Part shown: positions 1-64,000 of the stretch, in pieces | Layout of the letters: each line of letters begins with the position of its first letter | Position numbering within the stretch: position 1 is the first letter of the stretch | From: Planctomycetota bacterium | GTDB lineage: Bacteria > Planctomycetota > Phycisphaerae > UBA1845 > UTPLA1 | Length of the DNA: 64,000 bases | Reading direction: 5' to 3' | NCBI GenBank assembly: GCA_015654675.1 | Contig: JAATGM010000042.1 | Location: 62,001-126,000, forward strand | The notes under the pieces: model-generated | Told to the model about the DNA's origin: nothing | Databases searched by the model: none | Seen by the model: the letters and a program-made list of their open reading frames with translations, nothing else | Program-made: the position numbers and the translations under genes

Positions 1-14
1 TTGGAGTTGTCGCC

Positions 15-650
15 ATGCCGCCGTCCAAGCCGGTTGTCGGCCTTGCGGGCGGAATCGGGTCAGGGAAGTCCGAAGTTGGCCGAATTCTGGCGTCGTTGGG
101 TGCTGCGGTCATTTCGTCGGACCAGCTAAACCGGCAAGAGCTTGAAAATACTGAAGTTAAGGATACTTTGGCACGCTGGTGGGGTCCGCGGGTACTGGCC
201 GATGACGGAAGCGTAGATCGGGCCGTCGTCTCGGAAATCATCTTTGCGGATGAGACCCAAAAATCGCGGCTGGAAGCCCTGACTCACCCTAGAATTGCCC
301 AGCGACGGCAGCGCTTGATGGAGCAATACTCGCACGATTCGGGTGTTCCGCTCATTGTCATCGACTCGCCGCTGTTGTTTGAAACCCACCTTGATCGCCT
401 CTGCGACCGGATCATCTTCGTTGAATCTGATCGAGCGATTCGTTTGGAGCGAGTTAGGGCATCTCGCGGCTGGTCGGCAGATGAACTGGATCGTCGAGAA
501 AAAATGCAGCAGCCACTTGAATTCAAACGAGCCCGGGCTGATCATGTTTGTACAAACAATTCCGACGTGGGTGCGCTGAGACAGCAAGTCAAAGCGATCT
601 TTTCCCGGATTGTTTCCGGCACAGGATTTTCGGTGCAAGACGCTGGTTGA
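15..650 (+). CDS. coaE: Dephospho-CoA kinase CoaE
   Basis: Catalyses the last step of coenzyme A synthesis, ATP-dependent phosphorylation of the 3'-hydroxyl of dephospho-CoA in the cytosol. The 211-residue length is normal for the family. A Walker A loop GGIGSGKS sits at residues 12-19, the SSDQL segment with Asp36 is where CoaE has its substrate-site aspartate, and the conserved THPRI motif is at 90-94. The start is supported by GGAG eight bases upstream of the ATG. It lies 131 bases before rho on the same strand, so co-transcription is possible. The last 20 or so residues are poorly conserved in appearance, which is usual. Confidence 0.95.
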   Translation: MPPSKPVVGLAGGIGSGKSEVGRILASLGAAVISSDQLNRQELENTEVKDTLARWWGPRVLADDGSVDRAVVSEIIFADETQKSRLEALTHPRIAQRRQRLMEQYSHDSGVPLIVIDSPLLFETHLDRLCDRIIFVESDRAIRLERVRASRGWSADELDRREKMQQPLEFKRARADHVCTNNSDVGALRQQVKAIFSRIVSGTGFSVQDAG

Positions 651-781
651 CCTTGCCTCGACCCGTTCGGGTCGAATGCGTCGAGGTTTCCCGAGTCGAT
701 TCCCCCCAAACAATCAGGCGCGGGTCGATCAACCGGCTTCGTTAAACACCTGGCAGAGCATTTTCACACGGAGGTTTTTTC

Positions 782-2323
782 ATGGCCAAAACGCACGGTT
801 CCACGCGAAGCCGGTCCTCGCATTCGCGTTCGAGTTCAAGCTCGAAGCCCGCGGCACCGAAACGCGAAGAATCGTTCGATGAAGGCCTGGACGACCCGGT
901 CGCCACGGCCGCACCGGCAGCGCCGCCTCCGAAGCCCCAGACGCCGCCACCCAAGGTCGCACCGATTCAACCTCCACCGCCCCCCGCGCCGCCCGCCGAT
1001 TCAATCGACGATGTCGACGGGCCCGTCGACGCTGAAACGCATGAGAAGTACGAGCAGGTCAAGCGCGGCGAGTTGCACATCCGCGATCTACAGAAGATGA
1101 GCGTTACCGATCTTCACGAAGTCGCCCGGAAGGAAGGCATCTCGGATTTTGCATCGCTTAAGAAGCAGGACCTGATCTTCAAAATCCTCAAGGAGCGCAT
1201 CAACAAGAACGGCTTGATGTACGGCGAGGGCGTCCTCGAAGTCCTGCCAGACGGCTTCGGCTTCCTGCGCAGCCCGGAGTACAACTACCTACCATGCCCG
1301 GATGACATCTATGTCAGTCCGTCGCAAATTCGCCGATTCGGCTTGCGGACCGGCCACACGATTTCGGGGCAGATTCGCCCGCCAAAGGAATCCGAAAAAT
1401 ACTTCGCGTTGCTCCGAGTCGAAGCGATCAACTACGAAGATCCAAACGTTGTCACCGAGAAAACCCTATTTGAAGACCTTACTCCGTTGCATCCGACCCG
1501 GCGATTCATCCTCGAGACGGCCGCGGGTGAGGTGAACATGCGCGTGGTCGATCTGGTGACGCCCATCGGAATGGGCCAGCGCATGCTGATCGTCGCTCCG
1601 CCCCGCACGGGAAAGACCGTGCTGCTCCAGAAGATTGCCAACGCGATTTCCAAGAACCGCCCCGAGGTGGTCGTCATCATTCTGCTGATCGACGAACGCC
1701 CGGAAGAAGTGACCGAAATGCAGCGGCATACACAGGCCGAAGTCGTCAGCTCAACGTTTGATGAGCCGGCGTCGCGGCATGTTCAGGTCGCTGAAATGGT
1801 TATCGAAAAGGCCAAGCGTCTGGTCGAATATGGCAAGGAAGTCGTAATTCTTCTCGACTCAATCACTCGGCTCGCCCGCGCCTACAACACCGAAGTCCCG
1901 CACTCCGGCAAGATTCTGACGGGCGGAGTCGATGCCAATGCGCTTCAGAAGCCCAAGCGATTCTTCGGTGCAGCCCGCAATATCGAAGAGGGCGGCAGTC
2001 TGACAATCGTCGGCACCGCTCTGGTTGATACCGGAAGCAAGATGGATGAAGTCATCTTCGAGGAGTTCAAGGGCACCGGTAACAGCGAATTGCATCTCGA
2101 CCGCCGACTGGTCGAAAAACGCATCTGGCCGGCAATCAATATCCCGGCCTCGGGAACGCGAAAGGAAGAATTGCTGCTTCACGAGAAGGAACTCGAACTG
2201 ATCTACAAACTCCGTCGCGTCCTGTCGGATATGAACCCGGTTGAGGCGATGGAACTGCTTACCAGCCGGCTTGGAAAGGTGAAGTCCAACGCTGAGTTCC
2301 TCATGACGATGAATCTGGCATAG
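782..2323 (+). CDS. rho: Transcription termination factor Rho
   Basis: Hexameric RNA helicase/ATPase that ends transcription at Rho-dependent sites. Residues 1-90 form a Ser-rich then Pro-rich, probably disordered extension absent from the E. coli protein. A Rho-N helical domain follows (about 98-140), then a cold-shock RNA-binding domain (about 145-220; DGFGFLRS is the RNP-like part). The ATPase core carries Walker A APPRTGKT at 272-279 and Walker B VVILLDS at 354-360, followed by the Q-loop/R-loop region [16 protein letters not shown] ribosome binding site precedes the ATG. The gene ends just before a strong hairpin terminator facing the convergent sigma factor gene. The 513-residue length versus about 420 in E. 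coli is explained by the N-terminal extension. Confidence 0.97.
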
Positions 2324-2346
2324 TGCCACCCGCCGACCTAAAACAA

Positions 2347-2376
2347 AAAAGGCCGACCCATCGGGGCCGGCCTTTT
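2347..2376. terminator. Bidirectional intrinsic terminator between rho and sigma factor gene
   Basis: An inverted repeat pairs AAAAGGCCGACCC with GGGCCGGCCTTTT around a short loop, with one internal mismatch. It gives a GC-rich stem flanked by A and T runs on both strands. It sits in the 72-base gap between two convergent stop codons, so it can serve both genes. Confidence 0.85.
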
Positions 2377-2395
2377 GCTTGCGAATCAAAACTGA

Positions 2396-3229
2396 TTACT
2401 TCAGAACCGCATCCTCTTCGATCGCCTTGCGGAGCTTATGCAGCGCCGAAAGCTGAATCTGACGGACGCGTTCCTTGCTCACGCGCATCTGCCGGCCAAT
2501 TCGGTCGAGCGTAAGCCGCGAATCGACCTCCTCGTTCGGGAATCGCTTGCGGAGAACCATCTGTTCGACCTCGGAGAGTTCCGCGCGATTGCCACGCATA
2601 ATGTCCCCGAGTCGCTCGACGTAGAGACCCTGACTTTCGACGCGCACTGCCTCGGGCAGGTCGCTCTTTTCAAATTCGGGGTCAAACGGCACGGTCATGA
2701 ACTGCCGGCGACGCGAATCCCGCATGGCGGCCCTTGAGAACGCACGGATGATTGCGTTGCACGCATACGTGCTGAATCGGTAGCCACGCCACGGATCAAA
2801 CGTGTCGACCGCTCGCAGAAGAGCCATCATTCCTTCGCTGGCCATTTCATCCCGATCCAGATTGTTGAACCGGCTACGACCAATGAGGTCGTATACCAGG
2901 CCGAGATTGGCATCGATCAGCCGCTGTCGAATCGCGTGATAGCGATTGACCCACCGTGCGTAATCCTTGTTGATGGCCGGACGGTAGGACTTGACCGCCT
3001 TCTGATATAGCTGGCTCAGGCGATAAGCGCAAAAATGAAGCTGCTTAAAGCGAAGCACTTCCTCGACGTGGTTTACCCGGCCCGTGCCCCACGGGGGCTC
3101 CGTCCACGCGTCAAATAGCGCTTTCTCAGTTGCAGCGCGCTTAAGCTCTGCATTCATGATGTAGGGTGGCGGATGGAGCCAACCGGCGATCCGCTGGGAC
3201 TTCGATGCTTTTGTAACAATTCGCCTCAT
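2396..3229 (-). CDS. RNA polymerase sigma-70 family factor
   Basis: A sigma factor with region 2 and region 4 but a shortened middle. Region 2 includes LIDANLGLVYDLIGR, then the region 2.3-2.4 stretch FSTYACNAIIRAFSRA (core binding and -10 recognition). Region 4 near the C-terminus has LTLDRIGRQMRVSKERVRQI, the helix-turn-helix for -35 recognition, and a basic tail. This layout is like planctomycete RpoD-related alternative factors rather than a short ECF factor; the regulon cannot be told from sequence. The chosen start (277 residues) has AAAGG seven bases upstream; an in-frame GTG/ATG-type start further upstream (to 3322) and an ATG at 3157 are alternatives. The ribosome binding site lies in a pair of mutually exclusive hairpins (separate entry). 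Confidence 0.9.
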   Translation of the reverse strand: MRRIVTKASKSQRIAGWLHPPPYIMNAELKRAATEKALFDAWTEPPWGTGRVNHVEEVLRFKQLHFCAYRLSQLYQKAVKSYRPAINKDYARWVNRYHAIRQRLIDANLGLVYDLIGRSRFNNLDRDEMASEGMMALLRAVDTFDPWRGYRFSTYACNAIIRAFSRAAMRDSRRRQFMTVPFDPEFEKSDLPEAVRVESQGLYVERLGDIMRGNRAELSEVEQMVLRKRFPNEEVDSRLTLDRIGRQMRVSKERVRQIQLSALHKLRKAIEEDAVLK

Positions 3230-3234
3230 TTTTC

Positions 3235-3259
3235 GGCCTTTCGGCCCCGCAGTGGGGCC
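3235..3259 (-). promoter_or_regulatory. Two alternative hairpins over the sigma factor ribosome binding site
   Basis: In the mRNA sense, GGCCCC-ACTGC-GGGGCC is followed at once by GAAA-GGCC and then the start codon. Hairpin B pairs GGCCCC (3254-3259) with GGGGCC (3243-3248). Hairpin A pairs GGCC (3243-3246) with GGCC (3235-3238) around a GAAA tetraloop and buries the GG of the AAAGG ribosome binding site. The two share the central arm, so they exclude each other. The pairing is seen directly; a regulatory role is inference. Confidence 0.45.
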
Positions 3260-3488
3260 CAAAACTAAACGCCCGGGGCTTCGCCGCCTTTCGGTTGGAT
3301 CGCCGGAAACCGGGAATCCCATTGTCGGACGCTTGTACTCGCTTGAAGGTTATACGCAGTCTGGCGAGAAATGTTCGGCGGATTCCAAGCTTCCCATGCT
3401 TGTTTTGGCATAAAAATAGTTCAAATCGACCAGTCGCCAAAGAAACCAGATAAATAATACAGGTCAAAAAACAGAATTATTGAACTGG

Positions 3489-3507
3489 TGTAACGAGAAA
3501 CGTTACA
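3489..3507. promoter_or_regulatory. Inverted repeat, possible operator upstream of the sigma factor gene
   Basis: TGTAACG and CGTTACA are perfect 7-base inverted arms around a 5-base AGAAA centre, the size and shape of a dimeric repressor site. It lies in the 371-base AT-rich gap (3230-3600) between the sigma factor start and the NUDIX stop. A second perfect palindrome, AGGGAATTCCCT, lies at 3561-3572. I see no convincing gene in this gap and no clean -35/-10 pair. Confidence 0.4.
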
Positions 3508-3600
3508 ACGACCGACCAAATCGCTCGAATCAGAACCATTTTAGGTTGATTAGAAATTGTAGGGAATTCCCTGATTGACAATGTGGGAGAGCGTCAATCG

Positions 3601-4059
3601 CTATCGACGGTGCGAAATAAACGCGATCCGGCCGCTAGGACTCAGGTGAATGTGCCGGGGAATAGCTCCTATCAGCTCTGCGACCCCGGAATGGCGGACG
3701 ATGGGGCCACACCCCTCCAGCGGGAACCATTCCCGAAGACGGTCGGCTCGCTCGGGGTATTCATCCAGCGTTTGGATAACCCGCAACAGAAAGACGTGAA
3801 CCAGGCGGCTGGAGCCCCGTTTTTTGTAGGAATAGGTCCCCACCGGATCGGGCGACATCTCTCCCGCGGCCCCGGCCTCCTCGATGGCCTCCTGTTCGGC
3901 CGCCTCACGAAGCGTTTGCCCCGACCCGATCATCCCCTTCGGGATACCCCATTGGGGCTTTTCCGGCCGTCGAATCAGCAGGACTTCGAGCCGGCCATCG
4001 GGCGATGGCCGGAACGGAATGACACCGGCTTGGACAATCGTCCCAATCAGATCCGACAT
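3601..4059 (-). CDS. NUDIX hydrolase
   Basis: Hydrolyses nucleoside diphosphate-linked substrates; the actual substrate is not predictable. The product (152 residues from the chosen ATG) has the WGIPKG lead-in and a NUDIX box running from KGMIGSG to IEEAGA. The catalytic EE pair is present (QEAIEEAG), but the first conserved Glu of the box is Gln and the Arg of REUXEE is Gln. Family members with WGIPKG often vary at the first site. The ATG at 4059 starts a typical beta-strand (MSDLIGTIVQAG); an ATG at 4071 or a TTG at 4080 is possible. It lies 99 bases downstream of acnA on the same strand and may be read through from it. Confidence 0.85.
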   Translation of the reverse strand: MSDLIGTIVQAGVIPFRPSPDGRLEVLLIRRPEKPQWGIPKGMIGSGQTLREAAEQEAIEEAGAAGEMSPDPVGTYSYKKRGSSRLVHVFLLRVIQTLDEYPERADRLREWFPLEGCGPIVRHSGVAELIGAIPRHIHLSPSGRIAFISHRR

Positions 4060-4158
4060 TGTCTTTATCATCGGCCGCAAAGGGGCGCAAAAATTACCGA
4101 GTTCGCCCCGAGCCGGACATCTGGCGGGCCATTCGATGATCGCCGTCGCCCCAAAGCA

Positions 4159-6864
4159 CTACTTCTTAACGAGCTGCCGGAGAACCATCTGCAGGATTCC
4201 ACCGTGACGGTAGTACTCAACCTCGATTGGCGTATCAATGCGAACCTTTACCGCGAATTCCTTCTTCGCCCCCTTCTCGTCCGTCGCAGCAACCGTCAGA
4301 TCCTGCCCCGGCTTCAAGTCCCCGGAGAGGCCGACGAAATCGAACACTTCGCGGCCGGTCAATCCGAGCGATTCTCGCGTCTGACTCGGCTTGAACTGCA
4401 GCGGCAGGACGCCCATTCCGACAAGATTGCTGCGGTGGATGCGCTCGTAGCTCGTCGCGATCGCCGCGCGAACGCCCAGAAGCATCACTCCCTTCGCAGC
4501 CCAGTCGCGCGATGATCCCGTGCCATACTCGGCGCCCGCCATCACGATGAGCGGAGTGCCGGCCTGCTTGTATTTCATCGCGGCATCAAAGATGGACATC
4601 TGCTCACCGGTGGGTAAATAGATCGTGAGGCCGCCTTCGGTCCCCGGGGCCAACAGGTTTCGCAGCCGAATATTGGCGAACGTACCACGCGTCATGACCC
4701 GATCATTTCCGCGCCGCGCTCCGTAGCTATTGAAGTCTTCGGGCTTCACGCCGTGATCCAGCAAGTACTTGCCGGCCGGACCAGACTTGCTGATCGACCC
4801 CGCAGGGGAAATGTGATCGGTCGTGATGGAGTCGCCGACCATCACGAGGCAGCGTGCGTTACGGATCTCAGCGATCTTGCCCGGCTGGGGGCTGAGGTTT
4901 TGAAAGAATGGCGGTTCCTGAATGTAGGTGCTTTCGGAGTTCCACTGGTAAACGCTCTCGTCGGTTGCTTTCAACGCTCGCCACTTATCGTTGCCAGTCA
5001 GCACATCGGCATATCGCCTTTTGAACATCTCTGGAGTGACGAACCTAGAAATTGCGTCCTCGATTTCATTCGACGAGGGCCAAATCTCTCGCAAAAAGAC
5101 GGGCTTCCCGTCCCGCGCAGTTCCGAGCGGCTCAGACGCGAGATCAATGTCAACCGTGCCGGCAATCGCATACGCAACGCAGAGCGGCGGAGACGCGAGG
5201 TAGTTCGCCTTCACGAGCGGATGAACGCGGCCCTCAAAGTTGCGGTTGCCCGACAACACCGCCGAGACGACCAGATCACTCTCCGTCACCGCATGCGCGA
5301 CGGGTTCCGGAAGCGGCCCGCTGTTTCCAATGCAAGTGGTACAACCATATCCAACCGTTTGGAATCCGAGCTGATCAAGATACGGCGCCAGGCCCGACGC
5401 CTCGAGGTATTCGGTGACGACGCGCGAACCTGGGGCGAGACTCGTCTTGACGTGCGGCTTGACAGTCAGGCCTCGCTCAACGGCCTTTTTCGCCAACAGG
5501 CCGGCAGCAAGCATGACCGAGGGGTTGCTCGTATTGGTGCAGCTCGTGATCGCCGCGATAACGACCGCGCCCTGCCCGATCGACGTTGAGTGTCCATTGT
5601 CGCGAATGGTCGCGGTCTTTGACGCGGCGGCATCGTCCAAAGCGAATCCGCGCTCGGCTGTCGGCGCTCGAAGCGCTGATCGGAAAGAGGATTTCACCTG
5701 CGTCAGGGCGACTCGATCCTGCGGGCGTTTAGGCCCGGCCAGGGATGGTTCGACTGACGAAAGATCAAGCGAGAGTACGTCGGTGAAGGCTGGATCCGGC
5801 GTCGCATCCGTTCGGAAGAGGCCCTGCTCTTTGCAATAGCGCTCGACCAGCGCGATTTCATCCGGCGTGCGGCCGGTGCGGCGCAAATACGCCAGGGTCT
5901 CCGCATCAACCGGGAAGAAGCCCATTGTCGCCCCATATTCAGGCGCCATATTGCCGATCGTCGCCCGATCGGGCAGAGACATGTTTGACAGGCCGCCGCC
6001 ATAGAACTCCACGAACTTGTTAACAACGCCCTTCTTTCGAAGCATCTGGGTGACCGTCAATACCAGATCGGTCGCGGTTGCCCCTTCGCGAAGCCGACCA
6101 GTCAGCTTGAATCCGACGACCTCCGGAAGCTGCATATAGATGGGCTGGCCGAGCATGTTCGCCTCGGCCTCGATTCCGCCGACGCCCCACCCAAGTACGC
6201 CTAGTCCGTTGACCATGGTCGTGTGGCTATCCGTGCCAACCAGCGTGTCGGGGAAGGCAGCCCGAACGCCATTCAATTCGCGCGCGAGCACAACCTTGGC
6301 AAGGTACTCAATATTCACCTGGTGACAGATTCCGGTTTCAGGCGGAACAATCCGCACGGCACTGAACGCCTTCTGACCCCAGCGAAGGAACTCGTATCGT
6401 TCCTTATTGCGATAGAACTCAAGATCGGTGTTGAGCTGGAGGGCGTCATTCGAGCCGAACGCGTCAACCTGAATCGAGTGATCGATGACAAGGTCAACCG
6501 GCACGAGCGGATTGATGCGATTCGCGTCTCCGCCGAGTCGCGCGACGGCCGAGCGCATCGCTGCCAGATCGACCATGCACGGCACGCCGGTGAAGTCCTG
6601 CAAGAGTACCCGCGCCGGGAGATATGGAATCTCGCCACCTTCGCCGCTCTTGGGCTGCCAACCGGCGATGGTCTTGATGTGCGTGTCCGTCACGAGAAAG
6701 CCGTCGAAATTGCGAAGCGCGTTCTCGAGAAGAATTTTGATGCTGAAGGGCAGGCGTTCGATCCGGGCGATTGAGGCGAGGCGCTCAAGTCGCCAGATTC
6801 GCACGGGCCCCGAAGCGGTTTCAAGGGTGTCGATGGCATGAAACGGATCGATCATCGCAGACAT
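4159..6864 (-). CDS. acnA: Aconitate hydratase A
   Basis: [4Fe-4S] enzyme interconverting citrate and isocitrate in the TCA cycle. The 901-residue length matches AcnA/IRP1-type aconitases. Cluster ligands are visible as [10 protein letters not shown] (Cys near residue 442) and [12 protein letters not shown] (two Cys near 507-511). Substrate-binding segments include DSHTTM near residue 210 and the swivelling C-terminal domain with [14 protein letters not shown]. An AAAGG ribosome binding site lies seven bases before the ATG. It is divergent from proA across about 130 bases. AcnA proteins can have regulatory RNA-binding roles, but nothing here shows that. Confidence 0.97.
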
Positions 6865-6993
6865 GTCGGGCCTTTCAGGGTGTGTTGGTACGTGGCGGAG
6901 TCCAGCGCCGCCATGTTTTTGTGGGAGTTTAGCACAATTCGATCGCTTCCGTCAGGCCGCGGCCGATGCGCCGAGTAGGGTTAGAATGATGGT

Positions 6994-8238
6994 GTGTCGA
7001 CTCCGGACTCGATCGCTCAATCTGCCCGTCGCGCAGCCGGCGAAGTATCAACGCTCCCGACCGAGCGAAAGAACTCGGTTCTGATTGATCTCGCGGACAC
7101 GATCGATCGGGAGCAGGGTCGTGTTCTAACGGCGAATCACGCAGACCTCGACGCGGCACGGACGACGGGACTCGCGGACGCGAAAATACGCCGACTGACG
7201 CTGACTCCGACGGTCCTCCGCCAAATCGTTGACGGACTGCGACAAGTGGCCGCCCTCCCCGATCCGGTCGGACAAGTGTGTTCAGACCGGCAAGTTCCTT
7301 CCGGATTGCGTGTGCAGCGCGTCCGCATTCCCTTGGGCGTGATCCTCATGATCTATGAGGCGCGGCCGAACGTGACCATCGATGCGTTCGGGCTTTGCTT
7401 CAAGGCGGGGAATGCGTGCATCCTAAAGGGTGGCCGGGAGGCCGGCCGGTCGAACGCGACCTTGATCGAACTGATTCACGAAGTACTTCAACGGCACGGA
7501 GTTTCGCCGGCGGTCGCCGCGCTGGTCACATCGTCCGATCGCGACGAAATGCGCGCCTTACTTCAATTGCATCAACTCATCGATCTGGTCATTCCCCGCG
7601 GGGGACTCGAGCTCGTTCGATTCGTTCACGAACATTCGCGCATTCCGATCGTCCAGCATTTCATGGGCGTCTGTCATATTTTCGTCGATGACTCGGCCGA
7701 CCTGGAGCGAGCCATCGAGCTGTGTGCGACGGCGAAGACATCGGCGCCGGCGGCCTGCAATGCAATGGAGGCCGTTCTCGTACACCAGGCAGTTGCCCAA
7801 CAATTTGTGCCTCGTCTGGTCGAACGGCTGACGCGGGAGGGCGTCGAGATTCGCGGCGACCCGCTTGTGTGCAAGCTTGCTCCCGCCGCCACGCCGGCGC
7901 TGCCGGAAGACTGGGGTCGGGAGTTTCTCGACCTCATCTGCGCGATTCGCGTTGTCTCCGATGTGGAAGCGGCCATTGAGCACATCCAGCGACATGGCTC
8001 GAACCACACCGAAGCAATTCTGTCGAACAACAAGGAACATCAGAGACTATTTCAGGAGCGAATTCAGTCGTCGTGTGTGATGGTGAATGCATCGACGCGC
8101 TTCAATGACGGGTTCCAGCTCGGGCTCGGCGCGGAGATCGGGATCAGCACTTCCAAAATTCACGCATACGGCCCCATGGGGCTGGATGAGCTGACGACGC
8201 AGCGATTTGTCGTTACGGGCGATTACCAGTCGAGATGA
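6994..8238 (+). CDS. proA: Gamma-glutamyl phosphate reductase (ProA)
   Basis: NADPH-dependent reduction of gamma-glutamyl phosphate to glutamate 5-semialdehyde, the second step of proline synthesis. The 414 residues are normal for the family. Recognisable parts are YEARPNVTIDAFGLC, KGGREAGRSN for cofactor and substrate binding, and the catalytic cysteine in CNAMEAVLVH at residue 255. The C-terminus has the typical STSKIHAYGPMGLDELTT. The start codon is GTG with only a weak AGGG upstream. The last 26 bases overlap the end of the convergent glycosyltransferase gene. proB is not in the window. Confidence 0.96.
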   Translation: MSTPDSIAQSARRAAGEVSTLPTERKNSVLIDLADTIDREQGRVLTANHADLDAARTTGLADAKIRRLTLTPTVLRQIVDGLRQVAALPDPVGQVCSDRQVPSGLRVQRVRIPLGVILMIYEARPNVTIDAFGLCFKAGNACILKGGREAGRSNATLIELIHEVLQRHGVSPAVAALVTSSDRDEMRALLQLHQLIDLVIPRGGLELVRFVHEHSRIPIVQHFMGVCHIFVDDSADLERAIELCATAKTSAPAACNAMEAVLVHQAVAQQFVPRLVERLTREGVEIRGDPLVCKLAPAATPALPEDWGREFLDLICAIRVVSDVEAAIEHIQRHGSNHTEAILSNNKEHQRLFQERIQSSCVMVNASTRFNDGFQLGLGAEIGISTSKIHAYGPMGLDELTTQRFVVTGDYQSR

Positions 8239-10564
8239 CGGACTCGCTCTGCAGCGAAGCGGAAATGAACGCGATTAGCCGCTTCCAGTGTGCGTCGTAA
8301 CTGAATCGGGCGATCGCCGCCGTACGCATGTTTTGTGCAATCTTCTCGCGCAATGCGTCGTCGCGGAGTAACGTGTCAGCGGTCGAAGCCAATGACTCGG
8401 CATCGCAAAAACTGATCTGCGGCAGGTCCGGCAATAGCGCAATTGCATCCGGTTCGAGCGGAATGGTCTTCAGCCAGAATTCTGTTCCAACATCCATCGC
8501 GTCGGACGGCGCCCCGTCGGCTGAGCGCGAATGCACTCCATCAGAAATTGTTGCCTCCACGATGCTCGACTGTCGTTGTTGCGCAATAGTCAGCAATCGC
8601 GGACGCTCGATGTCATAGCGCGTCGATCGCGTGAGGAAAGCGCCGCCGGCCGCCAGTCCGTCGAGGGACCGAGAATGAAGAAATCCGCCCTCTATCAATT
8701 GAAGATTCAGCCGCGCACCGCGACACGCCGCGACGAATTCATCTCCGAATGCGACACGGCCGGCCGCGAAACGCGCCAGCCGGGAATGACGATCCCAGCC
8801 GTTCCCGTAGAGATGGAAACTTCGGCCCGCTTGCTCGGCATAGTGCGCGACACATTCAAGCGCGAAATGACGAAATGCGCGATCCGATAGCGACATGCAC
8901 GTCATGCACAATTCTCGAACGAGCGCGTCAACCAGCTTCACGCCCGACTCGGCGGCGACACGGACAACCAGCGAGTGAATCTCGCACGGCGTCCAATTGT
9001 GTCCCGCAGCCGCGCAATCCAGGAGCTGATCGGTCACTCCGAGATAGATTCGAGAAACGACCGGATGGCCGGCCCAGCTTTCCGCAAAGCGAACGCGCAT
9101 TTCGCGCGGAGTCTCTGAACAATGACTGATGTAAGCAATGTCGCAGCGAAATCGATCGTCGATGGGCAAGTCGGGCAGGGCGCACACATATGCATGCGAC
9201 GGTGCGATTGGCACATCCGCCAACGCCTGCGATGCCGGCCAGCCCAGGTGCGAAAGGCCGAACCACGCCCCGTAACCCGCGACAAACGTCAGCCGGTCAA
9301 GACTTATTCCGGCCTCCGTCGTACGCATGATGGGGAGGGCGTCCTGGTCCCACGAGAGAAACGGGATGTTCCGCGGAATATCCGGGAACTCGTGTCGCAG
9401 GCGCGAGAGCATCACGATCAGATCGGGCTCGAAGCTACGGACATGCGCCGGCACGTTGTATTCGATGGCGTGATCGAACTTCTCCCAGACCAGATGAGTC
9501 TCGCACCCGGCGCGGGAGGCGGCGTCCAAAAGCTCGCGCATGGAATAGCGCAGGACAGTCGTAAAACGCGAAGTGATCCCCATGACTCGGAGCGGGCGTG
9601 CGCGTCCGTTGATGGCTGTGGCAAATCGGGAGGCCCAGTATCGGAAATCCGCATTTTCGTGCCGGTTGTTGACCTCGGCGATTGTAAGCTCTTTGTTCCG
9701 CGCTCGATCTCCGGCGAGCGATGAAATCGATTCGTGCAGTCGAGTTGGCGAACGGTTCGTCAGCGGCAAGCGCTGAACACTTGCCGGGATCGGTTGATTA
9801 GGATCGGCCTCCAGGAACGCGAGAAAGTCTCGCTCCGCGTTTGGTCCGGCAAATATCGAAAACCGCGACTCGGAGAAAGTGGTCGTCCAATCCCACACTC
9901 GTAGGGTTATGGCGAGCGCAGCGGGATCGGGCTCAACGATAGACACCGCGGCGCTGTAAGAGAGAAACGTGTTTCGCGATCGTCGCACGAATTCGTCAAA
10001 GAGTTCGCCCAGGCCAATGCCATCGAAAACTATGGGCGCGGATGGGTTGATGGGCGAACGCCCGGAGAAGGCGGCGACGGCCGCAGCTTGCCGATCGGCG
10101 AGCCCGCCGCACCAACGAAGCGAATCCAGATCGAGCACGTGATGGGCCCCGCGAATGTCGCGGTAGAGTTCGAACCCGCTGAGACCCACGGCAGCGACGG
10201 CATGCGCGACTTCGGGAAATCGTTGCTCGATCGCTGCAAGATTACCGTTGAAACAAGCGGCGCACGTCTCCCACGGAACACACCCCGACGGACATCGACG
10301 AACGACCTCGCCTAACTGCTCGAGACACTGCCGCGCATCTGGCTCAACAGCATCGGAGCCCAGCACCCGCTCGATCAGACGACGACCCGCGCCCCCGAGG
10401 CCGAGCGCGACGAGTGCTTTCAGATAGTCTGTGAATGCCGCCGAGTCTCCGGCATCCGCCGATAGCCGCCGAAGCGCATCGCATGCGCCGGCGTAATGAT
10501 CGCCGCGTAACGAAGATGCTGAACGGACTGCGCTGGTGGCCGTAGTCATGATATGGAGATTCAT
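8213..10564 (-). CDS. CgeB-like glycosyltransferase
   Basis: A large (783-residue) cytosolic glycosyltransferase-like protein. The N-terminal 80 residues look like helical, TPR-like repeats. The middle third has no clear family signature. The C-terminal 400 residues look like a GT-B glycosyltransferase of the CgeB/DUF3880 type: PDLIVMLSRLRHEFPDIP, then the late segment LHSRSLDGLAAGGAFLTR, which resembles the family's sugar-nucleotide binding motif, and a final helical segment FSYDAHWKRLI. It is the last gene of a three-gene minus-strand cluster behind an epimerase and a GT2-radical SAM fusion, so a role in surface glycan or protein glycosylation is inferred. ATG at 10549 is an alternative start; neither has a clear ribosome binding site. 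Confidence 0.75.
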   Translation of the reverse strand: MNLHIMTTATSAVRSASSLRGDHYAGACDALRRLSADAGDSAAFTDYLKALVALGLGGAGRRLIERVLGSDAVEPDARQCLEQLGEVVRRCPSGCVPWETCAACFNGNLAAIEQRFPEVAHAVAAVGLSGFELYRDIRGAHHVLDLDSLRWCGGLADRQAAAVAAFSGRSPINPSAPIVFDGIGLGELFDEFVRRSRNTFLSYSAAVSIVEPDPAALAITLRVWDWTTTFSESRFSIFAGPNAERDFLAFLEADPNQPIPASVQRLPLTNRSPTRLHESISSLAGDRARNKELTIAEVNNRHENADFRYWASRFATAINGRARPLRVMGITSRFTTVLRYSMRELLDAASRAGCETHLVWEKFDHAIEYNVPAHVRSFEPDLIVMLSRLRHEFPDIPRNIPFLSWDQDALPIMRTTEAGISLDRLTFVAGYGAWFGLSHLGWPASQALADVPIAPSHAYVCALPDLPIDDRFRCDIAYISHCSETPREMRVRFAESWAGHPVVSRIYLGVTDQLLDCAAAGHNWTPCEIHSLVVRVAAESGVKLVDALVRELCMTCMSLSDRAFRHFALECVAHYAEQAGRSFHLYGNGWDRHSRLARFAAGRVAFGDEFVAACRGARLNLQLIEGGFLHSRSLDGLAAGGAFLTRSTRYDIERPRLLTIAQQRQSSIVEATISDGVHSRSADGAPSDAMDVGTEFWLKTIPLEPDAIALLPDLPQISFCDAESLASTADTLLRDDALREKIAQNMRTAAIARFSYDAHWKRLIAFISASLQSESVISTGNRP

Positions 10565-10617
10565 CGGCGGATGGATTGCCGTCGCGAAAAGCGAAGTGAT
10601 CGGATCCGGCGAATCGC

Positions 10618-11739
10618 TTACGACGCCCGGCTTAGCATGTTGAAATTGCGGAGTTCACTGACGGTTTGATCAAATGTGTCTCGCGAGTCAGCCGATTCGC
10701 TCCAGTGAATCAGTCGGTCGAATCCTTCGTCCAACGGGGTCTTCACCGAGAATCCGATCGACGCGCTGGCCCGGCGGATGTCGGCGGTGCAGTGCCGCAC
10801 GTCACCAAAGCGAAATTGGCGCGTAATCTGCGGTTCCCGATTGACGCGCATGATTCTTGCCAGGCGATTGGCGACATCGCTGACGGATGTCGGCACGCCC
10901 GATGCGATGTTCAGCGTTTCGCCGTCGGCGCGATCAGTCTCAAACAGGTCAGAAAGCGTGCGAACCACGTCGCCTACCCAGATGAAGTCTCGCGTCTGTC
11001 CGCCATCCTCGAACACCGTTGGGGCGTTGTCGCACTTCAATCGCGAAATGAATATGGCGGTGACGCCAGTATATGGATTCGAGAGCGATTGCCGCGGCCC
11101 GTAGACATTGAACAAACGAACGACGATCGATGCGATTCCGCACAATCGCCCGACATGACTTAGCACCTGCTCCTGTACGCGCTTGCTGATCGAGTAAACG
11201 CTCTCCGACAGGAGCAAATCCTGCTCGTTTGCTGGAACCGAGCGAACCTGGCCGGCGCAATGAGGACAGCGCGGCTCCCATCCAAGCCGCGTGACGTCCT
11301 CGGCCGTGCGTATCCGCGGGCGAATGCGCCCGCATCGTTCGCATTCCGCCGGTCCCTCGCCATAGGCGGTCATCGACCCGGGAACGATTGTCTTGCGGAC
11401 CGTGTGGCGTTCATTCGCCAAGACGTCGGCCAGCACCGCCGTGCCGTGCATGTTCACGTCAGCATAGTGCGCAATCTGATATTGCGATTGGGCAACGCCG
11501 ACGGCCGCGGCGAGGTGGGCGACGGCGTCGACTCCCGCAAGTGATTGTTGAACGAGCGCGCGATCGCGGATATCGCCCCGCACGAACTCCGCGGCCGGAT
11601 TCAGGTAGTCGGGAATGCGGCCACGATGCACCTGCTCGATCAGCGAATCGAGAATGCGAACGGCGTGACCGCGGGCGATCAATTCGTCCGTCAGATGCGA
11701 GCCAATGAACCCGGCGCCGCCGGTAATGAGAATTTTCAC
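10618..11739 (-). CDS. NAD-dependent sugar-nucleotide epimerase/dehydratase with Zn-ribbon insert
   Basis: An extended short-chain dehydrogenase acting on a nucleotide sugar. The Rossmann motif GGAGFIGSHL is at residues 7-16, the catalytic YxxxK is Tyr182-Lys186 (VYSISKRVQE), and GPRQSLSNPYTGV is typical of GalE/RmlB-like enzymes. Between the fourth strand and the YxxxK, about residues 133-163, there is an insert with CERC and CPHC pairs that should bind zinc. I recall similar inserts in dTDP-L-rhamnose 4-epimerase-like proteins, so a 4-epimerase of that type is the best guess, at moderate certainty. It overlaps the preceding GT2-radical SAM gene by four bases (ATGA-type), implying coupled translation. 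Confidence 0.85.
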   Translation of the reverse strand: MKILITGGAGFIGSHLTDELIARGHAVRILDSLIEQVHRGRIPDYLNPAAEFVRGDIRDRALVQQSLAGVDAVAHLAAAVGVAQSQYQIAHYADVNMHGTAVLADVLANERHTVRKTIVPGSMTAYGEGPAECERCGRIRPRIRTAEDVTRLGWEPRCPHCAGQVRSVPANEQDLLLSESVYSISKRVQEQVLSHVGRLCGIASIVVRLFNVYGPRQSLSNPYTGVTAIFISRLKCDNAPTVFEDGGQTRDFIWVGDVVRTLSDLFETDRADGETLNIASGVPTSVSDVANRLARIMRVNREPQITRQFRFGDVRHCTADIRRASASIGFSVKTPLDEGFDRLIHWSESADSRDTFDQTVSELRNFNMLSRAS

Positions 11740-14258
11740 GCCGGCACTCCATCAGTCGGAGCGAGCCCCGCGCGGGCCCGTCGGTATTCGGCATACGTGT
11801 CGCGGACGAAAGCGTCGACCGCCTCTCCCGGCAGGTCTTCGTGCTGAATAATCGAGATCAGGAACCCGTCCCGGCTGGAGACGTCGCGCGTTTTCATCGC
11901 ACCAGAGTCGACCGCCCAATCTTCGAATGATGTTCCCGGAAGCGGCATGGCGCGCGATATCTGAAGAGTGTCCGGGAGCAGCTCAAGGATGAGGCGGCGG
12001 GTGTTCGCCAGCGTCTCGCGCGACTCGCCGGGCAGCCCGACGGTAAAGGTCAGGTGCACGCGCACGCCGGCTTCGCGGCAAACGCGGCACGTTTCGCGCA
12101 GTCGATTCAGATCGAGCCGCTTGCCCATCGCATCGACCATTTGCTGGTCGCCTGATTCCACGCCGAATTTCGCCGCGCGCAGCCCCGCCGTGGCCGTCAG
12201 CCGGATCTCGTCGGGCTTAAATGTGTCGGCTCGCGCCATGATGCCCCATTCCAGATCGAGAGCATGGGCGTGAATCAGTTCGGCAAACCGTTCGATCCAC
12301 TCCCGACCCGGGCTGAACATGTCGTCGTCAAAATAGACGGTGCGGAACCCGAACCGCTCAATGAGTTCGCGAGCTTCGTGGAATACGCTCTCGACTGAGC
12401 GGCGCTGAATCTTGCGACGCTCGTAAAACACCTGCGGCCACTGACAAAAGCTGCACTCGTACGGGCAACCGCGAGTCGCCATGAGTTGCGCCATGGGTTG
12501 CGCTAGTCCACCAAAGGGATCGCGATAATTGTAGAGCGGCAATCGAAGTCGATCGGCACGTCCGACTTCGTCGAATGGAACGGGCTCCGGGCGGCCGGTG
12601 TCGACAATTCGACCATCGACGCGTGTCGCCACGCCTTTGATTGCTGTAAGCGCCTCACCGTTTTCGAGCATGGGTATGACGGTGGCCAGTGTGCGTTCGT
12701 ATTCGCCGATGAGGATCGCGTCGATCTCGGGAACACCTTCCAGGAGTTCCTTCCGGCGGGCGGTCGCATGCGGCCCGCAGAGGATCAGCGTCGCATCCGG
12801 CAGGTCCGCCCGCAATCGGCGCCAGATCGCGACGTCGTTGTCGAATGAAGCCGCAGCCGCCTCGGTAACGATTGCCCGTGGCTGATAGCCAACAATTCGC
12901 TCGTGAAACTCGGAATAGGAGAGTCCCTCGGCGATCGCGTCGACAATCGCGTTCGGGCATCCGCGATCGCTGAGCAACTGAGCGGATTGGGCCAGGAAGA
13001 ATGGGAACGGAACGTAACGGGGGATAGAAGAGTCGCCGCGTCGATCGAGCGTGAACGGCCACCGCGAGCCGGCTCGAACTCCTTGCCGGTCCTTGGTGTG
13101 CCAGGGCGGATTCACAATTGCAACGCGAAAGGCATCGTTCTTCGAATCTCCCGAATTGCTCTCCAGTTCAAGCCGGCGCAGGGAGAACTCGACCTGCGCC
13201 CAGGCCAGCGGCTCGTCGGGCAAATGGTTGTTGGCCAATTCAGTGAATCGATCGATCAGCAGATCGCTGGTCGACGTCGAGCGTACGTCATCGATGAAGA
13301 GACGCTTGGTGAGTGCCACGAGCCGCTGCTCGCAGTCGGCTGCGACGAACTCCGAAGCACCGCAGGCCTGAAGTAATTCGCAATAACGATGCACCAGATC
13401 GGCCGCGCCCCCCCGCGAACCACCGACTTCGCGAAGATCATGAAGCGTCATCCATGCGGGCAGGAGCATGGTCAGACCGATCAGGTGCGACCGATGCTGC
13501 TCTATGTCCTGCTCCAACCGGTGTCGGAATATTCCCCAAGTCACTTGCTCCAGGCGCTCGTCCATCAGAGCTTGGAGCGACTGGAATTGACCAGACTCGC
13601 GACCGGCCGGCGCGAACCAGTTCCAGAATCCCGACAGCACGCTCTCGGGCGTATCTCGCCGTTGATGGCGCGCGATACAGGCCGAGTCATACATTGTCCG
13701 CAGTCCGCCGGCGCGCAGTCGGCGAGACAAATCGACGTCTTCGTAATTCGAGCGGAAGCGCGGGCTCCAGCCACCGACCGTATCAATCGCGGCGACGCGA
13801 AATGAACTGACCGATCCGAAACAGAAACGCGGATTCTCATGCGTCGCTTCGCCGAAGTGCTGCGGCATGTGGACTTGGCGCCATCGATCTGGCAGGGTGA
13901 CGGAATGGGCCTCAATCAGTCGGCCGCAAAGCCCGGCGAGAATCGAATCGGACTCAAATCTGGCCATTACGCGCTCGACATAGTCGGGTGCCGGGACGGC
14001 GTCGACATCCAACCCGATGATGACTTCGCCCAGTGCAGCCCGCCGAGCCGTGTTTCTGGCAGCGGCGAGTCCAAGATTTCGATCATGCGAAATGAGTCGT
14101 GCCGCACTTTGACGCGCGACGATGGCGGTGTCGTCGGTCGAGCCGTCGTCAATGACGAGAATCTCGTCGGGAGCGCGCGTTTGCGCCGCGAGCGACCTAA
14201 GCGTCGCGCCTAAATAGCGGCCGCCGTTGAAACTGGGGACATAGGCCGTGCAGCGCAT
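11736..14258 (-). CDS. GT2 glycosyltransferase fused to a B12-binding radical SAM enzyme
   Basis: Two enzymes in one chain of about 840 residues. Residues 1-230 are a family 2 glycosyltransferase: YVPSFNGGRYLGATLRSL, then IDDGSTDDT (nucleotide-sugar binding), then a GLDVDAVP metal-binding-type DxD. A helical linker follows. From about residue 380 there is a cobalamin-binding Rossmann domain (VNPPWHTKDRQG, ILCGPHATARR, IGEYE), then the radical SAM domain with TRGCPYECSFCQWP, the CxxxCxxC cluster motif, near residue 600. The usual DxHxxG base-off histidine motif is not seen. The ATG at 14258 is chosen because GGAG lies six bases upstream; 14291 is the longer option. Together with the epimerase and glycosyltransferase downstream it suggests a modified surface glycan. 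The reaction of the SAM half is unknown. Confidence 0.85.
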   Translation of the reverse strand: MRCTAYVPSFNGGRYLGATLRSLAAQTRAPDEILVIDDGSTDDTAIVARQSAARLISHDRNLGLAAARNTARRAALGEVIIGLDVDAVPAPDYVERVMARFESDSILAGLCGRLIEAHSVTLPDRWRQVHMPQHFGEATHENPRFCFGSVSSFRVAAIDTVGGWSPRFRSNYEDVDLSRRLRAGGLRTMYDSACIARHQRRDTPESVLSGFWNWFAPAGRESGQFQSLQALMDERLEQVTWGIFRHRLEQDIEQHRSHLIGLTMLLPAWMTLHDLREVGGSRGGAADLVHRYCELLQACGASEFVAADCEQRLVALTKRLFIDDVRSTSTSDLLIDRFTELANNHLPDEPLAWAQVEFSLRRLELESNSGDSKNDAFRVAIVNPPWHTKDRQGVRAGSRWPFTLDRRGDSSIPRYVPFPFFLAQSAQLLSDRGCPNAIVDAIAEGLSYSEFHERIVGYQPRAIVTEAAAASFDNDVAIWRRLRADLPDATLILCGPHATARRKELLEGVPEIDAILIGEYERTLATVIPMLENGEALTAIKGVATRVDGRIVDTGRPEPVPFDEVGRADRLRLPLYNYRDPFGGLAQPMAQLMATRGCPYECSFCQWPQVFYERRKIQRRSVESVFHEARELIERFGFRTVYFDDDMFSPGREWIERFAELIHAHALDLEWGIMARADTFKPDEIRLTATAGLRAAKFGVESGDQQMVDAMGKRLDLNRLRETCRVCREAGVRVHLTFTVGLPGESRETLANTRRLILELLPDTLQISRAMPLPGTSFEDWAVDSGAMKTRDVSSRDGFLISIIQHEDLPGEAVDAFVRDTYAEYRRARAGLAPTDGVPA

Positions 14259-14341
14259 GCGGGACTCCGGGCGATTCCGTTGCAATAACATCGGCCAGAC
14301 GTGCGAAAGGGTTAGAGGGGACGGACCCGCTGAGCTGGCCG

Positions 14342-15748
14342 TCAGGCCCCCCGGGAATTGATCATTCGGGCGACTTTCCAGCGATAGGCGACGATGAGGG
14401 CGAATATCAGCATGACGAGCTGCATTGCACGCCAGGCGGCATGGTCGATGGCTGCCCGAAGGTTTCCATCAACCAATGCGAATTGCTCCATTAACGGTTT
14501 TGAGAGCGCAACTTTCTGCACATCGTCGAGCACATTTCGGGTCTGGATGGCCGCCCGCTCGATGGCATCGGCCGAGCGGGTGTAATCATTGATGTCGAAT
14601 GGACGCGACGGTTCGCCGCTGGTCGGGCGACGCTCGCTGCCGTCGTTCCACTTCGACGGAATGGCGGCAATGTCATTGACCGTGATTGAGACGGCGCGGG
14701 CGGTCGATTCCCATGCCCCGGCCGCGGCCTTGCCGTCAGCCACCGTTCGCTCAATTTTTGACGCGACTTCATCGGCGTGCCGGAGCGACTCATTCAGGGC
14801 TGCGGTGGTCGCGCGCGCCTCCGCGAGCGTGGCGCGAAGCGCCGGTTGTCGCGCGTCGATCGCGTTCAACAGTTCCTCGCCTTGCTTTCGAATCTTGGTC
14901 GGCATTTCGTCGGCCACGCCGACCAGACGTTCAGTGCTTTTCGTAAACGTCTTAAGGTCGCTCATGACGTCGCCGAAGCGTGGGGACTCTTCGAGCGAGA
15001 TACCAAGTAATTGAAGTTGCCAGCGCGTGCTGGCGGGAAGATCTTCGACGACGTCAGTGAATCGCTCGGCGGTATTCTTAATGTCACTTAGGGATTGGCC
15101 GCTCTGTTGGATACTTCCCACTGCGCGGATCGGCGCGAGCGGAATCCCGACCAGGAAATCGAGCACTTTGGCCCCGGCTGCGTCAGAGCTGATGGGGGCT
15201 GCGGCCTGTTTGGTAAATACGCCGGTGATGGGCGCCTGGCGAGCGTACTGATCGATGTCAGCGCGCATGGCCGGGAGCTTGGCTGAGGGAACCACCGACG
15301 ATGCGATTTCGGCGATGCGTCGTTCGCATTTTCGGGCCGCGTCAATCGCGATTGGTTGCGCCGGTCCGAACAAGTCCTTGCCGTCCCCGGACTCGAAATA
15401 GTTCAGCATACGGACGCACAGGGTCCATGTGTCAACCAGACCAGCGGCCGGGCTGTCTTCAAATGCGGTGCTGCGGCACTCGTCGGCCATCTTGGTCTTC
15501 CATAACAGCGCGGCCTTTCGCTGCTGGCGAGTTGCGTTGGACTGTTCGATTTCGTCGGCGCCTTGTCGGACCGTGGTTTGAAAGAAATCGTTGAAGTGCG
15601 TCAATTCGGACTGAAGCTTGTCGGCCGCTTCGATCTGAACGCGGTCCTTGGCTGCCTGCCGCGTCGACGTTCGTTCCATCCACGAACATCCGGTAAGAAG
15701 CGTGGCAAGCCCGAAGCAGAGATAGAGCCGCGCCGCGGCGCCCGACAT
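14342..15748 (-). CDS. Lipoprotein with coiled-coil body and C-terminal membrane segment, function unknown
   Basis: No family recognised. The 468-residue product starts with a lipoprotein signal peptide (LATLLTGC lipobox at residue 21 from this start). Next comes a helical, Gln/Ala/Glu-rich body with long heptad-like stretches (ERLVGVADEMPTKIRKQ, LRATLAEARATTAALNES). It ends with a single hydrophobic segment (AMQLVMLIFALIVAY) followed by a basic tail. A protein held by lipid at one end and a helix at the other would lie flat on, or bridge, membranes. The ATG at 15748 has GGAG eight bases upstream and is preferred over 15793. It sits between the glycan cluster and another lipoprotein gene on the same strand. 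Confidence 0.7.
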   Translation of the reverse strand: MSGAAARLYLCFGLATLLTGCSWMERTSTRQAAKDRVQIEAADKLQSELTHFNDFFQTTVRQGADEIEQSNATRQQRKAALLWKTKMADECRSTAFEDSPAAGLVDTWTLCVRMLNYFESGDGKDLFGPAQPIAIDAARKCERRIAEIASSVVPSAKLPAMRADIDQYARQAPITGVFTKQAAAPISSDAAGAKVLDFLVGIPLAPIRAVGSIQQSGQSLSDIKNTAERFTDVVEDLPASTRWQLQLLGISLEESPRFGDVMSDLKTFTKSTERLVGVADEMPTKIRKQGEELLNAIDARQPALRATLAEARATTAALNESLRHADEVASKIERTVADGKAAAGAWESTARAVSITVNDIAAIPSKWNDGSERRPTSGEPSRPFDINDYTRSADAIERAAIQTRNVLDDVQKVALSKPLMEQFALVDGNLRAAIDHAAWRAMQLVMLIFALIVAYRWKVARMINSRGA

Positions 15749-15824
15749 GAGCGATCTCCAGTGCAACCGCCCCATGGGGCGTGTATACCTCATATCGGCA
15801 GTGGATTCGGGCGTTTCTGACGGG

Positions 15825-16433
15825 TTAGCGAAGGTCCTGCGCGGGATCGGCCGGTGCCGGTTTAGGGGGCGGCCCCAGCCGCTGTCGAAGGCGAGTCAGG
15901 AGCTCGACGACCCGGGCGTCGTCGCGTCGGGCGGTAAACTCGCCCGAAACCAGGCACTGACCCAGCACATCCACGGTCGCTTCGCCGCTTCGCATTCGGG
16001 CAAGCGTTCCGGATTCGATTGAGCCGGTCATTCGTTTCTGGGATTGATCCAAGCTGATATAGACAAACCCCGCGCCTTCGTAGCTGACGGCTCGGTCCAT
16101 ATCCAGAATAGCGTAGCCGAGATTGGCGTTCGTTTGCGTTCGTTCCACGAAAGTAGTCCCGGGAACCGGCTTCCAGAACATTCTGGCCCAGAAGACCTGT
16201 AGCATCTGCCCCTCGGAATCGACTTCGGATGGCTGTTCTGATTCGAAAACGAGGTCGATGTTTCCGCGCGGATCCCAGGAAAACCATGCCTCCGGAAACT
16301 TCTGTGCCAGAAATGTCGGCGGCGCGGGGGGCTTGTGCGACTCAATCCTCAACTGAGTGACGGAATCGGCGCATCCCGACAAATTTGCGACGAGTAGGAA
16401 CAGCCAAACGGCGCAGGCGCGCTCAGCGTTCAT
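15825..16433 (-). CDS. Small lipoprotein, function unknown
   Basis: A 202-residue exported protein with an LSGC lipobox after a short hydrophobic signal (AVWLFLLVANLSGC). The mature part is rich in beta-type sequence with several aromatic residues (AWFSWDPRGNIDLVF, MFWKPVPGTTF), and the C-terminus is Pro-rich. I do not recognise a family. Its start overlaps the end of the upstream amidohydrolase gene by 11 bases, so the two are probably translated from one mRNA. The next gene downstream, also a lipoprotein, follows after 76 bases. Confidence 0.75.
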   Translation of the reverse strand: MNAERACAVWLFLLVANLSGCADSVTQLRIESHKPPAPPTFLAQKFPEAWFSWDPRGNIDLVFESEQPSEVDSEGQMLQVFWARMFWKPVPGTTFVERTQTNANLGYAILDMDRAVSYEGAGFVYISLDQSQKRMTGSIESGTLARMRSGEATVDVLGQCLVSGEFTARRDDARVVELLTRLRQRLGPPPKPAPADPAQDLR

Positions 16434-17346
16434 GTTCGTTGAAGATGGTGGCGGGAGCGCGCGGACTGGATTGCGGCGTCGCGGCGGCCAGACCTAACAG
16501 CGGCAAGGCGTCTCGCTCGACGATGGCCTGAAGCAGTTGCCGGGGGATTGGCGGCAGCCCGGTTCCCTGCACGACCTGGTTGATGCTGTACAGCGCTTCG
16601 ATACACGTCGTCGCCGACATACGTGGAAAATCGCTACCAAACAGCAGTTTGTCGATGACGCCGTAATCGAGCGCGGCCAGCAGAGACTGATACGCCTGCC
16701 ACGGCCGCTGCAAAAGCGCACTGATGTCCGCGAACACGTTTGAATGCTTTCCGAGCAGGACAACGCATTCGTCGACCCACGGATAGCCGAGGTGTGCGAT
16801 GACAATCTTGAGCGTGGGGAATTCGCGTGCAACCTCGTCCAGCAAATAGGGACGCGCGAACTCCATCTTGCTCGCCATCGAAAAGTGTACGCCCTGATGA
16901 ATCAGCACTGGCATACGCAGAAGCGCGGCTTCAGCGAAGACCTGCATCGCCCGCGTATCGGCGGGGTGAAAATCCTGAGCCGACGGGGACAAGGTAATGC
17001 CACGAAGCCCCAGCTCGTCTCGGGCCTGGCGTATTTCGGCGACGGCCGGCCTTCCAACGGTCGGATCGATTCCGGCGAAACCGATCAGCCGATCCGGGTG
17101 TTGGCGGACATACTGAGAGACGAGATTGTTGGCGATTTCGATGTCGAGGTAACGGCTCTTGAAGGCCAGTACAAAGCTCTTGTCTACGGGCTTGCTTGCG
17201 GCGAGGAGTTGATCGAGGGAAGGGTCGAGGCCGCGAAGGTCGCGTCCAGCCAGCGGCCCGCTAACGACTTGTCGCACTTGCGACTCAACGTCCTTGCCTG
17301 GTTCGGAATCTCGATCCCAGATATGGGTGTGGCAATCGATAATCAC
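16423..17346 (-). CDS. Amidohydrolase family 2 (TIM-barrel metal-dependent hydrolase)
   Basis: A 307-residue metallohydrolase or decarboxylase of the amidohydrolase-2 group. The N-terminal metal site is CHTHIWD (residues 4-10). A second histidine lies in VLIHQGVHFS, another in VIAHLGYPWVDE, and the catalytic-site aspartate is in LFGSDFPRM near residue 230. The substrate cannot be deduced; the family includes many decarboxylases and lactonases. It is the first gene of a short operon with two lipoproteins. The start at MIIDCH is set by the family's usual beginning. A 264-base gap separates it from the divergent lipoprotein gene. Confidence 0.88.
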   Translation of the reverse strand: MIIDCHTHIWDRDSEPGKDVESQVRQVVSGPLAGRDLRGLDPSLDQLLAASKPVDKSFVLAFKSRYLDIEIANNLVSQYVRQHPDRLIGFAGIDPTVGRPAVAEIRQARDELGLRGITLSPSAQDFHPADTRAMQVFAEAALLRMPVLIHQGVHFSMASKMEFARPYLLDEVAREFPTLKIVIAHLGYPWVDECVVLLGKHSNVFADISALLQRPWQAYQSLLAALDYGVIDKLLFGSDFPRMSATTCIEALYSINQVVQGTGLPPIPRQLLQAIVERDALPLLGLAAATPQSSPRAPATIFNEHER

Positions 17347-17535
17347 GCCGAATCCCTAGTTTGCGGTTCCCAGGCATCCATGCCCGGCTGATTAGCATCA
17401 ACTCTAACCGCAGTTCGCCGCCCGGTCAAGGACTTAACTCATTATCCGATCTAGTTTTATGCCGAAGCACTCGAACCGAGGGCAGCTGGACCCAACCCGG
17501 AAAAGGGCAGATAACCCTGATGGTCCGTTTGTAAT

Positions 17536-17563
17536 TTGGCAGCCGGAAGCGATCGGTTATACT
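17536..17563 (+). promoter_or_regulatory. Sigma-70-type promoter of the small lipoprotein gene
   Basis: TTGGCA at 17536-17541 and TATACT at 17558-17563 are separated by 16 bases. The predicted start of transcription near 17570 gives a leader of about 40 bases with a GGAGG ribosome binding site before the ATG at 17611. Confidence 0.65.
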
Positions 17564-17610
17564 TTCCCGACTCTCGCAAGGACAAACAACATAAGTCATG
17601 GAGGAACCTC

Positions 17611-18276
17611 ATGATCATTCGTTCAAAGTGCATGCTTGCGGCTGTGGGAATTGCAGCGACCGCGATGGCGGTTGGGATGGGCTGCGGAGCGGCCCCCGGC
17701 GCGTTGCCAATCCCCGGAGCGCCGTTGATCGCAGGCAACTGGCAGGGCACCGTGACCGTCACGCTGACGGCCCAGAAAGACAATGAGGCCCCCGAGTCGG
17801 GCTCAGCCCCCACCACCTATCGGATGTCTTTCAACCTCGACGGGAAGCCGGCACCCATTCCGGCGATCTTGAATCCGACAGGTGACGCGGCCGCCACGCT
17901 CGACGTAACTTCACTCCCGCCGGTGGGACAGCAGCAGGTTCAGGACGTCAACACCATCGACGCCAATGGCAACGGCAAGATCGGAACCGCAACCGCGACC
18001 GTGACGAAGGCCAACTACACCGACACATCGATGGAACTTGAATTGGACACTAAGGTCGATGTCCTCGTGAAGCAGGATGGTCATGAGTTTCCGAGCACTT
18101 ATCACTCGGTCGAACACATCACCGCGAACATCATCGATGACCTCACCCTGCAGTTCCAGAACCAGAGCACTTATGACATCATCGGGCCGTCCGACAATCC
18201 GCCGACGGCGAGCTCAACGAGTGTCCATGGAATCCTGACTTTCGACGCCAGCGGACCGCTTAGCCGCGTCAAGTAA
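17611..18276 (+). CDS. Small exported lipoprotein, function unknown
   Basis: A 221-residue protein with a signal peptide (MLAAVGIAATAMAVGMGC; the Cys could be lipidated, though the -3 residue is not ideal). The mature part reads as a single beta-rich domain: GNWQGTVTVTLT, MSFNLDGKPAPIPAI, ATATVTKANYTD. This resembles beta-barrel or lipocalin-like secreted proteins, but I cannot name a family. The ATG is chosen for its GGAGG ribosome binding site and the signal peptide; the open frame extends upstream to 17536 without one. It is a single-gene unit with its own promoter and a strong terminator. Confidence 0.8.
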   Translation: MIIRSKCMLAAVGIAATAMAVGMGCGAAPGALPIPGAPLIAGNWQGTVTVTLTAQKDNEAPESGSAPTTYRMSFNLDGKPAPIPAILNPTGDAAATLDVTSLPPVGQQQVQDVNTIDANGNGKIGTATATVTKANYTDTSMELELDTKVDVLVKQDGHEFPSTYHSVEHITANIIDDLTLQFQNQSTYDIIGPSDNPPTASSTSVHGILTFDASGPLSRVK

Positions 18277-18299
18277 AACTTAGCCCATCCGATTATTCG

Positions 18300-18344
18300 A
18301 CGCACGACGGCTCGGCATCAGCCCTGCCGTCGTGCGTTCTTATT
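18300..18344. terminator. Intrinsic terminator between lipoprotein gene and kdsA
   Basis: A perfect 12-base stem, ACGCACGACGGC with GCCGTCGTGCGT, encloses a 14-base loop and is followed by TCTTATTT. It lies between two convergent stop codons and slightly overlaps the kdsA stop. Confidence 0.9.
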
Positions 18345-19167
18345 TGCTAAGCGCTTCGCGGATGCGGATGCATGCTCGAAGGATTGGTTCGACGGCGTCG
18401 AGCGGCTGAATGGTCGCCGCGTCGCTCCGGGCGTGGGCGGGGTTGTCGTGGATCTCAAGGAAGAGGGCGTCGGCACCCGCGGCCACTGCTGAGCGAGCAA
18501 GCAGCCCGGCGAACTCCGGACGGCCGCCGGTTTGATTTCCTTGCGAGCCGGGCGTCTGACAGGAGTGTGTCGCATCAAACACGACAGGAGCGAAGGCGCG
18601 CATTTCTTCGATGCCGGTCATGTCGTTGACGAGCGCGCCATAGCCGAAGAACGTGCCGCGCTCCGTAAGCAGTACGCGCTGATTGCCCGAACTCCTCACT
18701 TTGTCTACGGCCTGCTTCATCTGGTTCGGGGCCATAAATTGGCCCTTCTTGATGTTCACCGGTTTGCCGGTGCGGGCCGCAGCGACAAGCAGGTCGGTCT
18801 GGCGGCAGAGGAACGCGGGAATTTGCAATGCATCGAGGACTTCGCCGGCCGCCTTGGCCTGCGAGATGTCATGAATGTCGGAGAGAATCGGCACGCCGCA
18901 GGACTCGCGGACAGCCGCGAGGGTGCGGAGGCCTTCGTCGATACCTGGGCCGCGAAACCCGGTTGGACTGGTGCGATTGGCCTTGTCAAAGCTGGCTTTG
19001 AAGATGAATCCGATGCCGAGCTTTCGGCAGAGGTCGCGGGCAAAGTCGGCAAGTTTGCGGCAGTGGTCAGCGGACTCAATGACGCAGGGACCGGCGATCA
19101 GAGCGACGGGTTTGTTCGGGCCGATCGGGACACCGGCAATCTCAACGGGGGTTGCGTAAGAGTTCAT
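18340..19167 (-). CDS. kdsA: 3-deoxy-8-phosphooctulonate synthase (KDO-8-P synthase)
   Basis: Condenses phosphoenolpyruvate with arabinose 5-phosphate to KDO-8-phosphate, precursor of the inner core sugar of lipopolysaccharide. The 275 residues match the family. Motifs are IAGPCVIES (residues 24-32), FKASFDKANRTS with the PEP-binding Lys, GKPVNIKKGQF, and FDATHSCQTPG. The Cys in AGPCVIES and the CQTPG segment occur in metal-dependent members. It is followed 15 bases upstream on the same strand by ispG, so the two may be co-transcribed. Its presence points to a Gram-negative outer membrane. Confidence 0.96.
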   Translation of the reverse strand: MNSYATPVEIAGVPIGPNKPVALIAGPCVIESADHCRKLADFARDLCRKLGIGFIFKASFDKANRTSPTGFRGPGIDEGLRTLAAVRESCGVPILSDIHDISQAKAAGEVLDALQIPAFLCRQTDLLVAAARTGKPVNIKKGQFMAPNQMKQAVDKVRSSGNQRVLLTERGTFFGYGALVNDMTGIEEMRAFAPVVFDATHSCQTPGSQGNQTGGRPEFAGLLARSAVAAGADALFLEIHDNPAHARSDAATIQPLDAVEPILRACIRIREALSK

Positions 19168-19182
19168 CTTCAGATCGTCTGC

Positions 19183-20391
19183 CTATCGGGCCGTGACCAC
19201 CGGGAGGGGGATGCTGCCGTCGGCTCGGGGGAGCGGGGCCGGGGGTTTGATGGTGACGCCTCCGCGATGAAGCTTCGCTTCGCCGCGCTCGACTCGCTTT
19301 GCAAACGTGACGCACTCTTCGAAAAGGGCTTCGAGCATGTCGCCTTCGCTGACGGTGCGGGTCTGTTCGCCTTGCACGTAGATGATGCCCTTACCCTTGC
19401 CGGCAAAGACCGCGACGTCGGCGCCTTCGGCCTCGCCCGGGCCGTTCACGACGCAGCCCATTACCGCGACCTTTACCGGGACCTTGATCTCGGCGAGGCG
19501 GTGACGGACCTGCTGGACGAGCGTGATCAGATCGACCTCAATGCGACCACAAGTGGGACAGGCGATCAGCTCGGGCTCGTTGCGATCCCGTAGACCGAGG
19601 CAGCAGAGCATTTCCTTGGCGTCTTCCACTTCGAAGACCGGATCGCTCGCGTAGCTGATGCGAACCGTGTCGCCGATGCCGTTGGCCAGCAGCGAGCCGA
19701 GGGCGACGACCGAGCGAATCGCGCCGGTCTCCTTCGGGCCAGCGTGGGTGACGCCGAGGTGGAGCGGATAGTCGAAGCGCCTGCTGATGGCGGTGTAGGC
19801 GTCGATGACGATCAGCGGGTCGATCGACTTGGCCGAGAGGACGACATCGTGAAAGTCGTTGGCGTCGAAGATGCGAAGATATTCCTCGACCTTTTCAACC
19901 ATGATGTTGATGAGGTGATTGTTGTAGTCGTTGGCGAGCCGCTCTTTTTCCGCCGCGCGGAGGTCTTTGTCTTTTCGCTCGATGATGCCGCCTTCGTTGA
20001 CTCCGACGCGGATGGGGATGCGACGCTCGCGGCAGGCGCGGATGACGCGATCGACCTGGGCGCGATCCTGGATGTTCCCGGGGTTCAGACGAATCTTGTG
20101 AACGCCGGCCTCGACGGCTTCGAGGGCGCGCTGAAAATGAAAATGGACATCGGCCACGATCGGAACGGCGACCTGCGGCAGGATGTGTTTGAGGGCGTCG
20201 GTATCGGCCTTGTCAGGCACGGCGACGCGGACGATGTCAGCCCCGGCGCGGGCGAGCTGGTTGATCTGAGCGACTGTCTTATCGATGTCGTAGGTGTAGG
20301 TGGAGGTCATCGACTGGATGGAGACCGGGGCGTCGCCGCCGATGGCAACCGGACCGACCTTTACCTGGCGTGTTTTTCTGCGTGGGGGCAA
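19183..20391 (-). CDS. ispG: 4-hydroxy-3-methylbut-2-en-1-yl diphosphate synthase
   Basis: The [4Fe-4S] enzyme GcpE/IspG of the non-mevalonate isoprenoid pathway, converting methylerythritol cyclodiphosphate to HMBPP. The 402-residue product begins with RRKTRQVKVGPVAIGG and SIQSMTSTYTYD, continues with the TIM-barrel part (GADIVRVAVPD, KIRLNPGNI), and ends with the ferredoxin-like domain carrying the cluster cysteines (CPTCGR and MGCVVNGPGEA). This is the short bacterial form without the plant insert. It lies just upstream of kdsA and is divergent from a zinc-ribbon membrane protein gene. Confidence 0.97.
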   Translation of the reverse strand: MPPRRKTRQVKVGPVAIGGDAPVSIQSMTSTYTYDIDKTVAQINQLARAGADIVRVAVPDKADTDALKHILPQVAVPIVADVHFHFQRALEAVEAGVHKIRLNPGNIQDRAQVDRVIRACRERRIPIRVGVNEGGIIERKDKDLRAAEKERLANDYNNHLINIMVEKVEEYLRIFDANDFHDVVLSAKSIDPLIVIDAYTAISRRFDYPLHLGVTHAGPKETGAIRSVVALGSLLANGIGDTVRISYASDPVFEVEDAKEMLCCLGLRDRNEPELIACPTCGRIEVDLITLVQQVRHRLAEIKVPVKVAVMGCVVNGPGEAEGADVAVFAGKGKGIIYVQGEQTRTVSEGDMLEALFEECVTFAKRVERGEAKLHRGGVTIKPPAPLPRADGSIPLPVVTAR

Positions 20392-20518
20392 TGAAACTCC
20401 TTCGGTTGCGTGTGGCTCGATTTTAGAGGGGCTGAGTGCAGGTGTCGATGAAGCGGCGTGTTTCGTGCAAGATGGGCGCTATGGCACACTCAAGATTCAT
20501 TGTTACGGGTAGCGGGCA

Positions 20519-21565
20519 ATGACGACGAATCCCGCGGCACTGGAAGTTCGGCTCGACGATCACGGCGGGCTGGCCGAGGACATCGCGTGCCGCAAGTGTG
20601 GATACAACCTGCGCGGACTGCGGACAGAAGGGGTTTGCCCGGAGTGCGGGACTGCGGTGGGGCGGTCATTGTATGGCGATTTCTTGCGATACTGCGACCC
20701 CGCCTGGGTGAAGACTCTGGCTAAAGGAATGAATTGGATTCTTGCCGGCATCATCATCGGTGTCGTGACGGGATGTACCGGCGGCGCCGGTACTGCGTTT
20801 GGATCGATGCGCTTTGCACGAACTCCGGACCTGACTGCCTGGGCAATCGCGCTGCCGGGAACGCTCGTCGCCCTGATCGGATACTGGCTGGTCACGACAC
20901 GCGATCCGGCCCATTCCGACAAAGAGAAGGTGCTGAGTGCTCGTCGGCTCGTGCGCGTCGCCCAGATAGTCGGACTTCTGGCAGGACCCGCGTTACTGCT
21001 GATTCGAAGTATATCAATCACTTTTGCTATGGGCCTGGGGGCCGTCGGTTCGATCGTCTCGCTCGGAGGAACGATCGCGATTTTCGTTCTTGCCCGCGAC
21101 CTTGCGTTACGGATTCCAGACGAGAAGCTCGCACGCAGTACGCGCGGCTTGATGTGGGTAGTGACCGTCGTGATCGGACTTAGTTTCGTTTTCGGGGTGA
21201 TCGGGGCCGTGGTGATGTCCACGATGGTCGCAGGCCGGGCGGCAACACCGAGTAGGTCTGTACCGATTAATTATTCGCCAAGTTCGGCGCCGAGCGGTGC
21301 GCCAGCATTGACCTCCGTAACTGTAACGACAAAGGGCATTACTACTTCAGCACCCGCGGGGACTCCATTTCTCCCGACAGCCACAGCGGGGTTCCTCGCC
21401 TTTGCGGTGGCTGTCGGCGTGGTCAGCATCGTTTGCTTGATTTGGGGAATAAGACTTTTCGGAGCGTATCGGCGCGCGTTTCTCGAACAGGCAGCTGCGG
21501 CGGAGAGGATCTGGGCCAGTTCGGCTACAGCACCGCCGATCGCCCGACCGTCGGCGGGCGCGTGA
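20519..21565 (+). CDS. Zinc-ribbon membrane protein, function unknown
   Basis: A 348-residue protein with a four-cysteine ribbon at residues 23-44 (CRKCGYNLRGL, then CPECG). This sequence pattern recurs in many planctomycete membrane proteins. Five to seven hydrophobic helices follow (for example NWILAGIIIGVVTGC, WAIALPGTLVALIGYWL, TVVIGLSFVFGVIGAVV and a last one near residue 310). A Ser/Thr/Pro-rich loop at about 245-290 probably faces outside the membrane. No known catalytic motif is seen. The ATG has no good ribosome binding site. The MoaB-like gene follows after 37 bases on the same strand. Confidence 0.8.
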   Translation: MTTNPAALEVRLDDHGGLAEDIACRKCGYNLRGLRTEGVCPECGTAVGRSLYGDFLRYCDPAWVKTLAKGMNWILAGIIIGVVTGCTGGAGTAFGSMRFARTPDLTAWAIALPGTLVALIGYWLVTTRDPAHSDKEKVLSARRLVRVAQIVGLLAGPALLLIRSISITFAMGLGAVGSIVSLGGTIAIFVLARDLALRIPDEKLARSTRGLMWVVTVVIGLSFVFGVIGAVVMSTMVAGRAATPSRSVPINYSPSSAPSGAPALTSVTVTTKGITTSAPAGTPFLPTATAGFLAFAVAVGVVSIVCLIWGIRLFGAYRRAFLEQAAAAERIWASSATAPPIARPSAGA

Positions 21566-21602
21566 ATTGCTGGGGCGATGCGGCATCGATAGCATCCAGC
21601 GC

Positions 21603-22100
21603 GTGAGTCATGCAGCTGTTTTGACTATTTCTGATACGCGATCGACCGGCGAGAACCCCGACCTCAGCGGGCCGGCCGCGGCGGAGATGCTGCGCGCGGT
21701 GGGAATCGACGTTTCAATCAGTGAGATCATTCCGGATGAGCGCGAGCGGATTGAGGGGCGGCTTCGGGAGTTGGTGGGGCGGGTTGATCTCATCGTTACA
21801 ACGGGCGGGACGGGCATTTCGGCTCGCGATGTGACGCCGGAAGCAGCAGCTAGAGTCATCGAGCGCGAACTGCCGGGGTTTGGGGAAATCATGCGAACGG
21901 GGACTTTCTCGAAGACGCCGTTGTCGATCATTTCGCGCGGCGGGGCGGGCATCGCGGGACGCACGTTGATCGTGATGCTGCCGGGTAGTCCGCGTGGCGT
22001 GCGGCAAAGTCTCGAGTTGCTCATGCCGGCAGTGCGGCATGTGCTGAAAATCCTGGCCGGCGATACCGGGCAGTGTGCGACAGGGGGCGAGGCCGGATGA
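21603..22100 (+). CDS. MogA/MoaB-family molybdopterin biosynthesis protein
   Basis: A molybdopterin adenylyltransferase-like protein of 165 residues. The GTG at 21603 is chosen because it starts the first beta strand (SHAAVLTISDTRS). Motifs are VLTISDTRSTGENPDLSG, VTTGGTGISARDVTPEA (the MPT-binding GGTG loop) and LPGSPRGVRQSL. MoaB and MogA cannot be separated by eye; an in-frame TTG at 21567 would add 12 residues. It overlaps the rhomboid gene start by four bases. No other molybdenum cofactor gene is in the window. Confidence 0.9.
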   Translation: MSHAAVLTISDTRSTGENPDLSGPAAAEMLRAVGIDVSISEIIPDERERIEGRLRELVGRVDLIVTTGGTGISARDVTPEAAARVIERELPGFGEIMRTGTFSKTPLSIISRGGAGIAGRTLIVMLPGSPRGVRQSLELLMPAVRHVLKILAGDTGQCATGGEAG

Positions 22101-22942
22101 TCCCGATTCGCGACAGTCACAAGGTGTTTATCGTTCCGTGGGTGACTTACGGACTGGTGGGGATCAATGCGCTGATATTCGTCATCGGGTTGATGCAGCC
22201 CGACGGCGGCGAGCGGATGACATGGAAGTATGGATTCGTCCCGGCCGGGCTGACGCACGGTAGCGAGGATGTTCGCGAGGCCCTTGTGCAAAAGGCGGCC
22301 GCGACGCCGAGGCAGGTCGTTCGAGACCGGACGGGTTACCTGCATGTCATCCAGCCGCGGTCGTATGCGAATGCGGCAACGGAATTACCCGCCTGGCTGA
22401 AGCTGTTCACCTGCATGTTCATGCACGGCGGTTGGATGCACCTGATCGGGAACATGATGTATCTCTACATCTTCGGGAACAACATCGAGGAGCGTCTGGG
22501 GCACGGGCTGTACATCTTGTTTTACCTGGTGACAGGCGTGATCGGGACGCTGGCGCACACGTTGGTGGACCCGAGCGGGCTGACGCCACTGGTGGGTGCG
22601 AGCGGCGCGATCAGCGGCGTGCTGGGGGCGTACATCCTTTTGTTCCCGCATGCCGAGGTTGAGGCGTTTGTGCCGATCGGGTTTTACTTCACAACTGTGA
22701 CACTGCCGGCCTGGGTTTTCCTCGGGGTTTACGCGGGAATGCAGCTTCTGAACGGGCTACCGGCGCTGACGCGCGTGGCGGGCGGTGGTGTCGCGTACTG
22801 GGCGCACATCGGCGGATTCGCAGCGGGGATGGCGCTCATCAAATTGTTGCCGCATCGAAACTTTCCAAGACCGGCGGAAGGGGCCCGGGGATTCGAGGTG
22901 GCGCCATCTGAAGACGAGGACCAGTCCTTGTTCGGAAGGTAG
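22097..22942 (+). CDS. Rhomboid-family intramembrane serine protease
   Basis: An integral membrane protease with about six or seven helices. The catalytic Ser169 is in GASGAISGVLG and the catalytic His237 is in AHIGGFAAGMAL. The loop-1 region HGGWMHLIGNMMYL has the family's HxxxxN motif. A helical insertion after the first transmembrane segment (residues about 50-95) and a soluble charged C-terminus are additional features. The ATG overlaps the stop of the MoaB-like gene, so translation is probably coupled. Substrates are unknown. Confidence 0.92.
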   Translation: MIPIRDSHKVFIVPWVTYGLVGINALIFVIGLMQPDGGERMTWKYGFVPAGLTHGSEDVREALVQKAAATPRQVVRDRTGYLHVIQPRSYANAATELPAWLKLFTCMFMHGGWMHLIGNMMYLYIFGNNIEERLGHGLYILFYLVTGVIGTLAHTLVDPSGLTPLVGASGAISGVLGAYILLFPHAEVEAFVPIGFYFTTVTLPAWVFLGVYAGMQLLNGLPALTRVAGGGVAYWAHIGGFAAGMALIKLLPHRNFPRPAEGARGFEVAPSEDEDQSLFGR

Positions 22943-22956
22943 CCCAGCTCGACCCT

Positions 22957-22976
22957 GGACCACTCCGGTCCTTTTT
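22957..22976 (+). terminator. Possible intrinsic terminator after the rhomboid gene
   Basis: GGACC-ACTCC-GGTCC followed by five T residues. The stem is only five base pairs, so it is weak, but the T-run and position 15 bases after the stop fit. Confidence 0.5.
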
Positions 22977-23057
22977 CTTGTGTCGACTTTGGACATTGCG
23001 TTGCCAGTCTGAAACCGGAAGTCGCGCGATTTGGTTGGTGGTTGGAGTGCGGTATCG

Positions 23058-24239
23058 ATGTATGCACGCTTGATGATTGTCTGGATCGGCTTGCTCGCGA
23101 CTGGGGGTATTGGCTACGGACAAGAGCTGATCAAGCCGCCGGAGGTGGAAAAGCCGGCGCCGGATTTCAAGGTGACTCCGGTTGGCGGGGATCGCAAAGA
23201 GCCGATCACGCTGGCCGACTTCAAGGGGCAGACGCTCATTCTAGAGTTTTGGGCGACCTGGTGCGGGCCGTGCCACCAGGCGCGCGAAGAGCTGACATTG
23301 CTGCACAAGGAGTTCGCCGATCGCGGATTGCGAATACTGGCCGTCTCGATGGAGCAGCCGGAAGTCGTGGAGAAGTTCATCCAGAAGCACCCGGTTCCGT
23401 ATCAGGTCGCCGTAGATCCGCTGCGGGCAATCAGTCTGAAATACCCCTGCGGGGGAATCCCGACGTCATACATCATTGATTCGAAGGGACTGGTGCGGGC
23501 GTTTGGAAATACGCCACCTCGGAATTACATCGCCCAACTGTTGTCACAGCGTACCGACCCGCCGCGCGCAACAGTGACGACGCAGCCGGTCAAGCGGCAT
23601 GAGCGGCCGTGCCTCAAGATTGAGATCAGCCAGACGAGCCGGCGGCCGAAGTTTCCAGGGAACTTCGGATGGAGCGTCGGCGGGCGAGAGCTGGGGTTCC
23701 AAGCCGACCAAGCAACGCTGCAAGCGATCATCTCCGAGTTGCTAAAAGTGAGCATGCTAAGAGTACAAGCGAGTGATTCGGCGGTCTTTGATTCGCGATG
23801 GGACATTGATTTCAGGCACCATCCGCAGAATGGAAGGCCGGACCTTGCGCTGCTGATTGATGCCTTGTGCCGAGAGGCCAATGTAACGATCAATGAGGTG
23901 AGCGAAGAGCGCGAGGCGTGGGTTGCGCGACACAAAGGCGATGCTCCGCCCAAAGGGGAGGGATACGGATATGTCTGGGACCAGGTGAAGAAGTCCGGTA
24001 CGCATTTGAATGTGAGCATGGCGGAGCTGTTCCGTGTTAGCGAGGAAGTGATCGGCGTTCCTATAGTGGATGAGACGAATTTGACAGGGAGATATCGTCT
24101 TGAGCTCCCGGCCGCGAAGAACTTTGAGGAAACGCGGGCGGCGCTTGAGACGAAGTATGGCATCTCATTTACCAAGGAGCGGCGGAAGGTGCCGGTTTAT
24201 CGAGTGACGCCTATCGGGGAAACGCGGCGCGCGGAGTGA
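23058..24239 (+). CDS. TlpA-like thioredoxin domain fused to a DUF3738-like domain
   Basis: An exported protein of 393 residues. After a signal peptide (VWIGLLATGGIGYG) comes a TlpA/ResA-like thioredoxin domain with the redox motif WATWCGPCHQ and the cis-Pro loop GGIPTSYIID. After about residue 165 the second half carries repeated alpha/beta segments. It ends with VPIVDETNLTGRYRLELP, the hallmark of the DUF3738/TIGR03435 family found in acidobacteria and planctomycetes. The ATG is preferred over an in-frame TTG at 23031. It acts in the periplasm; the thioredoxin half probably reduces or swaps disulfides, and the role of the second domain is unknown. Its end nearly touches the convergent Ni/Co transporter gene. 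Confidence 0.85.
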   Translation: MYARLMIVWIGLLATGGIGYGQELIKPPEVEKPAPDFKVTPVGGDRKEPITLADFKGQTLILEFWATWCGPCHQAREELTLLHKEFADRGLRILAVSMEQPEVVEKFIQKHPVPYQVAVDPLRAISLKYPCGGIPTSYIIDSKGLVRAFGNTPPRNYIAQLLSQRTDPPRATVTTQPVKRHERPCLKIEISQTSRRPKFPGNFGWSVGGRELGFQADQATLQAIISELLKVSMLRVQASDSAVFDSRWDIDFRHHPQNGRPDLALLIDALCREANVTINEVSEEREAWVARHKGDAPPKGEGYGYVWDQVKKSGTHLNVSMAELFRVSEEVIGVPIVDETNLTGRYRLELPAAKNFEETRAALETKYGISFTKERRKVPVYRVTPIGETRRAE

Positions 24240-24243
24240 TTGA

Positions 24244-25011
24244 TCAAGCCCAGACGGAGTAGGCGTAGTAGAGGCCGAAGCAGATGCTTCCGATGCCTGC
24301 GAGGCCGCAGAGAGTCTGGTGGAGCTTTTCGTAGCGACCGGCGGCTGCGGCGATGGGGACGCTGACTAGTCCGCTCATAATCAGCATTCCGCCGATGGTG
24401 CCGACGCCGAAGACAATAATATAGACCAGGCCGGTCGTGACGGTGGGGAGCTGTTGCATGACGAGGACGGTGAGGGCGCCGCTGCCGGCGAGGCCGTGGA
24501 TGGTTCCGACCAGAACGGCCTTGCCACGCCAAGGGAGGGCATGCTTGTGGGCGTGCACGTGTTCGGTTCCGTGATCGTGTGAATGAATGTGGGCATGGGC
24601 GTGTCCATCATGCTCGTGGGCGTGGACATGAATGGTCTTTTCGCGGAGCAGCCGGACAAGAACGCCGACACCGAGGATGATGATCATCACGGCGACGCCG
24701 GTTTCAAGCGCGTGTTCAATACGTTCGGGGATCTTGGTTCGGAGAAGGAGCAGGGCAAGACCGGCGATAAGCAGGGCGAGGGTGTGGCCGATGCCCCACA
24801 TGGCGCCGACGAGGGCGGATTTCCAGATGGATTTGTGTTCGGTGACTATGGTGCTTACGGCGACGACGTGATCGGCTTCTGTGGCGTGTTTGAGGCCAAG
24901 GACGAAGCCAAGTCCGAGCGTGGCGGCCAGCGTGGTCGGGACGGCATGGCCCGCCGTTTCGGCCAGAACATAGATTGAATTGTGGTCCATTGAGGGCCGG
25001 CCCTTCGGCAT
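24244..25011 (-). CDS. Nickel/cobalt transporter-like membrane protein (UreH/NicO type)
   Basis: An inner-membrane metal transporter of 255 residues with about six helices. The signature HATEADH (H-x4-DH) lies in GLKHATEADHVVAVSTIV in the first helices, as in NiCoT and UreH-type transporters. A central cytosolic loop of about 40 residues is very rich in His (HVHAHEHDGHAHAHIHSHDH), a likely metal-binding region. The chosen ATG has GGGAGGGG eight bases upstream. It is divergent from the DUF4198-FmdE gene across 70 bases, and that partner is also metal-related, so the two may share control and substrate. Nickel versus cobalt cannot be told. Confidence 0.88.
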   Translation of the reverse strand: MPKGRPSMDHNSIYVLAETAGHAVPTTLAATLGLGFVLGLKHATEADHVVAVSTIVTEHKSIWKSALVGAMWGIGHTLALLIAGLALLLLRTKIPERIEHALETGVAVMIIILGVGVLVRLLREKTIHVHAHEHDGHAHAHIHSHDHGTEHVHAHKHALPWRGKAVLVGTIHGLAGSGALTVLVMQQLPTVTTGLVYIIVFGVGTIGGMLIMSGLVSVPIAAAAGRYEKLHQTLCGLAGIGSICFGLYYAYSVWA

Positions 25012-25080
25012 CAGCCCCTCCCGCCAAACGGCTGACGCTCCGGTATCATATCCCGCGGATTGAATAAAGGAGAATTGGTC

Positions 25081-26571
25081 ATGGGACAGCGAGCGAAAAT
25101 GCGTCGATTGGCGGGATTGTTGGTGTTCGTTTGGACCGGCACAGCGCTGGCCCACGACTCGTGGCTCGTTCCGGATAGCAGCCGCGCAAAGCCGGGCGAG
25201 GCGTTGCGGGTGATGTTTATTACGTCGGAAAACTTTCCGCAGCCGCAATCGCCAACGAAGGCGGATCGGGTGGATGAATGGGTAGTGATTGCAGGCGAGG
25301 GCCGCAAGGAAATAAAGAACGTCTCGCCCGAGCAGAACGGATTGTCGGCCACAGTCGAGCCGGTAGAGCCGGGCACAAGCGTCGTCGGCCTGGCCCTAAA
25401 GGGTAAGTTGATCGAGCTGGATCGCGCCAAGTTTGAACAATACCTCGCGTCCGAGGGGGCTGAAGCGGCATTGCGCATATTGAGGGGCCGCGGCGGCGAT
25501 GAGCCGCAGCGCGAGCTCTATACAAAGTTTGCCAAGACATATATCGAGGCCGGTGGAACACCTTCAGCCGCGGCCCCACCGGCGATTGGGCATGCACTGG
25601 AGATCGAGCCGCAGAGCAATCCGTCGTCATGGATGGTCGGCCAGAAAGCGCGCGTTCGTGTTTACAAGAACGGCAAGCCGGCGGCTGGGTTGCGAGTCTC
25701 GACGGGACGCGAAGGCTTGCCGCCCCACGCGTATGGGACAACCGTTACAACTGATCGCGACGGCTATGCGGATTTCACGCTGGATGCGCCGGGCCTGTGG
25801 TTCCTTCGAACCCACACCATTGACAACGTGAAGCACGCGGGCGGCGAATACGACTGGGCGAGCTTGTGGGCCTCGATGACGTTTCCGGTAGCGGTCGAGT
25901 CGCATGCGGCTGCTGTTCCACGAATGTCCCCGCAGGCCGTCGCGCCGAGTGAGAAGCCGAAGTTGGTAGCGCCACCGCCCGCAATGAGCGAGCGTCCGGC
26001 CGCACCAGCCCAGCCGAGCACGCCGGCGTCGCCGCATGCGTCAATGGCGGCACCACCGACGGCGATTAACCGGGCTCCAGCCCAGCAACCGAAACCGCAA
26101 CCGGCGGCGATTGCGGCCCCCGCAAACAGTCCGGCAGCCAGCGATGCGCAAATTGACGCGATGCTCGAGGACGTCCGGGCCATTCACGGCATGCCGGGAC
26201 CCTGGGCCGTGGCGGGCTATCGGATGGGACAACGGGCGCTGCGCGAACTCGGCCTGCCGCGCGGGAGCTTTGATCTGGACGTCACGCATGAGAGTCCGCA
26301 GAAGGTGCAATACACCTGCATCGCTGACGGAGTGCAGGCCGCGACTGGCGCGAGCGCCGGCAAGCTGAACCTGCATCTGCGCGATGCCGAGCCGAACAAC
26401 ATGCGCACGGCATTCGTGCGAAAGTCGACGGGCAAACGCGTGGTGATCGAACTTTCCGATGCGGCGCGCGAACGGATGATGGACGTTCCGTATGAGCAGT
26501 TGGAAACAGAGGGGCGCGTGATCGCCGGAATGCCAGAGGGCGATCTCTTGATCGTGGTCGTGGAAAAGTGA
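25081..26571 (+). CDS. Exported DUF4198 / FmdE-like fusion protein
   Basis: A 496-residue periplasmic protein. A signal peptide ends in GTALA, and the mature protein starts HDSWLVPD, the DUF4198 (putative nickel-uptake periplasmic component) beginning with an exposed N-terminal His. The DUF4198 domain runs to about residue 275 (KPGEALRVMF, VGQKARVRVYKNGKPAAG). A Pro/Ala-rich linker of about 80 residues follows. The C-terminal 140 residues match FmdE-type domains: IHGMPGPWAVAGYRMGQRAL, then YTCIADGVQAATGASAGKLN, with the conserved Cys and Asp. The usual HGH is HGM here. AGGAG precedes the ATG. Divergent from the UreH-type transporter. A metal-binding or sensing role is inferred from context. 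Confidence 0.8.
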   Translation: MGQRAKMRRLAGLLVFVWTGTALAHDSWLVPDSSRAKPGEALRVMFITSENFPQPQSPTKADRVDEWVVIAGEGRKEIKNVSPEQNGLSATVEPVEPGTSVVGLALKGKLIELDRAKFEQYLASEGAEAALRILRGRGGDEPQRELYTKFAKTYIEAGGTPSAAAPPAIGHALEIEPQSNPSSWMVGQKARVRVYKNGKPAAGLRVSTGREGLPPHAYGTTVTTDRDGYADFTLDAPGLWFLRTHTIDNVKHAGGEYDWASLWASMTFPVAVESHAAAVPRMSPQAVAPSEKPKLVAPPPAMSERPAAPAQPSTPASPHASMAAPPTAINRAPAQQPKPQPAAIAAPANSPAASDAQIDAMLEDVRAIHGMPGPWAVAGYRMGQRALRELGLPRGSFDLDVTHESPQKVQYTCIADGVQAATGASAGKLNLHLRDAEPNNMRTAFVRKSTGKRVVIELSDAARERMMDVPYEQLETEGRVIAGMPEGDLLIVVVEK

Positions 26572-27092
26572 TTAGTCGCGCGCCGACTTTCATCAAGAAT
26601 TAATTGTTGAACGCAGACAAAAACTATCCTCAATTGAGCCAATTTCAATTTGGAGCACCCCGATAATTAGGCTCCAATATCGGTCAATGTGCGTTATTAG
26701 TTTCCAATCCTGTCCCTTATCAGACTGACGAGCGCAACAATTACCTCAAGCCGGTAGGGGGAAATCCCTACGCGCAAAACCTGCGATTGGCGGGGAGTTT
26801 TGTTGTTTTCACAACTATGCACAGGTACGATAGCAACACTGGGAAGCAGTAATTCAGGAGGGTCGCCGCGTAGAAAAGGGTCGAGGGAATTGCGGCGGTG
26901 AGTAACTGTAGGGAAGCAGCGGGCGACCGGTAGGAAGGGAACCGGAGTTGCTCGATCAAATCTTTGGAATGCCCTTGAAAAGTTGTTCGCGATCGCTGTC
27001 TGATCGTTCGCGTCGAGCTCATCAACGAGGATGTGTCCTCGGGGCCGCGCAGCTCACAGGCGAATCGCACTGGTAAGAAAGGGAGAAGAGAG
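26572..27092 (+). other. Long leader before the PEP-CTERM gene, no gene seen
   Basis: A 521-base stretch without a credible gene. It holds several short hairpins. CCGGTAGGG is followed by a GAAA-capped stem and CCCTACGCGCAAAACC (26751-26780). GTTGT-TTTC-ACAAC lies at about 26801-26815. CGCCGC pairs with GCGGCG across 26865-26898, and CCGGT pairs with ACCGG around an AGGAAGGG loop at 26927-26945. GGGAAGCAG occurs twice (about 26841 and 26911). This purine-rich, pairing-dense sequence suggests a structured 5' UTR. The first hairpin resembles part of a cyclic-di-GMP-I riboswitch, but the rest does not fit. Confidence 0.35.
26754..26771 (+). promoter_or_regulatory. GNRA-capped hairpin in the PEP-CTERM leader
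   Basis: GTAGGGG-GAAA-TCCCTAC: a 7-base stem, including one G-U, with a GAAA tetraloop. It is followed at once by GCGCAAAACC. Seen directly; function unknown. Confidence 0.45.
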
Positions 27093-28295
27093 ATGCGAAC
27101 TCGAAGTTTGCACGTATCCATGACAGCCGGAGTCGTCGCCCTGATGGCGACATCGGCCTTCGCCGGAAATGCGGCGAATCTGTTGTTCCCGTTGGACGGG
27201 ACTTATTCGGTCGTTCCGTACGCCCGCGACGGCAATCCGCTCGGCGGAAACGGACCGGCGGCGGCAGCTGATCCGCTCGCGCGCAATGACGACGATTCCA
27301 TTCAGCTCGCGACCGGCGCCGCCGGCGTGCTTCCCCAAATGCCTGGCCTGCCGTTCAACTTCAATCTGTACGGCAGCAGCTTCACGGGCAATCAGGTTTG
27401 GGTGAATAACAACGGCAACCTCTCGTTCGGGGCAGGATTCCCGACATTCACCGCATCGGGCTTCCCGGTGAACGGGTTCCCGATGGTGGCGCCGTTCTGG
27501 GGCGATGTCGACACGCGCGCTGCCGCGAGTGGCACGTCGTACTACAAGATGACGGCGAACACCCTGGTTGTGACGTGGGACAACGTTGGCTATTTCAACA
27601 CCCACGCCGACCGCACGAACACCTTCCAGGTCGCGATTTCCGATGGAACGAATCCGACGATGGGCATCGGCAATAACGTCTGCTTCAGCTATGACAGCAT
27701 GAACTGGACGACGGGCGATGCGTCGGGCGGGACCGGCGGTTTTGGCGGCACGGCCGCGACCGTAGGCGTGAACGCCGGCAACGGCACCAACTTCTTCCAG
27801 ATTGGCCGGTTCAATCAGAACAATGCCAACTACGACGGCCCGGGTGGCAATAACGACGGCGTCCACTATCTGGACGGCCTCGACACCTGCTTCCGCGTGG
27901 ACGGCCAGACGAATCAGCCCCCGATCTGGATCAACAATCCGGGCCTGATCGTTCTCGATGTGAGTTTGAATCAGTCGCTGAACTACGTCGGTCAGTTCAT
28001 CGGCCCCGAGGGTGGTGACGTTGTCAGCATCACCGGCGTCGCCGATCCGAACAACGCCGTGGGCGCAGGGCTCAGCATCGTCAATGCTCCTGGCAACCCG
28101 GCGACATCAACGCTGACCTGGACTCCCGACGCGGGCGACATCGGCGTGTACAACCTGACGTACACTTTCCAGGATGACTTCCTGCCGCCGAACGTCTCCA
28201 ACGGCGTTCTCCAGATTCGCGTGATTCCGGAGCCGGCCACGATGGCCCTTCTCGGCCTGGCGCTTGTCGGCCTTCGCCGCAAGCTCGGTCGCTAA
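27093..28295 (+). CDS. PEP-CTERM surface protein with NIDO-like domain
   Basis: A 400-residue secreted protein. The signal peptide ends near TSAFAGN. The main domain looks like a nidogen-type beta domain: NNNGNLSFG, PMVAPFWGDVDTR, then VTWDNVGYF and FQVAISDG. An Ig/cadherin-like segment follows from about residue 290 (TNQPPIWIN to TYTFQDDF). The C-terminus is a PEP-CTERM sorting signal: VIPEPATMALLGLALVGL plus basic RRKLGR, recognised by exosortase in other bacteria; no exosortase gene is in the window. GGGAG precedes the ATG. It sits behind a long structured leader and ends at a strong terminator. Confidence 0.88.
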   Translation: MRTRSLHVSMTAGVVALMATSAFAGNAANLLFPLDGTYSVVPYARDGNPLGGNGPAAAADPLARNDDDSIQLATGAAGVLPQMPGLPFNFNLYGSSFTGNQVWVNNNGNLSFGAGFPTFTASGFPVNGFPMVAPFWGDVDTRAAASGTSYYKMTANTLVVTWDNVGYFNTHADRTNTFQVAISDGTNPTMGIGNNVCFSYDSMNWTTGDASGGTGGFGGTAATVGVNAGNGTNFFQIGRFNQNNANYDGPGGNNDGVHYLDGLDTCFRVDGQTNQPPIWINNPGLIVLDVSLNQSLNYVGQFIGPEGGDVVSITGVADPNNAVGAGLSIVNAPGNPATSTLTWTPDAGDIGVYNLTYTFQDDFLPPNVSNGVLQIRVIPEPATMALLGLALVGLRRKLGR

Positions 28296-28326
28296 GCCCA
28301 GTACGGCTCTTCAGTTCATAAACAAC

Positions 28327-28366
28327 GGGGGCGGACAGGTCTGGCCTGCCCGCCCCCGCTTCTTTT
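28327..28366 (+). terminator. Intrinsic terminator after the PEP-CTERM gene
   Basis: GGGGGCGGACAGG pairs with CCTGCCCGCCCCC (one mismatch) around a 5-base loop, followed by TTCTTTTT. It also lies beyond the stop of the convergent beta-propeller gene. Confidence 0.88.
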
Positions 28367-28407
28367 TGGGTCAGGGGATATGCTTTCGTTTCAGAACTCG
28401 AAGTGAA

Positions 28408-30204
28408 CTAGCCGCCGCCTTCATCAGCCGGCTTCTCCTCATCCGCAGGCTTCTTCTCATCAGTTGGCTTTTCTTCGTCGGCGGGCTTCTCTTCGTCGGA
28501 CGGTTTGGCGCCATCACCCGCTGAATCGTCTGCCGGCTTGTCGGCGTCGCCTTCCCCAGCATCGGGCTTCGCGGGCTGGCTGGCCTCCGTTGTGGTCGGT
28601 GTCTCTTCGCTAGGCGCGCTGCTGGGGGTCGGCGGGACTAATCCCGGACCAGCGGCCGGCGTCGCAGTACTTTTGCTCGCAAACGGATCGTACTTGGCCT
28701 TCTTACCGGTCAGCCGTGCCTGGCGGGCCTTTCGCTCGGCCTCCATGCGCTTTTCGACTTCGGCAACGGACTTGACGTTCGCCTCGTCGCGAAAGGCGTC
28801 GGCCAGGGCCTCGGGCTTGAGGTGCGGCTCGCTTGCCGAGCGGGCACAAATCAGTCGCCCGAGTCGATCACAGGCATAGATCGCGGGCGGATTGAGCGTT
28901 CCGACGACGAAAGAGCACGCGCCGGCGTCCTCCAGGCCGCGAGCATCGCCCGACTTTGCATCGTATCGGGCAATGGCGGCCGAACTGATACGCGTTCCAT
29001 TGTCCTCGGAGAGTCCGGCTAGGATGTATGCGGTGTCGCCAATCTGGGTCAGGAAATTCGCCCCGCCGCCGGCCTTCCAGCGTGTCGATCCATCCTCGGC
29101 ATCCAGGACAACCAGGCCTTGAAGCGGAACGTATTGATAGACCGCGTCGCCGGTTGCTGTTGGCGCGGTTAGCAATTCGTGGTCAAAACGCTCGCGCCAC
29201 TTGCGGCGGCCCGACTTGGCATCGATGGCGTAGAGCGAACGGTCTGAACTGGCGACAAACACTCGATCAGGCGTAACCGCGGGGCGGGCAAAAATCGGCC
29301 CTTCCGTGCGAAACGGCCTTGGCCAGACGCCTGTTCTATCTTTCGCGTTGATCCGCGTGACTGTGGCGTCCTGGCCGGCAATGATCAGGTCGTCGCCAAA
29401 TAGAACCGGCTCGGCGGTGACGGTTCGCGGCGTCAAAAGCTCCCATTCACGGACACCAAGGCGCACGTTCATGGCATAGAAGCGCTGGTTGGCGGCGCCG
29501 AAGTAGGCATTATCGCCATCACTGACGGCGGGCGAACTGGGCGAGAACGGGACCTTTAACTCCTCAATCGGGAGCGTGATCTGGGCGAACACCCGGTCTC
29601 CCGCGCGAGGTCGGTCCGTAGGATTCACATCAAGGAAGCGCCCGGTCGACTCGCGGTCGTGAATGCTGACGATTCGGAAGTGGGCGAGCGGCTTTTCACC
29701 CACGTCGCCTGTAGTTCCCCGGAAAATACCGAGCGTCATTCCAACATCAAGGCCGTGGAATCGCCCGACATCGATGTCGGCGTCGTCGCCGCGAGCTTCG
29801 ATCACGAAGCCGCGGATCTTTCGAGGGTCTCCCGCCAGTCGTCCGGTGACGCGATCGAAGAGGCGGATGCTGGTGCTGGTGGTGAAGACGGCAAAGGACT
29901 TGGAGTGGGTCGGGCCGAGCAGCCGCTGGTTCGGCGAAGCGACCTCAGTGGACCAACGAAGGACGCCGGTTGGCCCGTGAACGGCAAAGACCTTGTTGTC
30001 CTGCGTAATCACATACACGCAGTCGTCGAGGGCGACCACGCGTCGGACGATGTCATTGCCAATCGGGAGCTCGGCATGCCAGTAAAGTTGGAGTTCCAGC
30101 TGCGCGAGCTTCGAACGATCGATCAGATCGAGGCCAAGTGCGACCCGCGGCGCAATCAGGCCCGAGAACGCGAATAAAACAAGTAGGGCAATCCGTCGGG
30201 TCAT
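28408..30204 (-). CDS. Exported PQQ-like beta-propeller repeat protein
   Basis: A 598-residue protein that starts with a signal peptide (IALLVLFAFSGLIAPRVALG) and carries repeated propeller blades with the PQQ-repeat pattern, for example VVALDDCVYVITQDNKVFAVHGPTG, then VFVASSDRSLYAIDAKSG and GLVVLDAEDG. No catalytic cofactor motif is seen, so it is probably a scaffold or carbohydrate/protein binder, not a dehydrogenase. The C-terminal 130 residues are low-complexity and acidic/basic, ending in four DEEKPA-type units. The ATG has GAGGAG upstream. A sigma-70 promoter is visible about 110 bases upstream of the ATG. Confidence 0.82.
   Translation of the reverse strand: MTRRIALLVLFAFSGLIAPRVALGLDLIDRSKLAQLELQLYWHAELPIGNDIVRRVVALDDCVYVITQDNKVFAVHGPTGVLRWSTEVASPNQRLLGPTHSKSFAVFTTSTSIRLFDRVTGRLAGDPRKIRGFVIEARGDDADIDVGRFHGLDVGMTLGIFRGTTGDVGEKPLAHFRIVSIHDRESTGRFLDVNPTDRPRAGDRVFAQITLPIEELKVPFSPSSPAVSDGDNAYFGAANQRFYAMNVRLGVREWELLTPRTVTAEPVLFGDDLIIAGQDATVTRINAKDRTGVWPRPFRTEGPIFARPAVTPDRVFVASSDRSLYAIDAKSGRRKWRERFDHELLTAPTATGDAVYQYVPLQGLVVLDAEDGSTRWKAGGGANFLTQIGDTAYILAGLSEDNGTRISSAAIARYDAKSGDARGLEDAGACSFVVGTLNPPAIYACDRLGRLICARSASEPHLKPEALADAFRDEANVKSVAEVEKRMEAERKARQARLTGKKAKYDPFASKSTATPAAGPGLVPPTPSSAPSEETPTTTEASQPAKPDAGEGDADKPADDSAGDGAKPSDEEKPADEEKPTDEKKPADEEKPADEGGG
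28420..28503 (-). repeat. 18-base tandem repeat coding (D/E)EKPA units
   Basis: Four to five near-identical 18-base units encode the hexapeptide DEEKPA/T at the C-terminus of the propeller protein. Copy number could vary by slippage. Confidence 0.7.
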
Positions 30205-30321
30205 GGCGGCAGTCTCCTCGGGTGGAAGGCGAGATCGCTTCCGCCGTATATCGGCCACGGGGAACGATCTGGTGGCGGGAGTGGCGGTTTCGGGACCGCA
30301 CCCCCGATCGCAGCAGGCGTA

Positions 30322-30350
30322 ACTATAATGAAATCGATAGGTTATGTCAA
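30322..30350 (-). promoter_or_regulatory. Sigma-70 promoter for the beta-propeller gene
   Basis: On the minus strand TTGACA (30345-30350) and TATAGT (30322-30327) are separated by exactly 17 bases. This is the best-matching promoter in the window and leaves a 5' leader of about 110 bases before the ATG at 30204. Confidence 0.75.
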
Positions 30351-30523
30351 TACATGGACACAGATGCAGGGATCAGACATTCCCGATCGCGGTGCCGATG
30401 CGTTGGAAGTGTGTTTGGCCACGAGTGGCGGAAAGTTAGTGCAACAGGCACCCATCGGCCGCCGATAAACCTCTGCGCCGGAAGTATTGGCGCGGTTTCA
30501 CGATGCGCGTAGGCGCAGATTTT

Positions 30524-30562
30524 GCTTGAAGTTACGGGTGTTTTTTGCGATACTTTTCAAGC
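30524..30562 (+). promoter_or_regulatory. Sigma-70 promoter embedded in an inverted repeat
   Basis: TTGAAG (30526-30531) and GATACT (30549-30554) are 17 bases apart, so a promoter for the coiled-coil/mreB operon is likely. The element is framed by GCTTGAA (30524-30530) and TTCAAGC (30556-30562), perfect 7-base inverted arms; the left arm overlaps the -35. About 180 bases of leader follow before the GTG at 30739. The rest of the gap 30205-30738 shows no gene. Confidence 0.55.
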
Positions 30563-30738
30563 TCAATCCATGCGGTTTGCCTCCGCATGCATTCCCGCGA
30601 TCCTCACCCGGTCGTGCCACACCCGGCAACGTCCGACGGGGCATGGGAAAAATTGCCTGACACCGCGCCGGCGTCTCAATGCGACTATCGCACGTGGTGC
30701 GTGCGTCCCGACGCGGCCCTGACGCTGGGAGAATCCCC

Positions 30739-31635
30739 GTGAGCATCCTTACCAAGGTATTTCTCGTCGTTGTGGTGATCCTGTCGATCGCGCTCTCGAC
30801 TCTGTCGATCGCGGCCAACAGTATGGGCCAGAACTGGAAGAAGGCCGCCGAAGACTGGAAGGCCAGCGCGCTGGCGGCCGGCGCAAACGAGCGGCTGACG
30901 GCCGTTCAGTCGCGCCTGACGCACGAGCAGGACCTGGACAAGATCGGCAAGCTCTCGAACGAAAAGGCCAAGCTCCAGTCGGAATTGGCGACGCTCCAGC
31001 AGTCTCTCGATGCCAAGACCATCGAGTTCGGCACATCCCAAGGCCAGGCGACTGCCCTGACGGCCAATCTCACGGGCCTGCAGGAGCAACTCAAGCTGGT
31101 GGGCAGCCAGTTTGCACGCGAACGCGAGTTCAACGGCACGCTGACCAAGCGGAACGCCGAGCTAGAGCGGCGCAATAGCGACCTCAATGACCGCGTGAAG
31201 GAACTGACAACCGCCTTGGCGATGGCCAATACGCAAGTTCGAGCGCTCCAGCAGCAAATCGCCGGAAATGACGGCGGTTCGTCGTCATCCGGCATTCAGA
31301 GCTATGGCTCGTCGAGTGGCTCGGGCGTGGTCGAGGCCTTCAAACCGTCGGTTCAGCCGACCGCCCCCTCCGTGACGGCGGCGATTCGAGGTCGCGTGAC
31401 GTCGGTTCGAGGCAATGTGGCCGGAATCAGCGTCGGATCGGCCGACGGCGTGATGCCGGGCATGAAGTTCCTCATTTACCGCGAGGCCGGAAGCGCGACG
31501 CCGCAATACCTGGGGACGGTACAGGTTACGCATGTCGAAGCGAATGAGGCAGCCGGCACTGTGTTACGAACAAGCGGCGCGATCCAGACCGGCGATACCG
31601 CGACAGACGAAGCCAGTATGGCGATGAGGCGATAG
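30739..31635 (+). CDS. MreC-like membrane-anchored coiled-coil protein
   Basis: No named family is certain. The 298 residues comprise an N-terminal membrane helix (LTKVFLVVVVILSIALSTL, residues 4-22), and a long coiled coil from about 45 to 190 (KIGKLSNEKAKLQSELATLQQ and similar). A Ser/Gly linker follows, then a C-terminal beta domain of about 70 residues (IRGRVTSVRGNVAGISVGSADGV, then FLIYREAG and VQVTHVEANEAAGTV). This is the plan of MreC (helix, coiled coil, beta domain), though sequence identity is not evident; the C-terminal part also resembles FlgT-like domains. GTG is chosen for the GGGAG eight bases upstream. It precedes a tiny membrane protein and mreB, so a cell-shape role is inferred. 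Confidence 0.7.
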   Translation: MSILTKVFLVVVVILSIALSTLSIAANSMGQNWKKAAEDWKASALAAGANERLTAVQSRLTHEQDLDKIGKLSNEKAKLQSELATLQQSLDAKTIEFGTSQGQATALTANLTGLQEQLKLVGSQFAREREFNGTLTKRNAELERRNSDLNDRVKELTTALAMANTQVRALQQQIAGNDGGSSSSGIQSYGSSSGSGVVEAFKPSVQPTAPSVTAAIRGRVTSVRGNVAGISVGSADGVMPGMKFLIYREAGSATPQYLGTVQVTHVEANEAAGTVLRTSGAIQTGDTATDEASMAMRR

Positions 31636-31637
31636 TC

Positions 31638-31811
31638 ATGGCTCAGGCACCCGGCGGATCTGCTTCTCCGGCAATCAGGCGGCGTCCGCAGAACGACATG
31701 TTCACCGTGCTGCTGGTCATCTCGGCGGTATTTCTCGCCGGCGCAGTCTCTTTCCTTGCATACCGCCTGATGGCGTTCTACGGAACGGTCTTCCCACCGG
31801 CCGGCGGCTGA
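31638..31811 (+). CDS. 57-residue single-span membrane protein
   Basis: A short gene starting two bases after the stop of the coiled-coil gene. The product has a basic Pro/Ala-rich N-terminus (AIRRRPQNDM), then one hydrophobic helix (FTVLLVISAVFLAGAVSFLAYRL) and a short Pro-rich tail. Its tight placement between the coiled-coil gene and mreB argues that it is translated and belongs to the same cell-shape unit. No ribosome binding site beyond the end of the upstream gene is needed if translation is coupled. No family recognised. Confidence 0.6.
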   Translation: MAQAPGGSASPAIRRRPQNDMFTVLLVISAVFLAGAVSFLAYRLMAFYGTVFPPAGG

Positions 31812-31972
31812 ACCAACCGCACACCTTTCACGTAAGCACAGCAAGCGTTGCGGCACGGCGATGTCCAGTCCGTGACGCGCGTGGCAATTCCGATTAGTAT
31901 CCGAATTCTTTTCCCGGTGGTTGGGCGCGCCGCCGGAACCGATTGCAACCTATCGCGCTGAGGATTCCCGAC

Positions 31973-33025
31973 GTGCTATTCGATTCACTGCGCGGTCTGT
32001 TCGCGGTCGACATGGGCATCGACCTCGGCACGTGCAACACGCTGGTCTGCGTGAAGGGTGAAGGCATCGTCCTGAACGAGCCGTCGGTGGTGGCGGTCAA
32101 GAAGGGCACCAACCGGGTCCTTCAGAACGGTAATGCGGTCGGCCTGGTGGCGAAGGAAATGCTGGGCAAAACGCCCGGCTCGATCACGGCGATTCGGCCG
32201 CTCAAGGACGGCGTGATCGCAGACTTCGACATCACCGAGGCGATGCTGGGATATTTCATTCGTAAGGTTCAGGGCGGCAAGCGATTCGTGCGGCCCCGTG
32301 TAGTCATTGCCGTGCCGTCGGGCATTACGGCTGTGGAGAAACGAGCGGTCTATGGCTCGGCCGAACGCGCGGGCGCACGGCGGGTCTATCTCGTCGAAGA
32401 GCCGATGGCGGCCGGAATCGGCGCCGGGCTCCCGATCGCCGAAGCGACGGCGAGCATGATCGTGGATATTGGCGGTGGGACGACCGAAGTGGCAATCATG
32501 TCGCTGGCCGACATCAGCGTGAGCGAATCATTGCGGGTCGCCGGCGACGATATGGACGAGGCGATCGTCAACTACATGAAGCGGACCTACAACATGCATG
32601 TTGGTCCGCTGACCGCCGAGCAACTCAAGATCGAAATCGGGTCGGCAGCGGCGCTGGCCGAGGAAATGTCGCGCGAAGTGCGGGGTCGCGACATGATCTC
32701 GGGTCTGCCGCGCAAAACCGTCGTGACGTCTCAGGAAGTCCGCGAAGCGCTTCGGGAACCTGTCAGCCAGATCGTCGAGGCCGTGACCCGAACGCTGGAG
32801 CGTGCCGAGCCCGAGCTGTCGGCCGACCTGGTCGAGAACGGCGTTCATCTGGCCGGCGGTGGTGCGTTGCTGCGCGGCCTGGACCAGGTCCTTTCAGACG
32901 CGACCGGCCTGCAAGCCAAAGTGGTGGATGATCCGCTCTCTTGCGTGGCGCGCGGCACCAGCGTGTACCTTGAAAACCTCTCGACTTGGAAAGAAACGCT
33001 CGAATCGGATGAAGACAACGTCTGA
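31973..33025 (+). CDS. mreB: Rod shape-determining protein MreB
   Basis: Actin-like filament protein that positions the cell-wall synthesis machinery. The 350-residue length is typical. Phosphate-binding segments are DLGTCNTLVCVK (near residue 17) and VDIGGGTTEVA (near 165), with VIAVPSGITAVEKRA and EEPMAAGIGAGLP between. The GTG start has GAGGA about eight bases upstream and gives the usual short amphipathic N-terminus (LFDSLRGLFA) before the first strand; a TTG at 31943 would add ten residues. The 3' end overlaps the start of a lipoprotein-like amidohydrolase gene by 17 bases. Confidence 0.97.
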   Translation: MLFDSLRGLFAVDMGIDLGTCNTLVCVKGEGIVLNEPSVVAVKKGTNRVLQNGNAVGLVAKEMLGKTPGSITAIRPLKDGVIADFDITEAMLGYFIRKVQGGKRFVRPRVVIAVPSGITAVEKRAVYGSAERAGARRVYLVEEPMAAGIGAGLPIAEATASMIVDIGGGTTEVAIMSLADISVSESLRVAGDDMDEAIVNYMKRTYNMHVGPLTAEQLKIEIGSAAALAEEMSREVRGRDMISGLPRKTVVTSQEVREALREPVSQIVEAVTRTLERAEPELSADLVENGVHLAGGGALLRGLDQVLSDATGLQAKVVDDPLSCVARGTSVYLENLSTWKETLESDEDNV

Positions 33026-34688
33026 GCGACGCCCACACGTCCCATTCAACCGCGCCGTTACTGCGATCATATTCAGTTCGTTACTCAGCGGCGGGTGCGC
33101 CCGGCGTTCGGAAATGCTGGTCTGCGGCGCGATCTGGACCGGAAATCCACAAAACCCGGCCGCCGAGGCGATGCTGATCGAAAACGGGCGAGTGGTCAGA
33201 ATTGGGACACTCGACACCCTCTCCACCGCTCATCCCAATGTCACGCGCATCGACGCGGGCGGCCGACGAATCATCCCGGGATTAATTGACGCTCACGTCC
33301 ATATAGTGGGCGGTGGACTGTCGATGCAGCGGCTTGCAATGCGCGATATGACGGATCGAGCGCAGTTCATGGCCGCGGTGGCCGATCGGTCCCGACAGCT
33401 GGCGAGCGGCCAGTGGCTGCTGGGGCGCGGCTGGTCGACGGACAGTTGGGCGAATCCGTCGTCGCCGACGCGAGATTGGATAGACGGGGCGACGGGCGAT
33501 CATCCGGCATTGCTCCAACGGATGGACGGGCATTGCGCGCTGGCGAACACGGCCGCACTGCGCCTGGCCGGTCTGGATTCACCGAATCCGATCGATCCGC
33601 CGGGCGGAACTATCGAGCGCGACGCATCCGGGCGACCGACGGGCATATTGAAAGATGCCGCGATCTCGCTGGTTTCGCGCCACGTTCCCGAGCCGAGCGT
33701 GGAGGAAAAATGCGCGGCGATCCGCGCGGCCATGCGCGAAGCCAACCGCTACGGTGTGACAACCGTCAACACGATGTCGGAATGGGATGACGTGCCGGCA
33801 CTGCGCCGAGTTCACGATGAAGAAAACGATACACTGCGTGTGGTCATTTTTGTGCAGGAGCCCGATTGGGAGCCGTTCGTTGAGCGAGTGCGGTCATTCG
33901 GCGTGCATGACGACCGACTTCGCATCGCCGGATTCAAGGCATATATGGACGGCTCGTTGGGCAGCCGGACTGCGTATATGCACGAACCGTTCGCCGATCA
34001 GCCGAACAATCGCGGACTCATGGCGAGCGGACCGGATACGCCGGCGCGATTAGCCAGGAACTTTCGAGCGGCGCAGGCGGCCGGCCTGCAGTGCGCGGTG
34101 CATGCGATCGGGGATGAAGGCAATCACGTCCTGCTCGACTTGTATTCCCGCTTGGATCGCAATCAGCGGCCACGCGTCGAGCACGCCCAGCATCTGTTGC
34201 CGGGCGATATTCCGCGATTTGCCGAATTGGGCGTCGTTGCATCGATGCAGCCATATCACAAAGCGGACGATGGGCGCTACGCCGAGACCGCGATCGGCCC
34301 GCAGCGCAGCCGCTCAAGTTATGCGTTTGCCGATCTCTTGAGATCGGGTGCACATGTCGCTTTCGGCAGCGACTGGCCGGTCGTTTCAATCAATCCGTTC
34401 ACGGGTATTCACGCTGCCGTCACGGGTCGGACGCTAGATGGAAAGACGTGGATGGTGCACGAAAACATCAGCGTTGAGCAGGCACTGGGTTGCTACACGC
34501 GCGGTGCGGCATTCGCGTGCAAACTGGATGATCGGATTGGGATGCTGGCGCCGGGATTCCTGGCAGACTTCGTTATTCTAGAGACGGACCCGCTGTCGCA
34601 ACCGACGGACGAGTTGATCAAGACACGCGTCGCTGCCACCTACCTTGGCGGCCGGAAGGTCTGGTCCGCAGATGAAAAGCTTCACTGA
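33009..34688 (+). CDS. YtcJ-like amidohydrolase, probably exported
   Basis: A 559-residue metal-dependent hydrolase. The first 30 residues include a hydrophobic segment ending in SSLLSGGC, a possible lipobox with a poor -3 residue. Metal-site motifs are LIDAHVHIVGGG, HAIGDEGNHVLLDLY, RVEHAQHL, and AFGSDWPVV near residue 450; FKAYMDGSLGSRTAYM is typical of YtcJ-type amidohydrolases. The substrate is unknown. The ATG at 33009 is chosen because it starts the signal peptide; the frame remains open far upstream only as a shadow of mreB. The end overlaps the queG end by seven bases. Confidence 0.85.
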   Translation: MKTTSERRPHVPFNRAVTAIIFSSLLSGGCARRSEMLVCGAIWTGNPQNPAAEAMLIENGRVVRIGTLDTLSTAHPNVTRIDAGGRRIIPGLIDAHVHIVGGGLSMQRLAMRDMTDRAQFMAAVADRSRQLASGQWLLGRGWSTDSWANPSSPTRDWIDGATGDHPALLQRMDGHCALANTAALRLAGLDSPNPIDPPGGTIERDASGRPTGILKDAAISLVSRHVPEPSVEEKCAAIRAAMREANRYGVTTVNTMSEWDDVPALRRVHDEENDTLRVVIFVQEPDWEPFVERVRSFGVHDDRLRIAGFKAYMDGSLGSRTAYMHEPFADQPNNRGLMASGPDTPARLARNFRAAQAAGLQCAVHAIGDEGNHVLLDLYSRLDRNQRPRVEHAQHLLPGDIPRFAELGVVASMQPYHKADDGRYAETAIGPQRSRSSYAFADLLRSGAHVAFGSDWPVVSINPFTGIHAAVTGRTLDGKTWMVHENISVEQALGCYTRGAAFACKLDDRIGMLAPGFLADFVILETDPLSQPTDELIKTRVAATYLGGRKVWSADEKLH

Positions 34689-35623
34689 GACGACTGCGAA
34701 CTTGCTATCTGCGCATTGCGTTTCCACATCGCGAGCGTGGCTCGGTCCGTCGCGGAGCCATTCACCGATGCACGATATTCGGATTCATTCCAATTCTTGA
34801 TCTCCTCGAGTGACGGGCGCGCGCCGAGTGGTCGGATTGCAAATCGCGGCTCGTGTGTTGAGGGGGATTTTCGATTGAAAGGGCAAACCTGCTGGCAGAT
34901 ATCGCAGCCGAATACCCAGTCCTGTATCCCGGCCTGGAGCTCCGGCGCGATCGCCCCGCGATGCTCAATGGTCAGGTAGGAGATGCAGCGGCGGGCGTCC
35001 ATCTCGTAGGCCTTCGGGAAAGCCCCGGTCGGGCACGCGTCGAGGCAGCGCGTGCAGGTTCCGCAGTGATCGGCCGAAACGGCATCCGGCGCGAGGTCGA
35101 GGGTTGTGATGATCTCGCCCAGGAAGAAATAAGATCCGAGCTCAGGATTGAGCACGAGCGTGTTCTTGCCAATCCAGCCGACGCCGGCCGCTGCGGCCAG
35201 CTCGCGCTCAACAATGGCCGACGTGTCGACACAGGCCTTGGCATCGAAAGCTTCGTGTAACTCTGATCTTAAGCAGGCGATCAGCGCGTCGAGTTTTTCG
35301 CGGATGACGGTGTGGTAATCCTCGCCCCAGGCATACATCGCGACCCGGCCGCGCGGGCGGTCGTCTGGGACAGGCGGCTCGGGCTGATGGTATTGCAGGG
35401 CGACGACAATTACGGCCCGCGCGCCTGCGAGCAATTCACGCGGATCGAGCCGGGAGCTGATGCGGCGATGCAGGTAGCCCATGCTGCCGGCGCGGCCGGT
35501 CGCGAGCCACGCGCGTAGGTATTCGCCGCGCTCGATCGGTCCGGGGGCGGCGATTCCGCAGCGTTCGAAGCCCTGCTCGAATGCGAGGCGTTTGACCAGT
35601 TCTGTCCGCTCAATGGCGTTCAT
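34682..35623 (-). CDS. queG: Epoxyqueuosine reductase QueG
   Basis: Cobalamin-dependent enzyme that reduces epoxyqueuosine in tRNA to queuosine. The 313 residues contain the N-terminal B12-binding region, GVGWIGKNTLVLNPELGS, and two [4Fe-4S] motifs: CGTCTRCLDACPTGAF and FGCDICQQVCPFN. The start MNAIERTEL is the family-like beginning; longer in-frame starts to 35809 give an atypical extension. It is divergent from a small hypothetical gene and convergent with the YtcJ-like amidohydrolase gene (7-base overlap). No other queuosine gene is in the window. Confidence 0.94.
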   Translation of the reverse strand: MNAIERTELVKRLAFEQGFERCGIAAPGPIERGEYLRAWLATGRAGSMGYLHRRISSRLDPRELLAGARAVIVVALQYHQPEPPVPDDRPRGRVAMYAWGEDYHTVIREKLDALIACLRSELHEAFDAKACVDTSAIVERELAAAAGVGWIGKNTLVLNPELGSYFFLGEIITTLDLAPDAVSADHCGTCTRCLDACPTGAFPKAYEMDARRCISYLTIEHRGAIAPELQAGIQDWVFGCDICQQVCPFNRKSPSTHEPRFAIRPLGARPSLEEIKNWNESEYRASVNGSATDRATLAMWKRNAQIASSQSSQ

Positions 35624-35718
35624 TGGGGCTTCGTACCTGGCATTGACTTCATACCCGCCGCCTTCTACCGTCGGCGTTTTCGACGGGGAAATCAACCACA
35701 CCCAAGGGACCGACAAGC

Positions 35719-36138
35719 ATGGTGTTCGACTATGACTGGTGGCACGGCGACGGGTTGAATCGGCAAATCGAGGAGTCGAAGCGCCGCGCCGCAAAGTACA
35801 GGTTTCCAAACCTCGATCCGGCCAAGGCGGCCGGCGAGAGCGCGTATGGGCGTTTCTATCGCGAGCTTGAATCGCGAATGATCATCTATCTGCGCGATAA
35901 CGCCGTCTATGAGATCAAGGAGCTCGCACAAGTCGGCAAATCCGGATACCTGACGTTCGAATGCCAACCGGCGGACGAGGTTTACCGGGTGGGGTCGTTC
36001 GTGGTGGCGGTGCCGTTCGAGGAGATCGCGCGGGTGGAGGTTTTTGCCGTCCACCCGTCGGAGAAGCCCGAGGAAAACACGTTTATCAAGGGTTTCAGCG
36101 GGGCCCGGCAGCCCAAGGGCGACGATCGAGCGGGGTAA
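35719..36138 (+). CDS. Hypothetical protein
   Basis: A 139-residue, probably cytosolic protein with no signal peptide or membrane segment. The N-terminus is charged (DYDWWHGDGLNRQIEESKRRAA) and the C-terminal half looks like a small beta-rich domain (VYEIKELAQVGKSGYLTF, SFVVAVPFEEIARVEVF). No family recognised. AAGGGA lies upstream of the ATG, at a somewhat long spacing. It is flanked by divergent queG and by sppA, which follows on the same strand after 130 bases. Confidence 0.65.
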   Translation: MVFDYDWWHGDGLNRQIEESKRRAAKYRFPNLDPAKAAGESAYGRFYRELESRMIIYLRDNAVYEIKELAQVGKSGYLTFECQPADEVYRVGSFVVAVPFEEIARVEVFAVHPSEKPEENTFIKGFSGARQPKGDDRAG

Positions 36139-36268
36139 TCCCTGTCAAAATCGGCGAACATTGCCGCGTAAGCGCGGCCCGATTCGTGCGTTAGTATTGC
36201 GTGGCGACCTTCGGCCTCTCGCGGCCGTGGGCCGTGTCGTCCATCCATCATCTCAAAGGAGAGAATTC

Positions 36269-38104
36269 ATGCGTTTCCCCGTTCGCAAACTGCTGTCAGC
36301 ACTTGCCTTGTTGTCTGTGGCGGCCGCGCCGCTCGCACGGGCCGACGAAGGCGAAAAGATCGTCCACATCCGATTGAACGGCGCCATGAAGGAAGCGCCT
36401 CCAAAGATGGACATTGGAGCGATCTTTGGAGACGAGCAGTCATCCAACCTCTTTGACCTGGTGGAGACGCTACGGAAGGCGCGAACGGACGACTCGGTCC
36501 GCGCACTGATCTTCGATCTTGACGAGGCACAGCTCGGCCAGGCGCAGGTTCAGGAACTTCGTTCGCAATTCGAGCAGCTTCGGGCGGCGGACAAGGACGT
36601 CTGGGTCTATTCGGAGTCCGGCGGACTCGGCCTGGTCCAGTTGGCCTCGGCCGCGAGCAAGTTCGTGATGATGCCGCGCGGCGAGATTTTCCTCACCGGA
36701 ATCTATTCGGCGCCAACCTACTTCAAAGGCACGCTCGATAAGGTCGGCTGCGTGGCCGACGTCATCCATTGCGGTGCATACAAGGCCGCCGGCGAGCCCT
36801 TCACCCGAACCGGCCCGAGCAAAGAGGCGGAAGCAGATCTCAACAAGATTTTGGACGGCATCTACGACGCCATCGTGGCCGACATCGCCAAGTCGAAGAA
36901 GATGAAGCCGGAGCAAGTCCGGAAGATTATCGATCATGGACCGATGAGCGCGAAAGAAGCCGCCGACGCCGGTCTCGTGGACATGCTCAAGTACCGCGAG
37001 GACTTCATCAAGACGGTGAAGAAGCGCTATGGCAACGATGCGAAAATCGTTCGCAACTACGGCAAGAAGAAGGGGCCGGAGATCGACTTCGAGAATCCGT
37101 TCGCATTCTTCAAGCTGTTTGGCGAGATGATGCAGGGTCCGAAGAAGAGCAACAATGACGCCATCGCAGTCATCTATGTCGATTCGATGATCACAAGCGG
37201 AAAGAGCGAAGAGGGATTCACCGGCGGCAATACCGGGTCGGATACGGTTCGCAAGGCCATCGAAGACGCCGCCAAGGATGACAACATCAAAGCGGTCGTG
37301 CTGCGAGTCGATTCGCCGGGCGGGTCTGCGATCGCGAGCGAAGTCATCGCCGAAGCCGCCAAGCGTTGCAAAGCGCGCAAACCGTTCGTCGTTTCGATGG
37401 GCGACGTGGCGGCGAGCGGCGGCTACTACGTTTCCTGTCTGGCTGACTGCATTTTCGCCGAGCCCGGAACGATCACCGGTTCGATCGGCGTGATCGGCAT
37501 GAAGCTGGTCACAAACGACATGTGGGGCAAGATCGGGATTTCGCACTTCGAGTACAAGCGCGGTGCGAATGCCGACCTGATGAGCAGTCTCCGCCCGTGG
37601 ACGGACACCGAAAAGAAGATGATGTTGGAGATGATGACGCGCGTGTACGACGAGTTTAAGGGTCGCGTCACCGAAGGCCGCGGAAAGAAGATCAAGGGCG
37701 AGATCGAGAATCTGGCCGGCGGACGAATCTACACCGGCGCACAGGCACTCGAAGTCGGCCTGATCGATCGTTTAGGTGGGATGAACGACGCCATCCGCTT
37801 CGCCGCGGATCAGGCGAATGTCAGCAAATTCGATTTGCGCGTTCTGCCCGCCCCGAAGAACTTCTTCGACATGCTGTCGGAAGGCATGGGAATGAAGGAC
37901 AAGGATGAGGACAATGCCTCGGCCCGCCGATCAGACAAGGCGTCGCTGTTCCTGCATTCGCCCGAAATCATGTCGGCCTACGGTGCGCTGGAGGCACTCG
38001 ATCCGAATGGCGCCGCCGCGCTCCGTTCGGCCTTGATGCAACTGCAACTCTTCAGCCGTGAAAAGGTTTTGATGATTGATTCGACGGTTGCGACGATGCA
38101 ATAA
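36269..38104 (+). CDS. sppA: Signal peptide peptidase SppA, 67K-type
   Basis: Self-compartmentalised serine protease that degrades cleaved signal peptides in the envelope. The 611-residue length matches the double-domain (67K) form. The catalytic lysine is Lys172 in GAYKAAGEPFTRTG (N-terminal domain) and the nucleophile is Ser383 in GDVAASGGYYVS (C-terminal domain), the split-dyad arrangement of E. coli SppA. A signal peptide (LLSALALLSVAAAPLARA) is present. The ATG is chosen for AAGGAGAG eight bases upstream; the open frame continues to 36044 without support. A long hairpin lies just after the stop. Confidence 0.93.
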   Translation: MRFPVRKLLSALALLSVAAAPLARADEGEKIVHIRLNGAMKEAPPKMDIGAIFGDEQSSNLFDLVETLRKARTDDSVRALIFDLDEAQLGQAQVQELRSQFEQLRAADKDVWVYSESGGLGLVQLASAASKFVMMPRGEIFLTGIYSAPTYFKGTLDKVGCVADVIHCGAYKAAGEPFTRTGPSKEAEADLNKILDGIYDAIVADIAKSKKMKPEQVRKIIDHGPMSAKEAADAGLVDMLKYREDFIKTVKKRYGNDAKIVRNYGKKKGPEIDFENPFAFFKLFGEMMQGPKKSNNDAIAVIYVDSMITSGKSEEGFTGGNTGSDTVRKAIEDAAKDDNIKAVVLRVDSPGGSAIASEVIAEAAKRCKARKPFVVSMGDVAASGGYYVSCLADCIFAEPGTITGSIGVIGMKLVTNDMWGKIGISHFEYKRGANADLMSSLRPWTDTEKKMMLEMMTRVYDEFKGRVTEGRGKKIKGEIENLAGGRIYTGAQALEVGLIDRLGGMNDAIRFAADQANVSKFDLRVLPAPKNFFDMLSEGMGMKDKDEDNASARRSDKASLFLHSPEIMSAYGALEALDPNGAAALRSALMQLQLFSREKVLMIDSTVATMQ

Positions 38105-38133
38105 CCGTTCGATTTCAGTTCAACATGTGGCGC

Positions 38134-38165
38134 CGGCCGCCGGGCGATCAGTCGCTCGGCGGCCG
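38134..38165 (+). terminator. Hairpin downstream of sppA
   Basis: CGGCCGCCG-G-GCGA-TCAG-TCGC-T-CGGCGGCCG: a 9-base plus 4-base stem with one mismatch. It has no T-run, so it may be a Rho-type or mRNA-stabilising end rather than an intrinsic terminator. Its position supports a start at 38188, not 38125, for the next gene. Confidence 0.55.
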
Positions 38166-38187
38166 CGTCGCTTTGGTAGAATGGGTT

Positions 38188-38676
38188 ATGGACTTCGACC
38201 CGGAGGCACTGCCGATTCCCGCGCTGGGCCTGAGGTGTCGCAACTGCGGTTACCTGCTCGACCTGTTACCCGACCATCGCTGCCCGGAATGCGGCTGGCG
38301 ATTCACGATTGACGATTTGCTCCCGCCGGGAGATTTCCCGCTTGTGGCCATGGACGGCTCGCCCGTGCTGCTTACTCCAGATGTGGCAGCGATTCTGAAG
38401 GCAGCCCGTATTCTTCACTTGCTCTATAACGGGCCGCTGGAGGCCGTCTATGGGCTTCCCGGCTCGATAAATGGACGGCAGTGGTTTCGAGTCCCGCGGA
38501 ACGACCTGCTGTATGTGGTGCATCTACTCAGAAATCGCGATCAGCTGCCTCGACCACAGGTTACCGGCCCTGATTGGGGCTGCATCAACTGCCGGGAATC
38601 CAACCCGGGAACGTTTGCGGTGTGCTGGTCCTGCGGAAGCGACCGCCCAACCCCCGATGATTATCGTAGGGTTTAG
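38188..38676 (+). CDS. Small protein with a zinc ribbon and a RanBP2-type zinc finger
   Basis: A 162-residue, probably cytosolic protein with two zinc sites. Residues 16-35 hold the planctomycete-type ribbon CRNCGYLLDL...CPECGWRF. The C-terminal 25 residues, DWGCINCRESNPGTFAVC then WSCGSDRP, fit the RanBP2/Ran-binding finger pattern W-x-C-x2-C-x3-N-x6-C-x2-C exactly. The middle (LLYNGPLEAVYGLPG, FRVPRNDLLYVVHLLR) resembles small signal-transducing DUF2007-like domains, weakly. The ATG at 38188 is preferred because a hairpin lies between it and an upstream ATG at 38125. The function is not known. Confidence 0.7.
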   Translation: MDFDPEALPIPALGLRCRNCGYLLDLLPDHRCPECGWRFTIDDLLPPGDFPLVAMDGSPVLLTPDVAAILKAARILHLLYNGPLEAVYGLPGSINGRQWFRVPRNDLLYVVHLLRNRDQLPRPQVTGPDWGCINCRESNPGTFAVCWSCGSDRPTPDDYRRV

Positions 38677-38719
38677 GGAGCGGACTCGCAGTCCGTCCGC
38701 GCCGCCCGGAGGTCAGTCG

Positions 38720-39568
38720 ATGCCCGCTCGTCCAACGATCGTTCGCCATCATCAAATCGCAATTGTCATCCTGCTTGGCTGGCTAATTCCATGTACGGTG
38801 GCCGACGACAAAGCGGCGTCCGGATGGGATCAGCCGCGGACGGAGATCAACCTGCGCGAAATGCCTCTGGAGCGAGCACTGAACCAGCTGGGCGAGATGG
38901 CCGGCTCAACAGTCGTGGCGGATTGGGACGTTCTCTACGACGCCGGGGTGGCGCGCGATGAGTCGGTAAATCTGTCGCTTCGCGGCGTGACGCCGCGAAA
39001 GGCGCTGCGCTTGGTGCTCGACCTGATCGGCTCGCGCCGAAATGCGCGGCTAGTCGCCGATGACGAAGGGCGGTACGTCCTGGTCTCGACAGACGCCGGG
39101 CTGGCGCGTGAAGCAACAGTTCGGGTATACGACTGTCACGATCTGCTGGCGCCTAAACTGGGGGATGAGTTGCAGCGACGAATTCGGGATGCGGTGGCGG
39201 CGGCAAACGAGGTCGATGCGGCGGGGCTGGTGCTGCCATTCGAGCGGAAGACGACCACGGGGCCCACGGGTGCGGTCGTGACGGAAGCGGTGGCACATGA
39301 TCCCCAAAGAGAGCCGTCGCGAGCGCTAAAGGTATACAACGAGATGATGCAGGCGCTGGAATATGACCTCCACGAGCGGCAGGCGACGGCACTCATCGCC
39401 ATCATCCAGAAGAACGTCGATCCGACGTCGTGGGCCTGCAATGGGGGCAAGGTCGGGACACTGACGCTGATGAACGATTTGCTGGTCATCAAACAGATCC
39501 GGCCGAATCATTCCGAGATTGCCAGACTTCTGGCCACACTCCGAACCGACACCAATTCACGCAAGTAG
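38720..39568 (+). CDS. Exported secretin-N (STN)-like protein
   Basis: A 282-residue protein with a signal peptide (AIVILLGWLIPCTVADD) and then a domain of the secretin/TonB N-terminal (STN) type: INLREMPLERALNQLGEMAG, VNLSLRGVTPRKALRLVLDLIG and RYVLVSTDAGLAREATVRVYD. The second half continues with alpha/beta segments (AVAAANEVDAAG, TLMNDLLVIKQIRPNHSEIARLL), as in the N1/N2 domains of type II/III secretins. No membrane-pore (secretin) domain is present, and no type II genes are nearby, so it may be an orphan adaptor. The ATG has GGAGG seven bases upstream. The gene follows the zinc-finger protein by 43 bases. Confidence 0.75.
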   Translation: MPARPTIVRHHQIAIVILLGWLIPCTVADDKAASGWDQPRTEINLREMPLERALNQLGEMAGSTVVADWDVLYDAGVARDESVNLSLRGVTPRKALRLVLDLIGSRRNARLVADDEGRYVLVSTDAGLAREATVRVYDCHDLLAPKLGDELQRRIRDAVAAANEVDAAGLVLPFERKTTTGPTGAVVTEAVAHDPQREPSRALKVYNEMMQALEYDLHERQATALIAIIQKNVDPTSWACNGGKVGTLTLMNDLLVIKQIRPNHSEIARLLATLRTDTNSRK

Positions 39569-39627
39569 CGGCTCCGCCTCGGGTTGGGCTTTGTCAGCCG
39601 GTCTTCTGCCATTTACTTTGAACCTAT

Positions 39628-39639
39628 ATCATATATGAT
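39628..39639. promoter_or_regulatory. Palindrome, likely MarR operator
   Basis: ATCATATATGAT is a perfect 12-base palindrome 23 bases before the marR-type ATG. It lies between a possible -35 (TTGAAC, 39618) and a weak -10 (TAGTAT, 39642), a position typical of an autoregulating MarR site. Confidence 0.5.
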
Positions 39640-39662
39640 CGTAGTATATCAGGAGCAGAGAA

Positions 39663-40154
39663 ATGTCCGCCAGACTGGATAGTTCGTCGCGTGCCTTGAA
39701 TGCCTACGTCGTGCTGATGCGAGCCGCGGCCACCCTGACCAACCGGCTGCATGGCCACCTGGCTAAAGACGGGTTGACGATGGCACAGTTCGGCGTGCTC
39801 GAGGCGCTACAGCACCTCGGGCCGCTCCAGCCCAATGTTCTGGCGGAAAAGCTGCTCTGCACGCCCGGCAACCTGACCACCGTTCTCGACAACCTCGAAA
39901 CGCGAGAATTGGTCCAGCGTGCCCGGGAGTCCGTGGATCGCCGCTGCGTCACGGTGCGATTGACCGACACAGGCGAGCGGCTGATTCGGCGAGTGTTTCC
40001 GCGACACGCGCGGGGCGTGGTGGACGCGTTCGCCGCACTGACCGGAACCGAGCAGGACAATCTTCGGCGACTTTGCCGAAAGCTTGGTCTTGCAAACGCC
40101 GCGGCGGCCAAATCCGCCGCCGGCGGAACCCAAGAAAGGAGTGTTCATTCATGA
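39663..40154 (+). CDS. MarR-family transcriptional regulator
   Basis: A 163-residue winged-helix repressor. The helix-turn-helix is in GLTMAQFGVLEALQHLG to LLCTPGNLTTVLDNLETRELVQR, with the wing RESVDRRCVTVRLTDTGERL. The rest forms the dimerisation helices. AGGAG precedes the ATG, and a palindrome lies in the promoter region. It overlaps the downstream pirin gene by four bases (ATGA). MarR-pirin pairs are common and often respond to phenolic or oxidative stress compounds; the ligand here is unknown. Confidence 0.92.
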   Translation: MSARLDSSSRALNAYVVLMRAAATLTNRLHGHLAKDGLTMAQFGVLEALQHLGPLQPNVLAEKLLCTPGNLTTVLDNLETRELVQRARESVDRRCVTVRLTDTGERLIRRVFPRHARGVVDAFAALTGTEQDNLRRLCRKLGLANAAAAKSAAGGTQERSVHS

Positions 40155-40849
40155 TTACAATTCGACCAGCCAATGACCGCGGAGCGACCCAGCTTGGGTG
40201 GCTCGACAGCAAGCACAGTTTTTCGTTCGGCGAGTATTTTGACCCGAAGCACATGCAGTTTCGCTCGCTGCGTGTGATTAATGACGACCGGATCGCGCCG
40301 TCCGGCGGATTCGGGATGCACCCGCACCGCGAGATGGAGATCGTCACCGTTGTATTCAGCGGGGCGCTCGAACATCGCGACAGTCTGGGTCACGGTGAGA
40401 TTCTGCGTCCGGGCGAAGTCCAGCGGATGTCGGCCGGTACCGGCATTCGGCACAGCGAGTTCAACCCATCGGCGACGGAGCCGGTTCACCTGCTGCAGAT
40501 CTGGATCGAGCCGCGAGAGACCGGACGCAAGCCGGAATACGCACAGCGCGCATTTCCGTTTGAGTCCAACCGCAATCGTCCGACGCTGGTCGTTTCGGCC
40601 GATGGGCGGGAAGAGTCACTCGCGATTCGGCAGGACGCCGATCTGTTCGTTGTGCGGCTTGACGCCGGGCGCGAACTGAAGCACGCATTGCGTCCGGGTC
40701 GGCATGCGTGGCTGCAACTGGTCACCGGCGAGCTGGTCGTCAACGGACTTCGCATCGGTCCGGGTGATGGACTGGCCGCAAGTGACGAGGCGCTGCTGGA
40801 CATCTCGGCGACCAGCAACGCCGAACTCCTGCTGTTCGACCTGGCGTGA
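40151..40849 (+). CDS. Pirin-family protein
   Basis: A bicupin protein of 232 residues; many pirins have quercetinase activity or bind iron. The metal motif is GFGMHPHREMEIVTVVFSG, with the paired histidines in HPHRE, and GHGEILRPGEVQRMSAGTGIRHSEFN carries the next His and Glu ligands. LQIWIEP is also typical. Translation is coupled to the MarR gene by an ATGA overlap, with AAGGAG upstream. Its stop lies one base from the stop of the convergent membrane protein gene, with no terminator between. Confidence 0.93.
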   Translation: MITIRPANDRGATQLGWLDSKHSFSFGEYFDPKHMQFRSLRVINDDRIAPSGGFGMHPHREMEIVTVVFSGALEHRDSLGHGEILRPGEVQRMSAGTGIRHSEFNPSATEPVHLLQIWIEPRETGRKPEYAQRAFPFESNRNRPTLVVSADGREESLAIRQDADLFVVRLDAGRELKHALRPGRHAWLQLVTGELVVNGLRIGPGDGLAASDEALLDISATSNAELLLFDLA

Positions 40850-40850
40850 A

Positions 40851-43106
40851 CTAGGCGATATGGGCTGGTGCGGCCGTGAGGCCCTGCGGCGATCTTCGAA
40901 CCAGGTTGATCGCGAGTAGTGCTGCGGCCGCGCCGGCTGATATCCAAAGGCCGTTCCTGAGCGTCGGGCTGGTCATTTCGAGGACCAGCCGATGCTTGCC
41001 CGCGGGAATTGCGCAGCCGACCAGGGCGTGATTGACACGATAGATGGACAAAGGCGCGTTATCGAGAGTCGCGCTCCAGCCCGGGTACCAGATCTGTGGC
41101 AACATTAGGAATTCGCGCCCGTGGGCGTCGATCTCGTACTCATAAACATTGATTCCGCGACGAGTGATTTCGATGCTGCCGCCTTTGAAATCAAATGTCT
41201 GGTCGGGAGCGTCGCCCAGGATGTTGGCGACGGTTACCGGCCTCGATGCAATCGCCGCCAGAGAGGACGCGGAGTCGGCCACTCGATTCAGAGATTGAGC
41301 AAACATTCCCGCCGCGGGCGCAGTTGCGTCGTCAAATACGCAGACGGGCACCGGTTTCACGCCCTGGTAGAAATCGAATACCGGAACATTGGCAAATGAG
41401 GCCGCCGGCCGATAGCCGATTGGCTCGAGCGACACGGGCTCATTGGCGACAATATGCCGGATGTCGATGGCCCGCAGCATGTCGGGGCGCGCAGCGGCAA
41501 TAAATTCAATCCAGACCATTGGCACGGTCGCAGCCCCATCGATTCTTCCGGTCTGGAGCACGACGAGATATTCAAAGTAGTGGCGAAGGTTGAGCGATGC
41601 GTAACCGTTGAGCAGGTCGATCTTGAACCATCCTGCCTGACCGTAGGGAACAACCGTGCGGCCGATGGCGGCGGTGCGTCCCGAGTTCGGAGAACGGACG
41701 AGGCCGGCGTGGAAAGGAGCCGGTGGAAAGGCGAAGTCCAACGGTGCGGTCTTAAGGCGGGGATACATCCGCGCCATCGCATCGGCCGCGGGAAGCGCGG
41801 CGAGAACAACCGCGGCCATCATCAAGCGATTGGGGGCAACCACAGCAATTGCCGCGGCCGCTACCACAGCCCCCGCAACAATGAATGACAGAACTCCGGC
41901 GCCCGTCACCGCAGATAGCACGAAAAGCCCAGCCCCCGTGATAGCGATGATTCCCGCAAGGCGGCGCGCCTGCGTTGATCTCATTTCGATGAGGGCGTGC
42001 AGGCCGTGGCCGGCAAGGACGAGGACAGCGAGTTGCGCCAGAATGAGCGCGCGCGACGGCTGACGAAACAGGGCAAATCCTGGCAAGTGATCGAAGAGCA
42101 ACCGCAGAAGCGGCGTGTTGAAACAGAGGATGACGGCAGCGAGAACAGCGATGGCCGGCAGGAGCGTACGACGCCAACGGGCAAAGAGGCCGACGATGCA
42201 AAGCGGATACAAAGCGAGCCCAAAATAGAAATTATCTTCCCAGAACTCCATCCGTTGGCCGGCGTTGTCGCGCGGATCGATGAAGGTCGATAAATCACCG
42301 GCACCCGGGGACTGACTAAGGAAGAACTGGTAATCGGGCGTAGTGCGGGTGCTGAGCCGCACGAATTCGATCCTCGGCAGGATGGCCGGGGCAGCGAGAA
42401 GCGTGCCAAGGGCGATCGCGACTAAAGTCGCGAGCATTCGACGGACGGCCTCTGCACGAGAAAAACGGAGAGCCGAAACCACCAGCATGACAGCCACAGC
42501 GACGATGCAATACGCGAAAAGTTGCATGTCGCCCTGGACCCAGCCAAGCGCGATCACGATGGAGAGCAGTGAAAGTCGGCCCCGCGAGGGCTGATCGAGC
42601 GCGCGGGCGGCCGCCCAGAACAAGAGCGGGGCCAGGCTGAACATGGGCATCTTGGGCAGCCAGCCCGCATAGATCATGCAATATGAGCGAAAGCTGAGCA
42701 TGTAGGCGACGGCACAGAACGCCGCAACCCATGCGTGCCCGAGGAGTCGCCGGGCGAGCAGAAATGTCCCGGCACCGGCGAGAATATAACTAGCTAGGAT
42801 GAAGCAATTCGTGGCACGATCCGGCGGCAATATGAGATAGAAGGCGCTGAGAGGATAGAGAATCATCGACTGCGGGTTCGCAAAGGCGGGGGCGCCGCAG
42901 TTCATCGCCGGATTCCAGAGTGGGAAGTGACCCTCGTCACGGATTGAGCGCGTGAACACCTCCATATTGGCGAGGTGCTCGGCGATGATGTCGGAAGATG
43001 GCGAGTAGACGATTCCGCGGCCGAGCCAGAGCGGCGCCAATGCAATCAGTGCGATGAAGAGCGCGACACCGGCGGGAATTACAAGAGAGCGTTTTGAGCC
43101 GGGCAA
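40851..43106 (-). CDS. YfhO-like membrane protein (GT-C-type, glycan related)
   Basis: A large integral membrane protein (about 750 residues) with 12 or so helices in the first 470 residues and a C-terminal periplasmic domain. Typical of YfhO/GT39-like proteins are GHFPLWNPAMNCGAPAFANP after the first helix and repeated small-residue helices. YfhO proteins are thought to transfer sugars from polyprenyl phosphate carriers to surface polymers. The C-terminal helix ALLAINLVRR ends the protein. The TTG at 43106 has GGAG eight bases before it; GTG at 43136 and 43145 are alternatives, but 43145 lies inside the tRNA-Thr gene on the same strand. The substrate is unknown. Confidence 0.8.
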   Translation of the reverse strand: MPGSKRSLVIPAGVALFIALIALAPLWLGRGIVYSPSSDIIAEHLANMEVFTRSIRDEGHFPLWNPAMNCGAPAFANPQSMILYPLSAFYLILPPDRATNCFILASYILAGAGTFLLARRLLGHAWVAAFCAVAYMLSFRSYCMIYAGWLPKMPMFSLAPLLFWAAARALDQPSRGRLSLLSIVIALGWVQGDMQLFAYCIVAVAVMLVVSALRFSRAEAVRRMLATLVAIALGTLLAAPAILPRIEFVRLSTRTTPDYQFFLSQSPGAGDLSTFIDPRDNAGQRMEFWEDNFYFGLALYPLCIVGLFARWRRTLLPAIAVLAAVILCFNTPLLRLLFDHLPGFALFRQPSRALILAQLAVLVLAGHGLHALIEMRSTQARRLAGIIAITGAGLFVLSAVTGAGVLSFIVAGAVVAAAAIAVVAPNRLMMAAVVLAALPAADAMARMYPRLKTAPLDFAFPPAPFHAGLVRSPNSGRTAAIGRTVVPYGQAGWFKIDLLNGYASLNLRHYFEYLVVLQTGRIDGAATVPMVWIEFIAAARPDMLRAIDIRHIVANEPVSLEPIGYRPAASFANVPVFDFYQGVKPVPVCVFDDATAPAAGMFAQSLNRVADSASSLAAIASRPVTVANILGDAPDQTFDFKGGSIEITRRGINVYEYEIDAHGREFLMLPQIWYPGWSATLDNAPLSIYRVNHALVGCAIPAGKHRLVLEMTSPTLRNGLWISAGAAAALLAINLVRRSPQGLTAAPAHIA

Positions 43107-43140
43107 CGGAGGGCTCCGGACCGGGGACTGAAGCACAAAA

Positions 43141-43212
43141 GCCACCAGTCGGACTCGAACCGACGACCTGCGGTTTACAAAACCGCTGCTCTACCAACTG
43201 AGCTATGGTGGC
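43141..43212 (-). tRNA. trnT: tRNA-Thr (TGT anticodon)
   Basis: The minus strand folds into a full cloverleaf: acceptor GCCACCA/TGGTGGC, D stem GCTC/GAGC, anticodon stem GCGGT/ACCGC with loop TTTGTAA (anticodon TGT), T stem GTCGG/CCGAC with TTCGAGT. CCA is not encoded. It is 72 bases, with the discriminator not clearly included. It lies at the start of the YfhO-like gene on the same strand, so the two may share a transcript. Confidence 0.95.
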
Positions 43213-43350
43213 ACGTCGTACAAGAATACGACATGCCCACATTATAACCTCGGAATCATTCCCCGCGTCGATCGCCCCGAACTCCCCCGGTCTTCGTCAC
43301 CCCACCGTTGCGTGCCGCCGTTTCGTTAACGGTGGTAATGAGGCCGCGAT

Positions 43351-43617
43351 TTAGATTTCTCGCATGAGGGCCTCGAGCGCCATGTCGAGCTTGTCGTCGG
43401 TGGTGTACTCACCGCGATCGATAGAGGCGCGGACGGCCGCAACCTTGTCAGCCCGAACGGGCGGCGAAGACGCGACACTGAGACTCGTCGCTTCGTCCGA
43501 AATCTCCACCCGATCGGCCGTCCTGGTCTCGCTCTCGATACCGCGGACCGGCGCATAGCCCACCGAAGGGAAGGACCGCACCCAACCAAATCCAGCCAGT
43601 CGATTAATCGCCGCCAT
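43351..43617 (-). CDS. FlgM-like anti-sigma factor
   Basis: A small protein of 88 residues. The C-terminal half, RADKVAAVRASIDRGEYTTDDKLDMALEAL, matches FlgM, which binds the flagellar sigma factor 28 (VxxxRxxIxxGxY pattern). The N-terminal half is low in structure, as in FlgM. The ATG at 43617 is preferred; 43656 is possible. No flagellar gene is nearby, so it is either an orphan FlgM or an anti-sigma of similar shape. A possible hypothetical gene lies upstream on the same strand. Confidence 0.6.
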   Translation of the reverse strand: MAAINRLAGFGWVRSFPSVGYAPVRGIESETRTADRVEISDEATSLSVASSPPVRADKVAAVRASIDRGEYTTDDKLDMALEALMREI

Positions 43618-43704
43618 CTCTCGTTCGCCTTTACTGCTCTTGGCCGCGTATGCCATATCGCGGATACGCCGCGGGGACCGACGAAGTTCTCTTCGTTCTC
43701 AATG

Positions 43705-44070
43705 CTACGATGGTTCGTCCGGCTCCGCCGTGTTTTTCAGCACTGATTCGGGCGCAAATCCTGCTACCCAGCGTCCTGCTGCGTGAATCAGCCCTGCCAG
43801 GGTTGGCCGTGCGATCGGCGAATCGCAGGTCGCCCCATGCTGAGCGTATCGACGAATCGCAGGACCGCGCTTGAGCGAATGTCTCCGACCACAACCTGTG
43901 GGGGAGGGCGACGAAAGGCACAGCCCGCCGTCCGGCGAGATTCGCACCGAAAGCCAGTCGGCATATTGCGTTAGCAGCGCCAGCGACCGCCCGAAATCGC
44001 CGACTCGGCGGATTCTGCCGGGATCGAGCAGATTCGGCGGACGGCCCGGCACCCCCACCTGTAGCGCCAT
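43705..44070 (-). CDS. Hypothetical protein, uncertain gene
   Basis: A 121-residue open frame with codon third positions rich in G and C, as in neighbouring genes. A plausible helical stretch is VGDFGRSLALLTQYADWL. There is no recognised domain, no signal peptide and only a weak AGG before the ATG. It would sit just upstream of the FlgM-like gene on the same strand. It could also be noncoding, because the whole 43657-44211 stretch has competing frames. Confidence 0.4.
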   Translation of the reverse strand: MALQVGVPGRPPNLLDPGRIRRVGDFGRSLALLTQYADWLSVRISPDGGLCLSSPSPTGCGRRHSLKRGPAIRRYAQHGATCDSPIARPTLAGLIHAAGRWVAGFAPESVLKNTAEPDEPS

Positions 44071-44211
44071 CGGGGCCTATTGGCATGGCCTACCCAACCG
44101 GCGTGTGTGCTGGCCGACACCCAACATTCTCGCAATAATTCCGCATCGCGCAATTGGAACGCCGGCCGCCGGTCGTGCGTCTAAAGACCCTGGCGATTAC
44201 GAGAGTCATCC

Positions 44212-46320
44212 ATGGCCCACAACGTCATTGGCATCAATCAAGCTGAGGCCGAACATCATCACAGTCATTTCCACGACCATGCGCACGGCCACGATCACGG
44301 GCATGACCATGGCACGGCGGCGGCCGCCAGCCGGGCGAGCGTCGGGCTGATTGCAACGCTCATGGGCGGCATCCTTGTCCTGACGAGCTATTACATTCAG
44401 TGGTACAGCCCCTCGCATCTTGAGGATCGCCTGGTGGACGGCGTGATTCGCGAGGTCGACGTCTACGATTATCAATTTCAAATGGATGTGGTCGCGGCGA
44501 TCGGCGCCGGATTGCTTGGAATTCGCATCATCTGGCACGCGATTCGCAACTTGATGACCGGCCATCTTCACATGGACGAGCTGGTGGCATTGGCGATTCT
44601 GGCGGCGTTCGCCGTCGGCGACTATCGGGCTGCCGGTGTCATAGGATTCTTCCTACTGCTATCAGAATTGATAGAAACGCGCACCGCGATCGGCGCGCGA
44701 GCAGCCATCGAATCGCTCATTCGCCTGACGCCAACCCGTGCCATGCTCATCACGCCCTCGGGCGAAGAAGAAGTTGATGTCCGAGCACTGACGGTCGGCC
44801 AGCAGGTGAGAGTCCGGCCGGGCGACAATATTCCGGTTGACGGCGTCATCGCGCGGGGCGAATCGATCGTCAACCAGGCAAACATCACGGGGGAATCGCT
44901 GCCGGTAGACAAGCGCCAGGGAGACCAGGTCTTCTCCGGCACGAGCAACCTGACCGGCGCAATGGACATCGAAGTGACGCGCGTCGGACCGGATACGACG
45001 CTCGGTCGCGTGCAGAGTCTCATTCTGCAAGCCGAGCGAACTCGAATTCCAATCATGCGGATGATCGATCAGTACGCGGTGTGGTACACGCCGGTTGTGT
45101 TGATGCTGGCGGGACTGGTGCTCTACTTCAATCGCGCGGACGGCTCTGGATTAACCAAGGCCATTTCCATGCTGGTCGCGAGCTGCCCGTGCGCCTTAAT
45201 TATGGCGACGCCAACCGCGGTCGTTGCGGGCCTCTCGTGCGCCGCGCGGCTTGGAATTCTCATCAAAAACGTGTCGAGTCTGGAGGCGGCGAGTCGGCTC
45301 ACGGCCGTCGTTTTCGACAAGACGGGAACGCTTACGACCGGCGAGCTGCACGTGACACGGCTTGTGCCGGCGCCTGGCGTTGAAGCGGCGGAGTTGCTTT
45401 CCGCCGCGGGCAGCGCGGAGCAATTGAGCAACCATCCGGCAGCGCGGGCGCTTGTCGCTGTCGCGCGCGAAGCCAATATCGAGTTGCAGCGCCCGAGCCG
45501 ATTCGAGGAAGTAGCCGGGCAGGGGGTTGTCGCGCACTTGAACGGCGACGAGATTTTCGTCGGCCGCGACACGTTCCTGCGGTCGCGAAACGTCGATGTC
45601 GCAGCGATGTCGGAGGCGGCGGCCAAGGTCGAAGGAATCGGCTTGTTGTTCGTTGCCCGGGGCACCCGCTGCCTCGGCTATGTGGGCGTCGAAGACCGCA
45701 CTCGTCCGGCTGCGCGTGAGGCGGTACAGGAGCTGCAGGCCATTGGGCTGAAGCGAATCGCGATGCTGACCGGCGACCGCAAGGCAGTGGCCAGAAAAGT
45801 GGCCCGCGAAATGGGCTGCTCCGAGTACAAAGCCGAGTGTCTGCCGCACGAGAAGCTTGAATTGGTCGAGCAGATGCGGCGCGAGGGACAGCGCGTGGTG
45901 GTCGTTGGCGACGGCGTAAACGACGCGCCGGCGCTGGCGGCGGGCGACCTCGGCGTTGCGATGGGCGCGGCCGGCTCGGATGTCGCCATCAACTCTGCGT
46001 CGATCGCCCTGCTGAACAACGACCTGCTACGGCTACCGTTCCTCATCCGGCTGTCGCGTCAGACCGTGCGCGTCATCCGGCAGAATCTCATCTTTGGTGT
46101 GCTGTTTGTTGTATCGGTCGTGGCGCTGGGCGCGTTCGGCATCATCTCTCCGGTGATGGCAGCCGTATTGCACACGGCGTCAAGCTTTGTGGTCGTATTT
46201 AACAGCGCGCGACTGGTCCGGTTCGGCGAGGAGCACGCGACACACGCCCAGGTCCTCGCGCAGGAGGCGGCCGATCGGACGCCGGCGCCAACACGAGCCG
46301 GCGAACTACAACCGGCCTGA
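44212..46320 (+). CDS. Heavy-metal-translocating P-type ATPase (P1B)
   Basis: A 702-residue transition metal pump. The first 35 residues are a His-rich tail (HHHSHFHDHAHGHDHGHD); the usual N-terminal HMA domain is absent. Two helices precede a HLHMDELVALAIL membrane region, then the A-domain (ITGESLPVD), and the membrane motif SCPCAL near residue 325. The P-domain is DKTGTLTTGEL near 369 and the N-domain HP motif is NHPAARAL. The hinge GDGVNDAP is near 566. CPC places it in the P1B group for Cu, Zn, Cd or Co; the His tail fits Zn/Co rather than Cu, tentatively. The ATG is the only in-frame start at the His tail. The metal cannot be fixed from sequence alone. Confidence 0.92.
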   Translation: MAHNVIGINQAEAEHHHSHFHDHAHGHDHGHDHGTAAAASRASVGLIATLMGGILVLTSYYIQWYSPSHLEDRLVDGVIREVDVYDYQFQMDVVAAIGAGLLGIRIIWHAIRNLMTGHLHMDELVALAILAAFAVGDYRAAGVIGFFLLLSELIETRTAIGARAAIESLIRLTPTRAMLITPSGEEEVDVRALTVGQQVRVRPGDNIPVDGVIARGESIVNQANITGESLPVDKRQGDQVFSGTSNLTGAMDIEVTRVGPDTTLGRVQSLILQAERTRIPIMRMIDQYAVWYTPVVLMLAGLVLYFNRADGSGLTKAISMLVASCPCALIMATPTAVVAGLSCAARLGILIKNVSSLEAASRLTAVVFDKTGTLTTGELHVTRLVPAPGVEAAELLSAAGSAEQLSNHPAARALVAVAREANIELQRPSRFEEVAGQGVVAHLNGDEIFVGRDTFLRSRNVDVAAMSEAAAKVEGIGLLFVARGTRCLGYVGVEDRTRPAAREAVQELQAIGLKRIAMLTGDRKAVARKVAREMGCSEYKAECLPHEKLELVEQMRREGQRVVVVGDGVNDAPALAAGDLGVAMGAAGSDVAINSASIALLNNDLLRLPFLIRLSRQTVRVIRQNLIFGVLFVVSVVALGAFGIISPVMAAVLHTASSFVVVFNSARLVRFGEEHATHAQVLAQEAADRTPAPTRAGELQPA

Positions 46321-46337
46321 TTTCGGCGCGACTCACG

Positions 46338-48227
46338 TCAACGCCGGCTGGTGCGGAGCTGATCGAGGATAGTGCGGGCTTGCGAGCGCAACTCAACCGT
46401 TGCGGGGTCGGCGTCGGCCGAGGTCATTTCGAGGAAGTGTTGGTAGGCGGAAATGGCGTTATCAACGCGCCCCATTCGCGCATATATCTCGCCCAATAGT
46501 GCGTGATACTTCAAATACGTCGGATCGCGATACTGATCGATAGCGGTACGGAGCCCCTCTAATTCGGCAGTGGCGCGATCGAGCTCGCCGGCCTGATAGG
46601 CGATGACCGCGATATTCGTCCCGTACCGGATGTCTTGTAGTGGGAATTGCTTGCGGGCGGCTTCAAACATCTCAATGGCCTCGATAAAGCGGCGCTGATC
46701 GGCAAGAGTCTTGGCCAATTGTTCGTACGGTGTGGGGTTTTCGGGAACCTGCGCGATGAGCGTTCGGTAGCGCTGCTCCGCTGATTCGTAATCACCGGCA
46801 TCGGAGAAGAGCATGGCCCGCATCAGGACCGATCCAACGTAGCCCGGATCTGCCGACGACAACCCGGCGTCGATGACGCGGACGGCGTCGTCGTGTCGAT
46901 TCAGCCGGCGGTATTCGCTGCCGAGACGGACATGAGCCTCGGAGCAGGTTGGGCAATCTGCGACGGCCCGTTCCCAGAGCGCAAGTTCGTTTCGCCAGGC
47001 GCGGTTGTAGTTGATCGTCATCACCGTGAAGACCGCACTGAGCAGGCCGGCCGCGATAAGAAATGGCCAAGCCGAGACGCGCTCGGACAATCGCTGGGTG
47101 GCAAGCAAGATGATTCCGAGCACTGGAACGTAGAGATAACGATCGTGAACACGTTCATCGGGCGGACAGGCCCTGGCATTGAGCAGCGGTAATGTCAGGA
47201 ACAACGCAAAGCAGATAAATGCAAAGGCGGTCAGTGCGTCGCGCCGCCAGAAGCGTATTGCGAGCGCGACGGTTACCGCCAGAACGACCGGTGATGTCCA
47301 AAGCCAGATATGCGCTCCGCCGGGCTTCGGCAGAAGCGAGTTCATGGGTGCGACAAAGATTGGCAGAATCGACTGTCGGAGGTAATAGACAATCCCCTGC
47401 GGCAGGAAAACTGCCAGTTGACGCCACGACAGCGCCTGAACCGGGTTGCGATAGGTGATTCCGGCGACGACGAATCGCAGTACCAGGTAGAGGACCGCGA
47501 CGGCGACGAAGGGCATTGTGACAATCGCAATTCGACGCACTCGGCGAGCGATGGGCTCAACTCGAGGTGTCAGAATCCATTCCATGCCGGCCACAAGGCA
47601 TGGAAAGAGTATCGCCGTCTCCTTTGAAAATATCGCGAATGAATAAAAGACTGTCGCAAGCAACAGACCGCCCGGACGGATAGGGTCACGGCTGCGAAGA
47701 TAGAGCCAGAATGCGGGAAACATTCCCGCCGCGATCTGTAGATCAACCGACGCGGCGCACCAACTAACTGACTCCACGTGCACCGGATGGACCGCGAAGA
47801 GCCAGGCCGACGCGGCGGCGACCAGCACGCTGGCTCCCAGCTGCCGAACGACCAGGTACACGAATACGGTGACAAACGCGTGAAGCAGAACGCTCATGAC
47901 ATGCCAGCCGACGGCATTGAGCTTGAAGAATTGATAATTGAAGATCATCCACAGCACAGTGGCCGGACGCCAATAGTTACTGACCGAGCCAACGCGCTGC
48001 GCATTGAAGGCCCAAACATCTGATCGGAGCGCTTCACCAATAAATCGCGGATCCTGAATGAGATAGTTGGCGACGATCTGCCGGTTGTCATCCCAGACGA
48101 AGCCGCACCACAGGGAATTGGTGTAGGCGGCAGCGACAAGAGCGAGAGCGATCGCGATCGCAGCAACGGGCGACAATATCTCGCTTGCCGAAGTCTCGAT
48201 TTCTGCTCGTAGACCTGAGTTGTTCAT
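46338..48227 (-). CDS. TMTC-like membrane protein with TPR repeats
   Basis: A 629-residue protein with about ten membrane helices (residues 15-420) and four to six TPR repeats at the C-terminus (TCSEAHVRLGSEYRRLNRHDDAVRVIDAG, PYEQLAKTLADQRRFIEA and others). Signature parts of TMTC-type O-mannosyltransferases are VWDDNRQIV, with a DD pair after the first helix, and FAVHPVHVESVSWCAASVDL. These suggest a GT-C glycosyltransferase that uses a lipid-linked sugar; the actual substrate and acceptor are unknown. It is convergent with the P-type ATPase gene across a 17-base gap. Confidence 0.78.
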   Translation of the reverse strand: MNNSGLRAEIETSASEILSPVAAIAIALALVAAAYTNSLWCGFVWDDNRQIVANYLIQDPRFIGEALRSDVWAFNAQRVGSVSNYWRPATVLWMIFNYQFFKLNAVGWHVMSVLLHAFVTVFVYLVVRQLGASVLVAAASAWLFAVHPVHVESVSWCAASVDLQIAAGMFPAFWLYLRSRDPIRPGGLLLATVFYSFAIFSKETAILFPCLVAGMEWILTPRVEPIARRVRRIAIVTMPFVAVAVLYLVLRFVVAGITYRNPVQALSWRQLAVFLPQGIVYYLRQSILPIFVAPMNSLLPKPGGAHIWLWTSPVVLAVTVALAIRFWRRDALTAFAFICFALFLTLPLLNARACPPDERVHDRYLYVPVLGIILLATQRLSERVSAWPFLIAAGLLSAVFTVMTINYNRAWRNELALWERAVADCPTCSEAHVRLGSEYRRLNRHDDAVRVIDAGLSSADPGYVGSVLMRAMLFSDAGDYESAEQRYRTLIAQVPENPTPYEQLAKTLADQRRFIEAIEMFEAARKQFPLQDIRYGTNIAVIAYQAGELDRATAELEGLRTAIDQYRDPTYLKYHALLGEIYARMGRVDNAISAYQHFLEMTSADADPATVELRSQARTILDQLRTSRR

Positions 48228-48238
48228 CCGAACGACGT

Positions 48239-50566
48239 TCAGCCGTGGGCTTCGGCGAGCCGTCCGGTTCCGCGGCCAGCTCGATTTGCGGGTTTCTGCG
48301 GAGAGTCCGGGCGAGCGCGGGAGCGCCCGGCAAGCGCGACAGCAGCCGCGACGACTTGCTCTTCGTCCGGCAGGACAAGATAGGCCGCCTTGCCCAGTGG
48401 GATATAAGTGTCCTCACCCGTCACGCGGGCGATGGGGATATCCGTGCCGCAACGTTCAACCACCGCAGTGACGATGGCTTCGCTTGGACCGCCGCTGCGC
48501 CGGCATTCGTCAACCACCAGCACACGTCCGGTCGCGGCCGCCTCGGCAGCGATGAAATCGGCGTTGAGCGGTGCGAGCCACCTGAGGTCGGAGATGCGGG
48601 CGCGAATACCGTGATTGCGCTCCAGCGTGCGCGCGGCACGGAGCGAGAGATACAGGCCATTGCCATATGTAATGATCGTCAGGTCGGTTGCGTCAGGGCA
48701 ATAGGTTCGGCCTTCACCCAGCGGCACGAACCAGTCCAATGGTGGATAAGCGAATTGCCACGCCGCGTCGCCTGCGTCGTGCAGGTCCTTCGTCATGTAA
48801 AGGGCAATCGGCTCAATAAACGTGCTGACGCGGCCGTTGACTCGCGCCAGCGCAAGACACGTTCGAAGCATGCCAACCGCGTCGTCGCCACGCGCGGGAA
48901 TCGCGACGATCAGGCCGGGCACGTCGCGGAAGACGGCCAGACTGTTATCGTTGTGAAAGTGTCCGCCGAAGCCCTTCTGGTAGCCCAGTCCGGCAATGCG
49001 GACCACCATCGGGTTTCGAAATTGGTCACGCGAGAAGTATTGCTGCGAGCATGCCTCGCCGCGAATCTGATCTTCGGCGTTGTGGTAGTACGCGACGTAT
49101 TGGATCTCGGGAAGCGGCAGCAGGCCCATCTGGGCAAATCCGATTCCGAGGCCGAGGATCGTGGTTTCATCCAGCAGCGTGTTGAAGCACCGATCGTCGC
49201 CAAATGTCTTGGTCAGGCCGGTCGTGACGTTATAGACGCCGCCTTTCTTGGCAACGTCTTCGCCGAACAATACGCTCTCTGGGTATTTCAAGAAGGCGTC
49301 ATGCAGCGCTTGGTTTATCAGGATCTTTAAGTGTCGCGGGCGCTGGTTCTCCGGGAGCTTCGATTCATCGCCGAATGCGGCGAGCCGCTCATCAACCGGG
49401 GCAGCCCTTGCGGCCTCGATGGCGACCAGATCAGAGTCGTAAGGCGCGAGCGGCTGAACGATCTGTTCAACTGACGTGAGTTTGGGCCGACGAATGGCCT
49501 CCTCGGCGACTGAACGGACGCGACGCCGAATCGACTCATACATGTCCAGCAATTGCGCCGGCGTTGCGACCGCTGTTTCGAGGGCGGTCTGCGCCGAGTA
49601 GAGCAGTGGGTCGTAGGACTCGACTTCAGCGATTTCCTCGACCGTGTGGTATTCGGTTTCGATATCGCTGCCCGCGTGCCCGAGCATACGGATGACTTTC
49701 AGGTGCAGGAAGACGGGCACCCGCTCTCGGCGGCAGACGGCCACGGCCTCGGCCGCCACGGCATGGGTTTCGACCAGGTCGAGCCCGTTGCAGGCGAAGT
49801 AATGAATGCCCGGGCGAGAGCTGAACGCCGTCTCGATCCAGCCGGTCGGCGTCTCGACGGAAATCCCGATACCGTTGTCCTCGCAGACGAAGAGAATTGG
49901 CACGGGCATTTGGCGGTGTTGAGCCCAGCTGGCTGTGCTGAAGGCACCTGCCGCGACGCTGTGATTCGCACTGGCGTCGCCGAAACTGCAGACGATGATG
50001 CTGTCGTCGGGTACCGGTGGAGTCCGCCCAAGTTGCTTGACGCGTTCAAGTCCGATCGCGGCCCCGACGCTTTTCGGCAGATGGCTGGCGATGGTACTGG
50101 TCTGTGGAAGGACCCACAGCGGAACGCTGCCCCATACTTTGTGCCGGCCGCCCGAAATGGGGTCGTCGGCCGAGGCAACCTGTGAGAGCAGCGTATCCCA
50201 AATCGGCGTTGAGCCGGGCAAATGCTTCGATCGCTGCACCATGAATGCCCCGCTGCGGTAGTGCAGGTAGGCAGGGTCGGTGTGGCGGGTCAGTTTGCCG
50301 ACCACGGCGTTTCCTTCATGGCCGGATGAACCAATGGTATAGAAACCCTGGTCGCGACCGCGAAGCTCGCGGGCGATGAGGTCGAGGTGGCGGCAGACCA
50401 TTTGCGAATGGAAGAGTTCCAGCAGTTCACGCCCGGTGAGGGCGTAGCCGTTGCGGGCCGGCTGATCGAGATCGGCCGTCGCGGCCGCATCGGGCCGCGC
50501 CTCCTGCCAGGCCCGCAGGAAGTTGACGAAATTCTCGTCGATGACCTGGGCACGATTGAGATTCAT
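48239..50566 (-). CDS. 2-oxoacid dehydrogenase E1, alpha and beta fused
   Basis: A thiamine diphosphate-dependent E1 component of about 775 residues, probably acting on branched-chain 2-oxoacids. Residues 1-400 are the alpha part: LTGRELLELFHSQMVCRHLD, GSSGHEGNAVVG, and the TPP/Mg motif from GDASANHS to CEDNGIGI. Residues 410-760 are the beta part: LFGEDVAKKGGVYNVT, DETTILGLGIGFAQMGLLPLPE, GGHFHNDNSLAVFRDVPGL. It is similar to fused E1 proteins of Bacteroidetes and planctomycetes. E2 and E3 genes are not in the window. The ATG is supported by the start of helical sequence; no strong ribosome binding site. Confidence 0.9.
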   Translation of the reverse strand: MNLNRAQVIDENFVNFLRAWQEARPDAAATADLDQPARNGYALTGRELLELFHSQMVCRHLDLIARELRGRDQGFYTIGSSGHEGNAVVGKLTRHTDPAYLHYRSGAFMVQRSKHLPGSTPIWDTLLSQVASADDPISGGRHKVWGSVPLWVLPQTSTIASHLPKSVGAAIGLERVKQLGRTPPVPDDSIIVCSFGDASANHSVAAGAFSTASWAQHRQMPVPILFVCEDNGIGISVETPTGWIETAFSSRPGIHYFACNGLDLVETHAVAAEAVAVCRRERVPVFLHLKVIRMLGHAGSDIETEYHTVEEIAEVESYDPLLYSAQTALETAVATPAQLLDMYESIRRRVRSVAEEAIRRPKLTSVEQIVQPLAPYDSDLVAIEAARAAPVDERLAAFGDESKLPENQRPRHLKILINQALHDAFLKYPESVLFGEDVAKKGGVYNVTTGLTKTFGDDRCFNTLLDETTILGLGIGFAQMGLLPLPEIQYVAYYHNAEDQIRGEACSQQYFSRDQFRNPMVVRIAGLGYQKGFGGHFHNDNSLAVFRDVPGLIVAIPARGDDAVGMLRTCLALARVNGRVSTFIEPIALYMTKDLHDAGDAAWQFAYPPLDWFVPLGEGRTYCPDATDLTIITYGNGLYLSLRAARTLERNHGIRARISDLRWLAPLNADFIAAEAAATGRVLVVDECRRSGGPSEAIVTAVVERCGTDIPIARVTGEDTYIPLGKAAYLVLPDEEQVVAAAVALAGRSRARPDSPQKPANRAGRGTGRLAEAHG

Positions 50567-50646
50567 GCGTGCAGGATAGCCGAAAGTGGGCCACCGGCCC
50601 AAACCAATGGCCGGCAGCCGGGCGCGCCGATATCATTTCAGACAGC

Positions 50647-50720
50647 GGGCGATTAGCTCAGTTGGCCAGAGCACCTCGTTTACACCGAGGGGGTCACAGG
50701 TTCGAGCCCTGTATCGCCCA
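50647..50720 (+). tRNA. trnV: tRNA-Val (TAC anticodon)
   Basis: Cloverleaf with acceptor GGGCGAT/ATCGCCC plus discriminator A, D arm GCTCAGTTGGCCAGAGC, anticodon stem CCTCG/CGAGG with loop TTTACAC (anticodon TAC), and T arm ACAGG/CCTGT with TTCGAGC. It is convergent with the exported protein gene downstream, 20 bases away. Confidence 0.95.
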
Positions 50721-50740
50721 TTTCCCTTGAACACAACTGA

Positions 50741-52150
50741 CTATCGCGTCGGAGCCGCGGTGATCGGCATCGGAGCCGGGCGAGGCGCGACCAGCAACGT
50801 CGACGGCGGCGGGCTTGCGAGCATGTGGTCCAACAGATTTCGAAGCATGCGCCTGGTCACCACATGGCTTGGATCAGAGTCGCGGAATGACGTGCAAAAA
50901 ATCTGTGTTCCCGAAGAAAAGACCTGCCCGCCGCGCCCATTGGGAAAACCATAGGCCGGCGAGTCCTCATAATAGACGGCCGTAACTGCGTCGAACGGCT
51001 GGGGTGGGGTCTGGTTTGTTGCCGGCTGCGACAGGCGGGCAGCGAGCAACACGTCAACGACGGGGGGTGAGGCGCGACCAATGGCATCCGTCTCGTACGA
51101 CGCAAGCAACTGGCCCACCGTCTGCCCGTCCTGCACGCCGGTTCCTGCAAAGATCCAATGCGATGCATTCTGGACGATATAGTTACCGCCCTGAAAGTAC
51201 GCACCCGAGTTCGCCTGAAATGTCACACCCTGCAGGGCTTCGCCCGGACGATTTAGCAGCATTTCGTTCCAATGCGTTGTGACGAGCTGGTTGTTTGACC
51301 CATACAGCGGATCGTATGGTATCGCGATGCCCTTATAGCCGACCATCGTTGCGCCATCATCTTCAAATCGCACTTGCCACCACAGGTCATTCGCGGAAAA
51401 GAAGGCCATATGGCCTCCGCGTACGTGATGAGCCCACAGCGTGTCGATAAACGGAGTCGAGTTGTATTCGAGGTGCGCGGAGAATATGACAACATCGTAG
51501 GCCGAAAGTAATGCGGGAAACTTCTCCACATCCCACTCGGTGATGTACTCCAGCGGATATCCTTCCGCCTCAATCCGACCATGACACTGCACGGGGAGAT
51601 AGGCGCCTTTTCCTAATCCGTCTTCGACGCCATACGGACGCTGGAATGAAACTTTGGTTGCCCAGGGGGTGCCAACGTACAAGCTCCTCCCTCCCCAGAA
51701 GTTGTACGCATTGCGCGTGTTGTAATCCATGCAAAACGCCATACGGCTGAGCGAACCAGGAATTGATTGGCGAACCGTGAATGGATGGCGCCGACTGACC
51801 CCGGATGGCGTGACGAATCTCGCGTAGTAACTTCCAGTCACCCACGCGGATGGCACCTCCCAAACGTACGAAACCGGCCAGTTGGCACCGAGCCAGGCCG
51901 ACGGGGGCATGGCACGAACCCCGCCGTTCAATGACGCGGATGTCGCAATCATCTGCGGAACCAGTCCGTCTCGAAAAACTTCGATCTGATAGGTGGACGA
52001 GTTGGTGGAAACGTGAAACTCGATCAAATCACCGGCGACATAGCTCTCGCGAGTCGTGTATCCCTCGATGTAGATCGAATCCGCTTCCAGACTCGCGGCG
52101 ACCACGGCGACAATGATCAGAATCAGCTTTGCGCGCGCAGCAATCGTCAT
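50741..52150 (-). CDS. Exported protein, DMFase large-subunit C-terminal-like
   Basis: A 469-residue protein with a signal peptide (LILIIVAVVAASLEADS). The first domain is Ig-like (YVAGDLIEFHVSTN, then SYVWEVPSAWVTGSYYARF). The main domain resembles the C-terminal part of N,N-dimethylformamidase large subunits: FCMDYNTRNAYNFWGGRSLY, ITEWDVEKFPALLSAYDVVIFSAH, and GHMAFFSANDLWWQ. Its catalytic capability is doubtful. The ATG overlaps the stop of the upstream calcium-repeat gene by four bases (ATGA), so it is translated after it. It probably works at the cell surface with that partner. Confidence 0.78.
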   Translation of the reverse strand: MTIAARAKLILIIVAVVAASLEADSIYIEGYTTRESYVAGDLIEFHVSTNSSTYQIEVFRDGLVPQMIATSASLNGGVRAMPPSAWLGANWPVSYVWEVPSAWVTGSYYARFVTPSGVSRRHPFTVRQSIPGSLSRMAFCMDYNTRNAYNFWGGRSLYVGTPWATKVSFQRPYGVEDGLGKGAYLPVQCHGRIEAEGYPLEYITEWDVEKFPALLSAYDVVIFSAHLEYNSTPFIDTLWAHHVRGGHMAFFSANDLWWQVRFEDDGATMVGYKGIAIPYDPLYGSNNQLVTTHWNEMLLNRPGEALQGVTFQANSGAYFQGGNYIVQNASHWIFAGTGVQDGQTVGQLLASYETDAIGRASPPVVDVLLAARLSQPATNQTPPQPFDAVTAVYYEDSPAYGFPNGRGGQVFSSGTQIFCTSFRDSDPSHVVTRRMLRNLLDHMLASPPPSTLLVAPRPAPMPITAAPTR

Positions 52151-55100
52151 GGTCTAAGCCATACTCTTTCAAATCCGGGAATGTCATCGCCATTCACGAC
52201 ACCATCGCCATTCAAGTCTGCGATGAGCATGTAACATGGATCACTGGGAGCGCCGAGCAGTCCCGAGACGAAGGCCTCGACATCGGACGCACTTAGAACA
52301 CCATCAAAGTCGAAGTCGGCGCGTGCAAAGATCGAATGTTCGTAGCCCGACTCCGACAATTGGGATAGTTCGACATCATCTGCCAGGACCACCAGCTCGC
52401 CGTTACAACGCAAGCGCAACGTTACGCGAGTATCCAGACTTGCGCCGGCGCGCGGAGTGGCGATCACCCGATAGACGCCGGGGACGTAGGTGGTCAGTTG
52501 TAAACCCGCATCCATTCTGCCGTCCGCATTCAGGTCGGCTTCGAAGACTGCTCCGCCAAGCAGGGCGCGCTGTCCACTCCCAATCGAGTGACCATTCGGG
52601 TCGGTGAAAACCAAGTCGACGGGCGCGACCGGATCCGGGGGCGCGGTGGAGCTCGTGATGGCCTCGACTCCGATCGTTAATGGTGCATGCCCGGGGCCAG
52701 TCCACGCCGCGCTCAGCCCAAGTCCATCCGCAAAATCGATGTCCTGATTACTGTCGAGATCGGCCAGCAAACATCCGTCCGGGACAGGTCGCCCCGGCCC
52801 GCCCGACTGCATACAGGTTCGAAAGAGCAACCAATCCAGATAATCGACCCGGCCGTCGTGATTTAGGTCACCGACCGGCGGAACTGGAGCGCAGGCATCA
52901 CCGACTCCGTCGCCATCTGTGTCGAGCTGATCTGGATTCGCCAAATTAGGACAATTGTCAGTCGCACAGAGATTCGCGGAGAATCCGGAGTCTCCAAAGC
53001 CATCGCCATCCGTATCCGTACAAGTATCGCAGGCATCGCCAATTCCGTCGCCGTCGGCGTCGGATTGGTTCGGATTCCCGACACTGGGGCAATTATCGAC
53101 TGGACAGGTATTGATGGGGTAACCGGGGTTGCCGAAGCCATCGCCGTCCGTGTCCGTGCAGAGATCGCAGTCATCGCCGATCCCGTCTCCGTCAGCATCT
53201 GCCTGGAGGGGGTTCGGAATGCCGGGGCAATTGTCGAGCGGGCACGTATTCAAGGCGTACCCCGGATCGCCGAAGCCATCGTGATCAGTATCGGTACATG
53301 TTTCGCATGCGTCGCCAATCCCGTCGCCATCCGTGTCGAGTTGGTCCGGGTTGGCGATCAGTGGACAATTGTCCAACGCGCAGGTGTTTACCGGGAATCC
53401 CGGATTGCCGAAGCCGTCGCCATCAGTGTCCGTGCATGCGTCGCAGGCGTCTCCAATTCCGTCGCCATCCACATCGGCCTGATTGGCGTTACTGATGGTC
53501 GGACAGTTATCGCAGTCGTCGCCGACGCCATCACCGTCCACGTCGGCTTGCTCCCGATTCGAGACAAGCGGGCAGTTATCGCATGCGCTGCCGATTGAAT
53601 CCTCATCTGGGTCGGCCTGATCCGGGTTTGGAACGTTGCGGCAATTATCACACCGATCGCCGACGCCATCGCCATCGCTATCGGCCTGATTGGGATTGGG
53701 TGCGTGCGGACAATTATCGAGGGGGCAGGTATTGTGCGGGAATCCCGGATCTCCGAACCCGTCGCGATCGGTGTCAGTACAATTGTCGCATTCGTCGCCC
53801 TGACCGTCCCCGTCGCTGTCTAGACTGTTTCCGATCGGTAGGGTTGGACACAGATCACACGCGTCACCAATTCCATCTCCATCTGTGTCCAGTTGATTGG
53901 AGTTCTTGGTAGATGGGCAGTTGTCACACGCACTTCCCACCCCGTCATGGTCAGGATCCGCCTGATCTGGATTGGGAATCTGCGGGCAGTTGTCGCAGGC
54001 ATCGCCGACCCCGTCACCATCCGAATCGACTTGAGTCGGATTGTAGACCGAAGGGCAATTATCCGCCGGACACGTGTTGTTGCTAAACCCTGGATCTCCA
54101 AAACCGTCATGATCCTTGTCTGTGCACGTGTCGCAGGCATCCCCGATTCCGTCCAGATCAGCATCCTCTTGGCCTGGGTTTGCAGCGTTCGGGCAATTGT
54201 CCGCCCCGGGGCAGATTCCGTCGGAAAACGGATTGACGTCGACAACATACGCTCGGCCGGCGTCCTTCAGCGACCACCCAGCCGGATTCTCAAGAAAGGC
54301 CCCCACCGCCAAACGGCGTGCAAGTCCGCCGTCGGCATTGGAAATCTCCGCCACCGCACATCCAAAATTTCCGGTTACATCGGGACTTGGAGATGCGACT
54401 GCTGTTAGTCGCGCGCCGTCCGCTCCGGAGAAAACATAGGCGCGGCCGCCATCCATCTTCGCGACACACGGATCCTCCTTCATTGCACCAACGGCGATCT
54501 CGCCGCGGCCGTCCCCATTGAGGTCCGTCATTCCGCACAAGCTGGCCCCGAACTCACCGTCATTTTCGGGAATGGGAGAGCTCAGCCGCCGTAGAATTGC
54601 GCCGCTTGCTCCGGAGAACAGGAACACGTATCCCGAGTCATACGGGCCCGGGCCGCCGTAACCTGCCTGGTAATTCAAGGCAGAGATCGCAATGTCTCCC
54701 ATTCCATCCCCGTTGACATCAGGCACGCCGGCAACAGTTCGGCCAAATAATGCGTAGATCTGGGCCGTCGGCACCACAGAAAGCGTTCTTAGAAGTTCGC
54801 CGGTCGCGCCGGAAAAAAGGTAAGCCCGACCCGATCCGGGCAGGGTTCCGCCGGGGTTCTCAACCGGAGCACCAATAATGATGTCTCCTGCCAGGTCGCC
54901 ATTCGCGTCCGGCATTCCGCAGACAGAAATCCCGAATTGTCCTCCCGCTTGCGGCGTCGGTGACACGAATGTCGCCAGCAATGCACCGTCCGCGCCCGAG
55001 TAGAGATATGCGCGACCGCTCGAATCGGCCGAAGCGGCGCCCTCGCCGTACGCACCAACGATCACATCGTCGATCCCGTCTGAGTTGCAGTCGGGCACGC

Positions 55101-55605
55101 CGCTGACAGTCCGGCCGAACAATCCGCCTTCCTGGCCGTTTGGCGAGTCGAGCGTGGCGATCAAATCGCCCGTGGCGGCGGCGAAGATGTAAGCCCGGCC
55201 GGTCCGAAGTGTCGAAGGCGGAACTGACTCGTTAGAAGCACCAACCGCGATTCGATCGACGCCGCTTCCGGCATTCAGGCGCGCTACTGCCGAGCCGAAT
55301 TGCCCGCCGGCTTGTTCTGCAGGCGAGGCAAATTGGCGAATAATCGCACCATCTGAGCTCGAGACAATGTAAACGCGCCCGGCAAAATTCGGATGTCCGC
55401 TCGTGCTCTCATTCGGAGCCCCCACCGCTAGCTCGCCGCGACCGTCTCCATTCAGATCGGAAATGCCCGCAATCGCGCGGCCGAAGAACCCCGCGGGCTG
55501 TTCGTTTGGCGATGAAATCGAAACGATTTGCGCAGACGCCGGGTTCAGCCGCGCGGCGAGCGCGCAGACAAGCACTGCGCGAACTATCCTTCCTCTCGTG
55601 TGCAC
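52147..55605 (-). CDS. Large surface protein with FG-GAP, thrombospondin type 3 and EF-hand repeats
   Basis: An exported protein of 1152 residues; signal peptide AVLVCALAARLNPASA. Residues 25-450 carry seven FG-GAP (integrin-alpha) repeats, each of the form FGRAIAGISDLNGDGRGELAVG, enough for a seven-bladed propeller. Next come 13 thrombospondin type 3 units of the type DNCPxxxNPxQxDxDGDGxGDxCD, with six CTDTDxDGFGxPG spacers. The C-terminus holds EF-hand pairs of the dockerin kind: GDLNHDGRVDYLDWLLF, DLDSNQDIDFAD, then ADLNADGRMD, DFDFDGVLSASDVEAF and ADLNGDGVVNGDDIPGF. All are calcium-binding. It is probably an adhesive or structural surface protein. The Cys-rich TSP3 part implies disulfides. 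Confidence 0.9.
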   Translation of the reverse strand: MHTRGRIVRAVLVCALAARLNPASAQIVSISSPNEQPAGFFGRAIAGISDLNGDGRGELAVGAPNESTSGHPNFAGRVYIVSSSDGAIIRQFASPAEQAGGQFGSAVARLNAGSGVDRIAVGASNESVPPSTLRTGRAYIFAAATGDLIATLDSPNGQEGGLFGRTVSGVPDCNSDGIDDVIVGAYGEGAASADSSGRAYLYSGADGALLATFVSPTPQAGGQFGISVCGMPDANGDLAGDIIIGAPVENPGGTLPGSGRAYLFSGATGELLRTLSVVPTAQIYALFGRTVAGVPDVNGDGMGDIAISALNYQAGYGGPGPYDSGYVFLFSGASGAILRRLSSPIPENDGEFGASLCGMTDLNGDGRGEIAVGAMKEDPCVAKMDGGRAYVFSGADGARLTAVASPSPDVTGNFGCAVAEISNADGGLARRLAVGAFLENPAGWSLKDAGRAYVVDVNPFSDGICPGADNCPNAANPGQEDADLDGIGDACDTCTDKDHDGFGDPGFSNNTCPADNCPSVYNPTQVDSDGDGVGDACDNCPQIPNPDQADPDHDGVGSACDNCPSTKNSNQLDTDGDGIGDACDLCPTLPIGNSLDSDGDGQGDECDNCTDTDRDGFGDPGFPHNTCPLDNCPHAPNPNQADSDGDGVGDRCDNCRNVPNPDQADPDEDSIGSACDNCPLVSNREQADVDGDGVGDDCDNCPTISNANQADVDGDGIGDACDACTDTDGDGFGNPGFPVNTCALDNCPLIANPDQLDTDGDGIGDACETCTDTDHDGFGDPGYALNTCPLDNCPGIPNPLQADADGDGIGDDCDLCTDTDGDGFGNPGYPINTCPVDNCPSVGNPNQSDADGDGIGDACDTCTDTDGDGFGDSGFSANLCATDNCPNLANPDQLDTDGDGVGDACAPVPPVGDLNHDGRVDYLDWLLFRTCMQSGGPGRPVPDGCLLADLDSNQDIDFADGLGLSAAWTGPGHAPLTIGVEAITSSTAPPDPVAPVDLVFTDPNGHSIGSGQRALLGGAVFEADLNADGRMDAGLQLTTYVPGVYRVIATPRAGASLDTRVTLRLRCNGELVVLADDVELSQLSESGYEHSIFARADFDFDGVLSASDVEAFVSGLLGAPSDPCYMLIADLNGDGVVNGDDIPGFERVWLRP
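52870..54230 (-). repeat. Tandem thrombospondin type 3 coding repeats
   Basis: Thirteen imperfect units of 36-72 bases coding D/N-rich calcium-binding motifs, with six longer CTDxDxDGFG spacers. Codon choice differs among units, so this is an old expansion rather than a fresh duplication. Confidence 0.85.
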
Positions 55606-55774
55606 CGGTACCCGATACCTTTAGAAGAACCCCTAGTGTGCCACGTCGGGCCCCGGCGAGTCAATAAGAATCGAGTCGAGTGATGTGAGAACGGGCGTGA
55701 AGGCGATGTAAGAGTGCCATAACGAGCAAGGGCTTCCCCCTAAACCTGGCATGCCAAGGTTTCGCAACTAGCCG

Positions 55775-56341
55775 CTATAACTGAACTTTCGGACTAACCC
55801 GAATCGCAACGTCATCTACTTCGAAGAAGTCTGCCGGCGCGAATCCTGCCATGCCGCCAACGAGCATTGAAGGGAATTGTTGCCCTAAAACGTTGTATTC
55901 GCGCACGTTGGCATTGTAAAACCGCCGTGCCGCCGCGATTCGGTCCTCGGTATTCACCAATTCCCGCTGCAAGGCCAGGAAGCCTTCGCTGGCTTTGAGC
56001 ACCGGATACGCCTCAACCCGCGCGAGAAGCTGGTTGACCGAGCGGACGAGCTGGTTCTCGTCCTCGGCCTGCTGACCGATGGGTCCGTTTGAGGCGACGG
56101 CCCGATTTCGCGCCTCAACCACCTTGGCGAGCGTTTCGCGCTCGTGTGTGGCGTAGCCCTTCACCGTTTCGACGAGATTGGGGATGAGGTCGTATCGGCG
56201 CTTGAGGGCGACGTCGACGTTGGCCCAGCTTTCGCGGATCAGCGTCTTGAGGCGGACAAAGCGATTGAGCGTCGCGATCAGCCAGAGCAGCGGGATGGCC
56301 ACCACGACTCCGACAACGATCCAGAATGGTCCACCTGGCAT
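55775..56341 (-). CDS. LemA family protein
   Basis: A 188-residue protein with one N-terminal membrane helix (FWIVVGVVVAIPLLWLIATL) and then the LemA helical domain: ESWANVDVALKRRYDLIPNLVETVKGYATHE, ARNRAV, VNTEDRIAAARRFYNANVREYNVLGQQFPS. LemA is widespread and of unknown exact function; some members have been linked to metalloprotease or two-component signalling. It follows two paralogous membrane proteins on the same strand with a 4-base gap, so it is the last gene of the cluster. Confidence 0.95.
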   Translation of the reverse strand: MPGGPFWIVVGVVVAIPLLWLIATLNRFVRLKTLIRESWANVDVALKRRYDLIPNLVETVKGYATHERETLAKVVEARNRAVASNGPIGQQAEDENQLVRSVNQLLARVEAYPVLKASEGFLALQRELVNTEDRIAAARRFYNANVREYNVLGQQFPSMLVGGMAGFAPADFFEVDDVAIRVSPKVQL

Positions 56342-56345
56342 ACCC

Positions 56346-57044
56346 CTACGCCTTTCTAGAAGTCTTAAAATCGTGCCGTACGTAGTCGGGAACTAGCGAG
56401 ATGAATCCCTGTACCACGCGGATTGCCTCTCTCAATTCGTCGACATTCAACAAGCGATTCTTATGCACCATGACATTGCCAAGATTGAGCTGCCATTCGA
56501 ACAGCGATGAATCGAGCAAAAACGTGATCGCACGCGGATGCAGAATGTCATATGCTCCGCGGCGATCCATACAGCGGACGCGGTAGAGCCGGTTGAACTC
56601 GTGCGATTCGAACACAATGCTGTCCCGGAAGACGGCCGTCGTATCGGTAACTCCGGTCAACGGAACAATCCTTATGTCTGGAAACGCGAGTGGAAGTTTC
56701 GCGATGACCACCGTGCAATCGCGCGGTGCCCGCTTCCAACCGTACGCCGTATCGTAGTGAAAGTCGAAGAATTGCCATTCCACGTCCCCGCGCGAGCCCC
56801 GCCCCATTCCGGACAGCCGTCTCGACCTCCCGCGACTAAAAAGCTCCATGTGCGATAGCGCGCGAAGGAGCCGTTTCGGGGGGCGAAGCTCGAAAGCCAT
56901 GCCGAGTTCTCGCGCTACGACACCCATCTCGCGGCGCACCAGATGGATCGGCCAGTAAAGCCATCCGGTAATGAGAAACACCACTAGCCATCCGAGCAAA
57001 AACCAAGGCTCTGCCCCTGGACTGAATACTGGACCAGCGATCAA
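56346..57044 (-). CDS. Membrane protein with a soluble domain, DUF3137-like; paralogue A
   Basis: A 232-residue protein with one or two N-terminal helices (FLLGWLVVFLITGWLYWPIHL) and a cytosolic or periplasmic alpha/beta domain. The domain has VEWQFFDFHYDT, RDCTVVIAKLPLAFP, FESHEFNRLYRVRCMDRRGAYDILHPRAITFLL, and FEWQLNLGNVMVHKNRLLN. The upstream gene product shares the same pattern of motifs (ESEEFSRAYHV, DIIHPQMIEFLM, IEWQFAGNMVLL), so the two arose by duplication. The resemblance to DUF3137 proteins, often found near LemA, is from memory. It overlaps the preceding gene by four bases. Confidence 0.75.
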   Translation of the reverse strand: MIAGPVFSPGAEPWFLLGWLVVFLITGWLYWPIHLVRREMGVVARELGMAFELRPPKRLLRALSHMELFSRGRSRRLSGMGRGSRGDVEWQFFDFHYDTAYGWKRAPRDCTVVIAKLPLAFPDIRIVPLTGVTDTTAVFRDSIVFESHEFNRLYRVRCMDRRGAYDILHPRAITFLLDSSLFEWQLNLGNVMVHKNRLLNVDELREAIRVVQGFISLVPDYVRHDFKTSRKA

Positions 57045-57742
57045 TCGCGAGCTCCTGCGCGCCTGATTCCGATGTCCTGCCGGACGAACTCGGGGACTCG
57101 CTCCATGAATCCTTCAACGACCCGCATGACATGAAGTAATTCATCCGGCTCGTAGTTCCCGGAGCGATGCAAGAGAACCATATTCCCGGCGAACTGCCAT
57201 TCGATGCGCGAAATACCCATCAAAAACTCGATCATCTGCGGATGGATGATGTCGTAGGCGAGCTTTCGATCGGAGCACTTTACGTGATAAGCACGGCTGA
57301 ACTCCTCCGACTCGAAGTTGATATCGTCAAAGCCGACTGCCGCGGCAATGCGATCAAGGAAGTTCTCGGGGCGGATGGTTAGCGGCATGAGGGCCAGTGG
57401 AATGCTTGCCGCGGCGATTCCGTGGCGATGGGTCTGGCGATGCTTTCCGCTCCCCGTCACGTATCGATAGTCGAACATCTCCCAGCCGAGCTCGCCACGC
57501 CGGCCATGAATGAGGTTCTGGCTGCTCTGGCTGTGGCCGGCGTCGAGCGGCGTGAAGATCTGGTATTTCCGATGTATGTCCCCGGGACTTGCCGTGAATT
57601 CGAAGCCGTATTCAAGGGCAAACTGGCGCAGCATGTCGCGCCGCTTCTTGGAGGCGACCACGCTCCAGATGATCCCGGCGACGACCGCCAGTATGACCAG
57701 GATGAAAACAGGAAATGGGGCGTCAGCCGAACGTGCGAACAA
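57041..57742 (-). CDS. Membrane protein with a soluble domain, DUF3137-like; paralogue B
   Basis: A 233-residue protein: one N-terminal helix (FPVFILVILAVVAGIIWSVV) then a domain with LGWEMFDYRYVTGSGKHR, IPLALMPLTIRPENF, FESEEFSRAYHVKCSDRK, YDIIHPQMIEFLMG and RIEWQFAGNMVLLHRSG. It is a paralogue of the next gene downstream, with which it shares motif order but clearly diverged sequence. Translation is coupled through a 4-base overlap. It lies 85 bases downstream of accA on the same strand. Function unknown. Confidence 0.75.
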   Translation of the reverse strand: MFARSADAPFPVFILVILAVVAGIIWSVVASKKRRDMLRQFALEYGFEFTASPGDIHRKYQIFTPLDAGHSQSSQNLIHGRRGELGWEMFDYRYVTGSGKHRQTHRHGIAAASIPLALMPLTIRPENFLDRIAAAVGFDDINFESEEFSRAYHVKCSDRKLAYDIIHPQMIEFLMGISRIEWQFAGNMVLLHRSGNYEPDELLHVMRVVEGFMERVPEFVRQDIGIRRAGARD

Positions 57743-57827
57743 ACCGGCTCCATTTTGCTGCGCGCCATGCGCAACATGGAAGCCACTATCGCATAGATTC
57801 GAACGTCAAACCATTAGAAAAGAGGGG

Positions 57828-58967
57828 CTACTTTGGACTCGCCACCAACGCGGGGCTCTCGATTGAGGCGCCGGACGCCGCCCCGGGCCGGGCAGCGCGT
57901 TCGCGTACCCGAAGCTTATGGCGAGACTCGGAAGTCCCGCCGCCGGTGAAGAAAGAGCCGAGATCACGGATGCGCTGATAGCGACGACGCAGCAACGTGT
58001 CGACCTTGACCCGCTTCAGCTCGCGCAGAGTCGTGTCGAGGTATTTCTGAACGGCATCAGCCGTCGCGATGTGATCCTGATGGGCTCCGCCGAGCGGCTC
58101 CTTGATGACGTCATCCACCAGTTTCATCCGCTTCAGGTCGCGGCTGGTCAGTCGCAGGGCTTCGGCCGCCTGGGGAGCATACTCACCCGACTTCCAGAGA
58201 ATGGCCGCGCAACCCTCGGGAGAAATGACGGAGTAGTAAGCGTGTTCGAGAACCGCCACGCGATCCCCTACGCCGATTCCGAGCGCCCCGCCCGACCCGC
58301 CCTCGCCGATGACGACGCAGACGATCGGGGTTCGCAGGGTCGGCATAACCTGAAGGTTGTAGGCAATGGCTTGGGCAATGCCGCGTTCCTCGGCGCCGAT
58401 TCCGGGGTAGGCCCCCGCCGTATCAATCAGGCAGACGATCGGCACGCGGAACTTCTCGGCTAGCCGCATCTTGAGCAGGGCCTTGCGGTAGCCCTCGGGA
58501 TGGGCCATACCGAAGCAGTTTTCGATTCGTTCCTTGGTATCGCGGCCTTTGTTGTGGCCTACGACCATGACCTTCTGCCCGCCGATGCGGCCGAACCCGC
58601 ACACCATGGCCTTGTCGTCGCGGAATTGGCGATCGCCCTTCAGCTCGACGAAGTCCTTCACGATCAGGTCGATGTAGTGCGTCAGGAGCGGGCGCTTGGG
58701 GTGGCGGGCGACCAGGACGGTCTCCCATGCGGACAACCGGGCAAAAATCTTCTTGCGCTCGGTCACCAGTTGCTGGCGGACCGTACGGATCATCTCGGTA
58801 TGATCGCGGCCGGTCTGGACTTGCAGGGACTCCAGTTCGACGATCTGCTGCTCAATCCGGGCGAGGGGCTTCTCGAATTCGAGGTAGCCATTGCTGCCGG
58901 ACATGCCATTGCCGTTCTTATGACCGTTCTGCGTTGGGGATAGAGGGATAGTCGCCATCGCGTCCAT
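57828..58967 (-). CDS. accA: Acetyl-CoA carboxylase carboxyltransferase subunit alpha
   Basis: Transfers the carboxyl group from biotin to acetyl-CoA, the first step of fatty acid synthesis, as an alpha2beta2 complex with AccD. Core motifs are KPLARIEQQIVELESL at the start, GDRQFRDDKAMVCGFGRI, DTAGAYPGIGAEERGIAQAIA, and GEGGSGGALGIGVGDRV. The core (about 320 residues) is flanked by an N-terminal extension and a C-terminal basic extension of about 40 residues (RIRDLGSFFTGGG to the end) that are unusual. ATG at 58958 or a longer start to 59021 are alternatives; none has a strong ribosome binding site. accD is not in the window. Confidence 0.94.
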   Translation of the reverse strand: MDAMATIPLSPTQNGHKNGNGMSGSNGYLEFEKPLARIEQQIVELESLQVQTGRDHTEMIRTVRQQLVTERKKIFARLSAWETVLVARHPKRPLLTHYIDLIVKDFVELKGDRQFRDDKAMVCGFGRIGGQKVMVVGHNKGRDTKERIENCFGMAHPEGYRKALLKMRLAEKFRVPIVCLIDTAGAYPGIGAEERGIAQAIAYNLQVMPTLRTPIVCVVIGEGGSGGALGIGVGDRVAVLEHAYYSVISPEGCAAILWKSGEYAPQAAEALRLTSRDLKRMKLVDDVIKEPLGGAHQDHIATADAVQKYLDTTLRELKRVKVDTLLRRRYQRIRDLGSFFTGGGTSESRHKLRVRERAARPGAASGASIESPALVASPK

Positions 58968-59181
58968 TCTCAAAAGGGCCACGGATTTCCAGGTCGGGAA
59001 ACCGGTGCGGGTGGGAGACACCTCATTTTACCCGGATGTTGCATGAAGGTGACACGTTAGCGTTCAATCGGATCAACGGCAACAAGAAATTGACGATACC
59101 CATGCTGTTGCCTATGATGGCCGCTTTTATCGGAGCCAGACTCTGATTCCAACCTCTTCAGCCATCAAAGATTACGATTCT

Positions 59182-62100
59182 TTGCCGAGCGACAGCGCAG
59201 GCATTGCCGGGCATACCCTCTGGGGCGTCGAGGTCCGGCCGGCGACCTCGGCTGGCGATTCAGAGGGGGAGGCCGTTCGGGCCCTTCTTTTGGGGTACGG
59301 GATCTCGACGATCGACTCAGTTCACAGCTCGCGACTGTTCATGCTCGACCTCGTTGGGGACCGCGCCGTTGCCGAACGGGCTGTAAAGCTGCTGCTCGCC
59401 GACCCCGTGGTCGAATCGTGGTCTGTCGTCCGGGCGGGAGAGTCGTTCGCCCCGAGCGAGCCGGGTTCCTCATTTGAGGTTTTCCCCCGCCCCGGCGTCA
59501 TGGACCCGGTCGCACAATCGACTGCGGCGGCAATGCGTGAGCTCGGCATCGAAGTGGGTCTCATTCGTACCGGCCGACGGTTCGTGGTCAGTCCGCCTCC
59601 CGACGAGCCGACCAGGCGACGAATCGCCCGCTTGCTCGGAAACGACTGCGTTGAGGAGGTTGTGGTTGGAGGTAAACCGATTGGGCCGCCGCCTGACCCG
59701 CCACGTAAACCCTTCCAGCTTCGGCACGTCGCTATTCGAGAATTGGATGACGCAGCGCTCACCCGCCTGTCGCGCGAGGGACACCTTTTCCTGTCCCTGG
59801 CCGAAATGAAGGCCATTCAGGACGAGTTTCTCCGGCTCGGCCGTGATCCAACCGACCTCGAACTCGAGACGCTCGCCCAGACCTGGAGCGAGCACTGCGT
59901 CCATAAGACGCTCAAGAGTGCGATTAATTACCGCGGAGCACCGCTATCCTTTGACGCGTCCGAGCGGTCGGCCGTGGAAATCCGGTACGAAAACCTGCTT
60001 CGCGACACGATCGCGCGCGCTACCGATGAGCTCATTCGGGAACGCCGAGGGCCCGAGTGCCTCTCAGTTTTCAAGGACAACGCCGGAATCATCGCCTTCG
60101 ACGACCAGTTCGGCGTCGCCATCAAGGTGGAGACTCACAACCACCCTTCGGCGATCGAGCCCTACGGCGGAGCAGCGACCGGGCTCGGCGGCTGCATCCG
60201 CGACGTGATCGGATGCGGACTGGGCGCGAAGCCGATCGCGAATACCGACATCTTCTGCCTGGCCCCACCCGACTGGCCGATGGACGCCGTACCCGAGGGA
60301 GTGCTCCATCCGCGACAGACGCTACACGACGTGATCGCAGGCGTCCGCGACTATGGCAACCGGATGGGGATTCCGACCGTCAACGGCGCGATCCACTTTG
60401 ATCCGCGCTATCTCGGCAATCCGTTGGTTTACTGCGGCTGCATCGGCCTCATCCCGCGCGATCGAATCGAAAAGGCCGCACAACCCGGCGACGCGATCGT
60501 GGTCATTGGCGGCCGAACGGGTCGCGACGGAATCCACGGGGCGACATTCTCTTCGGCCGAATTGTCGGGCGGCCACGCGGACGAGTTCGCCCACGCCGTG
60601 CAGATCGGCAACGCCATCGAGGAAAAGAAGCTGCTCGACGTGATCCTCGCCGCTCGCGACTACGCGGCCGGCGGACCACGACGATGTCTCTACTCGGCCA
60701 TGACCGACTGCGGCGCTGGCGGGCTTTCGTCGGCCATCGGCGAAATGGCCGAGGCCACCGGGGCCGAGGTCAAGCTGTCGCTCGTGCCACTGAAATACGC
60801 CGGTCTCCGCTACGACGAAATCTGGATCAGCGAGGCCCAGGAACGCATGGTGCTCGCCGTTCCGCCGGAAAACGTAGAACTGTTTCTCGCGCTCGCCCAC
60901 GGTGAAGACGTCGAGGCAACCGTCATCGGCCGGTTCACCGACTCCGGCCGGCTGGTCGTCCGCTTCGAGGAAAAGCTGGTCGGCGAGCTACCGATGCAGT
61001 TCCTGCATCATGGGCTGCCGAAGCAAGCGCGGATCGCCGAATGGACGCCGCGCCCGGCCGAGCCGACGAATCGCATCGCCTGCGAGTCGGCCGCCGACTT
61101 CACGCGCGAACTAAAGCGACGCCTCGCCAGTCCGACGATCGCCAGCAAGGAATCGGTCATCCGCCGCTACGACCACGAAGTCCAGGGACGCAGCGTCATC
61201 AAGCCGCTCGTCGGCGTACGCAACGATGGCCCGTCAGATGCGGCGGTCATTCGGCCGCGGCTCGATTCGAAGCGCGGCGTCGCTGTCGGCTGTGGCCTCT
61301 GCCCGCAACTGTCCGACATCGACCCCTACTGGATGGCCTGGTGCGCGATCGACGAGGCCATTCGCAACGTCGTTTCCGTGGGAGGCGATCCGGCGAAGGT
61401 CGCCATTCTCGACAACTTCTGCTGGGGCCGCCCGGACGATCCGCGGCAACTCGGCGGGCTCGTGCGAGCGTGCCAGGCCTGCTACGACGCCGCCAAGGCC
61501 TACGGCGTGCCGTTCATCAGCGGTAAGGATTCGCTCAACAACGAATTCGCCATGCGGCCGGCCGATGCGGACATGATCCGCGCCGCCGCCGCCCGATACG
61601 GCATCACGATCGAGCCCAACGCAGCCCGGCTCGCGATTCCCGGCACGCTCCTGATTTCAGCCATCGCACTCATCGACGACGTCGAACGCTGCATCTCGAT
61701 GGATCTGAAACAGGCCGACGCACCGCTCTATCTGGTCGGCCAGCCCGTGCGGCCGCCGAACGCAATCGCCGGCCGAAAGCCCACCTTCGATCCGAAGCTG
61801 GCCCACGAAACGCACCTGCTCGTCGCCCGGCTCATTCGCGAAGGCCTCGCAGCCAGCGTGCACGACGTCAGCGATGGCGGGCTGCTCACCGCGATCGCTG
61901 AGATGGCGATGGCCGGCAATCGGAGCTGCCACGTTCACGGATTTGACGACTGGATTTGGGAAGAAGAGGAGCTCGACCGTTCACCCCGGCTGATCGGAGA
62001 CGAGGACGCCGACGAGGCCGACTTCTACTTTGACGAGTTGCCCGGGCTTTATGTCATCGAGCCGCGGCTGAATCGGTGGGACGAGTTCCGCCACTTTGTG

Positions 62101-62256
62101 CGAAGTGTTCCGTCGTTACTCGTCGCGCATGTGCTGGCCGACGAGCCCGGCCGGCCGACTTATCTGAAATTTGAGGTTCCGTCGGTTCACGACGCCTTCG
62201 CCGAAGTGCCGCTGTCTGAACTGCGCGAGACCTGGCAGTCCCCGCTTCGCTACTAG
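59182..62256 (+). CDS. purL: Phosphoribosylformylglycinamidine synthase, PurS-PurS-PurL fusion
   Basis: Amide-transfer enzyme of purine synthesis, converting FGAR to FGAM with glutamine-derived ammonia and ATP. Residues 10-80 and 95-165 look like two PurS domains (LWGVEVRP..., then [16 protein letters not shown]...). The PurL core starts near 185: [76 protein letters not shown]. There is no C-terminal glutaminase, so a separate PurQ is needed; none is in the window. The start is a TTG without a visible ribosome binding site; no better one exists before the in-frame stop at 59050. It overlaps the convergent CAP gene by four bases. Confidence 0.93.
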   Translation: [1024 protein letters not shown]

Positions 62257-62798
62257 CGCCGCGCGACTTTTCGGCTCGCCGCCGGCTTGCCCAGCATTTG
62301 CACGACGATGTACTTGTTGGTCGCGGCGTCGCTGGCCATGCCGATTCCAATGGCGGATACGCGCCCGTCGAGAAGATTGTTGCGATGGCCGGGCGACTTC
62401 ATCCAGCCCTCGACGGCCGCGGCAGCCAGATCGTCCGACGTCATTCCACCCGGCACTTCGCACGCGTAAAGGTTTTCACACACCACACGAGCGTCGAAGC
62501 CGGCCGCGATGGCGCGCTGCCCGCAGTTTCGGCCATCCGCGTCATGATCAAACTTGCCGGTCCGGGCGAGATAGTCGGCGTATTTCTGTGCGGCCTTCTC
62601 GAGCCGGCGATCGGATTTAACGGTCTTGGAGCGCTGCACATTGGTCAGCGCGACGACAGACTGGCGGACGGCCGCCCGCTCCGGCTGGGCGCCGGGCGTG
62701 GATTTGAGGGCCGCAGATTGCTTCGGCTCGGCGCAGCCAACCACCGCCCACATTCCGAACAGCATCGCGACCATGCATTTGTGGATTTTTCCGCCCAT
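62253..62798 (-). CDS. CAP-domain (SCP-like) lipoprotein
   Basis: A 181-residue exported protein with a lipobox (MWAVVGC). The CAP/SCP domain has FDHDADGRNCGQRA with the first His, ENLYACEVPGG with the conserved Glu-Asn, and GWMKSPGHRNNLLDG with the second His. Bacterial CAP proteins are secreted and of mostly unknown function. The 3' end overlaps the purL stop by four bases; the 5' end is divergent from purH across 83 bases. Confidence 0.9.
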   Translation of the reverse strand: MGGKIHKCMVAMLFGMWAVVGCAEPKQSAALKSTPGAQPERAAVRQSVVALTNVQRSKTVKSDRRLEKAAQKYADYLARTGKFDHDADGRNCGQRAIAAGFDARVVCENLYACEVPGGMTSDDLAAAAVEGWMKSPGHRNNLLDGRVSAIGIGMASDAATNKYIVVQMLGKPAASRKVARR

Positions 62799-62881
62799 AC
62801 GTTCCTGCTCATCGGACGGATGAACTCGCGACTATTGCTCCGAAACTTGCTGACCGATATTCGCGGCGATACTGTCGCGCC

Positions 62882-64000
62882 ATGCCTAATTGCCCCGTGA
62901 AACGAGCATTGATCGCGGTTTACGACAAGACTGGCGTGGCCGAGTTTGCCCGCACGCTGGTCGAGGAATTCGGCGTCGAGATCATCTCGACCGGCGGAAC
63001 GGCCAAGCATCTCAAAGACGCCGGCATAACGGTCACGATGGTGGAACAGGTCACCGGCTTCCCGGAAATGCTCGACGGACGCGTGAAGACGCTGCACCCA
63101 AAGATTCACGCGGCCATCCTCGCCGATCGCGACAACCCCGAGCACATGCGCCAGCTCGCCGAGCAGAAGATCAACCCGATCGACATGGTCGTGGTGAACC
63201 TCTACCCGTTTGAGAAAACGGTGGCTGATCCGAATTGCAAGCTCGAAGACGCAATCGAAATGATCGACATCGGCGGGCCATGTCTGCTGCGGGCGGCGGC
63301 GAAGAATCACCGGCATGTGCTGGTGGTCTCAGGGTCGATGAGCCTTACGACGATTGTGGAATGGATGCGCTCCGGCGGTTCACGGCCGGATCTGGAAGAC
63401 CGCCGTGATTCCGCCTGGGGAGCGTTTTGGGACACGTCGCGTTACGATTCTTCAATCGCGACTTGGCTCAGCACCAATAAGAAAGATGGCCTATCCGACG
63501 TTCGCACAATAGATCTGCATACCTATGGTCGCTTGAGATATGGAGAGAACCCTCATCAGACGGCAGAGCTCTTTTTCAAACCGACGTTCGACGCCGGGCT
63601 AGACCTGACGGCTGCCGACGCAGCAATGGATCAGGACAACCAGCAAGACAAGATCAGTTTCAACAATTACGTTGACGCCGACGCCTCGGTCGGGCTATGT
63701 GCGGAACTAGCACGAGCGATCACAGACTCCGTTTGCTGCTTCATCAAACACACAAATCCATGCGGCGTTGGAGTCGCGAGCGACGCGAACGAAGCCTATC
63801 GCCGCGCCTATCTCGGCGATCCCAACGCGGCGATGGGCGGAATTCTCGCGGTCAATTTCGATGTTACGCCGGCCTTCGCATCTGGTGTTCTGGATACCTA
63901 TGACACGATCGGAAGAGCGGCTGGAGCTGGTGGATTCTTTGTCGAGGTGTGGATCGCACCGACGTTTGACTCTGCAGCAATCGAGATAATCCGCACGCGA
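62882..64000 (+). CDS. purH: Bifunctional AICAR transformylase / IMP cyclohydrolase, 3' end cut off
   Basis: Last two steps of de novo purine synthesis. The frame is open for 373 codons from the ATG to the window end, without frameshift; a complete protein has about 510-530. The IMP cyclohydrolase domain starts RALIAVYDKTGVAEFA and includes STGGTAKHL, FPEMLDGRVKTLHPKIHAAIL and VVVNLYPFEKTV. The transformylase domain shows RLRYGENPHQTAELF and the catalytic-region Lys-His in CFIKHTNPCGVGVA. Lies close to purL but divergent from the CAP gene; the two purine genes may be regulated separately. No good ribosome binding site is visible before the ATG. Confidence 0.95.
   Translation, partial: MPNCPVKRALIAVYDKTGVAEFARTLVEEFGVEIISTGGTAKHLKDAGITVTMVEQVTGFPEMLDGRVKTLHPKIHAAILADRDNPEHMRQLAEQKINPIDMVVVNLYPFEKTVADPNCKLEDAIEMIDIGGPCLLRAAAKNHRHVLVVSGSMSLTTIVEWMRSGGSRPDLEDRRDSAWGAFWDTSRYDSSIATWLSTNKKDGLSDVRTIDLHTYGRLRYGENPHQTAELFFKPTFDAGLDLTAADAAMDQDNQQDKISFNNYVDADASVGLCAELARAITDSVCCFIKHTNPCGVGVASDANEAYRRAYLGDPNAAMGGILAVNFDVTPAFASGVLDTYDTIGRAAGAGGFFVEVWIAPTFDSAAIEIIRTR

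Follow-up and report, generated by a model that had tools for sequence, protein, structure and literature searches.

The window analysed here is a 64,000-nucleotide stretch of planctomycete DNA. It contains two genes arranged head to head, with start codons 69 bp apart: a gene for an exported fusion protein on the plus strand and a transporter gene on the minus strand. The limits first read for this divergent pair, positions 24244 to 26571, hold. The features of the locus are as follows:

24244-25011, minus strand: gene for a NicO-superfamily Ni/Co-type transporter, 255 aa
24541-24630, minus strand: His-rich stretch HVHAHEHDGHAHAHIHSHDHGTEHVHAHKH of the transporter, residues 128-157
24868-24888, minus strand: HX4DH motif HATEADH of the transporter, residues 42-48
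25012-25080, no strand: divergent spacer between the two start codons, 69 bp, taken from the sequence
25081-26571, plus strand: gene for an exported DUF4198-FmdE fusion, 496 aa
25081-25152, plus strand: predicted signal peptide, 24 aa, cleaved after TALA
25144-25821, plus strand: DUF4198 domain
25153-25155, plus strand: mature N-terminal His1, equivalent to a nickel ligand of NikK
25228-25230, plus strand: Glu at the column of NikK His18
25894-26142, plus strand: Pro/Ala-rich disordered linker
26143-26568, plus strand: FmdE core domain, without the zinc-finger tail
26185-26199, plus strand: HGMPG, what is left of the HGHxC metal motif (first His retained, second His replaced by Met, Cys replaced by Gly)
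26317-26319, plus strand: retained Cys at the position of the fourth metal ligand of FmdE (Cys55 in 2glz)

The fusion gene starts with an ATG, with AAAGGAG 7 nt upstream. The open reading frame of the transporter gene, listed up to 25248, is over-extended; translation likely begins at the ATG at 25011, which follows GGGAGGGG. No convincing sigma-70 consensus pair and no clear operator palindrome were found in the 69-bp spacer. A riboswitch or other RNA upstream was not found either, as two tRNAs were the only hits in the window at the Rfam gathering score. Just downstream of the transporter gene, at 23031-24239, lies a gene for an exported thioredoxin-like (AhpC-TSA) protein with a C-terminal DUF3738-like stretch.

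In the fusion protein, the signal peptide is followed by the DUF4198 domain, then by the Pro/Ala-rich linker and finally by the FmdE domain; the same architecture was found in 12 other genomes. Both domains had been named in the sequence-only reading, and the profile check placed both far over the Pfam cut-offs: DUF4198 (PF10670) scored 115.6 bits against a cut-off of 34 at residues 22-247, and FmdE (PF02663) scored 67.3 bits against 22.9 at residues 368-464. NCBIfam has no family for the fusion protein. The cleavage predicted from the sequence (TALA/HDSW) leaves His as residue 1 of the mature protein, which agrees with the His-Asp N-terminus proposed earlier, and the AHD/VDS junction aligns across relatives. 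The AlphaFold model showed two confident domains (pLDDT around 95 each, with most blocks over 90) separated by a disordered linker (pLDDT about 40). In the case of the DUF4198 half, the model superposes on Zcp (9mhm) with a Z-score of 25.4 and an rmsd of 2.2 over 217 residues, and on Ni-bound NikK (9gcb) with a Z-score of 19.3 over 203 residues. The FmdE half matches three FmdE structures with Z-scores of 12.4-15.5 (15.5 for 2gvi, 15.0 for 2glz; the third is 3d00). Unrelated structures begin at a Z-score of 9.6, well under the DUF4198 and FmdE matches.

NikK, a DUF4198 protein, holds nickel by its N-terminal His and His18 with a Kd of 18 nM and sits in uptake operons (PMC12537917). In the model, residue 1 of the mature fusion protein lies on residue 1 of 9gcb and on residue 21 of Zcp. 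An alignment of 89 DUF4198 sequences was used to compare the ligand positions; the column of NikK His18 was fixed via close NikK-like sequences that have this His as residue 18, and not via the 9gcb sequence. His1 is present in nine of the 13 fusions and in 73 of the 76 other DUF4198 sequences, and the remaining four fusions have lost it (VDSW). The column of His18 is occupied by Glu or Asp in all 13 fusions; of the 76 other sequences, 31 have His there and 24 have Glu/Asp. Thus, of the two features of a NikK-type histidine brace, the window fusion has the N-terminal His after predicted cleavage and lacks the His at position 18. Because of the Glu/Asp at column 18 in every fusion and the loss of His1 in four, metal binding does not appear to be conserved across the fusions of the family. 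In the sampled sequences, Pseudomonadota and archaea mostly carry His at column 18, whereas many sequences from planctomycetes, Acidobacteria, and Bacteroidota have Glu/Asp there. A further group, most of it from planctomycetes, shows Asn at this column, within GNHGN[DE]HRD. The Glu/Asp split at this column suggests a second type of metal site in DUF4198, a domain known from one nickel structure and the Zcp set. The solved Zcp structures (PDB 9mhi-9mho) carry Zn, Cu, and Co. A single passing mention of Zcp was found in the literature, as a zinc- and Zur-regulated gonococcal gene, which may or may not be the Zcp of the PDB.

The metal ligands in solved FmdE proteins are the two His and the Cys of the HGHxC motif plus a Cys further along the chain; FmdE cores bind Zn or Ni, and most PF02663 genes adjoin metal transporters (PMC2954224). 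The conserved motif TCIADGVQAATG and the change of HGH to HGM, both pointed out before, were confirmed in the fusion. Beyond this, the alignment revealed that the third ligand is gone as well, since HGHxC has become HGMPG, and that the later Cys is kept. Two of the four ligands are therefore left in the window fusion. All four are found in canonical FmdE, and three in the lone FmdE of family f5 and in nucleoside hydrolase fusions. Two ligands remain in the fusions of the window genome (G000) and of genome G011 and in some f32 proteins, and one or none in the remaining fusions. The fourth-ligand Cys survives in G000 and G011 and in no other fusion aligned there. The fold residues G379, D416, G417, and A421 are invariant across fusions while the ligands vary, so the domain seems to be kept more for its fold than for metal. 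Metal handling, as the sequence-only reading had suggested, is well supported for the DUF4198 half by the published nickel binding of NikK (PMC12537917) and by the metal-bound Zcp structures. It is doubtful for the FmdE half, because half of the known ligands are lost in the window and more in most relatives, and this half is unlikely to form a full metal site.

The distribution of the fusion was analysed in 101 genomes, that is, the window genome and 100 relatives. Both halves occur in one reading frame only in the family of the window, in 13 of its 17 genomes and in nine genera. Outside this family, DUF4198 occurs by itself, and FmdE occurs either by itself or joined to a nucleoside hydrolase. 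In a scan of 84,980 species with two short peptides, which missed three known fusions, fusions were found solely in planctomycete records, nine of which are the same loci. The FmdE tree joins the fusions, with good support (SH-aLRT 99), to exported stand-alone FmdE proteins from a different planctomycete family, and canonical FmdE lies outside this branch. In the DUF4198 tree, the proteins of G000 and G011 group with lone DUF4198 of neighbouring families, apart from the other 11 fusions. Owing to this placement, both one fusion event followed by losses and two separate events are possible as judged from the trees. Exported fusions of inosine-uridine nucleoside hydrolase with FmdE were seen in several planctomycete families (L048, L085, L087, L088, L091, L106, L107; by Pfam in L048 and L085, by sequence in the others). 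At L048 (G062), the gene for such a fusion (6254-7753, plus strand) and a DUF4198 gene (7812-8675, minus strand) are arranged tail to tail, which links the two domains a second time. Tandem DUF4198 genes, two to five in a row, were observed at L156, L160, and L165 (Methanothrix and relatives), L132, and L138.

The sequence-only reading had put forward, as a testable idea, a periplasmic metal chaperone or sensor feeding the transporter and called for a check of the gene pairing in relatives. The pairing gives limited support to this idea: the NicO-type gene adjoins the fusion in G000 and G011 but is unlinked in the other 11 of the 13 fusion genomes. With the NicO profile, nearly all genomes of the family gave a single such gene; G002 has two and G016 has none. 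G011 belongs to a different genus from the window genome, and the two transporters are placed in separate branches. Since they are only about 25% identical, either the pair formed anew or one transporter took the place of another at the locus. The retained FmdE Cys and the NicO adjacency were considered as two independent events shared by G000 and G011; this argument is weakened by the joint placement of the two fusions in the DUF4198 tree. The following genes lie convergently downstream of the fusion in relatives:

L033 5680-6417, L035 9311-10315, L037 5622-6311, L039 5708-6508, L042 9114-9959: MgtC-family genes
L036 3640-4092, L038 8581-9033, L039 6718-7176, L040 6845-7348, L042 8494-8913: small conserved ORFs with one likely membrane helix

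An MgtC-family gene is the commoner neighbour, found in G009, G010, G011, G012, and G015 (four genera), and the small ORF occurs in several genomes; its copy in L036 has no Pfam match. Taken with the 11 fusions that have no NicO gene nearby, these neighbours are consistent with an accidental NicO pairing, in which the fusion would be an envelope metal buffer or a structural protein that works by itself or together with the MgtC-family proteins and the small membrane proteins. This reading is possible but doubtful, because the NicO gene is near single-copy and at least one further NicO-fusion adjacency among the 12 other genomes would arise by chance with a probability of about 0.006 (assuming about 4,300 genes per genome). 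Moreover, the MgtC synteny may reflect shared ancestry only, and the window contains neither an MgtC-family gene nor the small ORF. We regard the gene pairing as weak and the link to the transporter as suggestive, though rare. In family f5, a lone FmdE gene is part of an apparent operon at L114 (3988-7009, minus strand), together with genes whose products resemble, by sequence, a metal ABC binding protein, an ATPase, and a permease.

The transporter was recognized by PF03824 with 31.6 bits against a cut-off of 27.7. Residues H42, D47, and H48 of the HX4DH motif, which we take to be the signature of the NiCoT family, are invariant or nearly so in the transporter alignment, and ten His columns of the His-rich stretch are invariant. 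The transporter reached neither the NCBIfam cut-off of the HoxN/HupN/NixA subfamily (TIGR00802, 20.9 bits against 333) nor that of RcnA-type efflux (NF007454, 18.9 bits against 195). Searches of the window genome found neither a [NiFe] hydrogenase nor CbiM, nor a urease that passed the cut-off; a B12-dependent methionine synthase is present. With no hydrogenase and no urease over the cut-off found, there is no clear nickel client. On these findings as a whole, cobalt or zinc is at least as likely as nickel to be the client metal. The NicO superfamily includes RcnA, and the pair could export Ni/Co like RcnA of E. coli, with the fusion as an RcnB-like periplasmic partner buffering the metal outside. 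The long His-rich stretch, the nearly equal scores of the importer and RcnA models, both far below the cut-offs, and the lack of clear nickel enzymes in the window genome fit such an efflux pair. We nevertheless consider it unlikely: the transporter has the canonical NiCoT motif, the annotations of its best plasmid relatives read TauE/SafE, urease accessory, or nickel transporter protein, and NikK belongs to uptake operons (PMC12537917).

The sequence-only reading had noted that FmdE domains are otherwise linked to C1 (formylmethanofuran) metabolism; such a link is not supported here. A role of the FmdE half as an active metal or ligand site in formyl/C1 chemistry is suggested by the name of the family and the conservation of the DGxQxATG motif but is highly improbable, given that two of the four ligands are lost in the window fusion and three or four in most relatives, that the fusion is exported, that its FmdE branch is separate from canonical FmdE, and that no C1 genes were recognized near the fusions examined, nor any fmd/fwd genes in the lists of ORFs around the fusion loci.

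The explanation that we prefer, to which as a whole we give about an even chance, is that the gene makes a periplasmic divalent-metal-binding protein with an FmdE half that is now mainly structural, probably serving the transporter in the window genome. After removal of the signal peptide, the chain would begin with His, and the side chain and free amino group of His1, together with the Glu in the place of the second His of NikK, would form a variant histidine-brace site. This site in the beta-sandwich of DUF4198 would hold a divalent transition metal (Ni, Co, or Zn). The flexible Pro-rich linker joins it to the FmdE-core domain, which keeps the fold and the dimer-interface motif without two of the four metal ligands; this domain would most likely serve for dimerisation or docking and may have a weak site made of His, Met, and Cys. 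In the window genome and G011, the protein would probably exchange metal with the NicO-type transporter encoded head to head. We also propose, tentatively, a broader reading, namely a family of two-part periplasmic metallochaperones, in which a His1 plus Glu/Asp brace is tied to an FmdE core and serves a secondary Ni/Co transporter; as part of this reading, the metal site of the FmdE core would have been lost step by step, and the core would now act as a dimerising or docking arm. The fusion offers a natural test of two questions, namely how much variation is tolerated in the recently described metal site at the N-terminal His of DUF4198, and which role the FmdE fold has outside C1 metabolism.

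Among known systems, Zcp has the closest solved fold; it is about 20% identical to the fusion and has no FmdE domain. NikK of Ideonella sakaiensis shares the fold, the export, and the N-terminal His in the same place, and the literature ties it to nickel uptake. It differs in having His18 where the fusion has Glu, in lacking the linker and FmdE domain, and in its partner, which is an ECF/ABC system and not a NicO-type permease. The Anglerase-HupE/UreJ proteins (Ang-1, Ang-2; PMC12537917) are similar as an idea, that is, a periplasmic N-terminal-His metal catcher serving a nickel permease; however, their catcher is fused to the permease, whereas that of the window would be encoded by a separate gene, belongs to a different fold family, and carries an FmdE tail. 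The FmdE core proteins (2glz, 2gvi, 3d00) share the fold of the C-terminal half and the G/D/Q/T motifs of the groove and dimer interface. Unlike them, the fusion is exported, has HGMPG in place of HGHxC, and lacks the zinc-finger tail and an fmd operon. RcnA-RcnB of E. coli likewise combines a NicO-superfamily transporter with a periplasmic partner protein, but RcnB, to our knowledge, is not a DUF4198 protein as the putative partner in the window is.
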